This document shows, piece after piece, positions 1 through 40,820 of a stretch of 40,820 nucleotides of DNA. This DNA is from a virus. Within the stretch, counting starts at the first letter, position 1, and the number at the start of each line of letters is the position of its first letter. The notes under the pieces are model-generated. The model searched no databases. It saw only the letters and a list, made by a program, of their open reading frames with translations, and was not told where the DNA came from. The position numbers and the translations under genes are program-made. The stretch lies in IMG/VR virus record IMGVR_UViG_3300033388_005345, positions 1-40,820 of that record. One strand, given 5' to 3'.

Positions 1-114
1 TCTCCCACTTACTTCAAGGTGCATTATCCATTATGATTGGGTTTATTTGTTTTTCAACAAGTGCGGTGACAGCTGTTTTTGGGAAGATGCTTTTTTTCGA
101 ATAGCGGAGTGATA
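1..114. repeat. Direct terminal repeat, left copy (circularising overlap)
   Basis: These 114 bases are identical to 40707-40820. They cover the end of a membrane-protein gene and the ribosome site of the next gene, so joining the ends restores one continuous gene order. The simplest reading is an assembly overlap of a circular or circularly permuted headful-packaged genome with a unit length of 40706 bp. A true short terminal repeat is possible but less likely, because it cuts through a gene. Confidence 0.93.
3..104 (+). CDS. 3' part of a small membrane protein gene (copy of 40559-40810)
   Basis: This is the last third of the 83-residue two-helix membrane protein encoded at 40559-40810, duplicated by the terminal overlap. 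The reading frame starts at base 3 and stops with TAG at 102-104. It is not an independent gene. In the circular genome only one full copy exists, ending directly before the ribosome site of the gene at 116. Confidence 0.85.
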   Translation, partial: SHLLQGALSIMIGFICFSTSAVTAVFGKMLFFE

Positions 115-115
115 C

Positions 116-310
116 ATGATTGACATTGATGAGAGGAGAAGCCGAGCGCTATTTCAGCATTATGAAGCTAATAGTTTAGCTCAATATTTTTATGGTTGTT
201 CTAAAGAAGAGATTTCTTTTGAAAAACGTATTTTTCAAAGCCTTATTAACATAAACGATAGTTTATTAATTTTAACGGAAGAAGTGAAAAAAATTAAATT
301 AGCGGAGTGA
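116..310 (+). CDS. Small hypothetical protein, 64 aa
   Basis: This small charged protein has a predicted helical C-terminal half (ending KKIKLAE) and no family I recognise. The start is set by the GGAG of a repeated AGCGGAGTGATA cassette just upstream of the ATG. It is the last protein gene of the accessory island that begins near 38.9 kb across the circle junction. Its last codons (tta gcg gag tga) lie inside the 5' end of the tRNA-like gene at 301, so protein and RNA gene overlap by 10 bases. Function unknown. Confidence 0.65.
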   Translation: MIDIDERRSRALFQHYEANSLAQYFYGCSKEEISFEKRIFQSLININDSLLILTEEVKKIKLAE

Positions 311-373
311 TAGCAATGGTAGCTGATGACATTTAGAGTGTTGATGTTGGTGGTTCGACTCCACCCTCCGCTT
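301..373 (+). tRNA. tRNA-like gene, anticodon loop TTTAGAG (anticodon TAG)
   Basis: A full cloverleaf can be drawn by eye. The acceptor stem AGCGGAG 301-307 pairs with CTCCGCT 366-372. The D arm is TAGC/GCTG with loop AATGGTA. The anticodon arm is TGACA/TGTTG with loop TTTAGAG (332-338). A 5-base variable region follows. The T arm GGTGG/CCACC has loop TTCGACT. Anticodon TAG would read CUA (Leu), yet bacterial tRNA-Leu normally has a long variable arm and A73, while this has a short one and T73. The acceptor-to-D-arm linker is 3 bases instead of 2. CCA is not exactly encoded (CCG follows). It could be an atypical or decayed phage tRNA. Confidence 0.62.
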
Positions 374-515
374 CCGAGCGGGTTTACTGGTAAACAGCCT
401 AAAAACCAGAGGCCAGTTTACTCGTTCTGGCATATTAACTAAAAATGAGGGTTCACAGCCTCTCTGCGCTTGAGGTCCTATAAGAGCTTGAGCTGGTGTG
501 GAGAGGCATTATTAT
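374..515 (+). other. Non-coding spacer with hairpins between the two tRNA genes
   Basis: I see no convincing open frame. The stretch holds several inverted repeats: GTTTAC/GTAAAC (382-395), CCAGA/TCTGG (406-430) and a perfect 7-bp pair GCCTCTC (458-464) with GAGAGGC (501-507). It may be part of a polycistronic tRNA precursor or the 5' half of a larger phage RNA that continues to 946. I could not fold it into a third tRNA. Confidence 0.4.
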
Positions 516-590
516 GTCTCCATCATCTAGTGGTTAGGATAACACCCTTTCACGGTGGCAACATGGGTTCGATTTCCATTGGAGACGCCA
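516..590 (+). tRNA. tRNA-Glu (anticodon TTC)
   Basis: The acceptor stem GTCTCCA (516-522) pairs perfectly with TGGAGAC (580-586), followed by G and an encoded CCA (588-590). The anticodon loop CTTTCAC (547-553) carries TTC at 549-551. The T arm ATGGG/TCCAT has loop TTCGATT. The sequence closely resembles bacterial tRNA-Glu throughout the D and anticodon arms. The outermost anticodon-stem pair is an A-G mismatch. Probable role: boosting GAA decoding during infection. I see no integrase, so it is unlikely to be an attachment site. Confidence 0.93.
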
Positions 591-680
591 TCTGTTACAA
601 TCTATCGGCTTCTTATTATCCGAACGTTCACCAGAAAGTCTTCCGAGTTGAAGGCTGAGTATGGTTAGCTTAGAGAAGAA

Positions 681-752
681 TAGCGGTATGCCGTCCTTCT
701 TAATTAGGATATAAGATGAGTACCTCCTGGGCATACACGGGAGCTATTTTTT
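681..752 (+). terminator. Hairpin plus T-run, terminator-like
   Basis: TAGC (681-684) pairs with GCTA (743-746) and GTATGCC (686-692) pairs with GGCATAC (730-736); six T residues follow at 747-752. A second small hairpin, GTCTTC/GAAGGC, lies at 638-655. The long loop is unusual for an intrinsic terminator, so it may also be a processing element closing the tRNA transcript. Confidence 0.45.
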
Positions 753-946
753 AAGATACATAAATCCTTGTGGCGTTCCAGGAGATAGGACCTTCCATCG
801 GTTGATCCATTGACCTCTTGGGTGAGAACGCTGCGGGTAGTGTCTTAAAAGACGGGTAAGGCCTAGTTACGTGCCCGCAGTTAGAGCCGCCATATGGATG
901 GCTCGATGATCTGTAGGAACTTGGCGTAACAGGTATCGTCTTTTAA
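753..946 (+). ncRNA. Candidate phage structured non-coding RNA
   Basis: No plausible gene lies here, yet the stretch is dense in long complementary segments. GATAC (755-759) pairs with GTATC (933-937). GTTCC (775-779) pairs with GGAAC (916-920). CTGCGGG (831-837) pairs with CCCGCAG (874-880). GTAA (856-859) pairs with TTAC (867-870). GAGCC (884-888) pairs with GGCTC (900-904). TTAAAAGACG (845-854) is a perfect 10-bp complement of 937-946 and competes with the local hairpin GTCT/AGAC (842-853), as in a pseudoknot or switch. TGGCGTTCCAGG (771-782) is nearly repeated at 922-933. The place, next to phage tRNAs, matches that of large ornate phage RNAs such as GOLLD and ROOL; I cannot match either family by sequence. 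Strand is inferred from neighbours. Confidence 0.6.
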
Positions 947-987
947 AAACAGTAGACATTGTACATCTGAATGTATACTAAATTCAC

Positions 988-1009
988 TCTCTGCACTTTC
1001 TCTGCACTT
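988..1009 (+). repeat. Tandem 11-bp repeat upstream of the scaffold-operon promoter
   Basis: TCTCTGCACTT occurs twice without a gap (988-998 and 999-1009), that is, one helical turn apart on the same DNA face. It ends 20 bases before the -35 box at 1030, a position typical of activator binding sites. Confidence 0.6.
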
Positions 1010-1029
1010 GTAAGTTTTTCTAACAAAGA

Positions 1030-1058
1030 TTGACACTTCTTGTAAATAATCCTAAACT
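1030..1058 (+). promoter_or_regulatory. Promoter of the scaffold-coat operon
   Basis: TTGACA (1030-1035), a 17-base spacer and TAAACT (1053-1058) form a good sigma70-type promoter in front of the morphogenesis genes. The leader holds a small hairpin GTAAG-TTTTA-CTTAC (1085-1099) followed by AGAGAGG. It also has TTGACT (1134-1139) complementary to AGTCAA (1178-1183), just before the AGGAGG of the scaffold gene, which could mask that ribosome site. Confidence 0.6.
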
Positions 1059-1199
1059 ATATCAATCAGGTTACTCTCGCCTATGTAAGTTTTACTTACA
1101 AGAGAGGTATACGTGACCAAACGGTAAATGGTTGTTGACTCGCAACATGCAACGAGGCATCACCGTGACGGGGTAATAGTCAATAGGAGGCTAATTTGT

Positions 1200-1928
1200 A
1201 TGGCTGACGATAATCAAGATTTGAATGTAGAGGCAACACCTAATGAAGGTGCCGAGCAAAAAGATGCAGCTCAAGAAACGGCAGGGCAAGAAGAAAAAGT
1301 ACTGAAGCAATCTGAAGTTAACAAGATTGTAGGAGGAGCCAAGCTGGAAGCTTATGAGAAAGGAAAACGTGAAGCTATAGCCGACATAGAGCAGCGAAGA
1401 GCCGAAGCGCAAGCTACTCAGCAACCAGTACAGCAACCCCAATCTGAACAACTTACTATGACTCGTGATGAGTTAAGGAAGATGATTGAAGAAGAGGCTA
1501 CTACTCGAACCCAACAGCAACAAGCTCAGCGAGTTGTTGATCAATTTGTAGGCAAGATGAAATTAGGTATGCAGAAGCATGACGATTTTGAAGAAACGGT
1601 GACAAAGTTGGATATTCCAAACTTACCACCGCAAATTATCGATTGGGCAAATTCAATGGATAACACTGCGGACATTATGTACGAAGTGGCTAAAAATCCA
1701 GGAAAGTTTGCCAATTTGTTGACGTTAAGTGTTACTAGCCCCCGTTTAGCTTATGATGAGTTTGTCAATTTGTCAGATTCTATTAAGAAGAACGAGGAAG
1801 CTAAAGAGAAGAACTCAGGTCAACAGAACACGCCATTAGATCAAGTTAAGCACTCCACAACAGGCATAGATAATGGTGCTCCCTCGTCTGTTAGCGACTA
1901 TCGCAAGCAGCCGTGGAACAGAGGATAG
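1200..1928 (+). CDS. Scaffolding protein, P22 gp8-like
   Basis: Predicted internal scaffold that guides coat assembly and leaves before or during DNA packaging. The 242-aa protein is highly charged and helical. It has an acidic N-terminus, a long E/K/Q-rich middle (about residues 20-130) and a charged C-terminal region ending RKQPWNRG, which would contact coat. It lies directly before a P22-type coat gene, where gp8 sits in P22 (303 aa there). The ATG at 1200 is chosen because AGGAGG lies 9 bases upstream; a frame extension back to 1128 has no ribosome site. The call rests on composition and position, not a specific motif. Confidence 0.75.
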   Translation: MADDNQDLNVEATPNEGAEQKDAAQETAGQEEKVLKQSEVNKIVGGAKLEAYEKGKREAIADIEQRRAEAQATQQPVQQPQSEQLTMTRDELRKMIEEEATTRTQQQQAQRVVDQFVGKMKLGMQKHDDFEETVTKLDIPNLPPQIIDWANSMDNTADIMYEVAKNPGKFANLLTLSVTSPRLAYDEFVNLSDSIKKNEEAKEKNSGQQNTPLDQVKHSTTGIDNGAPSSVSDYRKQPWNRG

Positions 1929-1981
1929 CTTCTCTATAAAGCCATTGTCTAAGTTAGTTTTTAATTGACTGGAGAAAGAAG

Positions 1982-3220
1982 ATGGCTTTACCTACTAACG
2001 TGTTGGAAACGGTTACCACGTACCAACGCTCAAACCTCGCTTACCTTTTAAATCACAATTGTTTTATAAGTGAAGCAAACAAGAAATTTACTAATTTTAA
2101 TAAACTAGAAGCAAACTTAGGCGCAAGCGTGTCCTTTGATTTACCACCTCGCTTTGCAACAAATGACAGCTTGATTGTAACCTTTCAGGGTTCAGAGCAA
2201 AGAAAGCAGACCTTAACAGTTGATAAGGCAAAGAACGTTGCAGTTGATTTCAGTGCTGAGCAGTTCATATTTAATGTTGAACAGTATATGGATCAATTCG
2301 GTATGTCAGCAATGAAGCAACTAGGTACAACTGTAGAATCTGACATTGCTCAGAATGCTATTAGCGGTACTTATCGTTTCTATGGTGACGGTACCACAGC
2401 AATTAACTCTTTTGGACAATTAGCATCTGCTGTTGCAATGTTAGAAGAGTTTGGCGCTGCTACTGGCCGACATAAAGGATTCATCAACAATCTAGCAATT
2501 CCTGGAATAGTTTCTAGTGGATTAGCAAAGTTTGTTCCTGGAAGAAACAACGAAATTGCTAACTCATGGGAATTAGGTTCATGGGCTGATGCAGATTGGT
2601 ATCGTTCAAACTTATTAGCAACTCATACTGCAGGTACAGTTGGTAATGCTGTTACAACTTTGGTTATAACCGCTGTTACAACTGCTGCTGATGGTGGTAT
2701 AACTGCTATTACATGTTCTGGCGGTGGTACAGATGCTGACGCTATCAAACAGTATGACTTATTACAGTTTGATGATGGTGTCTCAGGTCAGCCTGATGTT
2801 CGTTACAGAACATTTATTGGTCATCAACCTTCGGGTGCCCCTGTTCAAATTCAGGCTACTGCTGATGCAGCTTCTGCAACTGATAGTGTTGTTATTCCAA
2901 TTTTACCTAAGCTTTATAGTGCTGCTGGTAACAAACAGAATGTTACTCAGACAATTGCTGTAGGCATGGAGCTAACTACATTACCAAGTCATAGAGCTGG
3001 TATGTTGTACTCAGGAAACGCATTCTTCTTGGCAATGCCACAATTACCAGAAGAAATTCCGTTCCCAACAGCCAACAAAACTGATGCTGATACTGGTTGT
3101 GCTATTCGTATGTACTATGGTTCTCTATTCGGACAAAACGAAAGAGGATTGGTGCACGATACTATTTGGGGATCTACATTAGTTCCTGAATATTCAATGC
3201 GTATAGTATTTCCTCTATAA
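1982..3220 (+). CDS. Major capsid (coat) protein, P22 gp5-like
   Basis: Forms the icosahedral shell. At 412 aa it is close to P22 coat (430 aa). It has the family's typical N-terminus (MALPTNVLETVTTYQRSNLAYLL), the conserved KNVAVDFSAEQ region near residue 85 and a variable, Ala/Thr-rich insertion around residues 215-330, where P22-type coats carry an added I-domain. GGAGAAAGAAG precedes the ATG. It follows the scaffold by 53 bases and is followed by gp4- and gp10-like genes, the P22 order. Confidence 0.92.
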   Translation: MALPTNVLETVTTYQRSNLAYLLNHNCFISEANKKFTNFNKLEANLGASVSFDLPPRFATNDSLIVTFQGSEQRKQTLTVDKAKNVAVDFSAEQFIFNVEQYMDQFGMSAMKQLGTTVESDIAQNAISGTYRFYGDGTTAINSFGQLASAVAMLEEFGAATGRHKGFINNLAIPGIVSSGLAKFVPGRNNEIANSWELGSWADADWYRSNLLATHTAGTVGNAVTTLVITAVTTAADGGITAITCSGGGTDADAIKQYDLLQFDDGVSGQPDVRYRTFIGHQPSGAPVQIQATADAASATDSVVIPILPKLYSAAGNKQNVTQTIAVGMELTTLPSHRAGMLYSGNAFFLAMPQLPEEIPFPTANKTDADTGCAIRMYYGSLFGQNERGLVHDTIWGSTLVPEYSMRIVFPL

Positions 3221-3238
3221 CTAGACGAGGGTGAAGTC

Positions 3239-3943
3239 ATGTCTTTAACTGCAAGAGCATTAATTATAAGAGCTTACGAAATAGCTGGTATAGTTTCGAG
3301 AGACTTCCAGTCCACAACAGGTGGCCAGATCACCGATGGACTGGGAATGCTTAATGATGTTCTAGCAGAGAAGGGCATGACTGGTGCCTTGATCCCTTAT
3401 TATAGAGAATATACTTTCAATGCTGTTGTAGCACAGGAGAAGTATGAAGTTGATTTGCTCATGGAAATAGAGAGCCTAACTTTCAATATTGGACCTCTCA
3501 GGTATCCTATGCAGCAGATTAGCAGGAGGAAATATTATGGTTCTGCAAGACCAGATAATATTCAAAGCCTACCTTATCACTATCATATGGAAAGAAGGCT
3601 TAACGGAGCTGATGTCTACCTTTATTTCTTGCCTGATCAAGCTTATCCAATGAGATTGTGGGGTAAGTTTCAGTTAGATGAGATTGTTAGTCTTTCTGCT
3701 GATTTATTACTTATCTATGATAGGTTTTTCTTAAAGTATCTTACATATGCAGTAGCTGCAGATATATGTGATTCTTATGAGCGTACAATGCCTACACAGG
3801 CTGCTCATTCAATGCAGATACTAGAAGAAAAGCTTACTTACATTAGTCCAATTGATCTTACTACACAGAAATACTCATCTTTTCAAAGAGATGCTGTTAT
3901 TAACTATGGTGATGCTAACCTTGGCAAGGGGTGGCGTCCATGA
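3239..3943 (+). CDS. Head completion / tail accessory factor, P22 gp4-like
   Basis: The 234-aa protein opens MSLTARALIIRAYEIAGIVS and continues with the DGLGMLNDVLAEKG pattern typical of the P22 gp4 family, which binds the portal ring after packaging and forms the platform for the next stopper protein. It is longer than P22 gp4 (166 aa), mostly at the C-terminus. It follows coat by 18 bases with GAGGGTGAAG before the ATG and overlaps the next gene by an ATGA junction, suggesting coupled translation. Confidence 0.85.
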   Translation: MSLTARALIIRAYEIAGIVSRDFQSTTGGQITDGLGMLNDVLAEKGMTGALIPYYREYTFNAVVAQEKYEVDLLMEIESLTFNIGPLRYPMQQISRRKYYGSARPDNIQSLPYHYHMERRLNGADVYLYFLPDQAYPMRLWGKFQLDEIVSLSADLLLIYDRFFLKYLTYAVAADICDSYERTMPTQAAHSMQILEEKLTYISPIDLTTQKYSSFQRDAVINYGDANLGKGWRP

Positions 3944-5400
3944 GCAGGGTTTTACCTCAAGTTGTAAAGCGATTGCCAGTTATTATTGGAGGGTCTAGTA
4001 AATTTGGGCGTTACCCAAAGATTTCTGAAGAAAAGACCTTCAATATGTACATTTCCGAGAAATGGTTAATTCCTACACCTGGGCATATCAAGGTAGCTGT
4101 AATTGATCCTGAAGCTGAAGGGCGTGGGCTTTTCACCAGTGCTCGTGGTGGGTTTATGCTTGTTGTGATAGGCAATGGTGTCTACAAGATAAGCGCTGAA
4201 ATACAGAAGATAGGTAGAGATATCCCTATTACAGATCCACCTATTCAACTTGGCGTTAAGATTGGGTCTCTTGATACATATACAGGTGATGTGTTTATTG
4301 ATGAGAATGATGCTGAGCAGATAGGTATTTGTGATAAGAAGGATATTTATATTTATGATTACCAAAATACTACTTTTACCAAAGCTACTCTCGACTTTCT
4401 ACCCGGCTACATTGCTTTTCAAGATGGCTATTTTATTGCACCTGACAGTGAACGCCCTCAGTGGAGGTTGTCTGCAATAAACAATGGTTTGAGTTGGCCA
4501 GCCTCAGCAAGCAGTGTCGGAGAACTACAGACAAAACCAGATAATGCCAAAGCTTGTGTAAGAGTTCCCGGAAAGGGCAACCAACTATTCATTATGGGGT
4601 CTACTGTTACAGAGAGCTGGAACGATATAGGGTATAAATTATTTCCATACTATAGGACAAATTCGTTCAATATTGATTACGGATGTATTAATCAGGCAAC
4701 AATAGCTACTTCTGATAGATTTGTAATCTGGCTGGCATCAAATGAGAAATCATCTCCTGTCATTATGTATAGCGATGGTGGTCCTCCTGTTCAAGTCTCA
4801 ACGGACGGGATTAACTTCGCATTAGCTAACTTATCAAAACCGTCGGATGCATATGGTTTTCTATTTAAGAGCGATGGTCACCTCTTCTATCAGCTAACAT
4901 TTAACACCGATAACCTTACGTTTTTGTATGATTTCAATACTAATTTCTTCTTCTTCTTAAGTGATGCAAAGATGGAAAATCATATTGCAAAAAAGGTAAC
5001 GTTCTTCGCTGAAGATTATTACTTTATCAGTCTAATTGATGGCAATTTATATCGATTAGATTCTGATATCACAACCCATGATGGAGCTTTAGTCCCAAGA
5101 GTTAGGGTAACTAACACAATTAGATTACCTGGTGCTGAGACATTCATTGGGAGAGAAATGAGCTTTACGATAGCTCAAGGAGATGCAGCCGGTATAAATC
5201 GTGTTGATACGTCGATTTCTTATGATGGTGGAGAAACATTTAGCAATATATTTGGAACAGAGCTCAATCCATTAGGTAAAAGACGCAATAGATTTAGGTT
5301 GCATCAGCTTGGGCTTATGAACTCATGTACCTTCCAGTTTAGGTTTTGGGGGGAATCACGTTTTACTTGTACAGACGGTTATTTGGAGGCCTACAGATGA
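3940..5400 (+). CDS. Packaged-DNA stabilisation / tail hub protein, P22 gp10-like
   Basis: 486 aa against 472 in P22 gp10, directly after the gp4 homologue. Recognisable pattern: a short N-terminal segment, then FGRYPKISEEKTFNMYIS and repeated aromatic beta-strand motifs as expected of a beta-propeller-like hub that closes the portal channel. The ATG at 3940 lies in an ATGA overlap with the upstream stop and has AAGGGG 8 bases ahead; a GTG nine bases earlier is less likely. Confidence 0.85.
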   Translation: MSRVLPQVVKRLPVIIGGSSKFGRYPKISEEKTFNMYISEKWLIPTPGHIKVAVIDPEAEGRGLFTSARGGFMLVVIGNGVYKISAEIQKIGRDIPITDPPIQLGVKIGSLDTYTGDVFIDENDAEQIGICDKKDIYIYDYQNTTFTKATLDFLPGYIAFQDGYFIAPDSERPQWRLSAINNGLSWPASASSVGELQTKPDNAKACVRVPGKGNQLFIMGSTVTESWNDIGYKLFPYYRTNSFNIDYGCINQATIATSDRFVIWLASNEKSSPVIMYSDGGPPVQVSTDGINFALANLSKPSDAYGFLFKSDGHLFYQLTFNTDNLTFLYDFNTNFFFFLSDAKMENHIAKKVTFFAEDYYFISLIDGNLYRLDSDITTHDGALVPRVRVTNTIRLPGAETFIGREMSFTIAQGDAAGINRVDTSISYDGGETFSNIFGTELNPLGKRRNRFRLHQLGLMNSCTFQFRFWGESRFTCTDGYLEAYR

Positions 5401-5660
5401 AGATACCTAATTACGCTGATACACAAGTTACTGATAAGAATGGTAATTTCACAGGCCCATGGAAACATATTATGAATCAGTTGATGCATGAACTTCAGAC
5501 GCAGATGTCAGATGAGAGCCATATAGTTCCATCTTTAACTGCTGCGCAAATATCACAGTTAAACACTACCGATTATAACGGTGGATTAGTTTATAACACT
5601 GACACAAATGAATTAATGGTAAATAAAAATGGCACATATAAGACGGTGCTAACAACTTAG
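5397..5660 (+). CDS. Small structural protein, 87 aa
   Basis: The ATG at 5397 overlaps the previous stop (ATGA) and has TTGGAGG seven bases ahead. The C-terminal motif GGLVYNTDTNELMVNKNGTYKTVL is a pattern seen at the ends of many phage fibre and neck proteins, suggesting a small virion component. In P22 this slot holds the tail needle gene 26, but the protein is far too short and lacks the long coiled coil, so I do not call it a needle. Confidence 0.6.
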   Translation: MKIPNYADTQVTDKNGNFTGPWKHIMNQLMHELQTQMSDESHIVPSLTAAQISQLNTTDYNGGLVYNTDTNELMVNKNGTYKTVLTT

Positions 5661-5669
5661 GAGAAAACT

Positions 5670-6254
5670 ATGTTTGGTGGTAATCAATGGGAAAACATGT
5701 TAGCTGGAGGCATTCTTCCAGGCATGATGATGGGACAGCAGCATCAGCAAACTGCTCCTCAAGGTCCAGGTGCAAGTAGTTATTTGAGTCAAATTCCAGA
5801 TATCTTGAAACAATACTCAGGACAGTATAAGGGCATGATGGAAGATCCTACTGGAATAATGAGCAAGTTTGGCTCTAAATTCCAAGCATCTCCAGGTTAC
5901 CAATATCAATTAGGCCAAGGTGAACAAGCTATTGGCCAAGCAGCTGCAGCAGGTGGCATGGCCGGCAGTCCTCAGCAACAACAGCAATCAGCTGGCATGG
6001 CTGAAGGGTTAGCAAATCAAGATTATCACAACTATATGAATCAAGCTCTAGGTCTATATGGCAAGGGAGCTCAAGGATATAGCGGATTAGGAGAAGATTT
6101 ATCACGTAACTTGATGAGTCAAGCAAGTTTATCTCAGATGCAGCAAGAAGAGCAGCAAAGACAACAAGAATTTGGTCAAGCACAGGGTGCTCAAGGGCAA
6201 CATGACATCATGGCTCTTTTAGCTCAGCTAGGTCCAGCGATGTTATCAATGTAG
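5670..6254 (+). CDS. Ejection (internal head) protein 1, Gln/Gly-rich
   Basis: 194 aa, very rich in Gln, Gly, Met and Ala. The middle segment ASPGYQYQLGQGEQAIGQAAAAGG (about residues 74-97) resembles a signature of podoviral DNA-transfer proteins, which are packaged in the head and pass into the cell before the DNA. GGAGAAAACT precedes the start. It is the first of three adjacent low-complexity proteins in the place of P22 genes 14, 7, 20 and 16. Confidence 0.68.
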   Translation: MFGGNQWENMLAGGILPGMMMGQQHQQTAPQGPGASSYLSQIPDILKQYSGQYKGMMEDPTGIMSKFGSKFQASPGYQYQLGQGEQAIGQAAAAGGMAGSPQQQQQSAGMAEGLANQDYHNYMNQALGLYGKGAQGYSGLGEDLSRNLMSQASLSQMQQEEQQRQQEFGQAQGAQGQHDIMALLAQLGPAMLSM

Positions 6255-6264
6255 GAGGATAATT

Positions 6265-7488
6265 ATGCCATTACCAGTTATGCAATTTAGTGATCCGATG
6301 CTTAGCCGGCCTAGACAGGTTCTTCCTACAATGGCTGGAGGTTTAAGTCAAGGTCTTGGGCAGGGCATGAATCTAGTGCAGCAATTACAGGCTTTACAGC
6401 AACAAAAAGCTATGGCACCTATGCAGCAACAAATGGCTGCAGGCAAGGTAGCAGCATTACCATTACATCAACAATTATTACAAGCTCAAACTCAATTAGC
6501 TCAAGCTAAAGCCAAAGATCCGTTTTTAGGTCGCACCTTAACTGGCCCAGCTGGGTCTGCTCAGTCTCAATTGGATTATACAAGGATGCATGGTGGTGAT
6601 CCTCATAGTATGGATGTGCTCCATCAAACGTTAGAAGCACAGCAGAGAACATCACAAGCAAAAGCATGGCAAGGAGTTCCTTCCGACGAAAAAGCGCAAG
6701 CAATAGCAACTGCAAAAGCAGCTGGATATGACAGTGTTAGAGCAGCACAATTATTTGCAAGCGGTCATTCGTTACATGAGTTACTTAATAATAGAGATAA
6801 ATATTTGGGGGATAAAGTAAAAGGTTTATCAAGTGTTAAGGGTGCTACAGCCACTACTCTAGGCCTAGATGCTAAAAATATTAAATCTCAATCAGCTCCT
6901 ATCAGATGGCAGAACATGAATCAATTATACGCCCCTTCAGCTGGTGTTCGAGATCAGCAAATGAAAGCTGCTACTGCAAATGCTAGCATAAAATATCTAG
7001 GGGGTTTTATACATGATTCAATCCAGTATGGAGGGATGGGGGCAAGAGTTACACGACCTTGGCTTGTTGATGCCGTGTCTGGGGATCCTGCGAAACAAGA
7101 AAAAGCTGTAAATTATTATGCTGCTCAATCTCTTAAGCCAGAACTGGCTATGTATAGAATAAGAATGCAGGGCGGTCAGGCAAGCGCTAGAGCTATGCAA
7201 GCGTTAATGCCTAAGATTATGGGAAGTGTTGACGTAAATATTTCAAATTTACCAAAAGATCTACAGCAAAGGGTCATAAAGAAAGTTAATGATGTGCTTG
7301 GCGAGACAACAAATGCAGGGATCAGACACACAGTTGGTCTTAATCCTCTGGCGCTTCAAAAACAAACAGCTCCTAGGGCACCAGCTACAAATAGGTTTGC
7401 TAAATATACCGACCAAGATTGGGTTGATACAGCTAAGAAATACAATATGACTGTACCAGAGGCTAAACGAAGAGCAGGAGCAATATAA
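6265..7488 (+). CDS. Ejection (internal head) protein 2
   Basis: 407 aa. The first 80 residues are Gln/Met/Ala-rich (LQALQQQKAMAPMQQQMAAG) and helical; the middle is mixed. The C-terminus ends TDQDWVDTAKKYNMTVPEAKRRAG, a short helical tail. AGGAGGATAATT precedes the ATG, and TAATG links it to the next gene. By position and composition it corresponds to the P22 gp20/gp7 group. No enzymatic motif visible. Confidence 0.65.
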   Translation: MPLPVMQFSDPMLSRPRQVLPTMAGGLSQGLGQGMNLVQQLQALQQQKAMAPMQQQMAAGKVAALPLHQQLLQAQTQLAQAKAKDPFLGRTLTGPAGSAQSQLDYTRMHGGDPHSMDVLHQTLEAQQRTSQAKAWQGVPSDEKAQAIATAKAAGYDSVRAAQLFASGHSLHELLNNRDKYLGDKVKGLSSVKGATATTLGLDAKNIKSQSAPIRWQNMNQLYAPSAGVRDQQMKAATANASIKYLGGFIHDSIQYGGMGARVTRPWLVDAVSGDPAKQEKAVNYYAAQSLKPELAMYRIRMQGGQASARAMQALMPKIMGSVDVNISNLPKDLQQRVIKKVNDVLGETTNAGIRHTVGLNPLALQKQTAPRAPATNRFAKYTDQDWVDTAKKYNMTVPEAKRRAGAI

Positions 7489-8861
7489 TGGCAGATATAT
7501 TTCAAGCAGAAGGGATAGACCCACATGGAGGTAGTTCTCCTTCGTATGGTCAGCAAGTTCTTGGAACATTTAAAACTGCCGGAGAATATGCAGCTCAACC
7601 AGCAGTTCAGTTATCAAATTTAATTAATAAAGGTTTAATGTCAATACCAGGTATGCAGCATCTTCCTGGTGCTGTCAAACAGAAAATGCTTGGGCAATTA
7701 CCTGGACCTGAAGCTCCGCAAGGTTTAGGAGGAAAGATAGCTGCTGGTATTGGCACAGCATTACCGTATGCTTTAGCAGGGCCTGAATCGTTAGCTTTTA
7801 AAGGGCTAAGTGCTCTCGGGAAAGGTATTGGCTCGCTTACAGCTGGAGCAGGAATTGGAGCATTACAATCTCCCCAAGCACCAATGACAGGTGCCTTAGC
7901 TGGTGGAACAGCGTCTATGCTCCCTCAGGCTGCGGGGAAAGCTGTTTCTGCAGCTCCTAAATTCTTAGAAAAGTTAAGCCAGCAATTTCCTAAAAAAATG
8001 GCTAAATCTATATTAAATGAATTAGGTCAAGGGAGAGGTATAGAAGAAAATGCTAAATCGGTAGCCAAAGATATTTACGATGCTGCTAATCATCGAGTTG
8101 CTCAAAGTTCGGAGAATTATGGCAATATTCTTAGTAAAGTTGGCAATAATAAGATTTATAAATACAGGATGCCTAAAAAAGGTTTCTTAGGTTTAGATGC
8201 AGATTTATTGGCGAAGTCTCCTAAATCATTACAGCGTGTGAATGCTGCTTTTTTAAAAGCTCCAACATTTGAAAATGCTCACACTCTTCAAAGTGAGCTT
8301 GGATCTGAGGCATATCATGTTGGAGATCCTCGCAATTTGAGCATTGCTGACAAAAATACCGTTAGAGATTGGAAAGACGCTAGAACTTCTCTTAAAAATG
8401 ACATGGTTAAATATTTAAACAGAAGAGATAAAGGAGGCCAATTAGCTACTGAATATCGAGCTGCATCTGATTTTCATAAAAATGAAGTTCAGCCTTATAG
8501 AGATAATAAACAAATAAGTGATATTTCGCGAGGAGCTGTCACCAATCCTCGTAATTTAAGTACTATTTTCAAAAATCCTGAATCTGATACTTTAAAGGTG
8601 ATGAAGGATTTAGGTCCCGAAGCAAATAATAAAATTGTATATGGTGAGCTTGGTAAATTAAAGGGTAAGTTAACCCCTAAAGCCTTAGTGAAAGCACATA
8701 ATACGTTGGATCAAAAAGGATTAAGCTCCTATGTTTCAGATAGTCTTGAAGGTCAAATGACAACATTAAAACGACGAATGCTGGGGACAAAAGCAGCTAA
8801 ATTACTAGGTATTGAAGAATTACTTAGAAGAACAACACGACCTTTAAGGAGGGCTATATAA
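7488..8861 (+). CDS. Ejection protein 3 with glycine/alanine-rich hydrophobic segment
   Basis: 457 aa. Residues about 80-150 are Gly/Ala-rich and hydrophobic (GGKIAAGIGTALPYALAGPES; GSLTAGAGIGALQSPQ), suited to membrane insertion, as in proteins that carry phage DNA across the cell envelope. The remainder is charged and helical. The start overlaps the upstream stop (TAATG) and the stop touches the next ATG (TAATG). Closest analogue by position: P22 gp16. Assignment is by context. Confidence 0.65.
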   Translation: MADIFQAEGIDPHGGSSPSYGQQVLGTFKTAGEYAAQPAVQLSNLINKGLMSIPGMQHLPGAVKQKMLGQLPGPEAPQGLGGKIAAGIGTALPYALAGPESLAFKGLSALGKGIGSLTAGAGIGALQSPQAPMTGALAGGTASMLPQAAGKAVSAAPKFLEKLSQQFPKKMAKSILNELGQGRGIEENAKSVAKDIYDAANHRVAQSSENYGNILSKVGNNKIYKYRMPKKGFLGLDADLLAKSPKSLQRVNAAFLKAPTFENAHTLQSELGSEAYHVGDPRNLSIADKNTVRDWKDARTSLKNDMVKYLNRRDKGGQLATEYRAASDFHKNEVQPYRDNKQISDISRGAVTNPRNLSTIFKNPESDTLKVMKDLGPEANNKIVYGELGKLKGKLTPKALVKAHNTLDQKGLSSYVSDSLEGQMTTLKRRMLGTKAAKLLGIEELLRRTTRPLRRAI

Positions 8862-11251
8862 TGGGATTAGATACACGTTACATACCATCTAAATACTTTC
8901 AGGAGTATCTGGTTGACAAAGACACAGGTGAGCCTTTAGCAGCTGGGGTGGTTACATTTTATAGAGATAACGCTAGAATTGAATTGAAACCTATGTATCA
9001 AATTACTGGCACACCTCCAAATTATACATATGCGGCTTTACCTAACCCATTGACTTTAAATGCAATTGGTACATTTGAGGATGGTATTGGTAATGACGTT
9101 ATTCCTTATTTCTATCCATATGATGTTAATGGAAACATAGATTTATACTACATTACCGTAGAGAGTTCAGGGGCTGTTTCCCAGTTTTCTAGAGAAGGTG
9201 AACCTAACGTAAGTGAAGAGGAAGAGACAGATGTTGAACTTGATAACTACGCAGCTAACGGGCAATTCTTATTGCATCAAAATATTGCAGCTAGTGACGA
9301 GAACAGCACTGAAGCGGGGGAGATCACCCAAGATATTACTGATATTGCATATGGTGGTTGGACTTACGAAAGGACTGCTGGGAGTACGGCTAAGGATTTT
9401 GTTCTTTTTGAGAGGTTTGGTTCATATACTGAGGTGCCTCAGAAAAGTCCGCGTTATTCCTGCAGGATCAAGTCTGATACTCCTGTCGTTACAGATGCAT
9501 TTAAACATCTTGCTTTAACGTTTAATGATGTAAATAAGTTTTCCTCTGATATAGATAAATTTACCTTGGCTTTTCAAGGTAAAAGTAATCTTGGGGGCTC
9601 CTTCACAGTAGAAGTTAAATTAATTAAAAACTACGGCAGTGGTGGTGATCCCCAAGAAGAAACTATTCTTCAAACTATTGAATTAACTACGGATTATACT
9701 ATCCATGATGTTTCTTTTGTTTTTGGCAGCAATAATGGGAAGGTTATTGGTAACAATAATGATGATTATCTTCAGCTTGTGCTTTCTTTCCCTGCTACTA
9801 CTGTCTTTGATGGGTCTTTTGATAATTTTTTATTAGCCAAAGGTGAGTTTCAGACTACTGAATTTCCTGATATTCCCGATGAAAGATTTATTAATCATTC
9901 TCTAACTAACAGGAATATGCTTCCTGACTATAATGGGAGGAACATCTACTTGCCAGTTAGGCTTGGACCAGAAGGGTTGGAGTATGATACTGAAATCATA
10001 GGTAATTATGTTACAAAGTCTTTTGATAACCTAGCTAAAGGTGAGCTTTGGTGTGATGGTTCTAAATACCTGGTCGATGAATATTCTGGTGATGGTGTTC
10101 CTTTTATCAGATTATATGATATTTGGAGTTCTCAATCTCCTGTAGCAGTTGGACTATATGGTCCTGGGGATGATGAGATGATATTTTCTCATACTGCAAC
10201 TGCTGTTGATCAAAAGTTCACTCATGACTACGATACATTAGGGTCTTATGAAACTAATTCTGTCTGGCAATCCTTTACAGCTGGAGTTACAGGGTCAATG
10301 ACTTCTGTAGCCCTGGAATTTCCAGGAGGTCCAGAAACAACGCCTGCAACACTTGAAATTTACAGTGGTGAAGGTACTGGAGGCGCATTGTTAAGCACTC
10401 AGCCAGCTCTTATAACTGGAGGGTGGAGCACTTATCATTTGGTATCGGCTGCCTCTGTTACAGCAACGCAACAATATACTATTTCTATTACAGCTACAGA
10501 TCTTTATTATTTATTTATTAGAGGCTCTGATAATGGTGGTTATGCAGGAGGACGCTTCAGTCAAAGCGCAAATGAAGATGCTTGCTTTAAGACTTTTGTA
10601 GATGCAGGTGCAACCACAACGTATCGATTATCTTCTACAAGTGCAGGAGCGGTAGTAGCTACTGCAGATGGGGCGACACCTACTGGGTTTACTTTTACGC
10701 CGGTAGCTCCAAATCCATATGAAATTGATATTACAGCTGTAGCAGCGTCTGGTATGACAGCTGGATCTTACTTTACTTACAACACCACTGATTCACGTAA
10801 ATACATTGTGTGGTACACAGTTGATGCCGCTGGAACACAGCCAGTAGAAGCAGCAGATGTCTACAGAGAAGTGGCTTTATTGAGCACAGATGATGCTTTG
10901 AATGTTGCTAATAAGACATCCAAGGCAATCAATTCATATTCTTATAAGGTTCCAGATGCTAGAGGTTACTTTATGCGTATCGTTGATGACGGAGCAGCAC
11001 GAGATCCTGATGCTGCAACACGTACAAATAGAGGTGATTTAGAAACTGGAGATATTATTGGTACGCTCCAGGGAGAGCAGTTTAAGGCTCACACTCATAC
11101 TGCACACCAAAGTACTACGTTATTTTTGGATATTCAAGGAGCATCCAACAAAACTTTGCCTCAGCCTCCATCGACTATTGCTACTGGTTCTGCAGGTGGA
11201 ACAGAAACGAGGCCTATCAACATTTATGTCAAACTTGCAGTTAAATATTAG
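8861..11251 (+). CDS. Tail collar / anchor fibre protein, 796 aa
   Basis: The N-terminal part (about 1-120) has the KYFQEYLVDKDTGEPLAAG and TFYRDNARIELKPMYQ pattern of fibre proteins that attach to podovirus tails. Jelly-roll-like carbohydrate-binding-type segments follow. The C-terminal ~120 residues (VPDARGYFMRIVDDGA and EQFKAHTHT, ending GTETRPINIYVKLAVKY) are a phage tail-collar domain, as in T4 gp12-type short fibres whose HxH motifs bind metal. It is the largest fibre gene and heads the fibre array, so it probably anchors or co-assembles with the following proteins. Confidence 0.82.
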   Translation: MGLDTRYIPSKYFQEYLVDKDTGEPLAAGVVTFYRDNARIELKPMYQITGTPPNYTYAALPNPLTLNAIGTFEDGIGNDVIPYFYPYDVNGNIDLYYITVESSGAVSQFSREGEPNVSEEEETDVELDNYAANGQFLLHQNIAASDENSTEAGEITQDITDIAYGGWTYERTAGSTAKDFVLFERFGSYTEVPQKSPRYSCRIKSDTPVVTDAFKHLALTFNDVNKFSSDIDKFTLAFQGKSNLGGSFTVEVKLIKNYGSGGDPQEETILQTIELTTDYTIHDVSFVFGSNNGKVIGNNNDDYLQLVLSFPATTVFDGSFDNFLLAKGEFQTTEFPDIPDERFINHSLTNRNMLPDYNGRNIYLPVRLGPEGLEYDTEIIGNYVTKSFDNLAKGELWCDGSKYLVDEYSGDGVPFIRLYDIWSSQSPVAVGLYGPGDDEMIFSHTATAVDQKFTHDYDTLGSYETNSVWQSFTAGVTGSMTSVALEFPGGPETTPATLEIYSGEGTGGALLSTQPALITGGWSTYHLVSAASVTATQQYTISITATDLYYLFIRGSDNGGYAGGRFSQSANEDACFKTFVDAGATTTYRLSSTSAGAVVATADGATPTGFTFTPVAPNPYEIDITAVAASGMTAGSYFTYNTTDSRKYIVWYTVDAAGTQPVEAADVYREVALLSTDDALNVANKTSKAINSYSYKVPDARGYFMRIVDDGAARDPDAATRTNRGDLETGDIIGTLQGEQFKAHTHTAHQSTTLFLDIQGASNKTLPQPPSTIATGSAGGTETRPINIYVKLAVKY

Positions 11252-11260
11252 GAGAAAATT

Positions 11261-11602
11261 ATGATTTCAACAATGAATATGGTTAGAGATGTAGCAGGCA
11301 ACAACACGTTTGGTTTGCCTTTTTCAAAATTCAAATTTGATAGCACTCTTGCACAGGGAGTAGAGCAAACTCTTACAATTCCTGGCAAAGCAGCAAAATG
11401 GTTAGCTATTTTTTCCGCTGAGCCTGGTTCAGAGGTATGGATAGCTAATAATGCTACAGCAACTGCTCCTGGAGCAGCTTTTGCATCTACAGATTCGGAA
11501 TTAAACCCAGTGGCAAGAATAGTTGATGCTGCTGATGTTCTACATTTTGTTACTACTAATGTTGATGCCAGGATAGGAGTGGCTTTGTATGCCATACAAT
11601 AA
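11261..11602 (+). CDS. Small structural protein, 113 aa
   Basis: AGGAGAAAATT lies just before the ATG. The sequence is beta-rich, with polar repeats (TLTIPGKAAKWLAIFSAEPGSEVWIANN), like small phage decoration or fibre-associated proteins. I do not recognise a family. It overlaps the next small gene by 14 bases. Confidence 0.6.
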   Translation: MISTMNMVRDVAGNNTFGLPFSKFKFDSTLAQGVEQTLTIPGKAAKWLAIFSAEPGSEVWIANNATATAPGAAFASTDSELNPVARIVDAADVLHFVTTNVDARIGVALYAIQ

Positions 11603-11768
11603 TGCTAATCTTGGCAGGATAAGCAGGTCTTTAATTGAAAGTCCTTTTTATCAACATTATGAGAATGGCCGCCCGTCCCCTCCGCCTGGAGAATACAATT
11701 TGATAGACGATAACGGGGATTTTTTATTAGATGATTCTGGTGATTATTTGACAACACCCGGGATATAA
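11589..11768 (+). CDS. Small fibre-associated protein, 59 aa
   Basis: ATG at 11589 inside the end of the previous gene, stop TAA at 11766-11768. The C-terminal half, DDNGDFLLDDSGDYLTTPGI, is a repeated D-G-D/L pattern found in small proteins beside phage tail genes. It fills the gap between two structural genes in the same direction. Short, but coding-like. Confidence 0.55.
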   Translation: MPYNNANLGRISRSLIESPFYQHYENGRPSPPPGEYNLIDDNGDFLLDDSGDYLTTPGI

Positions 11769-11781
11769 CTGAGGAATAGAT

Positions 11782-12714
11782 ATGGCAGATGTAATATATT
11801 TTGATGAGTTAGTACCAATAGGTACGATAACTAATGACAAGATTTTAGCTGTTGAAAGCGATCCACGTGGATCAGCTGGGTTCAAGGCAACAACGTTAGA
11901 AATCAAGAACTATGTTAATGATGGTAGGCCAAGTGGTAAAACTGTAACTGGTGGTACAGCCGCTTCAGAGAATTTGATATTAGAGTCTACTTCGCATGTT
12001 ACTAAAGGTGAGGTTCAAGTTGCAAGCGGCACTAAATTGCATGCTAATACAGTATCTTATGAGACATTGATTACTGATGACAATGACTTTGCTACTAAAA
12101 AGTATGTAGATGACCATACATCAAATGCGATATGGACGCTGATAGGTACAGAAGTAACACTGACAACAGTTACTAACACTATTGGTGCTACAAATCCATT
12201 GACCTATACCTCACATCCAACTTTTACTGTCGATGAGGAGATTGTTGACAGAAAGTATGTGGATGATCACTCAGCTAATGGCATGTGGCAACGTATAGGG
12301 ACTGAGATTTCTGTTAGTAATGGCGGAGATACAATTAATTTTGGCACTGCTGGGGTTATAAAATCTGGTAGTTTTGATTCAACTAACATCTCTTCTTATG
12401 ATGCTCATCCTACTTTTACTGTAGATACTGAAATTGTCGATAAGAAGTATGTAGATGATGCGATCACTGCTCACAAAGAACCTGCGCATGATCTATTAAC
12501 AGTTGTAACGCCTGGTCAAACAGCATTTACTTTGTCCAAGACTCCTCTTTATCCTGATAAAACCATGCTCTCTACTAACGGTCAATTGCGTCTGTATGGA
12601 GGAGGCAATGATTACAGTATTACGGGAACAGCGTTAACTTGGAATGATCCAGGAGGGTTTACATTAGATACCACAGATGTAGTTCAAATTTGGTATGAAG
12701 TGCTAACCCCTTAA
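11782..12714 (+). CDS. Tail fibre paralogue 1, 310 aa
   Basis: First of the array. After a unique N-terminus it carries three copies of a module with core KKYVDDHTSNAIWTLIGTEV (about residues 108, 156 and 228), each beginning with the KKYVDD motif common in phage fibre shafts. The last 80 residues form a second module, LTVVTPGQTAFTLSKTP then NGQLRLYGGGNDY and LTWNDPGGFTLDTTD, shared with the next four genes. It has no extra C-terminal binding domain. Gene-to-gene spacing is 20-30 bases with an AGGAGA ribosome site. Confidence 0.75.
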   Translation: MADVIYFDELVPIGTITNDKILAVESDPRGSAGFKATTLEIKNYVNDGRPSGKTVTGGTAASENLILESTSHVTKGEVQVASGTKLHANTVSYETLITDDNDFATKKYVDDHTSNAIWTLIGTEVTLTTVTNTIGATNPLTYTSHPTFTVDEEIVDRKYVDDHSANGMWQRIGTEISVSNGGDTINFGTAGVIKSGSFDSTNISSYDAHPTFTVDTEIVDKKYVDDAITAHKEPAHDLLTVVTPGQTAFTLSKTPLYPDKTMLSTNGQLRLYGGGNDYSITGTALTWNDPGGFTLDTTDVVQIWYEVLTP

Positions 12715-12737
12715 AGGATACATATAGGAGAGAAATT

Positions 12738-14447
12738 ATGACTAGTATTTTTCGAACACCTCAGATCAAAATTAGCACTGGTACTACAGATAATGATACT
12801 GTGACTACGAAAGGTTATGTTGATGAGCATGAGGGGAACGGTATCTGGACAAAAACAGGTACGGAAGTTAATCTTACAATTGTTACGAACACTATCGGAG
12901 CAACTAATCCTCTAACTTATACAACACATCCAACCTTCACAATAGATGAAGAGATTGTAGATAAGAAATATGTAGATGATCAGATTATTTCTGTAGCTGG
13001 ACTGGAGCATGAAACGCTTATAATTGCGTCTCCTGGTCAAACTGCTTTCACTTTAGCACAGGCTCCTGTTTCTGCTAATAAATCAATATTAACATTGAAT
13101 GGACAAATACGTACTTATGGCTCACCAAATGATTATACAATCAGTGGTACAACTCTTACCTGGAACGATCCTTTAGGATTAACTTTGAAGACAGCTGATG
13201 ATTTCCAGCTTTGGTATGATCTTAATATAGCTCCTCCTGGAAGTCTTGATCAAATAAAAATGTATTATGTAGCAGATGCAGGAGACGATACAAATAATGG
13301 TAAAAGTGTAGAGCGTCCATTTAAAACTCTTGCTGCTGCTGTTGCTGCTGTCAACACTCAATCTCCAGCACTGGGAAATGAATTTGCTATTCAAATGATT
13401 GGAGGAATGCACCAGACTGTAGGCATAATTACTCTTTCACCGTTTACTACTTTAATTGGAGATGGAAATACCACTATAACAGGAACAATTAATCTTGATA
13501 CAGATAGTAATATTGATAATGTTAGAATTATAGGGCAAGTACTTAAACAAAGCATTGGATCTTCTTTTCTTAAAAGTCCTATTGTTGCTAATCCTACAGG
13601 TAATGCAATTTTAGTTAGAGATGGAGGATTGTATGCGCATGTTGACGCTATTTCTGGAGCAGGAGATGCTAGTGTTGTAGGAAATAATGGAGGCACTCTT
13701 TACCTAGAATGTAATGTTTTGGAAGGGCATGCTACATCTGCGATGATAGTTGGCGATTTTGCTTACAGGTCCTATTATAATATTGGCAGATTAAGATCTT
13801 TAAGCGTTGGAGTTCCTGCTATAGCGATTGCAGGTGGTCATACAATAACGGGTACTTTCCAGGAACTTATGGGGTCTTCATCGAGTACTCCTGCTATAGA
13901 TATTAATACAAATGGAATTCTCAGAGCAAATACTAATTACTTGCTTGGGACAATATCTCAAGATGGAAGCGAAACATTAGAATTACTAAATGCAGGTCTG
14001 GTGGCTTTTATAGCTTATAGATCTGGAGGTACTAGTCCGGTGACAGGGGATGGAACAATTTATAGCTTTATATCTAATCCAGCTCCTATATTAAATACTA
14101 ATAATGTTTTTAACAATACTACAGGTGAATTTACGGCTCCTGCTAAAGGCCTTTATCATTTTGAAGCTGCTGCGAGATTTCTTGGTTTACAGCCAGTTCA
14201 AACAACTTCTCACGGATGGATAGAAATTACTGGAATAGAAGCACGGCCGTACGAATTATGGGATCAAAACCCTTATGACACAGCTTCTGGCATTTCTCCT
14301 AATCCTGTAGGTTTTAGTGGTGGAGCATATGTGCTCATGGATATAGGTGATACAGCTAGATTTCAGTTCAACGTTAGTGGAGGGACGAAAACAGTAACTG
14401 TGAATCCTACGTCCTCATTTTCAGGCAAGCTTATAAGAAATCTATAA
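12738..14447 (+). CDS. Tail fibre paralogue 2 with beta-helix and C1q-like tip, 569 aa
   Basis: Order: N-terminal module STGTTDNDTVTTKGYVDEH; the KKYVDD module; the PGQTAFTL...LTWNDP module; a segment MYYVADAGDDTNNGKSVERP with FKTLAAAVAAVN, the classic entry into a right-handed beta-helix (pectin-lyase-like); and a C-terminal ~130 residues resembling a C1q/TNF-like trimer tip (NNTTGEFTAPAKGLYHFEAA). Probable receptor-binding protein. It shares beta-helix and tip types with the next gene but differs in sequence. Confidence 0.75.
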   Translation: MTSIFRTPQIKISTGTTDNDTVTTKGYVDEHEGNGIWTKTGTEVNLTIVTNTIGATNPLTYTTHPTFTIDEEIVDKKYVDDQIISVAGLEHETLIIASPGQTAFTLAQAPVSANKSILTLNGQIRTYGSPNDYTISGTTLTWNDPLGLTLKTADDFQLWYDLNIAPPGSLDQIKMYYVADAGDDTNNGKSVERPFKTLAAAVAAVNTQSPALGNEFAIQMIGGMHQTVGIITLSPFTTLIGDGNTTITGTINLDTDSNIDNVRIIGQVLKQSIGSSFLKSPIVANPTGNAILVRDGGLYAHVDAISGAGDASVVGNNGGTLYLECNVLEGHATSAMIVGDFAYRSYYNIGRLRSLSVGVPAIAIAGGHTITGTFQELMGSSSSTPAIDINTNGILRANTNYLLGTISQDGSETLELLNAGLVAFIAYRSGGTSPVTGDGTIYSFISNPAPILNTNNVFNNTTGEFTAPAKGLYHFEAAARFLGLQPVQTTSHGWIEITGIEARPYELWDQNPYDTASGISPNPVGFSGGAYVLMDIGDTARFQFNVSGGTKTVTVNPTSSFSGKLIRNL

Positions 14448-14460
14448 CAGGAGAATAAAT

Positions 14461-16101
14461 ATGCCAACTTTAAGACCAGAACAAATGATTATCAGCACAG
14501 GAGTTGCTGACAATGATTCTGTAACTACAAAGGGTTATGTAGACGAACACACCGAAAATGGTATTTGGAAGAAATCTGGAACTGAGGTTTCTTTAGCAAA
14601 TGTAAGTAATACTATTGAGTCAGACTATCCATTATCTTATACCGGGCATCCTACTTTTACAGATGCAACCCAAATAGTAGATAAGAAATATGTAGATGAC
14701 CAGATAGCAGCTGGAGCTGGGGTAACACATAATGTATTAACTGTTGCGACACCTGGTCAAACTACATTTACTTTAACTAATACCCCAGTTGATGCCGATA
14801 GATCTATCTTGATGTTAAATGGTCAAGGCAGAGATTATGGCGCGGGAAAAGATTACACGATCAGTGGCACTACGCTTACATGGAACGACCCAGCAGGCCT
14901 GACATTAAAAACAGCTGATAGCTTCCAAATATGGTATGACATAACAATTGCTCCTCCTGGAACATTAGATCAAGAGCAGATGTATTATGTAGGAAAGGCT
15001 GGAAGTGATACAAACAGCGGTAAAAGTGTGGAATTTCCATTTTTGACTATTGGAGCGGCTATTACTGCAGTGAATGCACAAGTTCCTGGAATAGCAAATA
15101 CATTTAAAATCCATGTAATTGGAGGAGGAACTTATCTTTCTGATACTTCATTTACTATTCCTCAATATACTATTTTAGATGCAAGAGATGCCACTATTCA
15201 AGCAAATATTACAATGGCAACAGAATCTGGATATTTATTTCATAGACATATTAATATCACTAGCGGCACCTGTATAACTGCAAATAGTTCAGGTAACAGA
15301 TATATTCGAGGAGATTACGTTACTCCTGCTGTTGGTGGAAAATTTATATTCACAGGGACATCAGCATTTGTTTATTTAGATGTTAACCAATTAGATATGA
15401 CTGCTTCTGGAGCACAAGTTTATTCTGCAAATAGTGGAAGTGTTATTTATCTTAATGTGCATAAGTTTAAAGAAACTGCAGCATCCTATAATGATGGAAG
15501 CGCCAGAGTTTTTGAATATATCCAAGATAAAGGGTCAAATGCTGACACAACAATTATAAATCCAGTTGGTGACTTATATATCGAGACTCCTGGCTTCGGT
15601 GATTATAATATTATTGCAAAAACTAATGTAGAAGTATTTAGAACTCAAGGAAATATTATTAAATGGACGAATACCCCTTTAGTTTATGCGCGTCCTCAAT
15701 TTCCTTTAAATGGTGTTACAGGCGATAGCACGGTTTATACGGTGATATTTGACCAAGAAATTAAAGATTTTAATAACAATTATAATCCTGTGACTGGTGT
15801 TTTTACCGTACCTAAAGCTGGAATGTATTTAGTGACAGTTCAGTTGGATATGCAGGGGATTACTAGTAATAATACTTTTGGTGAAATTAAAATAGCAAAC
15901 TCTATTCTTAATTTAAATCCTTTGAAAGGCAATTTTTATAACATGTCTACAGGTGGACATTTATATTTTTCAACATCTATGATCGTAGAACTTGTTGCTA
16001 CTGATTCTGTATCAATTACCTTGCAGGTAAATGGGGAGCCTACTAAAAACATAGATATTTGGGACGCTTCATTTGGTGTTTGGTTATTTTCAGGTATATA
16101 G
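14461..16101 (+). CDS. Tail fibre paralogue 3 with beta-helix and C1q-like tip, 546 aa
   Basis: Same module order as its upstream neighbour: STGVADNDSVTTKGYVDEH; KKYVDD; PGQTTFTL...LTWNDP; beta-helix entry MYYVGKAGSDTNSGKSVEFP; and a C-terminal tip YNPVTGVFTVPKAGMYLVTV typical of C1q-like domains. The first ~190 residues are strongly similar to paralogue 2; the rest diverges, as expected of receptor-binding domains under selection. AGGAGAATAAAT precedes the ATG. Confidence 0.75.
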   Translation: MPTLRPEQMIISTGVADNDSVTTKGYVDEHTENGIWKKSGTEVSLANVSNTIESDYPLSYTGHPTFTDATQIVDKKYVDDQIAAGAGVTHNVLTVATPGQTTFTLTNTPVDADRSILMLNGQGRDYGAGKDYTISGTTLTWNDPAGLTLKTADSFQIWYDITIAPPGTLDQEQMYYVGKAGSDTNSGKSVEFPFLTIGAAITAVNAQVPGIANTFKIHVIGGGTYLSDTSFTIPQYTILDARDATIQANITMATESGYLFHRHINITSGTCITANSSGNRYIRGDYVTPAVGGKFIFTGTSAFVYLDVNQLDMTASGAQVYSANSGSVIYLNVHKFKETAASYNDGSARVFEYIQDKGSNADTTIINPVGDLYIETPGFGDYNIIAKTNVEVFRTQGNIIKWTNTPLVYARPQFPLNGVTGDSTVYTVIFDQEIKDFNNNYNPVTGVFTVPKAGMYLVTVQLDMQGITSNNTFGEIKIANSILNLNPLKGNFYNMSTGGHLYFSTSMIVELVATDSVSITLQVNGEPTKNIDIWDASFGVWLFSGI

Positions 16102-16124
16102 ACAAATAAATTGGAGAATTTAAG

Positions 16125-17057
16125 ATGGCAAAGTTAAAACCCATACAGCTAGAAATATCAACAGGTACTACTGATAATGATACTGTGACTACCAAAGGGT
16201 ATGTGGATGAGCATTCAGCAAATGCAATCTGGACATTAATAGGTACTGAGATTGCTCTTACTACTCCTAGTAATACTATAGAGCCTGCTACTCCATTAAA
16301 ATATACTTCTCATCCAACGTTTACTCTTGATGAAGACATAGTAGATAAAAGATATGTAGACGATATCGTTAGTTTTTATGCTGTTCAGGAACCTTTGACG
16401 GTAGCAACTCCCGGGCAAACTATTTTTACATTATCTGAAGAAGCTAGTGGGACAGCATCTTTTGGATTGTTTTTAAACGGACAATTGCGTAATGACCCGA
16501 TAGATTATCAGATAGCAGGCACCACATTAACATGGAATGATCCTGCAGGATTAACATTAAAAACCACTGATGTTTTAACTGCTTGGTATGATTATTCTGG
16601 AGTTTTGCCTACTGTTTCACCTATATTTATAGCGGTATTAGATTCTGATGCGACTGCAGTTACTGGAGCGGGAACTTTTAATAGTATAGTTTTTGATTTA
16701 GTGAATGTTAATAGAGGAAATAAATACAGCGTTAGTACTGGTAAATTTTCACCTGGTCTTGCCGGAACTTATTCTTTTAGTTATCGGATCATTTTATCTA
16801 ATATGCGTTCGGCAAATAATAATTTAGAAATAGGAATTCAAGAGGCTATATCAACCAAGGTAACATGGCTGTCTTTTTATAATCCTTCCCAAGTTTTTGC
16901 GGGAGCTGCTGATGAGATATATTTAACTGATACGGTTGATGTTCAGCTTTCTGCGACTGATGAAATATTATTTGTGCTAAGAATAAGTGGCAATCCTAGT
17001 GATAATGTCATTGTTAAAAGAGAGTCGTCTTTTTCTGGATATCTTCTAGGAATATAG
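16125..17057 (+). CDS. Tail fibre paralogue 4, C1q-like tip, no beta-helix, 310 aa
   Basis: N-terminal modules as in paralogues 2 and 3 (STGTTDNDTVTTKGYVDEH, then KRYVDD, then PGQTIFTL...LTWNDPAGLTLKTTD), joined directly to a ~130-residue C1q-like tip (YSVSTGKFSPGLAGTYSFSY, ending SSFSGYLLGI). The beta-helix of the two preceding paralogues is absent, so module loss or gain between copies is visible. Ribosome site TTGGAGAATTTAAG. Confidence 0.75.
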   Translation: MAKLKPIQLEISTGTTDNDTVTTKGYVDEHSANAIWTLIGTEIALTTPSNTIEPATPLKYTSHPTFTLDEDIVDKRYVDDIVSFYAVQEPLTVATPGQTIFTLSEEASGTASFGLFLNGQLRNDPIDYQIAGTTLTWNDPAGLTLKTTDVLTAWYDYSGVLPTVSPIFIAVLDSDATAVTGAGTFNSIVFDLVNVNRGNKYSVSTGKFSPGLAGTYSFSYRIILSNMRSANNNLEIGIQEAISTKVTWLSFYNPSQVFAGAADEIYLTDTVDVQLSATDEILFVLRISGNPSDNVIVKRESSFSGYLLGI

Positions 17058-17066
17058 GAGAAAAAT

Positions 17067-17987
17067 ATGATATCACTTATAAGACCTGAACAAATAAAAG
17101 TATCAACTGGAAGCACTGATAATGATACAGTCACTACTAAAGGATATGTAGATGAGCATACTTCTAATTCTATTTGGACCTTGACAGGTACAGAAGTAAG
17201 ACTAACGACCCAAAGCAATACTATTTCGCCACTTACAGTGCTCGCTTATACTACTGCACCAACTTTAAGCATTGATTCAGAGTTTGCAACCAAGAAATAT
17301 GCAGATACTGCAACTGAGCGAAACCCTACTCAGGAAGTGTTAACAGTTACGAGCCCTGGGCAAACGGCATTTACATTGTCAAGCGTTCCTGCTAACACGA
17401 ATAGTTTTGCTTTATTTGTAAATGGTCAATTAAGATTAAATCCGGCTGATTATACTTTTTCAGGCACCACATTAACATGGAACGATCCTGATGGATTTAC
17501 ATTAGATACAGATGATGAGTTAATCGCATGGTATGATTTTTTAACACAATCAGAGAAATTTTATACTAGATTTGTTTCTGAAGTAGGAACTAGTCTTATA
17601 AACCAGACTGGCGATGGGACACTAGCCGATATTGTATTTCCATTTCCAACTGTGAACAAGGGAAAAGCTTATAACCCCTCCACATCAATTTTTACTGCTC
17701 CTTTTAGTGGTGTGTACAAGTTTAAATGGACTTTAGAACTACTGGGCTTAACAGGGTCTCATAATGAAATTGTTTCTAATTTATTCGTCAATGTAGCCGG
17801 GATTACTTCTCGTTATCATAGGTTAGATACATTTACATCTTTTACTGAATATATCATGACAGATACAATTGATATGTATTTATCAGTTGAAGACACTATT
17901 AACGTGCAATTACAGGTATCAGGAGGAGCAAAGGTTATTGGGATAAAAGATACTTCTTCTTTTAGTGGATATTTAGTAACAGTTTAA
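17067..17987 (+). CDS. Tail fibre paralogue 5, C1q-like tip, 306 aa
   Basis: Same plan as paralogue 4: STGSTDNDTVTTKGYVDEH, TKKYADT in place of KKYVDD, PGQTAFTLSSVP...LTWNDPDGFTLDTDD, then a C1q-like tip (YNPSTSIFTAPFSGVYKFKW, ending SSFSGYLVTV). It is the copy closest in length and layout to its neighbour, so a recent tandem duplication is likely. AGGAGAAAAAT precedes the ATG. Confidence 0.75.
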   Translation: MISLIRPEQIKVSTGSTDNDTVTTKGYVDEHTSNSIWTLTGTEVRLTTQSNTISPLTVLAYTTAPTLSIDSEFATKKYADTATERNPTQEVLTVTSPGQTAFTLSSVPANTNSFALFVNGQLRLNPADYTFSGTTLTWNDPDGFTLDTDDELIAWYDFLTQSEKFYTRFVSEVGTSLINQTGDGTLADIVFPFPTVNKGKAYNPSTSIFTAPFSGVYKFKWTLELLGLTGSHNEIVSNLFVNVAGITSRYHRLDTFTSFTEYIMTDTIDMYLSVEDTINVQLQVSGGAKVIGIKDTSSFSGYLVTV

Positions 17988-18002
17988 TCAGGAGAAAATA
18001 AT

Positions 18003-19610
18003 ATGTCAAATTTAAGACCAGAACAATTAGAAGTAACTACAGGAGCTAGTGACAATGATTCGGTTACAACTAAAGGGTATGTAGATGAAACGACTGACTC
18101 TATAGATTTTTGGAATAGGATTACAGGCACTCCTAATTATGTTATTCCTGGTATATCAGCAGATCATCTAGGAGCAACAGCAGAACGCGTAGTTAAAGGT
18201 TGGTTTATAAATTTAGAAACCACCAATATCCCAACAATAGGGGGCGATGTTTTAAATGCTTCTCATGTAGAGATGAGCCTATTAGGAACTCCTACATATG
18301 AGGACGTTCAGGATTTTATTAATCTCAGTCAGGGAGCTTCTCTATGGTCTGGATTTACTATCAGTGATGGTAGTGCTGGAACTGTAGATATAGCTGCTGG
18401 AACTGGATTAATTAAAACTACAAATAGTGGTGTCGGAGCAAACGTTTCATTTGATTATGCAGGAACTACCGGCTTAGCTTTAACAGATAACAGTACTAAT
18501 TTTATTTATATAGATTACAACAGTGGTACGCCCATAGCTGCGGCTATTGTTGCTTATACCTCACTAAATTTAAGAACGCAAATAGTTGTTGGTAGAGTAT
18601 ATCGCACAGGATCATCAGTAAATATCCTACAAGTTGGTCAATATTTTGAAGAGTATCAAACCAAAGATTGTTTGAAATCTTTTGAGGTAGATGCTTTCCA
18701 AAGAGCAAGTGGAGAATTGCTGGGAGAAACTGGCACTAGGAATCTTACTGTGAGTGCTGGTGTTGATTATTGTGCTCATAATAGAATAACTACTCCTGCT
18801 ATAGATACAAGTGCTGCCGATACGTTTGATGTATGGAACAGTAGTGCATCAGTTTCTGCTGATACTACTGGTGTATCACAAGTTGATAACGCTAATTATT
18901 GGAATGGAGCTGCAGTTGTTGCTTTGACTCCAAATCGATACACAACTAGATTTTTCTACAGAGCACATGATGGCGAAATCCATATGCAATATGGAACATC
19001 TAATACCGCATCTCCTGCAACTGCTCTTGCGGAACTTGTTCCGGTCACTCCTAGTTTTTTAACTAATTTTGCGCTTTATATAGGCAGGGTTGTGATTAGA
19101 GATGGGGCTGCAGTGTTTTATGACATAACCAAGCCTTTTGAAACTCCAGAGCAAGGAACTGTTGTTACAAATCACGGTGATTTAGCTGGGTTAGCTGATG
19201 ATGATCATCCGCAATATGCTCTATTAGCAGGAAGAAGCGGAGGTCAAACAGTAATTGGAGGTACAGCTTCAGGAGACGATTTAATACTACAAACTACTAG
19301 TGATGGGACAAAAGGAGATTATAGATTTTCTGAATTAACTACTGCAAATGGCCTTCTAAGAACTGATGGTTCTGGTAATGTAACATCATCTATTGATCTT
19401 CCAGATGGGACCACAGGGACAACACAAACTGCTGGTGACAATTCCACCAAGATTGCAACGACAGCATATATTGATGGGCAAAAAGTTTCGGTTCCAGGGA
19501 CACCAACTTCAACTGGGGTAACAGGACAATGGGCATATGGAAGTGGTTATGAATATAGATGTGTAGCAACTGACACATGGATTAGAAAAGTCGTAGGTAC
19601 GACTTGGTAA
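18003..19610 (+). CDS. Tail fibre paralogue 6, large, with WAYGSGY tip, 535 aa
   Basis: It keeps only the first module (TTGASDNDSVTTKGYVDETT). Then follows a VVKGWFINLETTNIPTIGG segment shared with paralogue 7, a long beta-rich body, a DDDHPQYALLAGRSGGQTVIG fibre motif near residue 400, and a compact C-terminal tip TGQWAYGSGYEYRCVATDTW. It bridges two sets of modules: the head of the preceding copies and the tip of the following one. AGGAGAAAATAAT precedes the ATG. Confidence 0.75.
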   Translation: MSNLRPEQLEVTTGASDNDSVTTKGYVDETTDSIDFWNRITGTPNYVIPGISADHLGATAERVVKGWFINLETTNIPTIGGDVLNASHVEMSLLGTPTYEDVQDFINLSQGASLWSGFTISDGSAGTVDIAAGTGLIKTTNSGVGANVSFDYAGTTGLALTDNSTNFIYIDYNSGTPIAAAIVAYTSLNLRTQIVVGRVYRTGSSVNILQVGQYFEEYQTKDCLKSFEVDAFQRASGELLGETGTRNLTVSAGVDYCAHNRITTPAIDTSAADTFDVWNSSASVSADTTGVSQVDNANYWNGAAVVALTPNRYTTRFFYRAHDGEIHMQYGTSNTASPATALAELVPVTPSFLTNFALYIGRVVIRDGAAVFYDITKPFETPEQGTVVTNHGDLAGLADDDHPQYALLAGRSGGQTVIGGTASGDDLILQTTSDGTKGDYRFSELTTANGLLRTDGSGNVTSSIDLPDGTTGTTQTAGDNSTKIATTAYIDGQKVSVPGTPTSTGVTGQWAYGSGYEYRCVATDTWIRKVVGTTW

Positions 19611-19641
19611 AATAATTTTATATTAAAAAGAGGAAAATATT

Positions 19642-20427
19642 ATGGCTAATGAAAAAAAAGGTTTGGTTGATATTACAACCGGAGCAGAAGTAAGTGACGC
19701 TAATGCTAATGGGATTCTTGATTTAACGAGTGCTGAAGTGACTCAGGTCGCTGCAATTGGGTCAGTAACAATCAGTAGTGCACAGTGGGGGTATTTAGGC
19801 GACCTTGACCAAGCATTAACGCAAGCAAGTGCAGTTAATTTTGCTGGGGTAGATGTTGATTCAGGTACTTTCCAGCTAGCTACAGGAACTACTGTAAATG
19901 AAATTGTAACTTCTGTCAGTGGATCCAGTACCGATAACCAGATAGCGACTGCAAAAGGAGTGTGGGATGCAATTGGGACAGCTGATTCTTGGGATGAGGT
20001 AATGCATAACGGTAATACTTTTACTGTTTTGGATACAGAAAACATATCCGCATCGATAACTCAAAATGATACAACTAACAATCCTGCTGCTTTGATTATT
20101 GCTAATACAGGAACAGGTAATGACATTACTTTACCAAATAGCAGTTACATTAAAAATGGAACATTGGTTTTGGGCGCAGACGTTGGTTTGACTGGAACAC
20201 GTGTAACGAAAGGTTGGTTTACTGATGTTGAATCAACAAACATGTACACGGTTGGTGGGACTAGTCTTGCAGATACATTTCAAGCTCGAGCTCCAGCTTC
20301 CGTACCTGCAAGTGATTCGGCAACTGGCACCCAAGGAGATTGGTCGTACGGTAGTGGTTATTTTTATGTATGTGTTGCAACTGATACTTGGATACGTACT
20401 GCTGTTGTGACAAGTTTTGGAGCTTAA
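19642..20427 (+). CDS. Tail fibre paralogue 7 with WSYGSGY tip, 261 aa
   Basis: It opens MANEKKGLVDITTGAEVSDA, an N-terminus shared with paralogue 8. It carries VTKGWFTDVESTNMYTVGGT, as in paralogue 6, and ends with the same tip motif, TQGDWSYGSGYFYVCVATDT. Tip sharing between two different bodies indicates module shuffling. AAAGAGGAAAATATT precedes the ATG. Confidence 0.72.
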   Translation: MANEKKGLVDITTGAEVSDANANGILDLTSAEVTQVAAIGSVTISSAQWGYLGDLDQALTQASAVNFAGVDVDSGTFQLATGTTVNEIVTSVSGSSTDNQIATAKGVWDAIGTADSWDEVMHNGNTFTVLDTENISASITQNDTTNNPAALIIANTGTGNDITLPNSSYIKNGTLVLGADVGLTGTRVTKGWFTDVESTNMYTVGGTSLADTFQARAPASVPASDSATGTQGDWSYGSGYFYVCVATDTWIRTAVVTSFGA

Positions 20428-20462
20428 ACAACACTTATAGATCTTATACAGGAGAGGTTATT

Positions 20463-22115
20463 ATGGCTAATGAAATAAAAGGCACGGTGGATATTACAAC
20501 TGGTGTTGAAGTTCTAGACTTAAATGCTAATGGAGTTTTAGATCTCGCATCTGGAGAAGTAACTCAGCTTGCAGCTATTGGTACAACTACTATTTCAGCA
20601 ACGCAGTGGGGTGAGCTTGGTTCTGATGCCTATGCCTTGTTGGCTGGCAGATCTGGCGGTCAAACTCTAATTGGTGGCACAGCTTCTGGGAATGACTTAA
20701 CACTTTCCTCAACTTCACATGGAACAAAGGGAACCGTTAGACTTAATGATGGTACTAATTTATTGCTAAGTGATTTGACGAATGGAACGTTAGGTGGAGC
20801 AGTTCCTTTTGAGTTTTCTAAAAATGATGATGCTAAGATGATAGTTATCACAGGTTCCGATACAGGTGATGATTCTCCTGGATTTGAGACAAGAAGAAGC
20901 AAAGGAACTTTAGGTTCTCCAACTGCTGTTGCCAATGGGAATGAATTAAGAGCAGATAATATCTCAGCTCAAGGAACTGGCGGATTGAATTTAGCTGCAC
21001 AGGTGAAATTTGAAGTAGATGGTTCGGTTGACGCTAATGTTCCAACTAGCTACATACTAAGATTAAATAATGGATCTGGAATCACAGATGCATTTAAAAT
21101 AAATCCAACACTTCAGCCTGCATTTCCATATCTAACAACAGCAAATGGCATTCTGAAAAATGATGGAAGTGGTTTTTTGTCTAGCTCAACTGCTTTGCCT
21201 AGCGGTACTACATCTTCTAATGGAGCTCTTGCTTTAGCTACAGGTGAGGTCACTCAACTTGCAAACATTGGAGCAACTACTATTTCTAGCGGCCAATGGG
21301 CATATGTAGGAGCAATGAATCAGGGGGTAGCTACAACAGATACTCCTACGTTTGGTAATTTAACCATAGGAAACAATGCAGATGTTGATTATATTTTAAC
21401 TTTTGATAGCAACACTCGCAATGGTACATTAACTTTCCAAGAAGATGAGGCTAACTTTCGTTTTACTCATAATACAACAGCTGTATGTTCTGTAGAAAGC
21501 AAAGGAGGCGGAGCAACTGGAACAGGAAAAGTAAGGGCTACTTATGGAGGTTCTGATGAAGCTTTTGCACAATTTACTGCATTTGCGACACAAGCAAATA
21601 TTGAAATTGGGGGTGACATAACAAAGCTTGCAATTCAGGCTGATAATATAGAGCTTGGAACAGGTGTTGCAGACGTAGATCCTGTTCTAACATTTAATGG
21701 TGAAACTAATAATGGTGTTATCACATGGATGGAAGACGAGGCTGAATTTAATTTTGATAGTACTGTTATTATAGATGCCGAATTGGGAACTGGAGATATC
21801 ACACTTACAGGTGATATTACAGCTAATAGTTTGATTACTAGAAACAGTAGTGAATCTGTAGATGATGATAATGAGGTTGCTATTGCTGCTGGAACAACAG
21901 GATTTGGAACAATCAGTGTAGATGAAAGTGATGGAATTTCTTTTTTCAGATGGGAAAGTGATGATACAGTTCATCTAGATCTTGCATTGGGTGGTATTTT
22001 TGCTAATACAGATACAGATACTAAGTTTTGTATCTATGATGCAGGTGCTAACGTAGCATTAAAGAATCGTCTTGGGTCAACTAAGACCATAAGATTTACA
22101 TTAAATTATTCGTAA
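20463..22115 (+). CDS. Tail fibre paralogue 8, 550 aa
   Basis: The N-terminus MANEIKGTVDITTGVEVLDL matches paralogue 7. The body has repeated ATGEVTQLANIGATTISSGQ segments and the ALLAGRSGGQTLIGGTASGN motif also found in paralogue 6. The ATG at 20463 follows AGGAGAGGTTATT; a frame extension upstream to 20388 runs into the previous gene and has no ribosome site. The C-terminus (TDTKFCIYDAGANVALKNRL) resembles ends of fibre proteins that continue into a separate short tip protein, here the next gene. Confidence 0.72.
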   Translation: MANEIKGTVDITTGVEVLDLNANGVLDLASGEVTQLAAIGTTTISATQWGELGSDAYALLAGRSGGQTLIGGTASGNDLTLSSTSHGTKGTVRLNDGTNLLLSDLTNGTLGGAVPFEFSKNDDAKMIVITGSDTGDDSPGFETRRSKGTLGSPTAVANGNELRADNISAQGTGGLNLAAQVKFEVDGSVDANVPTSYILRLNNGSGITDAFKINPTLQPAFPYLTTANGILKNDGSGFLSSSTALPSGTTSSNGALALATGEVTQLANIGATTISSGQWAYVGAMNQGVATTDTPTFGNLTIGNNADVDYILTFDSNTRNGTLTFQEDEANFRFTHNTTAVCSVESKGGGATGTGKVRATYGGSDEAFAQFTAFATQANIEIGGDITKLAIQADNIELGTGVADVDPVLTFNGETNNGVITWMEDEAEFNFDSTVIIDAELGTGDITLTGDITANSLITRNSSESVDDDNEVAIAAGTTGFGTISVDESDGISFFRWESDDTVHLDLALGGIFANTDTDTKFCIYDAGANVALKNRLGSTKTIRFTLNYS

Positions 22116-22126
22116 GGAGAGTGGTT

Positions 22127-22642
22127 GTGAGTATAACATTAGAAAATAGTTTATTTACCGTTTCAAATGCTGGAGAGGTAACGGCTGATGGGTCCCCTGT
22201 AGGAGGAGGAGGCAGTCGTTTTGTCGCAAGACTTCTCGAGCAGATTACCGATATTACCGGTAATGGCGATGTTGGTTATCCTGCTTTTACTACTGAAGAT
22301 ACCGATGTCGGGGGAATATATAATTCTACTACAGGCATATGTACAGTAGATGCAACTGGTGATTGGGAATTTAATTTAACCATGAAAACCAGTGGCTATT
22401 TGAATTCCCATCAGAATGCTTTTTATGGCTTAGAATCTTCTAGTTTAGGAGTTATCATGTTTTGTCAAAACCATGGTAAAGACATTACTACTGATGCCGA
22501 CTCTTTACTAGCAATCAGCGGTTCTGTAACATTGCCATTAACGTCTGGAGATACGGTTAAGCCCTATATAAAGGTTGTTGGGGAGACAAAAGCAGTTGAT
22601 GTAGATACGGTTTCTTACTTTGCTGGTAAATTCGTGGGGTAG
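22127..22642 (+). CDS. Tail fibre tip-like protein with C1q-like fold, 171 aa
   Basis: GTG at 22127 is chosen because AAGGAGA ends 6 bases upstream; another GTG at 22121 touches the ribosome site. The short N-terminus (TLENSLFTVSNAGEVTADGS) looks like a fibre connector and the remaining ~140 residues like a C1q-type tip (YNSTTGICTVDATGDWEFNL). It probably acts as a detachable binding head or trimerises with paralogue 8. Last gene of the fibre array. Confidence 0.65.
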   Translation: MSITLENSLFTVSNAGEVTADGSPVGGGGSRFVARLLEQITDITGNGDVGYPAFTTEDTDVGGIYNSTTGICTVDATGDWEFNLTMKTSGYLNSHQNAFYGLESSSLGVIMFCQNHGKDITTDADSLLAISGSVTLPLTSGDTVKPYIKVVGETKAVDVDTVSYFAGKFVG

Positions 22643-22646
22643 AAAG

Positions 22647-23123
22647 ATGATATACCCTCCCCATTTACGAGATAAAGTCATCATTCCAGCATTGGAAATG
22701 ATAGATCTATGCTCCCCATCAGCAGTAAGGTTGTTGATGGGTACCGCTGCCGCTGAGAGCGATATGGGGAGCTTTTTAGCTCAAACTCCTGGCCCAGCTT
22801 TGGGTATTTATCAGATGGAGCCATTCACGTATGATTGCATCTACAACAACTTCCTTGTATATAGACCTCTTTTATCTCAAAAGATAGCAAAGCTTTATAT
22901 GCCTACATTAGGTGTTGAGCAGTTAGCTGGTAACTTATTTTATGCCACAGCAATGGCTAGGCTCAAGTATCTCCGTTCACCTCGCGCACTACCCCGCAAA
23001 GAGGACATAGACGGTCTAGCCTTGACGTGGAAATTGGATTATAATACTAAAGATGGTGCGGGCACTGTCGAGAAGTTTAAAGAAAAATACAATAAATACG
23101 TACTGCCCTATCTGGAAGACTAA
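22647..23123 (+). CDS. Endolysin, lysozyme/transglycosylase-like
   Basis: 158 aa. The segment GTAAAESDMGSFLAQTPGP followed by ALGIYQMEPFTYD matches the lysozyme/lytic-transglycosylase fold: a catalytic Glu (E37) ahead of a G-x-YQ element. The C-terminal GLALTWKLDYNTKDG motif also fits small phage muramidases. It would cut peptidoglycan at lysis. No signal peptide, so a holin is needed; a one-helix membrane protein follows 2 bases later. GGGGTAGAAAG precedes the ATG at 22647. Confidence 0.75.
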   Translation: MIYPPHLRDKVIIPALEMIDLCSPSAVRLLMGTAAAESDMGSFLAQTPGPALGIYQMEPFTYDCIYNNFLVYRPLLSQKIAKLYMPTLGVEQLAGNLFYATAMARLKYLRSPRALPRKEDIDGLALTWKLDYNTKDGAGTVEKFKEKYNKYVLPYLED

Positions 23124-23124
23124 T

Positions 23125-23400
23125 ATGAACGAATTTAATAACGAAGTACAGTTTACAAAAATAGAACTGCAAGATCTTAATAGTCTTAAAGTACGTGTAT
23201 CAATCATGCGTGAAGATATTTCTAAAATAAAAGCAGCTCTCAGAAAACAGGATGCAATAGAAAAGGTCCATCTTCAGCAAAGCAATTACAAAGAAATTCT
23301 ACGTAAGAATTGGTTGACGATCTTAGCCGGATTTGCTCCTTTGCTTTTTATTTTAGGGTATATCGGCGATCTGTTGATTCACCTCGCGAAAAACAATTAA
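23125..23400 (+). CDS. Holin/spanin-like small membrane protein
   Basis: 91 aa: a coiled-coil-like N-terminal ~60 residues (LKVRVSIMREDISKIKAALR) and one C-terminal membrane helix (LTILAGFAPLLFILGYIGDL). The ATG at 23125 lies 2 bases after the endolysin stop. The layout (helical stalk plus C-terminal anchor) fits holins or phage proteins of the XhlA type, which act with endolysin. Its 3' end overlaps the convergent leftward gene by 53 bases. Confidence 0.6.
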   Translation: MNEFNNEVQFTKIELQDLNSLKVRVSIMREDISKIKAALRKQDAIEKVHLQQSNYKEILRKNWLTILAGFAPLLFILGYIGDLLIHLAKNN

Positions 23401-23599
23401 AGAAACAACATCTCAATAACCAGCATCGTTTTTTCTTTCTCGTACCTTTTAAAATATCTTCTTTTACAGGTGTATAAGTGCCGTTCCCTGTAGGTATTCT
23501 TGTTAAAGTTAGCGGGGGTGTTTTAGGTCGTGAGGTTTTCCTTTTGAACAAGCAACACCAAGGAAACAAACAACATCCTAAACGCTTTAATAATGACAT
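23348..23599 (-). CDS. Cysteine-rich basic protein, 83 aa
   Basis: A perfect AAGGAGG precedes the ATG (start 23599), which supports a real gene. Two Cys-rich hydrophobic clusters (LGCCLFPWCCLF near the N-terminus, CWLLRCCFFNCF near the C-terminus) flank a basic, Thr/Pro-rich centre. Such clusters could be membrane-associated or bind metal. A TATACT box lies about 30 bases upstream. Next to the lysis genes but on the other strand; function unknown. Confidence 0.6.
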   Translation of the reverse strand: MSLLKRLGCCLFPWCCLFKRKTSRPKTPPLTLTRIPTGNGTYTPVKEDILKGTRKKKRCWLLRCCFFNCFSRGESTDRRYTLK

Positions 23600-23648
23600 A
23601 TCAATCCTCCTTGATTTTTTTAATATCTATAGTATACCTTATTTTTAA

Positions 23649-24038
23649 CTACATTGTTATTTTATATTCTTTGAACTCCTCTTCTGTAACTTCTTTTTCT
23701 TTGTATTCCTTGGTAAGTATTTCTTCTTTAACTATATAGATACGTTTTATACAAGAGAGAAATTCTATTTTTTGGCTACAAAACGGACAATAATTAATTT
23801 GCATATAATCAGGATCACCCTCACCCCATGGAGAGTGGTACATCACTGCGCAAATTATATGATATAAAGAGCTGCCCCACCTACTCCATAGTCGATGCTC
23901 ATCTCCTATATAAAGATAAGCTGATTCAAGTGCTTCTTCTATTTCCTTACAACAAAAATTTTTGTTAATAATTCTGAATTTACACCTCTCATTACTGTTA
24001 GAGTAGTGGGTTATTATTTTTTCATATGTAATTTTCAT
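23649..24038 (-). CDS. Zinc-ribbon protein, 129 aa (paralogue of 30948-31211)
   Basis: It contains FCCKEIEEAL near residue 30 and MQINYCPFCSQKIEF near residue 85, the same two Cys motifs as the 87-aa protein at 30948-31211 (TFCCKDLEKL and LNYCPFCGAKIE). The CPxC pair and upstream CC could bind zinc. The C-terminal 30 residues are Lys/Glu-rich. Starts in an ATGA overlap with the gene upstream. Role unknown; possibly an interaction adaptor for host proteins. Confidence 0.65.
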   Translation of the reverse strand: MKITYEKIITHYSNSNERCKFRIINKNFCCKEIEEALESAYLYIGDEHRLWSRWGSSLYHIICAVMYHSPWGEGDPDYMQINYCPFCSQKIEFLSCIKRIYIVKEEILTKEYKEKEVTEEEFKEYKITM

Positions 24039-24319
24039 TTTGTTAGCACCGTTATCTTGTATTCTACAGAAACTTCTTTTTCTAAAGCGGCTAAATTACT
24101 AAATGCTTTTACCCTACACATAGTAGGGTCGGGAAAGTAATAATGAGTTGCTCTTTGCTCCACGGTTCCCAGTGTTCTAGCTGTTCCAGATGTTTGTTTA
24201 GGATCAGGAACTCTAGGTAAATAGCGTGGGTGCCCAATATCTTGAAAGGTTATATTTATTTCACTATGCTCTTCTGGCTTTAAACATTCTTTAATTTTAT
24301 TTACTATATTTTTTAGCAT
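24035..24319 (-). CDS. Hypothetical protein, 94 aa
   Basis: GGAGAAAACT precedes the ATG at 24319. The sequence has a basic helical N-terminus and a Pro/Thr-rich middle (GHPRYLPRVPDPKQTSGTAR). I do not recognise a family. It overlaps the downstream zinc-ribbon gene by 4 bases and the upstream 51-aa membrane protein gene by 23 bases, so it is translated as part of an operon. Confidence 0.6.
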   Translation of the reverse strand: MLKNIVNKIKECLKPEEHSEINITFQDIGHPRYLPRVPDPKQTSGTARTLGTVEQRATHYYFPDPTMCRVKAFSNLAALEKEVSVEYKITVLTK

Positions 24320-24452
24320 AGTTTTCTCCTATTGTTTTTCTCAAGTGTTCATTTTCTACATGTTTTTTGTGTAACCATTCGTTTACTATTACTAGCAAGA
24401 CTGTTACAAAAATAGCATAGACCATTAATACAATTCCTAAATACCATGACAT
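24297..24452 (-). CDS. Small membrane protein, 51 aa
   Basis: AGGAGAAATAAC precedes the ATG at 24452. An N-terminal membrane helix (YLGIVLMVYAIFVTVLLVIV) is followed by a charged, His/Lys-rich tail; the stop lies inside the next gene. It fills the gap between two leftward genes. Function unknown. Confidence 0.6.
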   Translation of the reverse strand: MSWYLGIVLMVYAIFVTVLLVIVNEWLHKKHVENEHLRKTIGENYAKKYSK

Positions 24453-24465
24453 GTTATTTCTCCTG

Positions 24466-24732
24466 TTAACAATTTATTTCTAACCTTGCAGTGTTGTTAG
24501 ATCTAAAATCTTCAATAGCCTGAAGTAGCTTTTTACTATCTGCAGGGTTTCCTAGAGAGCACATTAGTACGTCACCGCTTTTTAAATGTAGAGCTATATG
24601 GTTATCTTTATCAATTGTTTCTACTAATATTATTTCATCCAAAGGTGTTGTGACTTGATTGCAAAAATTTATTGTTTTTTGATTGCAAAAATTTATTGTT
24701 TTGGTTTTTTTGAATATATTGAACAAACCCAT
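24466..24732 (-). CDS. Hypothetical protein with internal tandem repeat, 88 aa
   Basis: GGGAGAAAATAA precedes the ATG. Residues about 12-27 are an exact 8-residue duplication (TINFCNQK, TINFCNQV) caused by a 24-bp tandem repeat at 24657-24704. The C-terminal ~50 residues (DEIILVETIDKDNHIALHLK then SGDVLMCSLGNP) look like a small beta domain. No family recognised. Confidence 0.6.
   Translation of the reverse strand: MGLFNIFKKTKTINFCNQKTINFCNQVTTPLDEIILVETIDKDNHIALHLKSGDVLMCSLGNPADSKKLLQAIEDFRSNNTARLEINC
24657..24704. repeat. 24-bp tandem repeat, two copies, inside a gene
   Basis: The unit (gattgcaaaaatttattg plus six T/G bases) occurs at 24657-24680 and 24681-24704, differing only in the last two positions. 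It is in frame, duplicating eight residues of the 88-aa protein, a sign of recent slippage and of tolerance of the extra loop. Confidence 0.85.
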
Positions 24733-25065
24733 TTATTTTCTCCCGTATTGAATTATATCTATTTCTATAGGGTAAAGTGCTTCTACTTGTTTTTTAGCTT
24801 TTATAAATGATGCTGTTTTAAATCCTTTGACATCTTCTATAGAAATATGACCATCTTCCCATACAACTAAAAAGTCAGCTCTATATGAAGTGCCTCCAGG
24901 TAGATCAAACTTAGGTTGCCGGATAAAGTAACTTATCTCCCCACATCTTTTCAGAAGCTTTAATTCATCATATCTTTTTGCTTCAGCTTTTGAATCAAAA
25001 GTTATATCGTCAACTTTAGTTTTAGTTGCATTGTATTTATTTTTCCTAAGCATTAATGTTTTCAT
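24733..25065 (-). CDS. DUF1064 family nuclease-like protein
   Basis: 110 aa from ATG 25065, which overlaps the upstream stop (ATGA). It has the family's features in order: KYNATKTKVDDITFDSKAEA with KRYDELKLL (helix with acidic residue), IRQPKFDLPGG, YRADFLVVWED (acidic beta strand) and IEDVKGFKT, an (E/D)xK element of the PD-(D/E)XK fold. Known members in phages are predicted endonucleases near recombination genes, possibly junction-resolving. The frame stays open upstream to 25191 but covers the neighbouring gene without a better start. Confidence 0.82.
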   Translation of the reverse strand: MKTLMLRKNKYNATKTKVDDITFDSKAEAKRYDELKLLKRCGEISYFIRQPKFDLPGGTSYRADFLVVWEDGHISIEDVKGFKTASFIKAKKQVEALYPIEIDIIQYGRK

Positions 25066-25259
25066 AAAGCCCCACACACATATAAAGCTAAGAAAACTAC
25101 TCCGACAATACCCAACATTAAAACAGCTCCAATAATAGAAATCCATATTGGGCATAGCACCCAAATCCACGGCCATGTAATTACATGACATAATTTTAGC
25201 ACTATAAATACAAGAGCTATTGCTCCAAATCCACCCCCGCTAATCTGCATCATCATCAT
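25062..25259 (-). CDS. Two-helix small membrane protein, 65 aa
   Basis: GGAGGA lies a few bases ahead of a run of four ATGs (25259 down to 25248); any could start translation. Two hydrophobic segments (GAIALVFIVLKLCHVITWPW and ISIIGAVLMLGIVGVVFLAL) predict a hairpin-like membrane protein. Overlaps the end of the acidic protein gene upstream by about 20 bases. Function unknown. Confidence 0.55.
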   Translation of the reverse strand: MMMMQISGGGFGAIALVFIVLKLCHVITWPWIWVLCPIWISIIGAVLMLGIVGVVFLALYVCGAL

Positions 25260-25425
25260 CTTCCTCCTCATAAATAAAGGTATAAAGTATTTTATTATTG
25301 GTTAAATCCATAAAACTAATTTCATAGAAGCTTTCTTTTTTTTCCATTAAAATAATAGCTTTATCTATGTCGCCTTTTTCTGCTATTTCATTAAAGAAAT
25401 CATTTATGTCTTTTATCACTTTCAC
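25240..25425 (-). CDS. Acidic-tailed small protein, about 61 aa
   Basis: The frame runs with beta/alpha-like composition and ends in an acidic tail (YEEEDDDDAD). No ATG lies near the beginning; I place the start at GTG 25425, but a TTG at 25467 is equally possible, and no strong ribosome site favours either. It overlaps the 105-aa gene upstream. Family unknown. Confidence 0.45.
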   Translation of the reverse strand: MKVIKDINDFFNEIAEKGDIDKAIILMEKKESFYEISFMDLTNNKILYTFIYEEEDDDDAD

Positions 25426-25717
25426 GTTTTGATTCTCGCAGTTTAGCGTATAGCTTAAGTTTTTCAAGCTCCATTTCTTCTTCTTTAAAGGGGTATATAC
25501 ATGTTGCTAATACATCTAATGCATCAGTTTTATAATAATGTCGCAGTTGATAGTTTAAGCATTTGTACGCGCTCATAATATCTTTTAATGTAGAAAATAT
25601 TTTAAGACGAGATGAGCTATGCATTCTGTCAGGAGCTGGAACTATGGGGACCTTTTGTCTGCCAAGTAGTTCGCGACCCTTTGCATGTATTTTCTTGTTC
25701 TGTGTATTATTTCCCAT
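25400..25717 (-). CDS. Hypothetical basic protein, 105 aa
   Basis: N-terminus KKIHAKGRELLGRQKVPIVP is basic; the C-terminal ~30 residues are a charged helix (EEEMELEKLKLYAKLRESKR). No clear ribosome site lies before ATG 25717; an internal ATG at 25624 is the alternative. The gene overlaps the next frames at both ends, so one of the boundaries may be wrong. No family recognised. Confidence 0.5.
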   Translation of the reverse strand: MGNNTQNKKIHAKGRELLGRQKVPIVPAPDRMHSSSRLKIFSTLKDIMSAYKCLNYQLRHYYKTDALDVLATCIYPFKEEEMELEKLKLYAKLRESKRESDKRHK

Positions 25718-25851
25718 GTTGTATATATCCCATAATAATTTGTTTGCTGTATATCTTCTGGATAGAAATAAGCATCTAAATATTTTTCCATAATATTTTT
25801 ACCTCTATATTTAATAGAGTTTGGAAAAAGTCCTTTTTGTCCGATGCACAT
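25642..25851 (-). CDS. Hypothetical protein, 69 aa
   Basis: The ATG at 25851 overlaps the stop of the DUF669 gene (TAATG), suggesting coupling; a later ATG at 25791 has its own AGAGG site. Aromatic-rich (KYLDAYFYPEDIQQTNYYGI), helical C-terminus. Overlaps the next gene by 76 bases. No family recognised. Confidence 0.5.
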   Translation of the reverse strand: MCIGQKGLFPNSIKYRGKNIMEKYLDAYFYPEDIQQTNYYGIYTTWEIIHRTRKYMQRVANYLADKRSP

Positions 25852-26336
25852 TAAAAAGGAAGATCTTCATCAGGTGTCGGTTCTGGTGCATTGGCATCTA
25901 ATCCTAAGTCCTGTGGTCTCCCGGTAAATAAGCTTATTTCAGCAGTTTTAGGTGCACTTGGAGTTTCATCTAGTTTATAGTAACGTCTAATTCTATTTAC
26001 AATGTCACCTTCTTTGTTAACACCCTTTGTTACCCTTATTTTAAAGGGTTTTCTGAGCAAGTAAGCTGTGTTAGTTAGCTTCTGTTTTAATCCCAAGGCA
26101 TAAGAGATACCATCTAATTTTTTATATCCTATAGCTTTACTGACTTCGTTCTCATGAAAGATATTTGCATTATCAAATAATTTTCTTCCTTTATAATCAC
26201 CTTCCATAACAGTATAAGTCATATTAATTCCCTTCTTTGTTTTAGTATGTGATATATCTGTAATTTCTACAGTATAAATATTTTCTGGTAATACAGAGAA
26301 CCCATAAGGTTGTGGTTCATAGTCTAAGTTAATCAT
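25851..26336 (-). CDS. DUF669-like protein with SSB-type acidic tail
   Basis: 161 aa. The first ~115 residues (PENIYTVEITDISHTKTKKG then MEGDYKGRKLFDNANIFHEN) match DUF669 proteins found beside phage recombination ATPases and thought to bind single-stranded DNA. The extreme C-terminus TPDEDLPF mimics the DDDIPF tip by which bacterial SSB recruits repair proteins. Starts inside the end of the ATPase gene (8-base overlap, GAGGA ahead). Likely works with that ATPase in annealing or recombination. Confidence 0.75.
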   Translation of the reverse strand: MINLDYEPQPYGFSVLPENIYTVEITDISHTKTKKGINMTYTVMEGDYKGRKLFDNANIFHENEVSKAIGYKKLDGISYALGLKQKLTNTAYLLRKPFKIRVTKGVNKEGDIVNRIRRYYKLDETPSAPKTAEISLFTGRPQDLGLDANAPEPTPDEDLPF

Positions 26337-26994
26337 CTTTAATATCCTCGTTATAATAGTTTTCTATTTGATCAATTACAAATTGTAAATCATTATCAAT
26401 ATATTTATCTTTAAACATTCCCATTGGAGCCTTTGCGATAGATGTAGGATCAGTTTGCGTTTGGAAAACATATCTTTCTTCAACTACTTTTGCATTGAAT
26501 ATAATTGTAAAGATTCCTTCTAAGCAAATCTTTTCATCTAACATTTTCCCAATGGTCTTGCATTTTGCTTTCCCATATTCATCATTTTGTGAATGAGTAA
26601 GAAATATAATATTCAAATCTGCTCTGCAATTAGAAGCTGTATTTATAACTTGCCATGCGTGAGATGCAATGTCATTAAACTTTTCCCATCCTTTTTCTGC
26701 TACTCGTCTAATAAATTCATGTGCCATTACATATTGGAAGTCATCTATTATTAGCGTTTTAATTTCTTTGTTATCATTTATTTTATTAATAACTTTTATT
26801 ATTGTTGCCCAGTTATCCGTAACATACCTATTGCCTTTTTGTTCTTTAGTAGTTAAGACATATTGTTTTTTACCTGCTCTAAACGGTAACGGTTTATCTA
26901 ATATTTGCAGAACAAATGTTTCTTTCGGATTTAAATTCCTTATAGAAGTAGATTTCCCGCTCCCACTTTCTCCAATTATCAAAATTAAACTCAT
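26329..26994 (-). CDS. Sak4-like AAA/RecA-fold ATPase
   Basis: 221 aa. Walker A GESGSGKST at residues 8-16, Walker B LIIDDF at 81-86, and IIFLTHSQ near 150 as a sensor-like strand. The size and pairing with a DUF669 protein fit the Sak4 group of phage single-strand annealing ATPases. Proposed role: recombination-dependent replication and repair of phage DNA. AAAGGAGC precedes the ATG; an attenuator-like hairpin with T-run lies in the leader (27009-27080). Confidence 0.8.
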   Translation of the reverse strand: MSLILIIGESGSGKSTSIRNLNPKETFVLQILDKPLPFRAGKKQYVLTTKEQKGNRYVTDNWATIIKVINKINDNKEIKTLIIDDFQYVMAHEFIRRVAEKGWEKFNDIASHAWQVINTASNCRADLNIIFLTHSQNDEYGKAKCKTIGKMLDEKICLEGIFTIIFNAKVVEERYVFQTQTDPTSIAKAPMGMFKDKYIDNDLQFVIDQIENYYNEDIKDD

Positions 26995-27008
26995 GGTTTT
27001 GCTCCTTT

Positions 27009-27080
27009 AAAAATCAGAGAAGGACCGTATTAGGCTTACTGTGTTGTGTCATTAATAACTATAAGGCAGCCCTTCTCTGA
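27009..27080 (-). terminator. Hairpin with T-run in the Sak4 leader (terminator or attenuator)
   Basis: Read leftward, TCAGAGAAGG (27080-27071) and CCTTCTCTGA (27023-27014) form a perfect 10-bp stem followed by five T (27013-27009) and, a few bases on, the AAAGGAGC of the ATPase gene. The ~47-base loop holds a further GGCT/AGCC pair. It would reduce transcription from the CsrA block into the recombination block unless relieved. Confidence 0.6.
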
Positions 27081-27087
27081 AACTAGT

Positions 27088-27351
27088 TTATTCTTTTGCT
27101 GCTTTCTCAACTGAAATTACTTCTGGTTGATCTGGGAATAAAGGGATAGGTCCTGTAGAGAGTAAGTTCATAATCTTAAGATTTTTCCCTTCTTCATCCA
27201 TTATAAAATGTAATCGCATTACTTGGGTGTGAACAATAAGCACATTGACTTTTTCGCCAGTTGCTTTCATTTCTCCCAGGCTAACTGTGAACTCGTAGTC
27301 ACTAGCTGCAAATATTTTTTCTAACATTAATTTTGTTGTATCTTCAGACAT
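27088..27351 (-). CDS. Hypothetical protein, 87 aa
   Basis: AGGAGAATATA precedes ATG 27351, which lies just inside the end of csrA (8-base overlap). The sequence ([20 protein letters not shown], then [20 protein letters not shown]) suggests a small beta-rich domain. No family recognised. Tight coupling to csrA hints at a shared expression need. Confidence 0.6.
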
Positions 27352-27529
27352 TATATTCTCCTGTTTTTTCTTGTTGAATTTTTGCATAGATTTCTTCTCT
27401 ATGTACCGATATTTCTTTTGGGGCTTCTATTCCCATCCTCACCTGCTTCCCGTTTACTCCTAAAACACGCACAGTAATGCTGTCACCAATCATTATCTGC
27501 TCTCCTGTATTCCTACTTAATATTAACAT
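27344..27529 (-). CDS. csrA: Phage-encoded CsrA translational regulator
   Basis: 61 aa, the usual CsrA length, and alignable throughout: [20 protein letters not shown] then [20 protein letters not shown] and [15 protein letters not shown]. The RNA-contact residues L4, R6, V42 and R44 are kept, but position 7, usually Arg, is Asn. CsrA dimers bind GGA motifs in mRNA leaders, usually blocking ribosome access. It is encoded third in the leftward early operon after two genes downstream of an operator-promoter at 27.9 kb. TTAGGAGAAGG precedes the start and itself contains GGA motifs, allowing self-control. Confidence 0.95.
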
Positions 27530-27538
27530 ATCCTTCTC

Positions 27539-27676
27539 CTAAATGCTTATTTGCTCATACATGCCCTCTCCAATGCAGCAGACCTGATAGTCTTCACCGC
27601 CCCTTAAATATCCTTTGTCCTTCCAGTAAGCTTCTACTACTGGATCATCAAAAGTTTCTATTGTTGTTTCGTCCAT
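27539..27676 (-). CDS. Small acidic protein, 45 aa
   Basis: ATG 27676 overlaps the upstream stop (TAATG); the stop TAG is at 27541-27539, directly inside the ribosome site of csrA (TTTAGGAGAAGG). Sequence MDETTIETFDDPVVEAYWKD then KGYLRGGEDYQVCCIGEG is acidic, with a CC pair. Fills the gap before csrA. Function unknown. Confidence 0.6.
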   Translation of the reverse strand: MDETTIETFDDPVVEAYWKDKGYLRGGEDYQVCCIGEGMYEQISI

Positions 27677-27882
27677 TATTGCTGCTCCTTTTTTTGTTTG
27701 TCCATCCATTTAAAAAATGCTTGTTCGTCTATAAGCACCCTACGTCCAGCTCGAACAATAACTTTATCGAACCCATTTGTTTTTGAGTGAAAAATAAGAT
27801 GCCTTAACCCTCCTTCTGGTGGCCATGGATGCTGAGCAATCCAATCTGCAACTGTTAGATAACGCGTGTTTTTTTCGTCCAT
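27676..27882 (-). CDS. Excisionase/AlpA-like HTH protein, 68 aa
   Basis: The first gene after the leftward operator-promoter. ATG 27882 has CGGAGAAACAAA ahead; the frame extends upstream through the promoter but that part is not expected to be translated. The pattern YLTVADWIAQHPWPPEGGLR then VIVRAGRRVLIDEQAFFKWM is that of small winged-helix MerR/excisionase-like DNA-binding proteins. Candidate regulator of the shared 18-bp operator, or a Cox/Xis-type protein; no integrase is seen. Confidence 0.68.
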   Translation of the reverse strand: MDEKNTRYLTVADWIAQHPWPPEGGLRHLIFHSKTNGFDKVIVRAGRRVLIDEQAFFKWMDKQKKEQQ

Positions 27883-27912
27883 TTTGTTTCTCCGATTTAA
27901 TGTAACATGAGC

Positions 27913-27944
27913 ATCATAACACACTTACTGTGGATGTCAACAGT
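27913..27944 (-). promoter_or_regulatory. Leftward early promoter with operator copy A
   Basis: Operator ACTGTGGATGTCAACAGT at 27927-27944. Reading leftward, -35 TTGACA (27940-27935) lies within the operator, a 16-base spacer follows, then -10 TATGAT (27918-27913). A protein bound here would block RNA polymerase. It drives the HTH-csrA-recombination operon. The stop codon of the upstream HTH gene touches the operator. Confidence 0.8.
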
Positions 27945-28165
27945 TATTCCTTATCTTTTTTCCTTTTCTTAAACCACGCCATAAACTCCTTTCTTTTGAA
28001 ATAGATTTTTGAATTATGAGCATGACCATCCCTATGGATTGGTGGGTAATCCTCTGGGTTCTGACCTCTTTTTTCTCTAAACCATGCCATGTTGACACCT
28101 AGAGTATCGGCAGCCTCTATAAGACTGATATAATCTTTACGTAAACGAGATTGTATCATACACAT
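27944..28165 (-). CDS. HTH DNA-binding protein, candidate operator-binding repressor, 73 aa
   Basis: Start ATG 28165 with GAGG ahead (the frame opens upstream at 28201). The segment ISLIEAADTLGVNMAWFREK is a helix-turn-helix-like pattern, followed by YFKRKEFMAWFKKRK, a winged-helix style second part as in small phage regulators. The gene lies exactly between operator copies A (27927) and B (28201), the position of an autoregulating repressor in many phages. Identity of its site is inferred. Confidence 0.62.
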   Translation of the reverse strand: MCMIQSRLRKDYISLIEAADTLGVNMAWFREKRGQNPEDYPPIHRDGHAHNSKIYFKRKEFMAWFKKRKKDKE

Positions 28166-28191
28166 AATAGCCTCATGATCTTGAAAAGAGT

Positions 28192-28230
28192 ATTGTAGCA
28201 CTTGTGGATGTACACAGCAAATGGTAAGAT
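28192..28230. promoter_or_regulatory. Divergent promoters sharing operator copy B
   Basis: The operator variant cttGTGGATGTACACagc (28201-28218) lies between two overlapping promoters. Leftward: -35 TTGCTG (28220-28215), 17 bases, -10 TACAAT (28197-28192), for the HTH gene. Rightward: -35 TTGTGG (28202-28207), 17 bases, -10 TAAGAT (28225-28230), for the winged-helix gene at 28252. Only one polymerase can bind at a time, so this is a natural genetic switch. Confidence 0.72.
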
Positions 28231-28251
28231 ATTTTGATTTGGAGCTAAGTT

Positions 28252-28554
28252 ATGCGTCTAATACCACCGGGATATACTCTATACTTGCCATCTAAGGTTA
28301 GGTTTGATAAAGGGCTAACAGCTGAAGAAATTCTGTTGTTTGGAGAGATAGCAGGGAGCTGTAGTCAGCATAAAGTTTGTGATTATACGAATGAGCAGCT
28401 AGCTACGCTCACTAATTGCTCTCTTGCAACTGTTAGACGCAGGATCTTAACGCTGGAAGCTAAGAAATACATCAAGGTTGTTCAGGATAAGTCTGGCAAT
28501 AAAAGACATCTTTACGTCACTCTCAAGATTCCTGAGAAAGATATTTTCAAATAA
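28252..28554 (+). CDS. Winged-helix replication/regulatory protein, 100 aa
   Basis: TTTGGAGCTAAGTT precedes the ATG. The opening PPGYTLYLPSKVRFDKGLTA parallels the N-terminus of the larger protein at 28807 (SPAYYAIIPSSVRYDPHLTS), and YTNEQLATLTNCSLATVRRR with ILTLEAKKYIKVV is a winged HTH. It looks like the DNA-binding half of a replication initiator without the C-terminal domain, so it may regulate or compete with the full-length protein. Confidence 0.7.
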   Translation: MRLIPPGYTLYLPSKVRFDKGLTAEEILLFGEIAGSCSQHKVCDYTNEQLATLTNCSLATVRRRILTLEAKKYIKVVQDKSGNKRHLYVTLKIPEKDIFK

Positions 28555-28556
28555 TA

Positions 28557-28586
28557 CTTGTGCATGTCCACAGTATCTGATATAGT
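28557..28586 (+). promoter_or_regulatory. Rightward promoter with operator copy C
   Basis: Operator variant cttGTGCATGTCCACAGT (28557-28574) overlaps -35 TTGTGC (28558-28563); after 17 bases comes -10 TATAGT (28581-28586). It lies directly after the stop of the short winged-helix gene and reads into the structured leader of the replication gene. Confidence 0.65.
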
Positions 28587-28619
28587 ACTCCCACCCTAGT
28601 CTCGTAATAAAATGTAAGC

Positions 28620-28790
28620 GATTGGAGGCATGATTCGACTGGCTCCAATCTTGTTTACCACCCTGGTATGTGGTATACTTTCGTTTGCGTATTGTTTGAG
28701 AATGAGAGAACCCTTTAGTGGTCGTTCATACTTTTTTCTATTCGTAGTCTCAAGTAATACGCAACGAACGACCACTAAGGGGTTTTTTAT
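28620..28790 (+). promoter_or_regulatory. Structured leader with interlocking hairpins before the replication gene
   Basis: Stems seen: P1 GATTGGAG (28620-28627) with CTCCAATC (28643-28650), which hides a TTGGAGG ribosome site and its ATG (28630). P2 is TACCAC (28656-28661) with GTGGTA (28670-28675). Stem A is 28682-28701 with 28748-28766 (19 pairs, one bulge). Stem B is 28711-28727 with 28766-28782 (17 pairs), followed by T6. A and B are interleaved, so they form either a pseudoknot or mutually exclusive folds. An internal promoter TTGTTT (28651-28656), 17 bases, TATACT (28674-28679) could make a short RNA of about 100 bases ending at the terminator. Confidence 0.72.
28711..28788 (+). terminator. 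Intrinsic terminator in the replication leader
   Basis: CCCTTTAGTGGTCGTTC (28711-28727) pairs along its full length with GAACGACCACTAAGGGG (28766-28782; one G-U pair), and six T follow (28783-28788). The loop is 38 bases. It sits 18 bases before the replication gene, so expression needs read-through or competition by the interlocked upstream stem. Confidence 0.78.
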
Positions 28791-28806
28791 TAGGAGACAG
28801 TCTATT

Positions 28807-29577
28807 ATGAATGAGAGTTCACCCGCATACTATGCAATCATTCCTTCGTCTGTTCGTTACGATCCCCATTTAACAAGTACCGAAAAACTCCTTTATGGAG
28901 AAATTAGTGCATTAACGAACAAGGAAGGGTATTGCTGGGCAACAAATGCATATTTCGCCAAGTTATACTCAGTTTCAAATCGAACAATTTCTAGGTCAAT
29001 TAGTAAACTACAGAAATATGGCTATATCAAAATACAGCTAAATGAAGAAAAACAAGGAGTTAGGTGTATGTACCTATGGACAGAAATGTCTAGGGGTACG
29101 ACAATAATGTCCAGGGGGGTAGACAAAGATGTCGCGGCTACCCTAGACAAAAATGTCCAACATAATAATATAAAGATTAATAATAAAAAGAATATATATA
29201 AGCACGCTCCGCGCACTCATCACCAAGGCAAGCCTTGGAGATTTTATTTTGATGAAATTTTAAAATTATTTGGAGCATTCCTCGATAAGCATCCCCGCAT
29301 AGCCCAACCTCAGAAACTTACTGAAGCTAGGAAGAAGAGTGTTAAAGCTAGGATGTTGGATGATATGCCAGATCTAGAGGACTGGGAGGAATATTTTTAC
29401 TTTATCGGGATATCGAAGTTTCTAACTCAAGAGTGTACAGCCAGTTCGTTTGATTGGTTTTTAAGACCAACTGTTATGCAAAATGTAAAAGAAGGAAAGT
29501 ATCATAGCGAGGAAGAGGGAAAATATGAACCTTACGAGCGAATAAAAGAGGAGAAGAAGAATGCCTCAATGCAATGA
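28807..29577 (+). CDS. Replication initiation protein, winged-helix, lambda O-like role
   Basis: 256 aa from ATG 28807 (AGGAG ten bases ahead). The frame stays open back to 28630, but that part encodes the structured leader. N-terminal winged helix: YYAIIPSSVRYDPHLTSTEK, then AYFAKLYSVSNRTISRSISK and LQKYGYIKI, typical of phage replisome organisers. A poorly conserved linker (about residues 95-130) carries the iteron array in its DNA. The C-terminal ~120 residues (EDWEEYFYFIGISKFLTQEC, SSFDWFLRPTVMQNVKEGKY) resemble the helicase-loader-interacting tail of such proteins. Probably binds the origin within its own gene and recruits host helicase. Confidence 0.8.
   Translation: MNESSPAYYAIIPSSVRYDPHLTSTEKLLYGEISALTNKEGYCWATNAYFAKLYSVSNRTISRSISKLQKYGYIKIQLNEEKQGVRCMYLWTEMSRGTTIMSRGVDKDVAATLDKNVQHNNIKINNKKNIYKHAPRTHHQGKPWRFYFDEILKLFGAFLDKHPRIAQPQKLTEARKKSVKARMLDDMPDLEDWEEYFYFIGISKFLTQECTASSFDWFLRPTVMQNVKEGKYHSEEEGKYEPYERIKEEKKNASMQ
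29079..29205 (+). other. Candidate replication origin: four iterons plus AT-rich stretch
   Basis: Four copies of GACAAAAATGTC with up to two changes each: 29079-29090, 29100-29111, 29122-29133 and 29146-29157. Steps are 21, 22 and 24 bases, about two helical turns, so they face one side. Each unit is itself a GACA/TGTC palindrome. Directly after, 29158-29205 is almost pure A/T, suitable for unwinding. The layout copies the lambda origin inside gene O. Confidence 0.72.
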
Positions 29578-29944
29578 ATGTGGGAAAGAGTTAAAATATG
29601 ATGGTATCTGCAAGCTTTGTAAATCACGTCTTACAGAAAAACGACTTGAAGGACCTCTGATTTGTTGTCGTTGCCAAGATCCTGATATGAGAGCAAAGAA
29701 GTTCAAGTTTTTTGACGAAGACAAGAAGGCATATTGGCAAGCATGGTGTTTTGACTGCTGGGAAGCTAAGAGTTTAAAGGGAGTTTATTGTAAGCCTAAG
29801 ATTTACAAAACAAAAGAAGAGGCTGAGTATGCCAGATTGATAGTGGAGTGCTATCGAAAGCCTAAGTTCTATGGAGATGAACCCGATATGAAGGCCATTG
29901 AGAAGGCTCACATGGCTGTGATGATGAAAAAAGGCTCTCATTAG
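29561..29944 (+). CDS. Multi-zinc-finger protein, 127 aa
   Basis: AGAGGAGAAGAAG precedes the ATG, which lies within the end of the replication gene (17-base overlap). Cys pairs in order: CNECGKEL, CKLCKS, CCRCQD, CFDCWE, so two or more zinc knuckles occur in the first ~75 residues; the rest is a charged helix. Such proteins near phage replication genes may bind DNA or assist the replisome. No specific family assigned. Confidence 0.7.
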   Translation: MPQCNECGKELKYDGICKLCKSRLTEKRLEGPLICCRCQDPDMRAKKFKFFDEDKKAYWQAWCFDCWEAKSLKGVYCKPKIYKTKEEAEYARLIVECYRKPKFYGDEPDMKAIEKAHMAVMMKKGSH

Positions 29945-29946
29945 AC

Positions 29947-30057
29947 CCAAAGTAAGGGCAGGAGAGATCGTCGCTTAGGATGGCTCTCAGGAGGGATAAA
30001 AGCCAAGCTGGAGAAGGGGAAATCTTGTGAAAAACCTTCTCCGTCATCCTTACTTGG
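29947..30057 (+). ncRNA. Candidate GGA-rich structured RNA at a convergent junction
   Basis: This gene-free space is closed by its own long stem: CCAA (29947-29950) plus GTAAGG (29952-29957) pair with CCTTAC (30048-30053) plus TTGG (30054-30057). Inside are GAGAG (29962-29966)/CTCTC (29984-29988), whose loop region contains TTAGGATG, and a perfect GGAGAAGG (30010-30017)/CCTTCTCC (30035-30042). Six GGA triplets fall within 60 bases (29961, 29978, 29990, 29994, 30010, 30018). CsrB-type RNAs bind CsrA through repeated GGA in hairpins, and this phage encodes CsrA. GCCAAG (30002-30007) can instead pair with CTTGGC (30053-30058), an alternative fold. It may simply be a bidirectional 3' end. Confidence 0.45.
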
Positions 30058-30065
30058 CAAACTGT

Positions 30066-30440
30066 TTATGCATCTTCGTCTAAAGGTAATTCCTCAGATA
30101 ATTCCCGGGGAGCAATTGCTCCCCGCAATGTCCCTAGTAAAATATTAATTGTTTGGTCGAGAGTTTTCATTTTAACTGGCTCCTTAGCAGTAGTTAATAC
30201 TCTACTGAAAAATTTTAAAGACTCAATTGTATCAAGAACATGCATGACCATGTTAGGTGTCATACGTTTATCATAATTGTCTATGATAGAGAAATTCTGA
30301 GCGATTACTTTATCTGTTTGACGTATTTTACTGTCATTGCTTAATGCTCCGTTTTCGATGGAGTAAATCATTGGAACAATTGTCCGGATAAATTTGTCAA
30401 ATTGCTTTTCAAATTGCTCTATTTTTTCTTCTTTATTCAT
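30066..30440 (-). CDS. Hypothetical helical protein, 124 aa
   Basis: Last gene of the nine-gene leftward operon. Mostly charged helices with an acidic C-terminus (SEELPLDEDA). The start overlaps the upstream stop (ATGA). No recognised family; the acidic tail is a general feature of phage proteins that contact DNA-binding partners. Confidence 0.62.
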   Translation of the reverse strand: MNKEEKIEQFEKQFDKFIRTIVPMIYSIENGALSNDSKIRQTDKVIAQNFSIIDNYDKRMTPNMVMHVLDTIESLKFFSRVLTTAKEPVKMKTLDQTINILLGTLRGAIAPRELSEELPLDEDA

Positions 30441-30649
30441 GATTTAAGCTCCTGATATTTATCTTGTAATAACATGTGGTGTCTTTGATACTTCTTGTAA
30501 TGATTCACATATCTGTTCAGTGGTGCAATGTAAAATAAAGGGTCCTTACTGTTTTGCATTTCAGAGAGAAGCGTAGTTATCTTGTCTTTGTACCAGAACT
30601 TATGTTTAAGTGCTTGTAAATGAGCATGATTCCATTGTTGTTTATTCAT
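30437..30649 (-). CDS. Hypothetical basic protein, 70 aa
   Basis: Start ATG 30649 with the repeated cassette GAGGAGAACAACA directly ahead; the frame upstream of it is not expected to be translated. His/Lys/Tyr-rich (HAHLQALKHKFWYKDKITTL, RYVNHYKKYQRHHMLLQDKY), helical. Family unknown. Confidence 0.6.
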   Translation of the reverse strand: MNKQQWNHAHLQALKHKFWYKDKITTLLSEMQNSKDPLFYIAPLNRYVNHYKKYQRHHMLLQDKYQELKS

Positions 30650-30827
30650 TGTTGTTCTCCTCATAACATTCTTTTATCAGTTTTGTTATTACTGCTTTTA
30701 ATTTACTGTCATTTTTTTTGATTTGTTTGAGGTATTTTCTCAGATTTCTTTCCACGATTAATTCTCCTTCTCGTACACGTGTAGCCAGGGAAGGGTGGCT
30801 GAGCGGCAGCTTGCTATGTTCAGTCAT
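30642..30827 (-). CDS. Hypothetical helical protein, 61 aa
   Basis: AGGAGAACAACAATG start cassette. Basic amphipathic helices (LIVERNLRKYLKQIKKNDSK). The C-terminus EENNNE is simply the translation of the next gene's ribosome-site cassette. Family unknown. Confidence 0.6.
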   Translation of the reverse strand: MTEHSKLPLSHPSLATRVREGELIVERNLRKYLKQIKKNDSKLKAVITKLIKECYEENNNE

Positions 30828-30951
30828 TGTTGTTCTCCTGTTTAATTTGTTCGAGGTATTTGGCCTCTATTTGTGCTGCTTGCATTAGAACTATTAATTC
30901 TTCAGTAGTGCATCTATCTACAATTTGTTTTTTTAACTCAGTCATACTCAT
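30820..30951 (-). CDS. Small helical protein, 43 aa
   Basis: Start cassette AGGAGAACAACAATG at 30951. Sequence MSMTELKKQIVDRCTTEELI then VLMQAAQIEAKYLEQIK predicts two amphipathic helices; the last residues QENNND are translated from the next start cassette. Fills a 120-base gap between two leftward genes with ATGA-type overlaps. Confidence 0.58.
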   Translation of the reverse strand: MSMTELKKQIVDRCTTEELIVLMQAAQIEAKYLEQIKQENNND

Positions 30952-31211
30952 TGTTGTTCTCCTGTTGGATTTTTAGCTATTTCTATTTTTGCTCCGCAAA
31001 AAGGACAATAATTTAACTGGCCTTCAATTGCTTCACCTTCATACCCTCCTGTGTCTCCATAAAAATATATGCTTACTCTCTCAATGAATTGTTTTCTTGT
31101 GAATGGATTAGTTGTTTTTTTGAATATAATCGGACCTTTCTTTTCAGCAAGTTTTTCTAGATCTTTGCAACAAAATGTTGGGGTATGCACAATTTGATAA
31201 TTTACTTTCAT
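30948..31211 (-). CDS. Zinc-ribbon protein, 87 aa (paralogue of 23649-24038)
   Basis: TPTFCCKDLEKLAEKKG near the N-terminus and QLNYCPFCGAKIEIA near the C-terminus match the motifs of the 129-aa protein at 23649-24038; the middles differ. Two Cys pairs could bind one zinc ion. The two paralogues sit in separate operons that share the same operator-promoter type. Function unknown. Confidence 0.65.
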   Translation of the reverse strand: MKVNYQIVHTPTFCCKDLEKLAEKKGPIIFKKTTNPFTRKQFIERVSIYFYGDTGGYEGEAIEGQLNYCPFCGAKIEIAKNPTGEQQ

Positions 31212-31402
31212 TGTTGTTCTCCTAGTTCCATTCCAACACCCCAGATTTTATGACCTATGTCTTTGCAGTGTTTAGATAGAATTTCTTTTGCTTGATTTGT
31301 GTCTATCTCTGCTACATTAGCTAATAGCTCTAAGTTGTTAGCTAGATGTCTAACTTCACTGTGTAAATTTAATATTTTGTATCTGTCTATTACGATTGTC
31401 AT
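31208..31402 (-). CDS. Hypothetical protein, 64 aa
   Basis: Start cassette AGGAGAACTAAAATG. Helical, with HSEVRHLANNLELLANVAEI; ends GEQQ, from the next cassette. ATGA-type overlaps at both ends place it in the operon. Family unknown. Confidence 0.58.
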   Translation of the reverse strand: MTIVIDRYKILNLHSEVRHLANNLELLANVAEIDTNQAKEILSKHCKDIGHKIWGVGMELGEQQ

Positions 31403-31584
31403 TTTAGTTCTCCTTTTAGATATTTAAGTTTAATGCTAGTTGCCATAAGAAGTAAGATTATTTCTTCCGAAGAAGCTAGTTCTATGATATGTTTATCGTC
31501 CCTAAGTGAAGTCCAATTACGTAGCAGTACTCCTCCCACAACTCCGAATAGGACCATGATTAAATAAGTTATATATACGCTCAT
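31399..31584 (-). CDS. Small membrane protein, 61 aa
   Basis: AGGAGAACTAAAATG start cassette. An N-terminal membrane helix (VYITYLIMVLFGVVGGVLL) with a short charged C-terminal part. Ends GELK from the next cassette. Candidate envelope-acting early protein; function unknown. Confidence 0.6.
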   Translation of the reverse strand: MSVYITYLIMVLFGVVGGVLLRNWTSLRDDKHIIELASSEEIILLLMATSIKLKYLKGELK

Positions 31585-31724
31585 TTTAGTTCTCCTTTTA
31601 TTGTATGAAGTATTTCACGGGTGAAGTGAGGTCCGTTCATTAAAGTTAAAGTTAAAAAGTAGGTTAGCGGTAACCCTATGATTGTTATTAGCATGATTGC
31701 TAGTATTTGTATCAAGATATTCAT
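31581..31724 (-). CDS. Small membrane protein, 47 aa
   Basis: ATGGAGAACGAAAATG start. One long hydrophobic segment (ILIQILAIMLITIIGLPLTY, FLTLTLM) followed by a short polar tail; ends GELK, from the next start cassette. Fills the gap between its neighbours with 4-base overlaps. Confidence 0.58.
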   Translation of the reverse strand: MNILIQILAIMLITIIGLPLTYFLTLTLMNGPHFTREILHTIKGELK

Positions 31725-31873
31725 TTTCGTTCTCCATTTAATGTTTGTTCATATTCATCGTTTATTAGTTTTTTTAATTTATCTAAGTTCTCCATAATTG
31801 CTGTATCTCTATCACTTATGAGTGAATATTTGGCGCCTTTGGTATATTTGGTACCGAGAGTTGTAGTTTTCAT
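31721..31873 (-). CDS. Small helical protein, 50 aa, first gene of the leftward operon
   Basis: ATGGAGAACAAAAATG start, about 30 bases after the predicted transcription start of promoter D. Sequence MKTTTLGTKYTKGAKYSLIS then charged helix MENLDKLKKLINDEYEQTL. No family recognised. As first gene it should be made very early. Confidence 0.58.
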   Translation of the reverse strand: MKTTTLGTKYTKGAKYSLISDRDTAIMENLDKLKKLINDEYEQTLNGERK

Positions 31874-31906
31874 TTTTGTTCTCCATTTGTTTAACGATAC
31901 AATTAC

Positions 31907-31938
31907 ATCATAACACAGATACTGTGGATGTCAACAGT
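31907..31938 (-). promoter_or_regulatory. Leftward promoter with operator copy D
   Basis: Operator ACTGTGGATGTCAACAGT (31921-31938), identical to copy A. Leftward -35 TTGACA (31934-31929), 16 bases, -10 TATGAT (31912-31907), again identical to copy A. Drives the nine-gene leftward operon 31873-30066. Confidence 0.8.
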
Positions 31939-32086
31939 TTATTTAAAATAAATTAGCTAGTGTAATTTCTTGGAGTGTGTTACTATATCCTGGGTGTAAC
32001 TTGTTCCTAACTCCACTATCCCTACGTGAAGGTTATATACTACGACATTAATTACAAAGGTTGCACCCATTCTTTTTGTCTCAAAT
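31939..32086. other. Gene-free divergent spacer with nested inverted repeats
   Basis: Between operators D and E, no gene is convincing. The spacer holds nested inverted repeats: GGAGT/ACTCC enclosing GTTAC/GTAAC, and GGGTGTAACTT (about 31993) complementary to AAGGTTGCACCC (about 32057) with one bulge. These could be protein sites or RNA structure; no promoter for a separate transcript is clear. Confidence 0.4.
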
Positions 32087-32118
32087 ACTGTTGACATCCA
32101 CTGTCTATATGCTATATT
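32087..32118 (+). promoter_or_regulatory. Rightward promoter with operator copy E
   Basis: Operator ACTGTTGACATCCACTGT (32087-32104) overlaps -35 TTGACA (32091-32096); 16 bases later comes -10 TATATT (32113-32118). The first gene starts at 32143 with TTGGAGAAGAAGAATG. It is the mirror image of promoter D on the other side of the spacer. Confidence 0.78.
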
Positions 32119-32142
32119 GTTCTCTTTGCTTGGAGAAGAAGA

Positions 32143-32544
32143 ATGAGTGAAACAATTAGTACTTTTGAGGCCTACTTTGGGGAAGGTGAAAAGTCTTGTT
32201 ATAATACTACTTATGCGAAGGAGATTGTATTGACGACTTCTAATTTGATAAGTATAGAATTTCCGTACCAAAATGATCTTTTATATATTAAGTTAAATCT
32301 TACTCGAGGGAGAACAATATATATATTTTATTTAGATCATGCTTATAGACGTGGAAGACAAGAAGTCATGAAAGACGGGGATGAAGCTTTTTATTTAAAG
32401 GAGGATAGATGGATGCAGGTTAAGTATCAGCTGTTATCATATTGGCATGGAAAAGAATGGGATAAATCAAATGGTTGGAGATTGGATCCAGACTGTTTAT
32501 GTCATCTAAAAGAACGATATTCAAAGGAGAAGAAGAATGAGTGA
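32143..32544 (+). CDS. Hypothetical early protein, 133 aa
   Basis: TTGGAGAAGAAG precedes the ATG, right after promoter E. Aromatic and charged, beta-rich middle (ISIEFPYQNDLLYIKLNLTR), then DHAYRRGRQEVMKDGDEAFY. No family recognised. The C-terminus KEKKNE is the translation of the next gene's start cassette. Confidence 0.62.
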   Translation: MSETISTFEAYFGEGEKSCYNTTYAKEIVLTTSNLISIEFPYQNDLLYIKLNLTRGRTIYIFYLDHAYRRGRQEVMKDGDEAFYLKEDRWMQVKYQLLSYWHGKEWDKSNGWRLDPDCLCHLKERYSKEKKNE

Positions 32545-32683
32545 TTATAAAGAAATAATAACTGACGTACAGGAAATTCCCGAAAGGCTTTATTGTCGCT
32601 ATTGTAGCGATAGTGCAACATTTAAACTAAAAGATCTTCTAGCTTGTAAGTTTACTGATGAAGAAGTTGAAGAGTGCAAATGA
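32537..32683 (+). CDS. Small CxxC protein, 48 aa
   Basis: AAAGGAGAAGAAGAATG start at 32537, stop TGA 32681-32683 overlapping the next ATG. Contains LYCRYCSDSATFKLKDLLAC, with one CxxC and further Cys residues, and so may bind zinc. Acidic C-terminus. Not assigned to a family. Confidence 0.6.
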   Translation: MSDYKEIITDVQEIPERLYCRYCSDSATFKLKDLLACKFTDEEVEECK

Positions 32684-32871
32684 GTGATTATAGTAAGTTA
32701 GTGGAGTTTTTGACAACTCGATTACCACCAGGGATAGACTATGAAATTAGCGAAGCTAATGATTGTAATCCAAAAACAATCAGTATAGAAGGTCCTGATA
32801 ATAGTTATTACTGTGCGTGGTTTTCATTTGATGAAGAAGGAAAGTGGATAGATTTCGAAAGTAACTGTTAA
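32680..32871 (+). CDS. MSDYSK-family small protein 1, 63 aa
   Basis: ATG 32680 overlaps the upstream stop (ATGA). N-terminus MSDYSKLVEFLTTRLPPGID is shared with the proteins at 33319 and 33625, and the C-terminal pattern WFSFDEEGKWIDFE matches FIFDEDGNWVDLE of the latter. An expanded phage family of unknown function; the pattern of a helix followed by a small beta sheet suggests a compact binding protein. Confidence 0.62.
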   Translation: MSDYSKLVEFLTTRLPPGIDYEISEANDCNPKTISIEGPDNSYYCAWFSFDEEGKWIDFESNC

Positions 32872-32895
32872 AATATCTAAGATTGGAGAAGAAGA

Positions 32896-33096
32896 ATGAG
32901 TATGTGGTTTAAAACTGGAAACAATCATGTAATTGATTTAGAAAAAGTAACAAGTTTTTATTTGAAAGATAATAAAACAATGAGTTTTAACTCTGGACGG
33001 ACCGAAGCACTCATTGGATATGAGACTGAAGAAATGGCTAAGTGTATATTTGATACATTGTGTAAGAAGCTGGAGGTAATTGATGAGCGCATATAG
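32896..33096 (+). CDS. Hypothetical protein, 66 aa
   Basis: TTGGAGAAGAAGAATGAGT start cassette. Beta-rich N-terminal half (NHVIDLEKVTSFYLKDNKTM), helical C-terminal half. Not clearly related to the MSDYSK family. Its end overlaps the truncated MSDYSK copy. Confidence 0.58.
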   Translation: MSMWFKTGNNHVIDLEKVTSFYLKDNKTMSFNSGRTEALIGYETEEMAKCIFDTLCKKLEVIDERI

Positions 33097-33130
33097 TAAG
33101 TTTATGGAGTTTTTGTTGGAAAAATTATGA
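33083..33130 (+). pseudogene. Truncated MSDYSK-family copy, 15 codons
   Basis: ATG 33083 with TGGAGG ahead encodes MSAYSKFMEFLLEKL and stops at TGA 33128-33130. The 11 N-terminal residues match the two downstream family members at DNA level (AGTAAGTTTATGGAGTTTTT), so it looks like the remains of a duplication, later replaced by the membrane gene whose ATG overlaps its stop. It might still serve as a coupling leader. Confidence 0.65.
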
Positions 33131-33306
33131 TAATTGTGCTTAAAATATTTTATGTATTAGCGGCTATCTTTGCGCTTTTAATGGGACTCGTTTCACTTTT
33201 AGTTTGCGTGGGATGTGTATCACAACGCTGTTATAAATATGTATTATTATGGGGAATTTATACATTAACATTTTTTATGTCATTTCTCAGTTTTATTTTA
33301 CATTAA
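33127..33306 (+). CDS. Two-helix small membrane protein, 59 aa
   Basis: ATG 33127 in an ATGA overlap with the truncated copy. Two hydrophobic segments: LKIFYVLAAIFALLMGLVSL and LLWGIYTLTFFMSFLSFIL, linked by a short Cys-containing polar turn (VGCVSQRCYKY). Stop TAA 33304-33306. Function unknown. Confidence 0.6.
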   Translation: MIIVLKIFYVLAAIFALLMGLVSLLVCVGCVSQRCYKYVLLWGIYTLTFFMSFLSFILH

Positions 33307-33318
33307 GGGAGAAGAAAA

Positions 33319-33600
33319 ATGAGTGCTTATAGTAAGTTCATGGAGTTTTTGGCTGAAGTTAATATTGATTACGAGCATGAATATGAGAGTGAGGAGGGTG
33401 ATTCACAAGGACATTTTATTACGTTTAAAAATAAAGACGAAAGTATTACGTTTGCTTTTAATAAAGATAATTCGTTCGATGCTATGTATAGTACAGGGAA
33501 GGTAACTGAGGGGCATCCATATGTGGAGTTTGCTTTTTCTAATTATCATCCTGCGCTAGATAATTTCCCACTGCATCAGATAATTTCCAACAATCATTAA
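33319..33600 (+). CDS. MSDYSK-family small protein 2, 93 aa
   Basis: GGGAGAAGAAAAATGAGT start cassette. Opens MSAYSKFMEFLAEVNIDYEH and continues with beta strands (GHFITFKNKDESITFAFNKD). Longer than its relatives. DNA identity with the truncated copy at 33083 and the gene at 33625 is confined to the start region. Confidence 0.62.
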   Translation: MSAYSKFMEFLAEVNIDYEHEYESEEGDSQGHFITFKNKDESITFAFNKDNSFDAMYSTGKVTEGHPYVEFAFSNYHPALDNFPLHQIISNNH

Positions 33601-33624
33601 AATATATCTGATTGGAGAAGAAAA

Positions 33625-33840
33625 ATGAGTGATTATAGTAAGTTTATGGAGTTTTTGAAGAAAAATCTTCCTAAAGGCGTTTCTTATGATCAAGAACCCT
33701 ATTACTATGATAAAAATTGTAGGGATATTCTAATTACTAAAGAAGCTCTTCCAACTCCACCTTCTAGTTTGTTCGGTGAAGGAGATCTCTCTATTCATTT
33801 TATATTTGATGAGGATGGCAATTGGGTTGATCTCGAATAA
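33625..33840 (+). CDS. MSDYSK-family small protein 3, 71 aa
   Basis: TTGGAGAAGAAAAATGAGT start cassette; opens MSDYSKFMEFLKKNLPKGVS and ends HFIFDEDGNWVDLE, parallel to the protein at 32680 over its whole length. Last gene before the late packaging promoter region. Function unknown. Confidence 0.62.
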   Translation: MSDYSKFMEFLKKNLPKGVSYDQEPYYYDKNCRDILITKEALPTPPSSLFGEGDLSIHFIFDEDGNWVDLE

Positions 33841-33865
33841 ATTTCCCTTTGTATCCAATTTCATA

Positions 33866-33896
33866 TATAATCCTTTGTTAGTTTTACTAACAGAGG
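33866..33896 (+). promoter_or_regulatory. Candidate late promoter and 5' hairpin of the packaging operon
   Basis: A consensus -10 TATAAT (33866-33871) has no good -35 at 16-18 bases, as expected of an activator-dependent late promoter. Six bases on, GTTAG-TTTTA-CTAAC (33877-33891) makes a hairpin at the likely 5' end, then AGAGG. The same design (GTAAG-TTTTA-CTTAC, then AGAGAGG) occurs at 1085-1106 before the scaffold operon. Confidence 0.5.
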
Positions 33897-33905
33897 TGCT
33901 TTGTC

Positions 33906-33938
33906 ATGCCTGAAAAATCTATTCCTTGTAAACAATGA
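33906..33938 (+). CDS. Possible 10-residue leader peptide
   Basis: ATG 33906 encodes MPEKSIPCKQ and stops at TGA 33936-33938, overlapping the next ATG (ATGA). AGAGG lies 9 bases upstream, while the next gene has no ribosome site of its own, so translation of this short frame probably delivers ribosomes to it. Confidence 0.5.
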   Translation: MPEKSIPCKQ

Positions 33939-34189
33939 AGTATATACGTTTAGGAGTGATTTTGATAAATGTTGATATTCTTGAGAGTATTAACATTGAA
34001 CACGCACGTCATAGTGTAAGCTATGATGCAATAGTATTCCTTCCTCATGGACCTTCTCACTGTGTATATAAAAAAGAATTTACTGAAAAAGGAAAAGTTG
34101 ATGTAGTTTTTAATGAGCTTATTAATTTTCTGGCATCAGATGCAAAAGTTTTTGATCTTAACGAGGCAAATGATGAAAATAAGATGTGA
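33935..34189 (+). CDS. Hypothetical protein, 84 aa
   Basis: Starts in the ATGA overlap with the short leader frame. Sequence IRLGVILINVDILESINIEH with a helical C-terminus FNELINFLASDAKVFDLNEA. First gene of the packaging operon; no recognised family. Its end overlaps the zinc-motif gene. Confidence 0.58.
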   Translation: MKYIRLGVILINVDILESINIEHARHSVSYDAIVFLPHGPSHCVYKKEFTEKGKVDVVFNELINFLASDAKVFDLNEANDENKM

Positions 34190-34331
34190 AAGATGTGTAG
34201 GTTTAGGAAGAGTTTCTGGGCTTGGCGGAATGACTAAAGAATGCCCTGCATGCAAGGGTAGTAAATGGATGGAAGTTGTTGAGAAGACTAGCGCAACCGT
34301 AAGCAATAAAAAGAAAAGAGGGAAAAAGTAA
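34173..34331 (+). CDS. DnaJ-like zinc-motif protein, 52 aa
   Basis: ATG 34173 chosen with GAGG six bases ahead (an ATG three bases earlier is possible). CERCVGLGRVSGLGG and CPACKGSKWM form the CxxC-x-G-x-G pair of DnaJ-type zinc fingers; a basic tail (SNKKKRGKK) follows. Directly precedes TerS; the basic tail and zinc site suggest nucleic-acid or partner binding. Stop overlaps the next ATG. Confidence 0.62.
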   Translation: MKIRCERCVGLGRVSGLGGMTKECPACKGSKWMEVVEKTSATVSNKKKRGKK

Positions 34332-34723
34332 TGGGGACAGTACATCCTGAAAATACAAAAGCTCGTCAAGATGCTTTTATTGCAGCTCTTTATGAAACTG
34401 GTGGGTTTGTAACTTATGCTTACAAGGCAGCTAAGATTCCTGCACAAACTTATTATGATTGGATGAACGGAGATCCTGAGTTTAATCAGAGAGTAAAACA
34501 TAATATCTATGTAGCTAAGGAAGAGACAATTGATCTAGCGGAAAGTGAGCTCGTAAAGGCTATTCGTGATAGAACGATGACTGCCATAATTTATTATTTA
34601 AAAACACAGGCGAAACATAGAGGTTATCATGAGGATGGTTCAACACCTCAGATTACAATTTCTAAAGAAGACTTTAATACATTATTGAATAAGTTAGCTG
34701 ATGAAACCAGAGCTGACCACTAA
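34331..34723 (+). CDS. Terminase small subunit
   Basis: 130 aa. N-terminal HTH-like region (NTKARQDAFIAALYETGGFV, TYAYKAAKIPAQTYYDWMNG) followed by the helical segment AKEETIDLAESELVKAIRDR, a common small-terminase pattern, and YYLKTQAKHRGYHE. It would recognise the packaging start and bring the large subunit. The large subunit follows after one short gene. Starts at the stop of the upstream gene (TAATG). Confidence 0.82.
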   Translation: MGTVHPENTKARQDAFIAALYETGGFVTYAYKAAKIPAQTYYDWMNGDPEFNQRVKHNIYVAKEETIDLAESELVKAIRDRTMTAIIYYLKTQAKHRGYHEDGSTPQITISKEDFNTLLNKLADETRADH

Positions 34724-34734
34724 AGGTGAATGTT

Positions 34735-35187
34735 ATGCAAGAACCGCTGTTTAAGCTTATAAGACAGCCTAAAGATTCAGAGGACAGAATATATAGGACG
34801 TTGTTTGTTGGTAAAAATATTGAATTAGAGCATAAAGATTATCCATCGCATACAATAACTATTGATTATTATAAACTTTTTATGACGATCGGAGGCTATA
34901 CTAGGTTTTTAACAATTTACCCTACTCCACCTCCCAAGCATGGTTCGGATTCTCCTGGGATCGCTACATTCCATGTCGATTATTCCGGTCAATTAAACAT
35001 AGCTTTGTTGGATTCGTTTTGTGTAATCAGAGGATCTCACGATTATCTTAAGCATATAGAATCTAGGTTAGAGAATGAGCATGACTTAGATCCCCTCAAA
35101 AAGGTACCATCTGAAAATATATTTTTTCTACAATGCAGCGAATGGCATAGGTTACAGAGCAGGGTAGTGCAGTGCATGACGAGCTGA
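34735..35187 (+). CDS. Hypothetical protein between terminase genes, 150 aa
   Basis: ATG 34735 with AAAGGTG upstream (a GTG at 34726 is the alternative). Beta-rich (HKDYPSHTITIDYYKLFMTI), with Tyr/Pro segments and a helical end. Not an HNH or other nuclease by eye. Overlaps terL by 16 bases. An insertion between TerS and TerL is not part of the P22 plan. Confidence 0.6.
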   Translation: MQEPLFKLIRQPKDSEDRIYRTLFVGKNIELEHKDYPSHTITIDYYKLFMTIGGYTRFLTIYPTPPPKHGSDSPGIATFHVDYSGQLNIALLDSFCVIRGSHDYLKHIESRLENEHDLDPLKKVPSENIFFLQCSEWHRLQSRVVQCMTS

Positions 35188-36713
35188 CCACTGATGATCC
35201 GAGTGTTAGATTAGCACACTCGTTATTGCTGTTTACGAGATATTTCTTTCAAGAACGTACAGGAAGAGCATTTGATCTCAGTTATCCTATAGCTAGAGAA
35301 TCCCATTACATCACTATCTGTAGAGCACTAATGGATGTGTTTGAAGGTAAAACTAAGCGATTGATTATCAATGTAGCACCGCGGAGTGGTAAGACAGAAT
35401 TACTAATTCATTTTATAGCTTGGGCTTTAGCACGCTATCCTGATTGCAATTTTCTGTACACATCATATTCACATAATTTGGCTGCGCGACAAACTGCTAT
35501 AGTTCGTAACATCCTGCTGCTTAATGAATACAAACAATTGTTTCCCGTATCTTTGGCGAAAGGATCTCAAGCTAAGTTTGACTTTGAGACAGATAGTGGT
35601 GGTTCTGTATATGCTGCTGGGATTGGCGGGTCAATACTAGGCCGAGGAGCTGGGATAAAAGGTTCAGCTAGGTTCGGTGGATGTATCATCATAGATGATG
35701 CTCATAAGCCGGTCGAAGTTCATAGTGACGTTGTCAGAGAGGGTGTTATAGAGTGGTATAAGAACACGTTACAAAGCCGTAGAAACAATGGTAGGAATAC
35801 TCCGACAATCATGATTGCTCAACGACTCCATGAACACGACTTATGTGCATATTTGATGGAAGAAGATTCAGAAAGCTGGGAGATTCTTAAGTTAAATTCT
35901 TTAGGTCCCTGTGGTCATGCGTTATATCCAGAAATATATCCGTTAGACATGCTATTGGATTTACAGGAACATGATCCGTATTTCTTTGCAGCTCAGCATC
36001 AACAAGATCCTCAGCCGGCTGGTGGCGGGGTGTTCAAGCGTGATTGGTTCTTACAGTTAGAAGATGAACCGAAGATGTTGCTTACATTCATTACAGCTGA
36101 TACAGCAGAGACAGATAAAGATTACAACGATGCTACAGTGTGTAGTTTTTGGGGTGTGTATAAGATTATGCAGGGGGAGTATGAAACTGATATGTATGCT
36201 ATTCATTGGATAGATTGTACAGAAGAGTGGGTGGAACCGACAGATCTGCAGGAACATTTTATGCAGTTCTATTATCGATGTATGCATCATAAAGTAAGAC
36301 CATCATTTGCAGCTATTGAAAAGAAGTCTACAGGTGTGACATTACTTTCTACTTTGCAAAAAATTCAAGGTTTGAAAATAGTCAGTATAGAGCGTACAAG
36401 AGCATCAGGATCAAAGACAACGAGGTTTCTAGAAATGCAGAAATTTATTGCTAAGAAACAACTTACATTGCCGGAAGGTAAAAAGCATACTAAGCTATGT
36501 ATTGATCATATGGCAAAGATTACAGCTAATGATACGCATAGGAGAGATGATATTTGTGATACAGCTTATGACGCGATTAAGCTTACTTTAATTGATGACG
36601 TCGTTATTAATACTTACATCAATCCAGAGACAGAAGAGAACAAAGCAGCGGTTGACGGGATTTTACAGCAACATGATAAGTTGCAACAATTGAGGAGGGC
36701 CAGAACATGGTAG
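35172..36713 (+). CDS. Terminase large subunit
   Basis: 513 aa packaging motor with ATPase and nuclease. Walker A VAPRSGKTE (residues 68-76); Walker B CIIIDD (171-176) followed by AHKP; QRLHEHDL motif near 217. The nuclease domain begins around ITADTAETD (D310) and has an acidic DICDTAYDA near the end. Typical of the P22-type headful terminases. It starts at GTG within the end of the upstream gene and ends overlapping the portal ATG by 7 bases. Confidence 0.93.
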   Translation: MHDELTTDDPSVRLAHSLLLFTRYFFQERTGRAFDLSYPIARESHYITICRALMDVFEGKTKRLIINVAPRSGKTELLIHFIAWALARYPDCNFLYTSYSHNLAARQTAIVRNILLLNEYKQLFPVSLAKGSQAKFDFETDSGGSVYAAGIGGSILGRGAGIKGSARFGGCIIIDDAHKPVEVHSDVVREGVIEWYKNTLQSRRNNGRNTPTIMIAQRLHEHDLCAYLMEEDSESWEILKLNSLGPCGHALYPEIYPLDMLLDLQEHDPYFFAAQHQQDPQPAGGGVFKRDWFLQLEDEPKMLLTFITADTAETDKDYNDATVCSFWGVYKIMQGEYETDMYAIHWIDCTEEWVEPTDLQEHFMQFYYRCMHHKVRPSFAAIEKKSTGVTLLSTLQKIQGLKIVSIERTRASGSKTTRFLEMQKFIAKKQLTLPEGKKHTKLCIDHMAKITANDTHRRDDICDTAYDAIKLTLIDDVVINTYINPETEENKAAVDGILQQHDKLQQLRRARTW

Positions 36714-38773
36714 AACTAGCACAGAAACATCTAGATCAGCTAGATAGGCTGAAAGAGAACGTAGAGAAATCACATGATTACTTCAAAAGAAACAATAGGA
36801 GATGGCATGAATTTAAGGAATTCTTGTATGTGACATCTTTAACTGATGCTGATTTAGAAGTACTACGTACATTAAACAAGCCTGAACTAGAGTTCAATAT
36901 ACTAGAAGCATATGTATCACGTCAGAAAGGTGAGTTTGCTAAGCAAGAGCCTTCAATTAAGATACAAGCAGGATCTGGAGAACAGGTAGATCCTAAAGTG
37001 ATAGAAGCTATAGAAGGACATATTAGAAGTGTAGAAAAACAAACACGTGATGATAACGTAGCATATGATGTTTATGATGACATGCTAGCTGGTGGTTATT
37101 CAGTTGTTAAGGTATGGGCTGATTACGTGAATGAGATGAGCTTTGATATAGATCTGAATGTATCTCGTGCATTTGATCCTACTCTTTGTGGGTTTGATCC
37201 ATTAGCCATGAAGTCACATAAAGGAGATGGTGAATATTGTTTTGAGCTACATGTTTTACGTGAGAAAGAGTTCAAGGAAACATATCCAAATGTAGATGTA
37301 GGAGACCTAACTTTTACAGCAGAATTAGAAGGGTTTAGCTGGTCGTATAAGACTAGTAAAGAAAAGATTGTGATGTTAGCTGACTACTATGAGAAGAAGA
37401 TAAAGAAAGTAAAGATAGTTAAGCTTTCGGATGGCAGAGTTATGACTACAGATGAGTATGAGAAGTTTTTGGTTGAATGGGAAATGTCAGGCAAGATACA
37501 GCAACCAGCACAACCAGTTGGTGAGCCTAGAGCTACTACTCAAACTAAAGTAGTTAGGTATCGTTTTATTGAGAACAAGGTTATTGGGTACAAAGAAACG
37601 CCCTACAGATACTTACCTTTGGTTTTCTTTGATGGTGATTCTGTGGTTGTTAGACGTAGCGAAACTGGTCCTTTGGAGCAGGTGACAAGACCCTATTGTT
37701 ATCAAGCTCAAGGTGTACAAAGACTTAAGAACTTCTGTGGTCAGACGCTAGCTAACGAAATTGAGAACATGATTCAGCATAAGTTCAAGCTGCCTAAGGA
37801 AGGCATTCCAGCTGAATATGCTAGTGCTTATACTAACTACCAAATACCAAGTGTGTTAGTCTATAATCAGTTCAAAGACAACAATCCAGATGTTAGATTA
37901 GATCCTCCTCAAGAGATAGCACGCATACCAACACCACCTGAGATTGGTACCACGTTTATGGGGGCAGATCAAACAACACAGGCAATTCTAGGCTCCTACG
38001 ATGCTGCTTTAGGAATCAACAACAACGAGCTTAGTGGTATTGCTATTACAGAAGCAGCAACACAATCGAATGCAGCTGCGATGCCTTATATCGTAGGTTA
38101 TTTAGATGGTTTAAACCAGGTGGCCCAGATCATATTGGATCTAATACCTAAGTATTATACAACCCCGCGATCAATACCAGTTCTCGACAAGGATGGGAAC
38201 AGGCAGTATATGCTCGTGAATGATACTGGACAGCCATCTATGCAATATGACGCTAATGCATTAAACGTAGAAGTAAATGCAGGTGTTAACTTTGCAATCC
38301 AACGATCTAGGGCGTTGCAACAAATTACAGCTTTAATGCAGGCATCTGAGATGTTTGCTAACTTCATAAACAACACTCCACAAGGCTTAAATGCATTGTT
38401 AGACAATATTGAGATGCGTGGTATAGATAAGCTTAAAGAATCTGTAGATCAGTTCTTACAGCAACAAGCGCAGCAAGCAAAACAACAACAACAGCAAGCT
38501 ATGATGCAGAACCCAGCTGTTATTCGTGCTCAGGTAGATATGAAGAAGATGCAGCAAGAGTCTCAAGAAGCAGAGCGCAGAGATCAGATTAGTGTAGGTA
38601 ATCTAGCTGTATCTGATAAACAGGCTGATACTGATAGTGGTGTTAAAGAGAACGCATCAGATTTGCAAGCAGCTAAGTTACAGGCAGAAAATGCTAGAAC
38701 AGCGGTAGACATGGCTATCAAGACAGCAGATATGGAGCATAGACATAAAAAAGAAACTGATGCTCCACAATAA
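36707..38773 (+). CDS. Portal protein, P22 gp1-like
   Basis: 688 aa (P22: 725). Recognisable features: the N-terminal NRRWHEFKEFLYVTSLTDAD region, VYDDMLAGGYSVVKVWADYV near 130, PYRYLPLVFFDGDSVVVRRS near 300 and the long helical, Gln-rich C-terminus (FLQQQAQQAKQQQQQAMMQN) corresponding to the P22 barrel. Forms the dodecameric DNA entry ring. GAGGAGGGCCAGAAC precedes the ATG. Confidence 0.92.
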   Translation: MVELAQKHLDQLDRLKENVEKSHDYFKRNNRRWHEFKEFLYVTSLTDADLEVLRTLNKPELEFNILEAYVSRQKGEFAKQEPSIKIQAGSGEQVDPKVIEAIEGHIRSVEKQTRDDNVAYDVYDDMLAGGYSVVKVWADYVNEMSFDIDLNVSRAFDPTLCGFDPLAMKSHKGDGEYCFELHVLREKEFKETYPNVDVGDLTFTAELEGFSWSYKTSKEKIVMLADYYEKKIKKVKIVKLSDGRVMTTDEYEKFLVEWEMSGKIQQPAQPVGEPRATTQTKVVRYRFIENKVIGYKETPYRYLPLVFFDGDSVVVRRSETGPLEQVTRPYCYQAQGVQRLKNFCGQTLANEIENMIQHKFKLPKEGIPAEYASAYTNYQIPSVLVYNQFKDNNPDVRLDPPQEIARIPTPPEIGTTFMGADQTTQAILGSYDAALGINNNELSGIAITEAATQSNAAAMPYIVGYLDGLNQVAQIILDLIPKYYTTPRSIPVLDKDGNRQYMLVNDTGQPSMQYDANALNVEVNAGVNFAIQRSRALQQITALMQASEMFANFINNTPQGLNALLDNIEMRGIDKLKESVDQFLQQQAQQAKQQQQQAMMQNPAVIRAQVDMKKMQQESQEAERRDQISVGNLAVSDKQADTDSGVKENASDLQAAKLQAENARTAVDMAIKTADMEHRHKKETDAPQ

Positions 38774-38915
38774 ACTATCTAGGTATCAAAAGACCTTAAT
38801 GGGAACTATTGACATGCTTGAGAAGAGAGGAGGTCATGAAGATGAAGTTGAATGGCTTAAAGCAGTATTAGATACTACAACTCCACCTGTTAATACTGTT
38901 GACATCCCCAGTTAG
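38760..38915 (+). CDS. Small hypothetical protein, 51 aa
   Basis: ATG 38760 in the end of the portal gene; stop TAG 38913-38915. Sequence MLHNKLSRYQKTLMGTIDML then EKRGGHEDEVEWLKAVL is plausible for a helical protein. Its last codons lie within operator copy F, so the late operon reads into the next promoter. The call depends on an uninterrupted frame only. Confidence 0.5.
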   Translation: MLHNKLSRYQKTLMGTIDMLEKRGGHEDEVEWLKAVLDTTTPPVNTVDIPS

Positions 38916-38926
38916 TATGCTATACT
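38895..38926 (+). promoter_or_regulatory. Rightward promoter with operator copy F
   Basis: Operator ACTGTTGACATCCCCAGT (38895-38912) overlaps -35 TTGACA (38899-38904); 16 bases then consensus -10 TATACT (38921-38926). It starts the accessory island transcript (38952 onward through the circle junction). It lets this block be expressed early, although it is embedded between late genes. Confidence 0.82.
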
Positions 38927-38951
38927 GTTCTCTTTGATCGGAGAATACAGC

Positions 38952-39098
38952 ATGAAATTAATTTTTTGTTGTGATGAACTTTATGGTTATATATGGACTA
39001 TTGCTAGTCCTGCAATACTTGTGGACATAACAAAGGAAGTGATTTCCTTTGCACCAGAAATTGTAGTAGAGGAGGAGAAAGCAAATGACAATTCTTAA
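38952..39098 (+). CDS. Small protein, 48 aa, first gene of the accessory island
   Basis: GATCGGAGAATACAGC precedes ATG 38952, about 20 bases after the predicted transcription start. Sequence MKLIFCCDELYGYIWTIASP then AILVDITKEVISFAPEIV; the last residues EEEKANDNS are the translation of the next gene's start cassette. Family unknown. Confidence 0.58.
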   Translation: MKLIFCCDELYGYIWTIASPAILVDITKEVISFAPEIVVEEEKANDNS

Positions 39099-39381
39099 TT
39101 TTTTGAAAACAAAATCATCCAAATCTCAAAAGAAATTGTCAGCAGAATTAGATAAAGAGTTGGAAGAGGTAATAAAAGAACACAAAACGACGTTAGAGGA
39201 CACTATGAGCGCCTATAATAGTGGCTGTTGTGATACTTTAACACAAGTGTTAGCTGCAATTGCAGAGGTATTGCCAGATAAAGTTGAATCTTTAGACTTA
39301 CAAGGGGTTTTGAGTGTTTGTGAAAAAATACGGAAAAGACGTGATGATCTTTTAGATGCGGGAGAAGGAGAAAACAAATGA
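39085..39381 (+). CDS. Hypothetical coiled-coil protein, 98 aa
   Basis: GAGGAGAAAGCAAATGACA start cassette. Basic N-terminus, then a charged helical region (LDKELEEVIKEHKTTLEDTM) and a second helix (LDLQGVLSVCEKIRKRRDDL). Stop overlaps the next ATG. Family unknown. Confidence 0.6.
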   Translation: MTILNFLKTKSSKSQKKLSAELDKELEEVIKEHKTTLEDTMSAYNSGCCDTLTQVLAAIAEVLPDKVESLDLQGVLSVCEKIRKRRDDLLDAGEGENK

Positions 39382-39578
39382 CAATTGATGAAAATCAAAT
39401 TAATGTTACTTTAAAAGAATTGACAAATTTATATGACGCCCAAATAGAAGAATGTTCAAAATTAACAAAAACTAGAGAGAACCTTAACACGTCACTTAAA
39501 TATATGAAATTGTGGTGCAGTAAATTAGATGAGATGGATGAAAGAATCAAGAAACTAGAGGAGCGAGCAAATGACTGA
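39378..39578 (+). CDS. Small coiled-coil protein, 66 aa
   Basis: GAAGGAGAAAACAAATG start in an ATGA overlap. Nearly all heptad-like helix (VTLKELTNLYDAQIEECSKL, WCSKLDEMDERIKKLEERAN). Might pair with its helical neighbours. Family unknown. Confidence 0.6.
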   Translation: MTIDENQINVTLKELTNLYDAQIEECSKLTKTRENLNTSLKYMKLWCSKLDEMDERIKKLEERAND

Positions 39579-39705
39579 TGAATTTGAAGAAGGAGCAGAT
39601 CTAGAAATACTTACTGAAGCAGTTAGGAAGTCTATTATTGGGATGCTCGATAAAAAAATAGAGGCGCAAGCATGTGCATTAGTAAGAGAGAGAGGTTTAC
39701 TATGA
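39571..39705 (+). CDS. Small acidic protein, 44 aa
   Basis: GAGGAGCGAGCAAATGACTG start cassette at 39571; stop TGA 39703-39705 overlaps the next ATG. Sequence MTDEFEEGADLEILTEAVRK then SIIGMLDKKIEAQACALVRE, helical. Fills the gap between its neighbours. Confidence 0.58.
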   Translation: MTDEFEEGADLEILTEAVRKSIIGMLDKKIEAQACALVRERGLL

Positions 39706-39953
39706 CAGTGCCAATGAAGTTCCCACAAGTGACCGCAAACTGCAATGAAAAGACTAGGGCTTTTGCTCAGAAAATAATTGACTTTTTAGGGTATTCACAT
39801 GTAGTCACAGATGTTATCAATGTAAAAGATTCTTTTGCGGAGTATATGAGCATACAGTGGGGTAACGATTACATATCACTTTCAGTTAATACTTTATTTG
39901 GAATGAGATTGCAGGAATTATTTGATGAAGAGGAGAAAGCAAATGACAGTTGA
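39702..39953 (+). CDS. Hypothetical protein, 83 aa
   Basis: ATG 39702 overlaps the upstream stop, with AGAGAGG nine bases ahead. Mixed alpha/beta (CNEKTRAFAQKIIDFLGYSH, FAEYMSIQWGNDYISLSVNT). C-terminal EEEKANDS comes from the next start cassette. Family unknown. Confidence 0.6.
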   Translation: MTVPMKFPQVTANCNEKTRAFAQKIIDFLGYSHVVTDVINVKDSFAEYMSIQWGNDYISLSVNTLFGMRLQELFDEEEKANDS

Positions 39954-40197
39954 TAAAACAATTCAAGAACTAGCAGACATAAACGAATCATTTAACAGAA
40001 TCATCAAGCTTAAGTCTGTTCTAGACGAGCTAATGAATCGCAGGAATATTTGGGAGCGATCTAAGACTAATTGTTTAGCAGAATGTAGAGAAGCGATGGA
40101 AAAGCTGGAAGGTGCGCCAGATGATGAGCAAGATATAGCAGGCGAGATTGAGCTGATGTTCTATAGAAAGATCTTTCAAGTTCTGAGAGATGATTAG
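39943..40197 (+). CDS. Hypothetical helical protein, 84 aa
   Basis: GAGGAGAAAGCAAATGACA start at 39943. Charged helices (KTIQELADINESFNRIIKLK, LAECREAMEKLEGAPDDEQD). The TAG stop sits at the beginning of an AGCGGAGTGAT cassette that supplies the ribosome site of the next gene. Confidence 0.6.
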   Translation: MTVDKTIQELADINESFNRIIKLKSVLDELMNRRNIWERSKTNCLAECREAMEKLEGAPDDEQDIAGEIELMFYRKIFQVLRDD

Positions 40198-40208
40198 CGG
40201 AGTGATTG

Positions 40209-40547
40209 ATGAATATTATGTTCCATGAAATATTAAACCCTATTAAATGTGGGCAAGCTAAATATGAATTGGCAGCTATTCCAGTGAGTCAACCAGAGAT
40301 TGTAGTGACTATTAATGGGTTGATTTTAAACGATGGTCTTGCCATAAATATGTATGGGTGTTTTATAACTAAAAAAAAGCTACCGTTGCTTAGTCATAAA
40401 TTAGATAAAAATGTGTTAATCATAGCTGAAAATATAGCAAGCAAAATACAATTAGAAGACGACATCCAATGTTGGTATGATATCGAGATTCCATTATTGA
40501 ATAAAGATGCTGATGTTACAGTATATACGGGTTCTTTACATGATTAG
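40209..40547 (+). CDS. Hypothetical protein, 112 aa
   Basis: ATG 40209 after TAGCGGAGTGATTG. Beta-rich (YELAAIPVSQPEIVVTINGL, DIQCWYDIEIPLLNKDADVT). No family recognised. Stop TAG begins the next AGCGGAGTGAT cassette. Confidence 0.6.
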   Translation: MNIMFHEILNPIKCGQAKYELAAIPVSQPEIVVTINGLILNDGLAINMYGCFITKKKLPLLSHKLDKNVLIIAENIASKIQLEDDIQCWYDIEIPLLNKDADVTVYTGSLHD

Positions 40548-40558
40548 CGGAGTGATAG

Positions 40559-40810
40559 ATGAAACAAGGTTATTTTACAGACGATGACTTAGATGCAGAT
40601 ATGATTGTAGCAGCTCGTGTTTATGCTGTTTTTTTGTGGGTTATAACGATAGCACTTGTTTTTCTTGGAATTGTTGCATTTACGCATTCAATTGTTTGTT
40701 TTAGGATCTCCCACTTACTTCAAGGTGCATTATCCATTATGATTGGGTTTATTTGTTTTTCAACAAGTGCGGTGACAGCTGTTTTTGGGAAGATGCTTTT
40801 TTTCGAATAG
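40559..40810 (+). CDS. Small two-helix membrane protein, 83 aa
   Basis: ATG 40559 after TAGCGGAGTGATAG. Acidic N-terminus (YFTDDDLDADMIVAARVYAV) then two membrane helices (VFLWVITIALVFLGIVAF; LLQGALSIMIGFICFSTSAV). Complete here; its 3' part is repeated at 3-104 by the terminal overlap. Function unknown. Confidence 0.65.
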   Translation: MKQGYFTDDDLDADMIVAARVYAVFLWVITIALVFLGIVAFTHSIVCFRISHLLQGALSIMIGFICFSTSAVTAVFGKMLFFE

Positions 40811-40820
40811 CGGAGTGATA
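40707..40820. repeat. Direct terminal repeat, right copy
   Basis: Identical to 1-114. Joining the copies makes gene 40559-40810 run straight into the gene at 116 with the standard TAGCGGAGTGATA spacer, supporting circular topology of the assembled unit. Confidence 0.93.

Follow-up and report, generated by a model that had tools for sequence, protein, structure and literature searches.

A folded non-coding RNA candidate beside tRNA genes and a leader with tandem pseudoknots before the scaffolding gene in a P22-type phage

Which RNAs, if any, are encoded in the long gap between the portal and scaffolding genes of a P22-type phage? The window considered here is the whole of record IMGVR_UViG_3300033388_005345, an apparently complete phage genome (40,820 bases) with an exact 114-base repeat at both ends, so that its last genes adjoin its first genes. 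An earlier note made from the sequence had pointed to a highly folded non-coding RNA at 753-946, possibly extending over 374-946 and akin to the phage RNAs GOLLD and ROOL. The present analysis leaves 753-946 an unproven RNA candidate, private to one phage among the collections searched, and adds a leader at 1112-1182, downstream of it and outside the coordinates of that note, which is retained as a string of pseudoknots in about 70 related phages.

Gene order, tRNA genes and base composition

The window has the P22 head-gene order, in which terminase, portal and small genes are followed by a gap and then by the scaffolding and coat genes (PHROGs; Table 1). A relative of the coat is contained in a genome of Legionella maceachernii. 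With 889 nt, the gap (311-1199) is the longest intergenic stretch of the genome, the runner-up measuring 311 nt. The tRNA neighbours that had been claimed for 753-946 were confirmed, and in several relatives, too, tRNA genes precede the scaffolding gene by no more than about 2 kb. The same slot is occupied in one relative (L027) by three tRNA genes (Thr, Ile with an AAU anticodon, and Asn) at 2765-3603. Two more blocks of conserved sequence (about 100-200 nt) were observed in the portal-scaffolding gap of subsets of the relatives, one in L005, L010, L014, L015 and L017 and the other in L016, L018, L021, L023 and L032.

The repeat AGCGGAGTGATA occurs at junctions of the small genes (103-114, 301-312, 40196-40207, 40546-40557 and 40809-40820; chance expectation, 0.11), the copies at 40809 and 103 being identical by way of the terminal repeat. 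It is probably a ribosome-binding linker, and one copy forms the first 12 bases, the 5' end, of the tRNA gene at 301.

Table 1. Positions of genes, RNA elements and complementary segments in the 40,820-base window.
Feature	Position	Strand	Basis or remark
Large terminase gene	35172-36713		PHROGs
Portal gene	36707-38773		PHROGs
Small genes, no assigned kind	from portal to 310		
tRNA gene with UAG anticodon (called Leu); variable arm short	301-375	+	ARAGORN; Rfam tRNA, 36 bits; AGCGGAGTGATA repeat
GC-rich non-coding island	311-946	+	46.5% GC vs 37.6% for the genome; within the longest intergenic gap
tRNA-Glu (UUC)	516-590	+	ARAGORN; Rfam, 52 bits
Intrinsic-terminator-like hairpin, then T run	718-752	+	-11.7 kcal/mol
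Folded non-coding RNA candidate	753-946	+	two-hairpin minimum-energy fold; no homologue found
GATAC / GTATC	755-759 / 933-937		complementary pair
GTTCC / GGAAC	775-779 / 916-920		complementary pair
CTGCGGG / CCCGCAG	831-837 / 874-880		complementary pair
TTAAAAGACG / CGTCTTTTAA	845-854 / 937-946		10-bp perfect pair
GAGCC / GGCTC	884-888 / 900-904		complementary pair
Inverted repeat GTAGACATT-N9-AATGTATAC, operator-like	952-978	no strand	
Sigma-70-like promoter TTGACA-17-TAAACT, before scaffolding gene	1030-1058	+	relatives show an excess of such sites before the leader
Leader pseudoknot A, CGU g [ACCA] a ACG guaaa [UGGU]	1112-1132	+	covariation
Leader pseudoknot B, UGUUG a [CUCG] CAACA ugcaa [CGAG]	1133-1156	+	more variable and less certain than A and C
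Leader pseudoknot C, stem 1 ACC/GGU, stem 2 UGAC/GUCA	1162-1182	+	stem 2 paired in 98.5% of cells (alignment of 72 places)
Shine-Dalgarno site AGGAGG	1185-1190	+	sequence
Head scaffolding protein gene	1200-1928	+	PHROG 8865, E 3e-5; ATG at 1200
Coat gene	1982-3220		PHROGs

The base composition of 311-946, a feature that had been missed in the earlier note, is matched by only 1 of 2010 windows of the same size, and that one (start 301) overlaps it. Intergenic DNA elsewhere has 35.3% GC, and directly past 946 the value drops to 30%. As had been judged before, no gene fits the stretch: no convincing open frame crosses it, and a protein-coding reading was rejected for this absence. A retron or similar element was likewise set aside, there being no reverse transcriptase among the proteins scanned (part of the genes). 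The suggestion of a single RNA covering 374-946 is doubtful because a terminator-like hairpin, lying inside it, ends at about 752.

The folded sequence at 753-946

Every complementary segment named in the earlier note was located at the position given there, and no perfect helix within 753-946 is longer than the 10-bp pair. Such a length is reached by 1.5% of dinucleotide shuffles of 753-946 (P 0.015), compared with 10% over 374-960; helices of at least 7 bp are present in ordinary number (P 0.17). Several of the named pairs are mutually exclusive and together they make no single structure: C831 is claimed by both GCGTTC/GAACGC and CTGCGGG/CCCGCAG, base 937 by both GATAC/GTATC and the 10-bp pair, and GTTCC/GGAAC clashes with GCGTTC/GAACGC. 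Pairing probabilities are near 0 for GTTCC/GGAAC and GATAC/GTATC (maximum 0.12) and 0-0.06 for CTGCGGG/CCCGCAG. The minimum-energy fold consists of two long hairpins, at about 754-846 and 847-945, and the multibranch form of the earlier note was not obtained. That note had read the 10-bp pair as a pseudoknot or switch competing with a local hairpin, which the energy model disfavours, the pair forming instead the base of the second hairpin; its probability is 0.85 when 753-946 is folded alone and 0.07-0.26 with flanks.

The fold energy of 753-946 is -67.1 kcal/mol (z = -2.5; 2 of 200 shuffles equally low), and the 200-nt window 761-960 has a z of about -3.3 (30 shuffles). Larger deviations from the trend of energy with GC are found at several other places of the genome. 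The GC island, the longest gap, the tRNA genes, the lack of a frame and the low fold energy together make a real non-coding RNA at 753-946 plausible.

Homologues of the candidate were sought at several levels. Searches of 374-1030 by blastn against phages and plasmids returned the tRNA-Glu or chance matches only; direct comparison of the locus in 31 and then about 110 coat relatives yielded no homologue, whole records of relatives gave nothing above chance, and none appeared in 143 Legionellales genomes, a search run without a positive control. Degenerate scans of IMG/VR with three frames of 591-965 and one of 377-520 produced no confirmed match, two exact 16-mers matched by chance only, and a covariance model built from the single sequence detected no homologue. 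Short exact or degenerate pattern scans of IMG/VR detect close relatives only, and many diverged RNA relatives would escape them. The nearest coat relatives (68% identity) carry a different sequence in the slot of 311-946.

Since no relative was found in these collections, 753-946 may be mere acquired sequence. On this account 311-946 would have no function as RNA apart from its tRNAs: GC-richer DNA would have come in with the tRNA genes, and the hairpins would reflect chance and composition. The ordinary helix count, the variable content of the slot between phages and zero conservation in relatives with a 68% identical coat agree with it; however, the energy lies below that of nearly all composition-matched shuffles, and one would expect so compact a genome to shed 600 useless bases. 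We consider this explanation a serious possibility, if clearly short of an even chance.

GOLLD and ROOL are frequent at tRNA islands, and the linker of GOLLD can hold tRNAs (PMC12286853). The candidate resembles them in being non-coding, phage-borne, several hundred nucleotides long and placed beside or around tRNA genes. In contrast to both, it has no covariance-model match, no homologues found, a weak fold signal and an internal terminator-like hairpin. The Rfam search that had been proposed as a check left the GOLLD and ROOL models unmatched at E up to 5, only the tRNAs reaching gathering scores, and membership of 753-946 in either class was rejected on this result. The candidate, or the whole of 374-946, might instead be a large ornate phage RNA of a new class that works like GOLLD or ROOL, self-assembling and encoded beside tRNAs. 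Such a class would fit the GC island, the embedded tRNA, the length of about 570 nt, the absence of a frame, the stable fold and a tRNA-island setting of the kind common for GOLLD and ROOL (PMC12286853), but with no match in Rfam at E up to 5, no homologue in the collections searched, a terminator-like hairpin inside (718-752) and a fold z of only -2.5 we regard it as unlikely. The segment could be made as a discrete RNA, and it will be important only if expression data reveal one.

Pseudoknots in the leader of the scaffolding gene

When the gap was compared across about 100 related P22-type phages, a shared block emerged immediately before the scaffolding gene. In the window, the leader 1112-1182 is composed of three predicted H-type pseudoknots in tandem and ends 2 nt upstream of the Shine-Dalgarno site. 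No string of this kind was found within 753-946.

A first alignment of 30 leaders (MAFFT, structure not used) made the interleaved stems visible. Over 18 named pairs, 80.7% of its cells are paired and 56 double changes occur; covariation is 0.345 vs 0.178 ± 0.015 in shuffled alignments (0 of 500 shuffles reach the observed value), and when partners are slid by 1-3 columns it does not exceed 0.105. A model based on sequence only recovered 72 places, over half of them in loci outside the model building, and their alignment gave a covariation of 0.340 vs 0.149 ± 0.010 shuffled, with slid controls at most 0.098. In the latter alignment stem 2 of pseudoknot A is paired in 93.9% of cells (for C, see Table 1). 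One pair in stem 2 of pseudoknot C is G-C in 28 sequences and C-G in 28.

Relatedness is not fully removed by the shuffled and slid controls and is removed by a test on the coat-protein tree. In independent phage pairs taken from this tree and pooled, the 5' and 3' sides change the same way about 52 times and in opposite ways 7 times (slid control, 24 vs 15); stem 2 of pseudoknot C contributes few events, 6 of them the same and 0 opposite. Pseudoknot B is partly supported, with 47-72% of cells paired in the larger alignment and without support from the tree. By these sequence comparisons the predicted pseudoknots are demonstrated through covariation, best for A and C, and the identification of the leader as a new structured RNA is well supported.

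The density of pseudoknots per leader is 1.45, compared with 0.25 after shuffling. Among 22 relatives searched whole, the leader model had one match per record in 16 and none at that threshold in 6. Upstream of the leader in relatives, promoter-like sites scoring at least 11 occur in 11% vs 0.6% of shuffles. Rfam returned no match for the leader of the window at E up to 5, nor for the leaders of 18 relatives at gathering scores, and no publication on pseudoknots arranged in tandem in the leaders of phage genes was found. The leader was not found in the cultured phages P22, Vibrio 1.211.A, FGH, 234P7a and Thalassomonas BA3.

Variation around the leader was also observed. Many relatives apparently have a fourth pseudoknot upstream, where the window can form a nested hairpin, and additional partial copies precede the main copy in L022 (2430-2471) and L072 (1000-1045), as if the string grew by duplication. 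Cultured Vibrio and Thalassomonas relatives (L142, L143 and L144) share a short leader of another kind, in which GGCTTAAATTCG, with one more T in L142, follows a hairpin. An inverted repeat, GTAgACATT-N9-AATGTATAC, lies upstream of the scaffolding gene both in the window and in L002 (about 1980-2006, there GTATACATT-N9-AATGTATAC); its copy at 952-978 is possibly an operator.

Proposed role and comparison with known operators

The leader is likely to exert translational control over scaffolding, and the position of pseudoknot C, next to the Shine-Dalgarno site, suggests control of initiation. The contents of the gap can be joined in one explanation, to which we give slightly less than an even chance, that of a private RNA cargo at 311-946 and a separately transcribed pseudoknot leader acting as operator of the scaffolding gene. 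The cargo would comprise the two tRNAs together with non-coding sequence that is folded and rich in GC, all transcribed by read-through from the upstream small-gene operon, and its transcript would probably end at the 718-752 hairpin or near 946. Its last part, in the form of two long hairpins, may be a stable RNA that shares the general habit of GOLLD and ROOL, yet is neither of the two. From about 1065, a separate transcript would carry the leader, whose pseudoknots would set scaffolding output; in the simplest form, free scaffolding protein would bind the string and block initiation, and scaffold production would be paced by consumption in heads. That the three pseudoknots represent a new family of regulatory RNAs in phages, coupling scaffold synthesis to head assembly in P22-type phages with free scaffolding protein as ligand, is proposed more tentatively, at well under an even chance.

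The tandem pseudoknots could alternatively be a 5' stabiliser of the mRNA, or an enhancer of translation, for an abundant scaffold and coat message. In favour of this role, the leader lies near the presumed 5' end of the transcript, promoter-like sites often being 7-12 or about 50 nt upstream, and the genes downstream of it need high expression; however, the last pseudoknot occupies the classical place of translational control, next to the Shine-Dalgarno site, and we judge a stabiliser or enhancer somewhat unlikely.

An operator in the leader would explain a control of the kind ascribed to P22, whose scaffolding protein is said, from the work of King in 1978 and of Casjens and Wyckoff in 1985, to be autoregulated post-transcriptionally. 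Gene function and gene order are the same in both phages. Unlike the window phage, P22 has a portal-scaffolding gap of 13 nt, no leader and no match to the model, so the protein-binding step is an analogy, one of need and not of descent.

The pseudoknot in the leader of T4 gene 32 is bound by gp32 (PMC3014915). The operator proposed here would resemble the autogenous translational operator of gene 32 in T4, T2 and RB69, which likewise has an H-type pseudoknot leader and serves a phage gene product needed in stoichiometric amounts; as in that kind of operator, the pseudoknots precede the initiation site of the gene that they would control. It differs from the gene 32 operators in having three tandem pseudoknots that adjoin the Shine-Dalgarno site of a head scaffolding gene, where binding by protein would be assumed by analogy. 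A second, much wider case could be supplied by the covarying pseudoknot string that about 70 phages, the Legionella maceachernii locus included, have before their scaffolding gene. It makes a long-standing question, how the supply of scaffold keeps in step with the assembly of heads, accessible to simple reporters.
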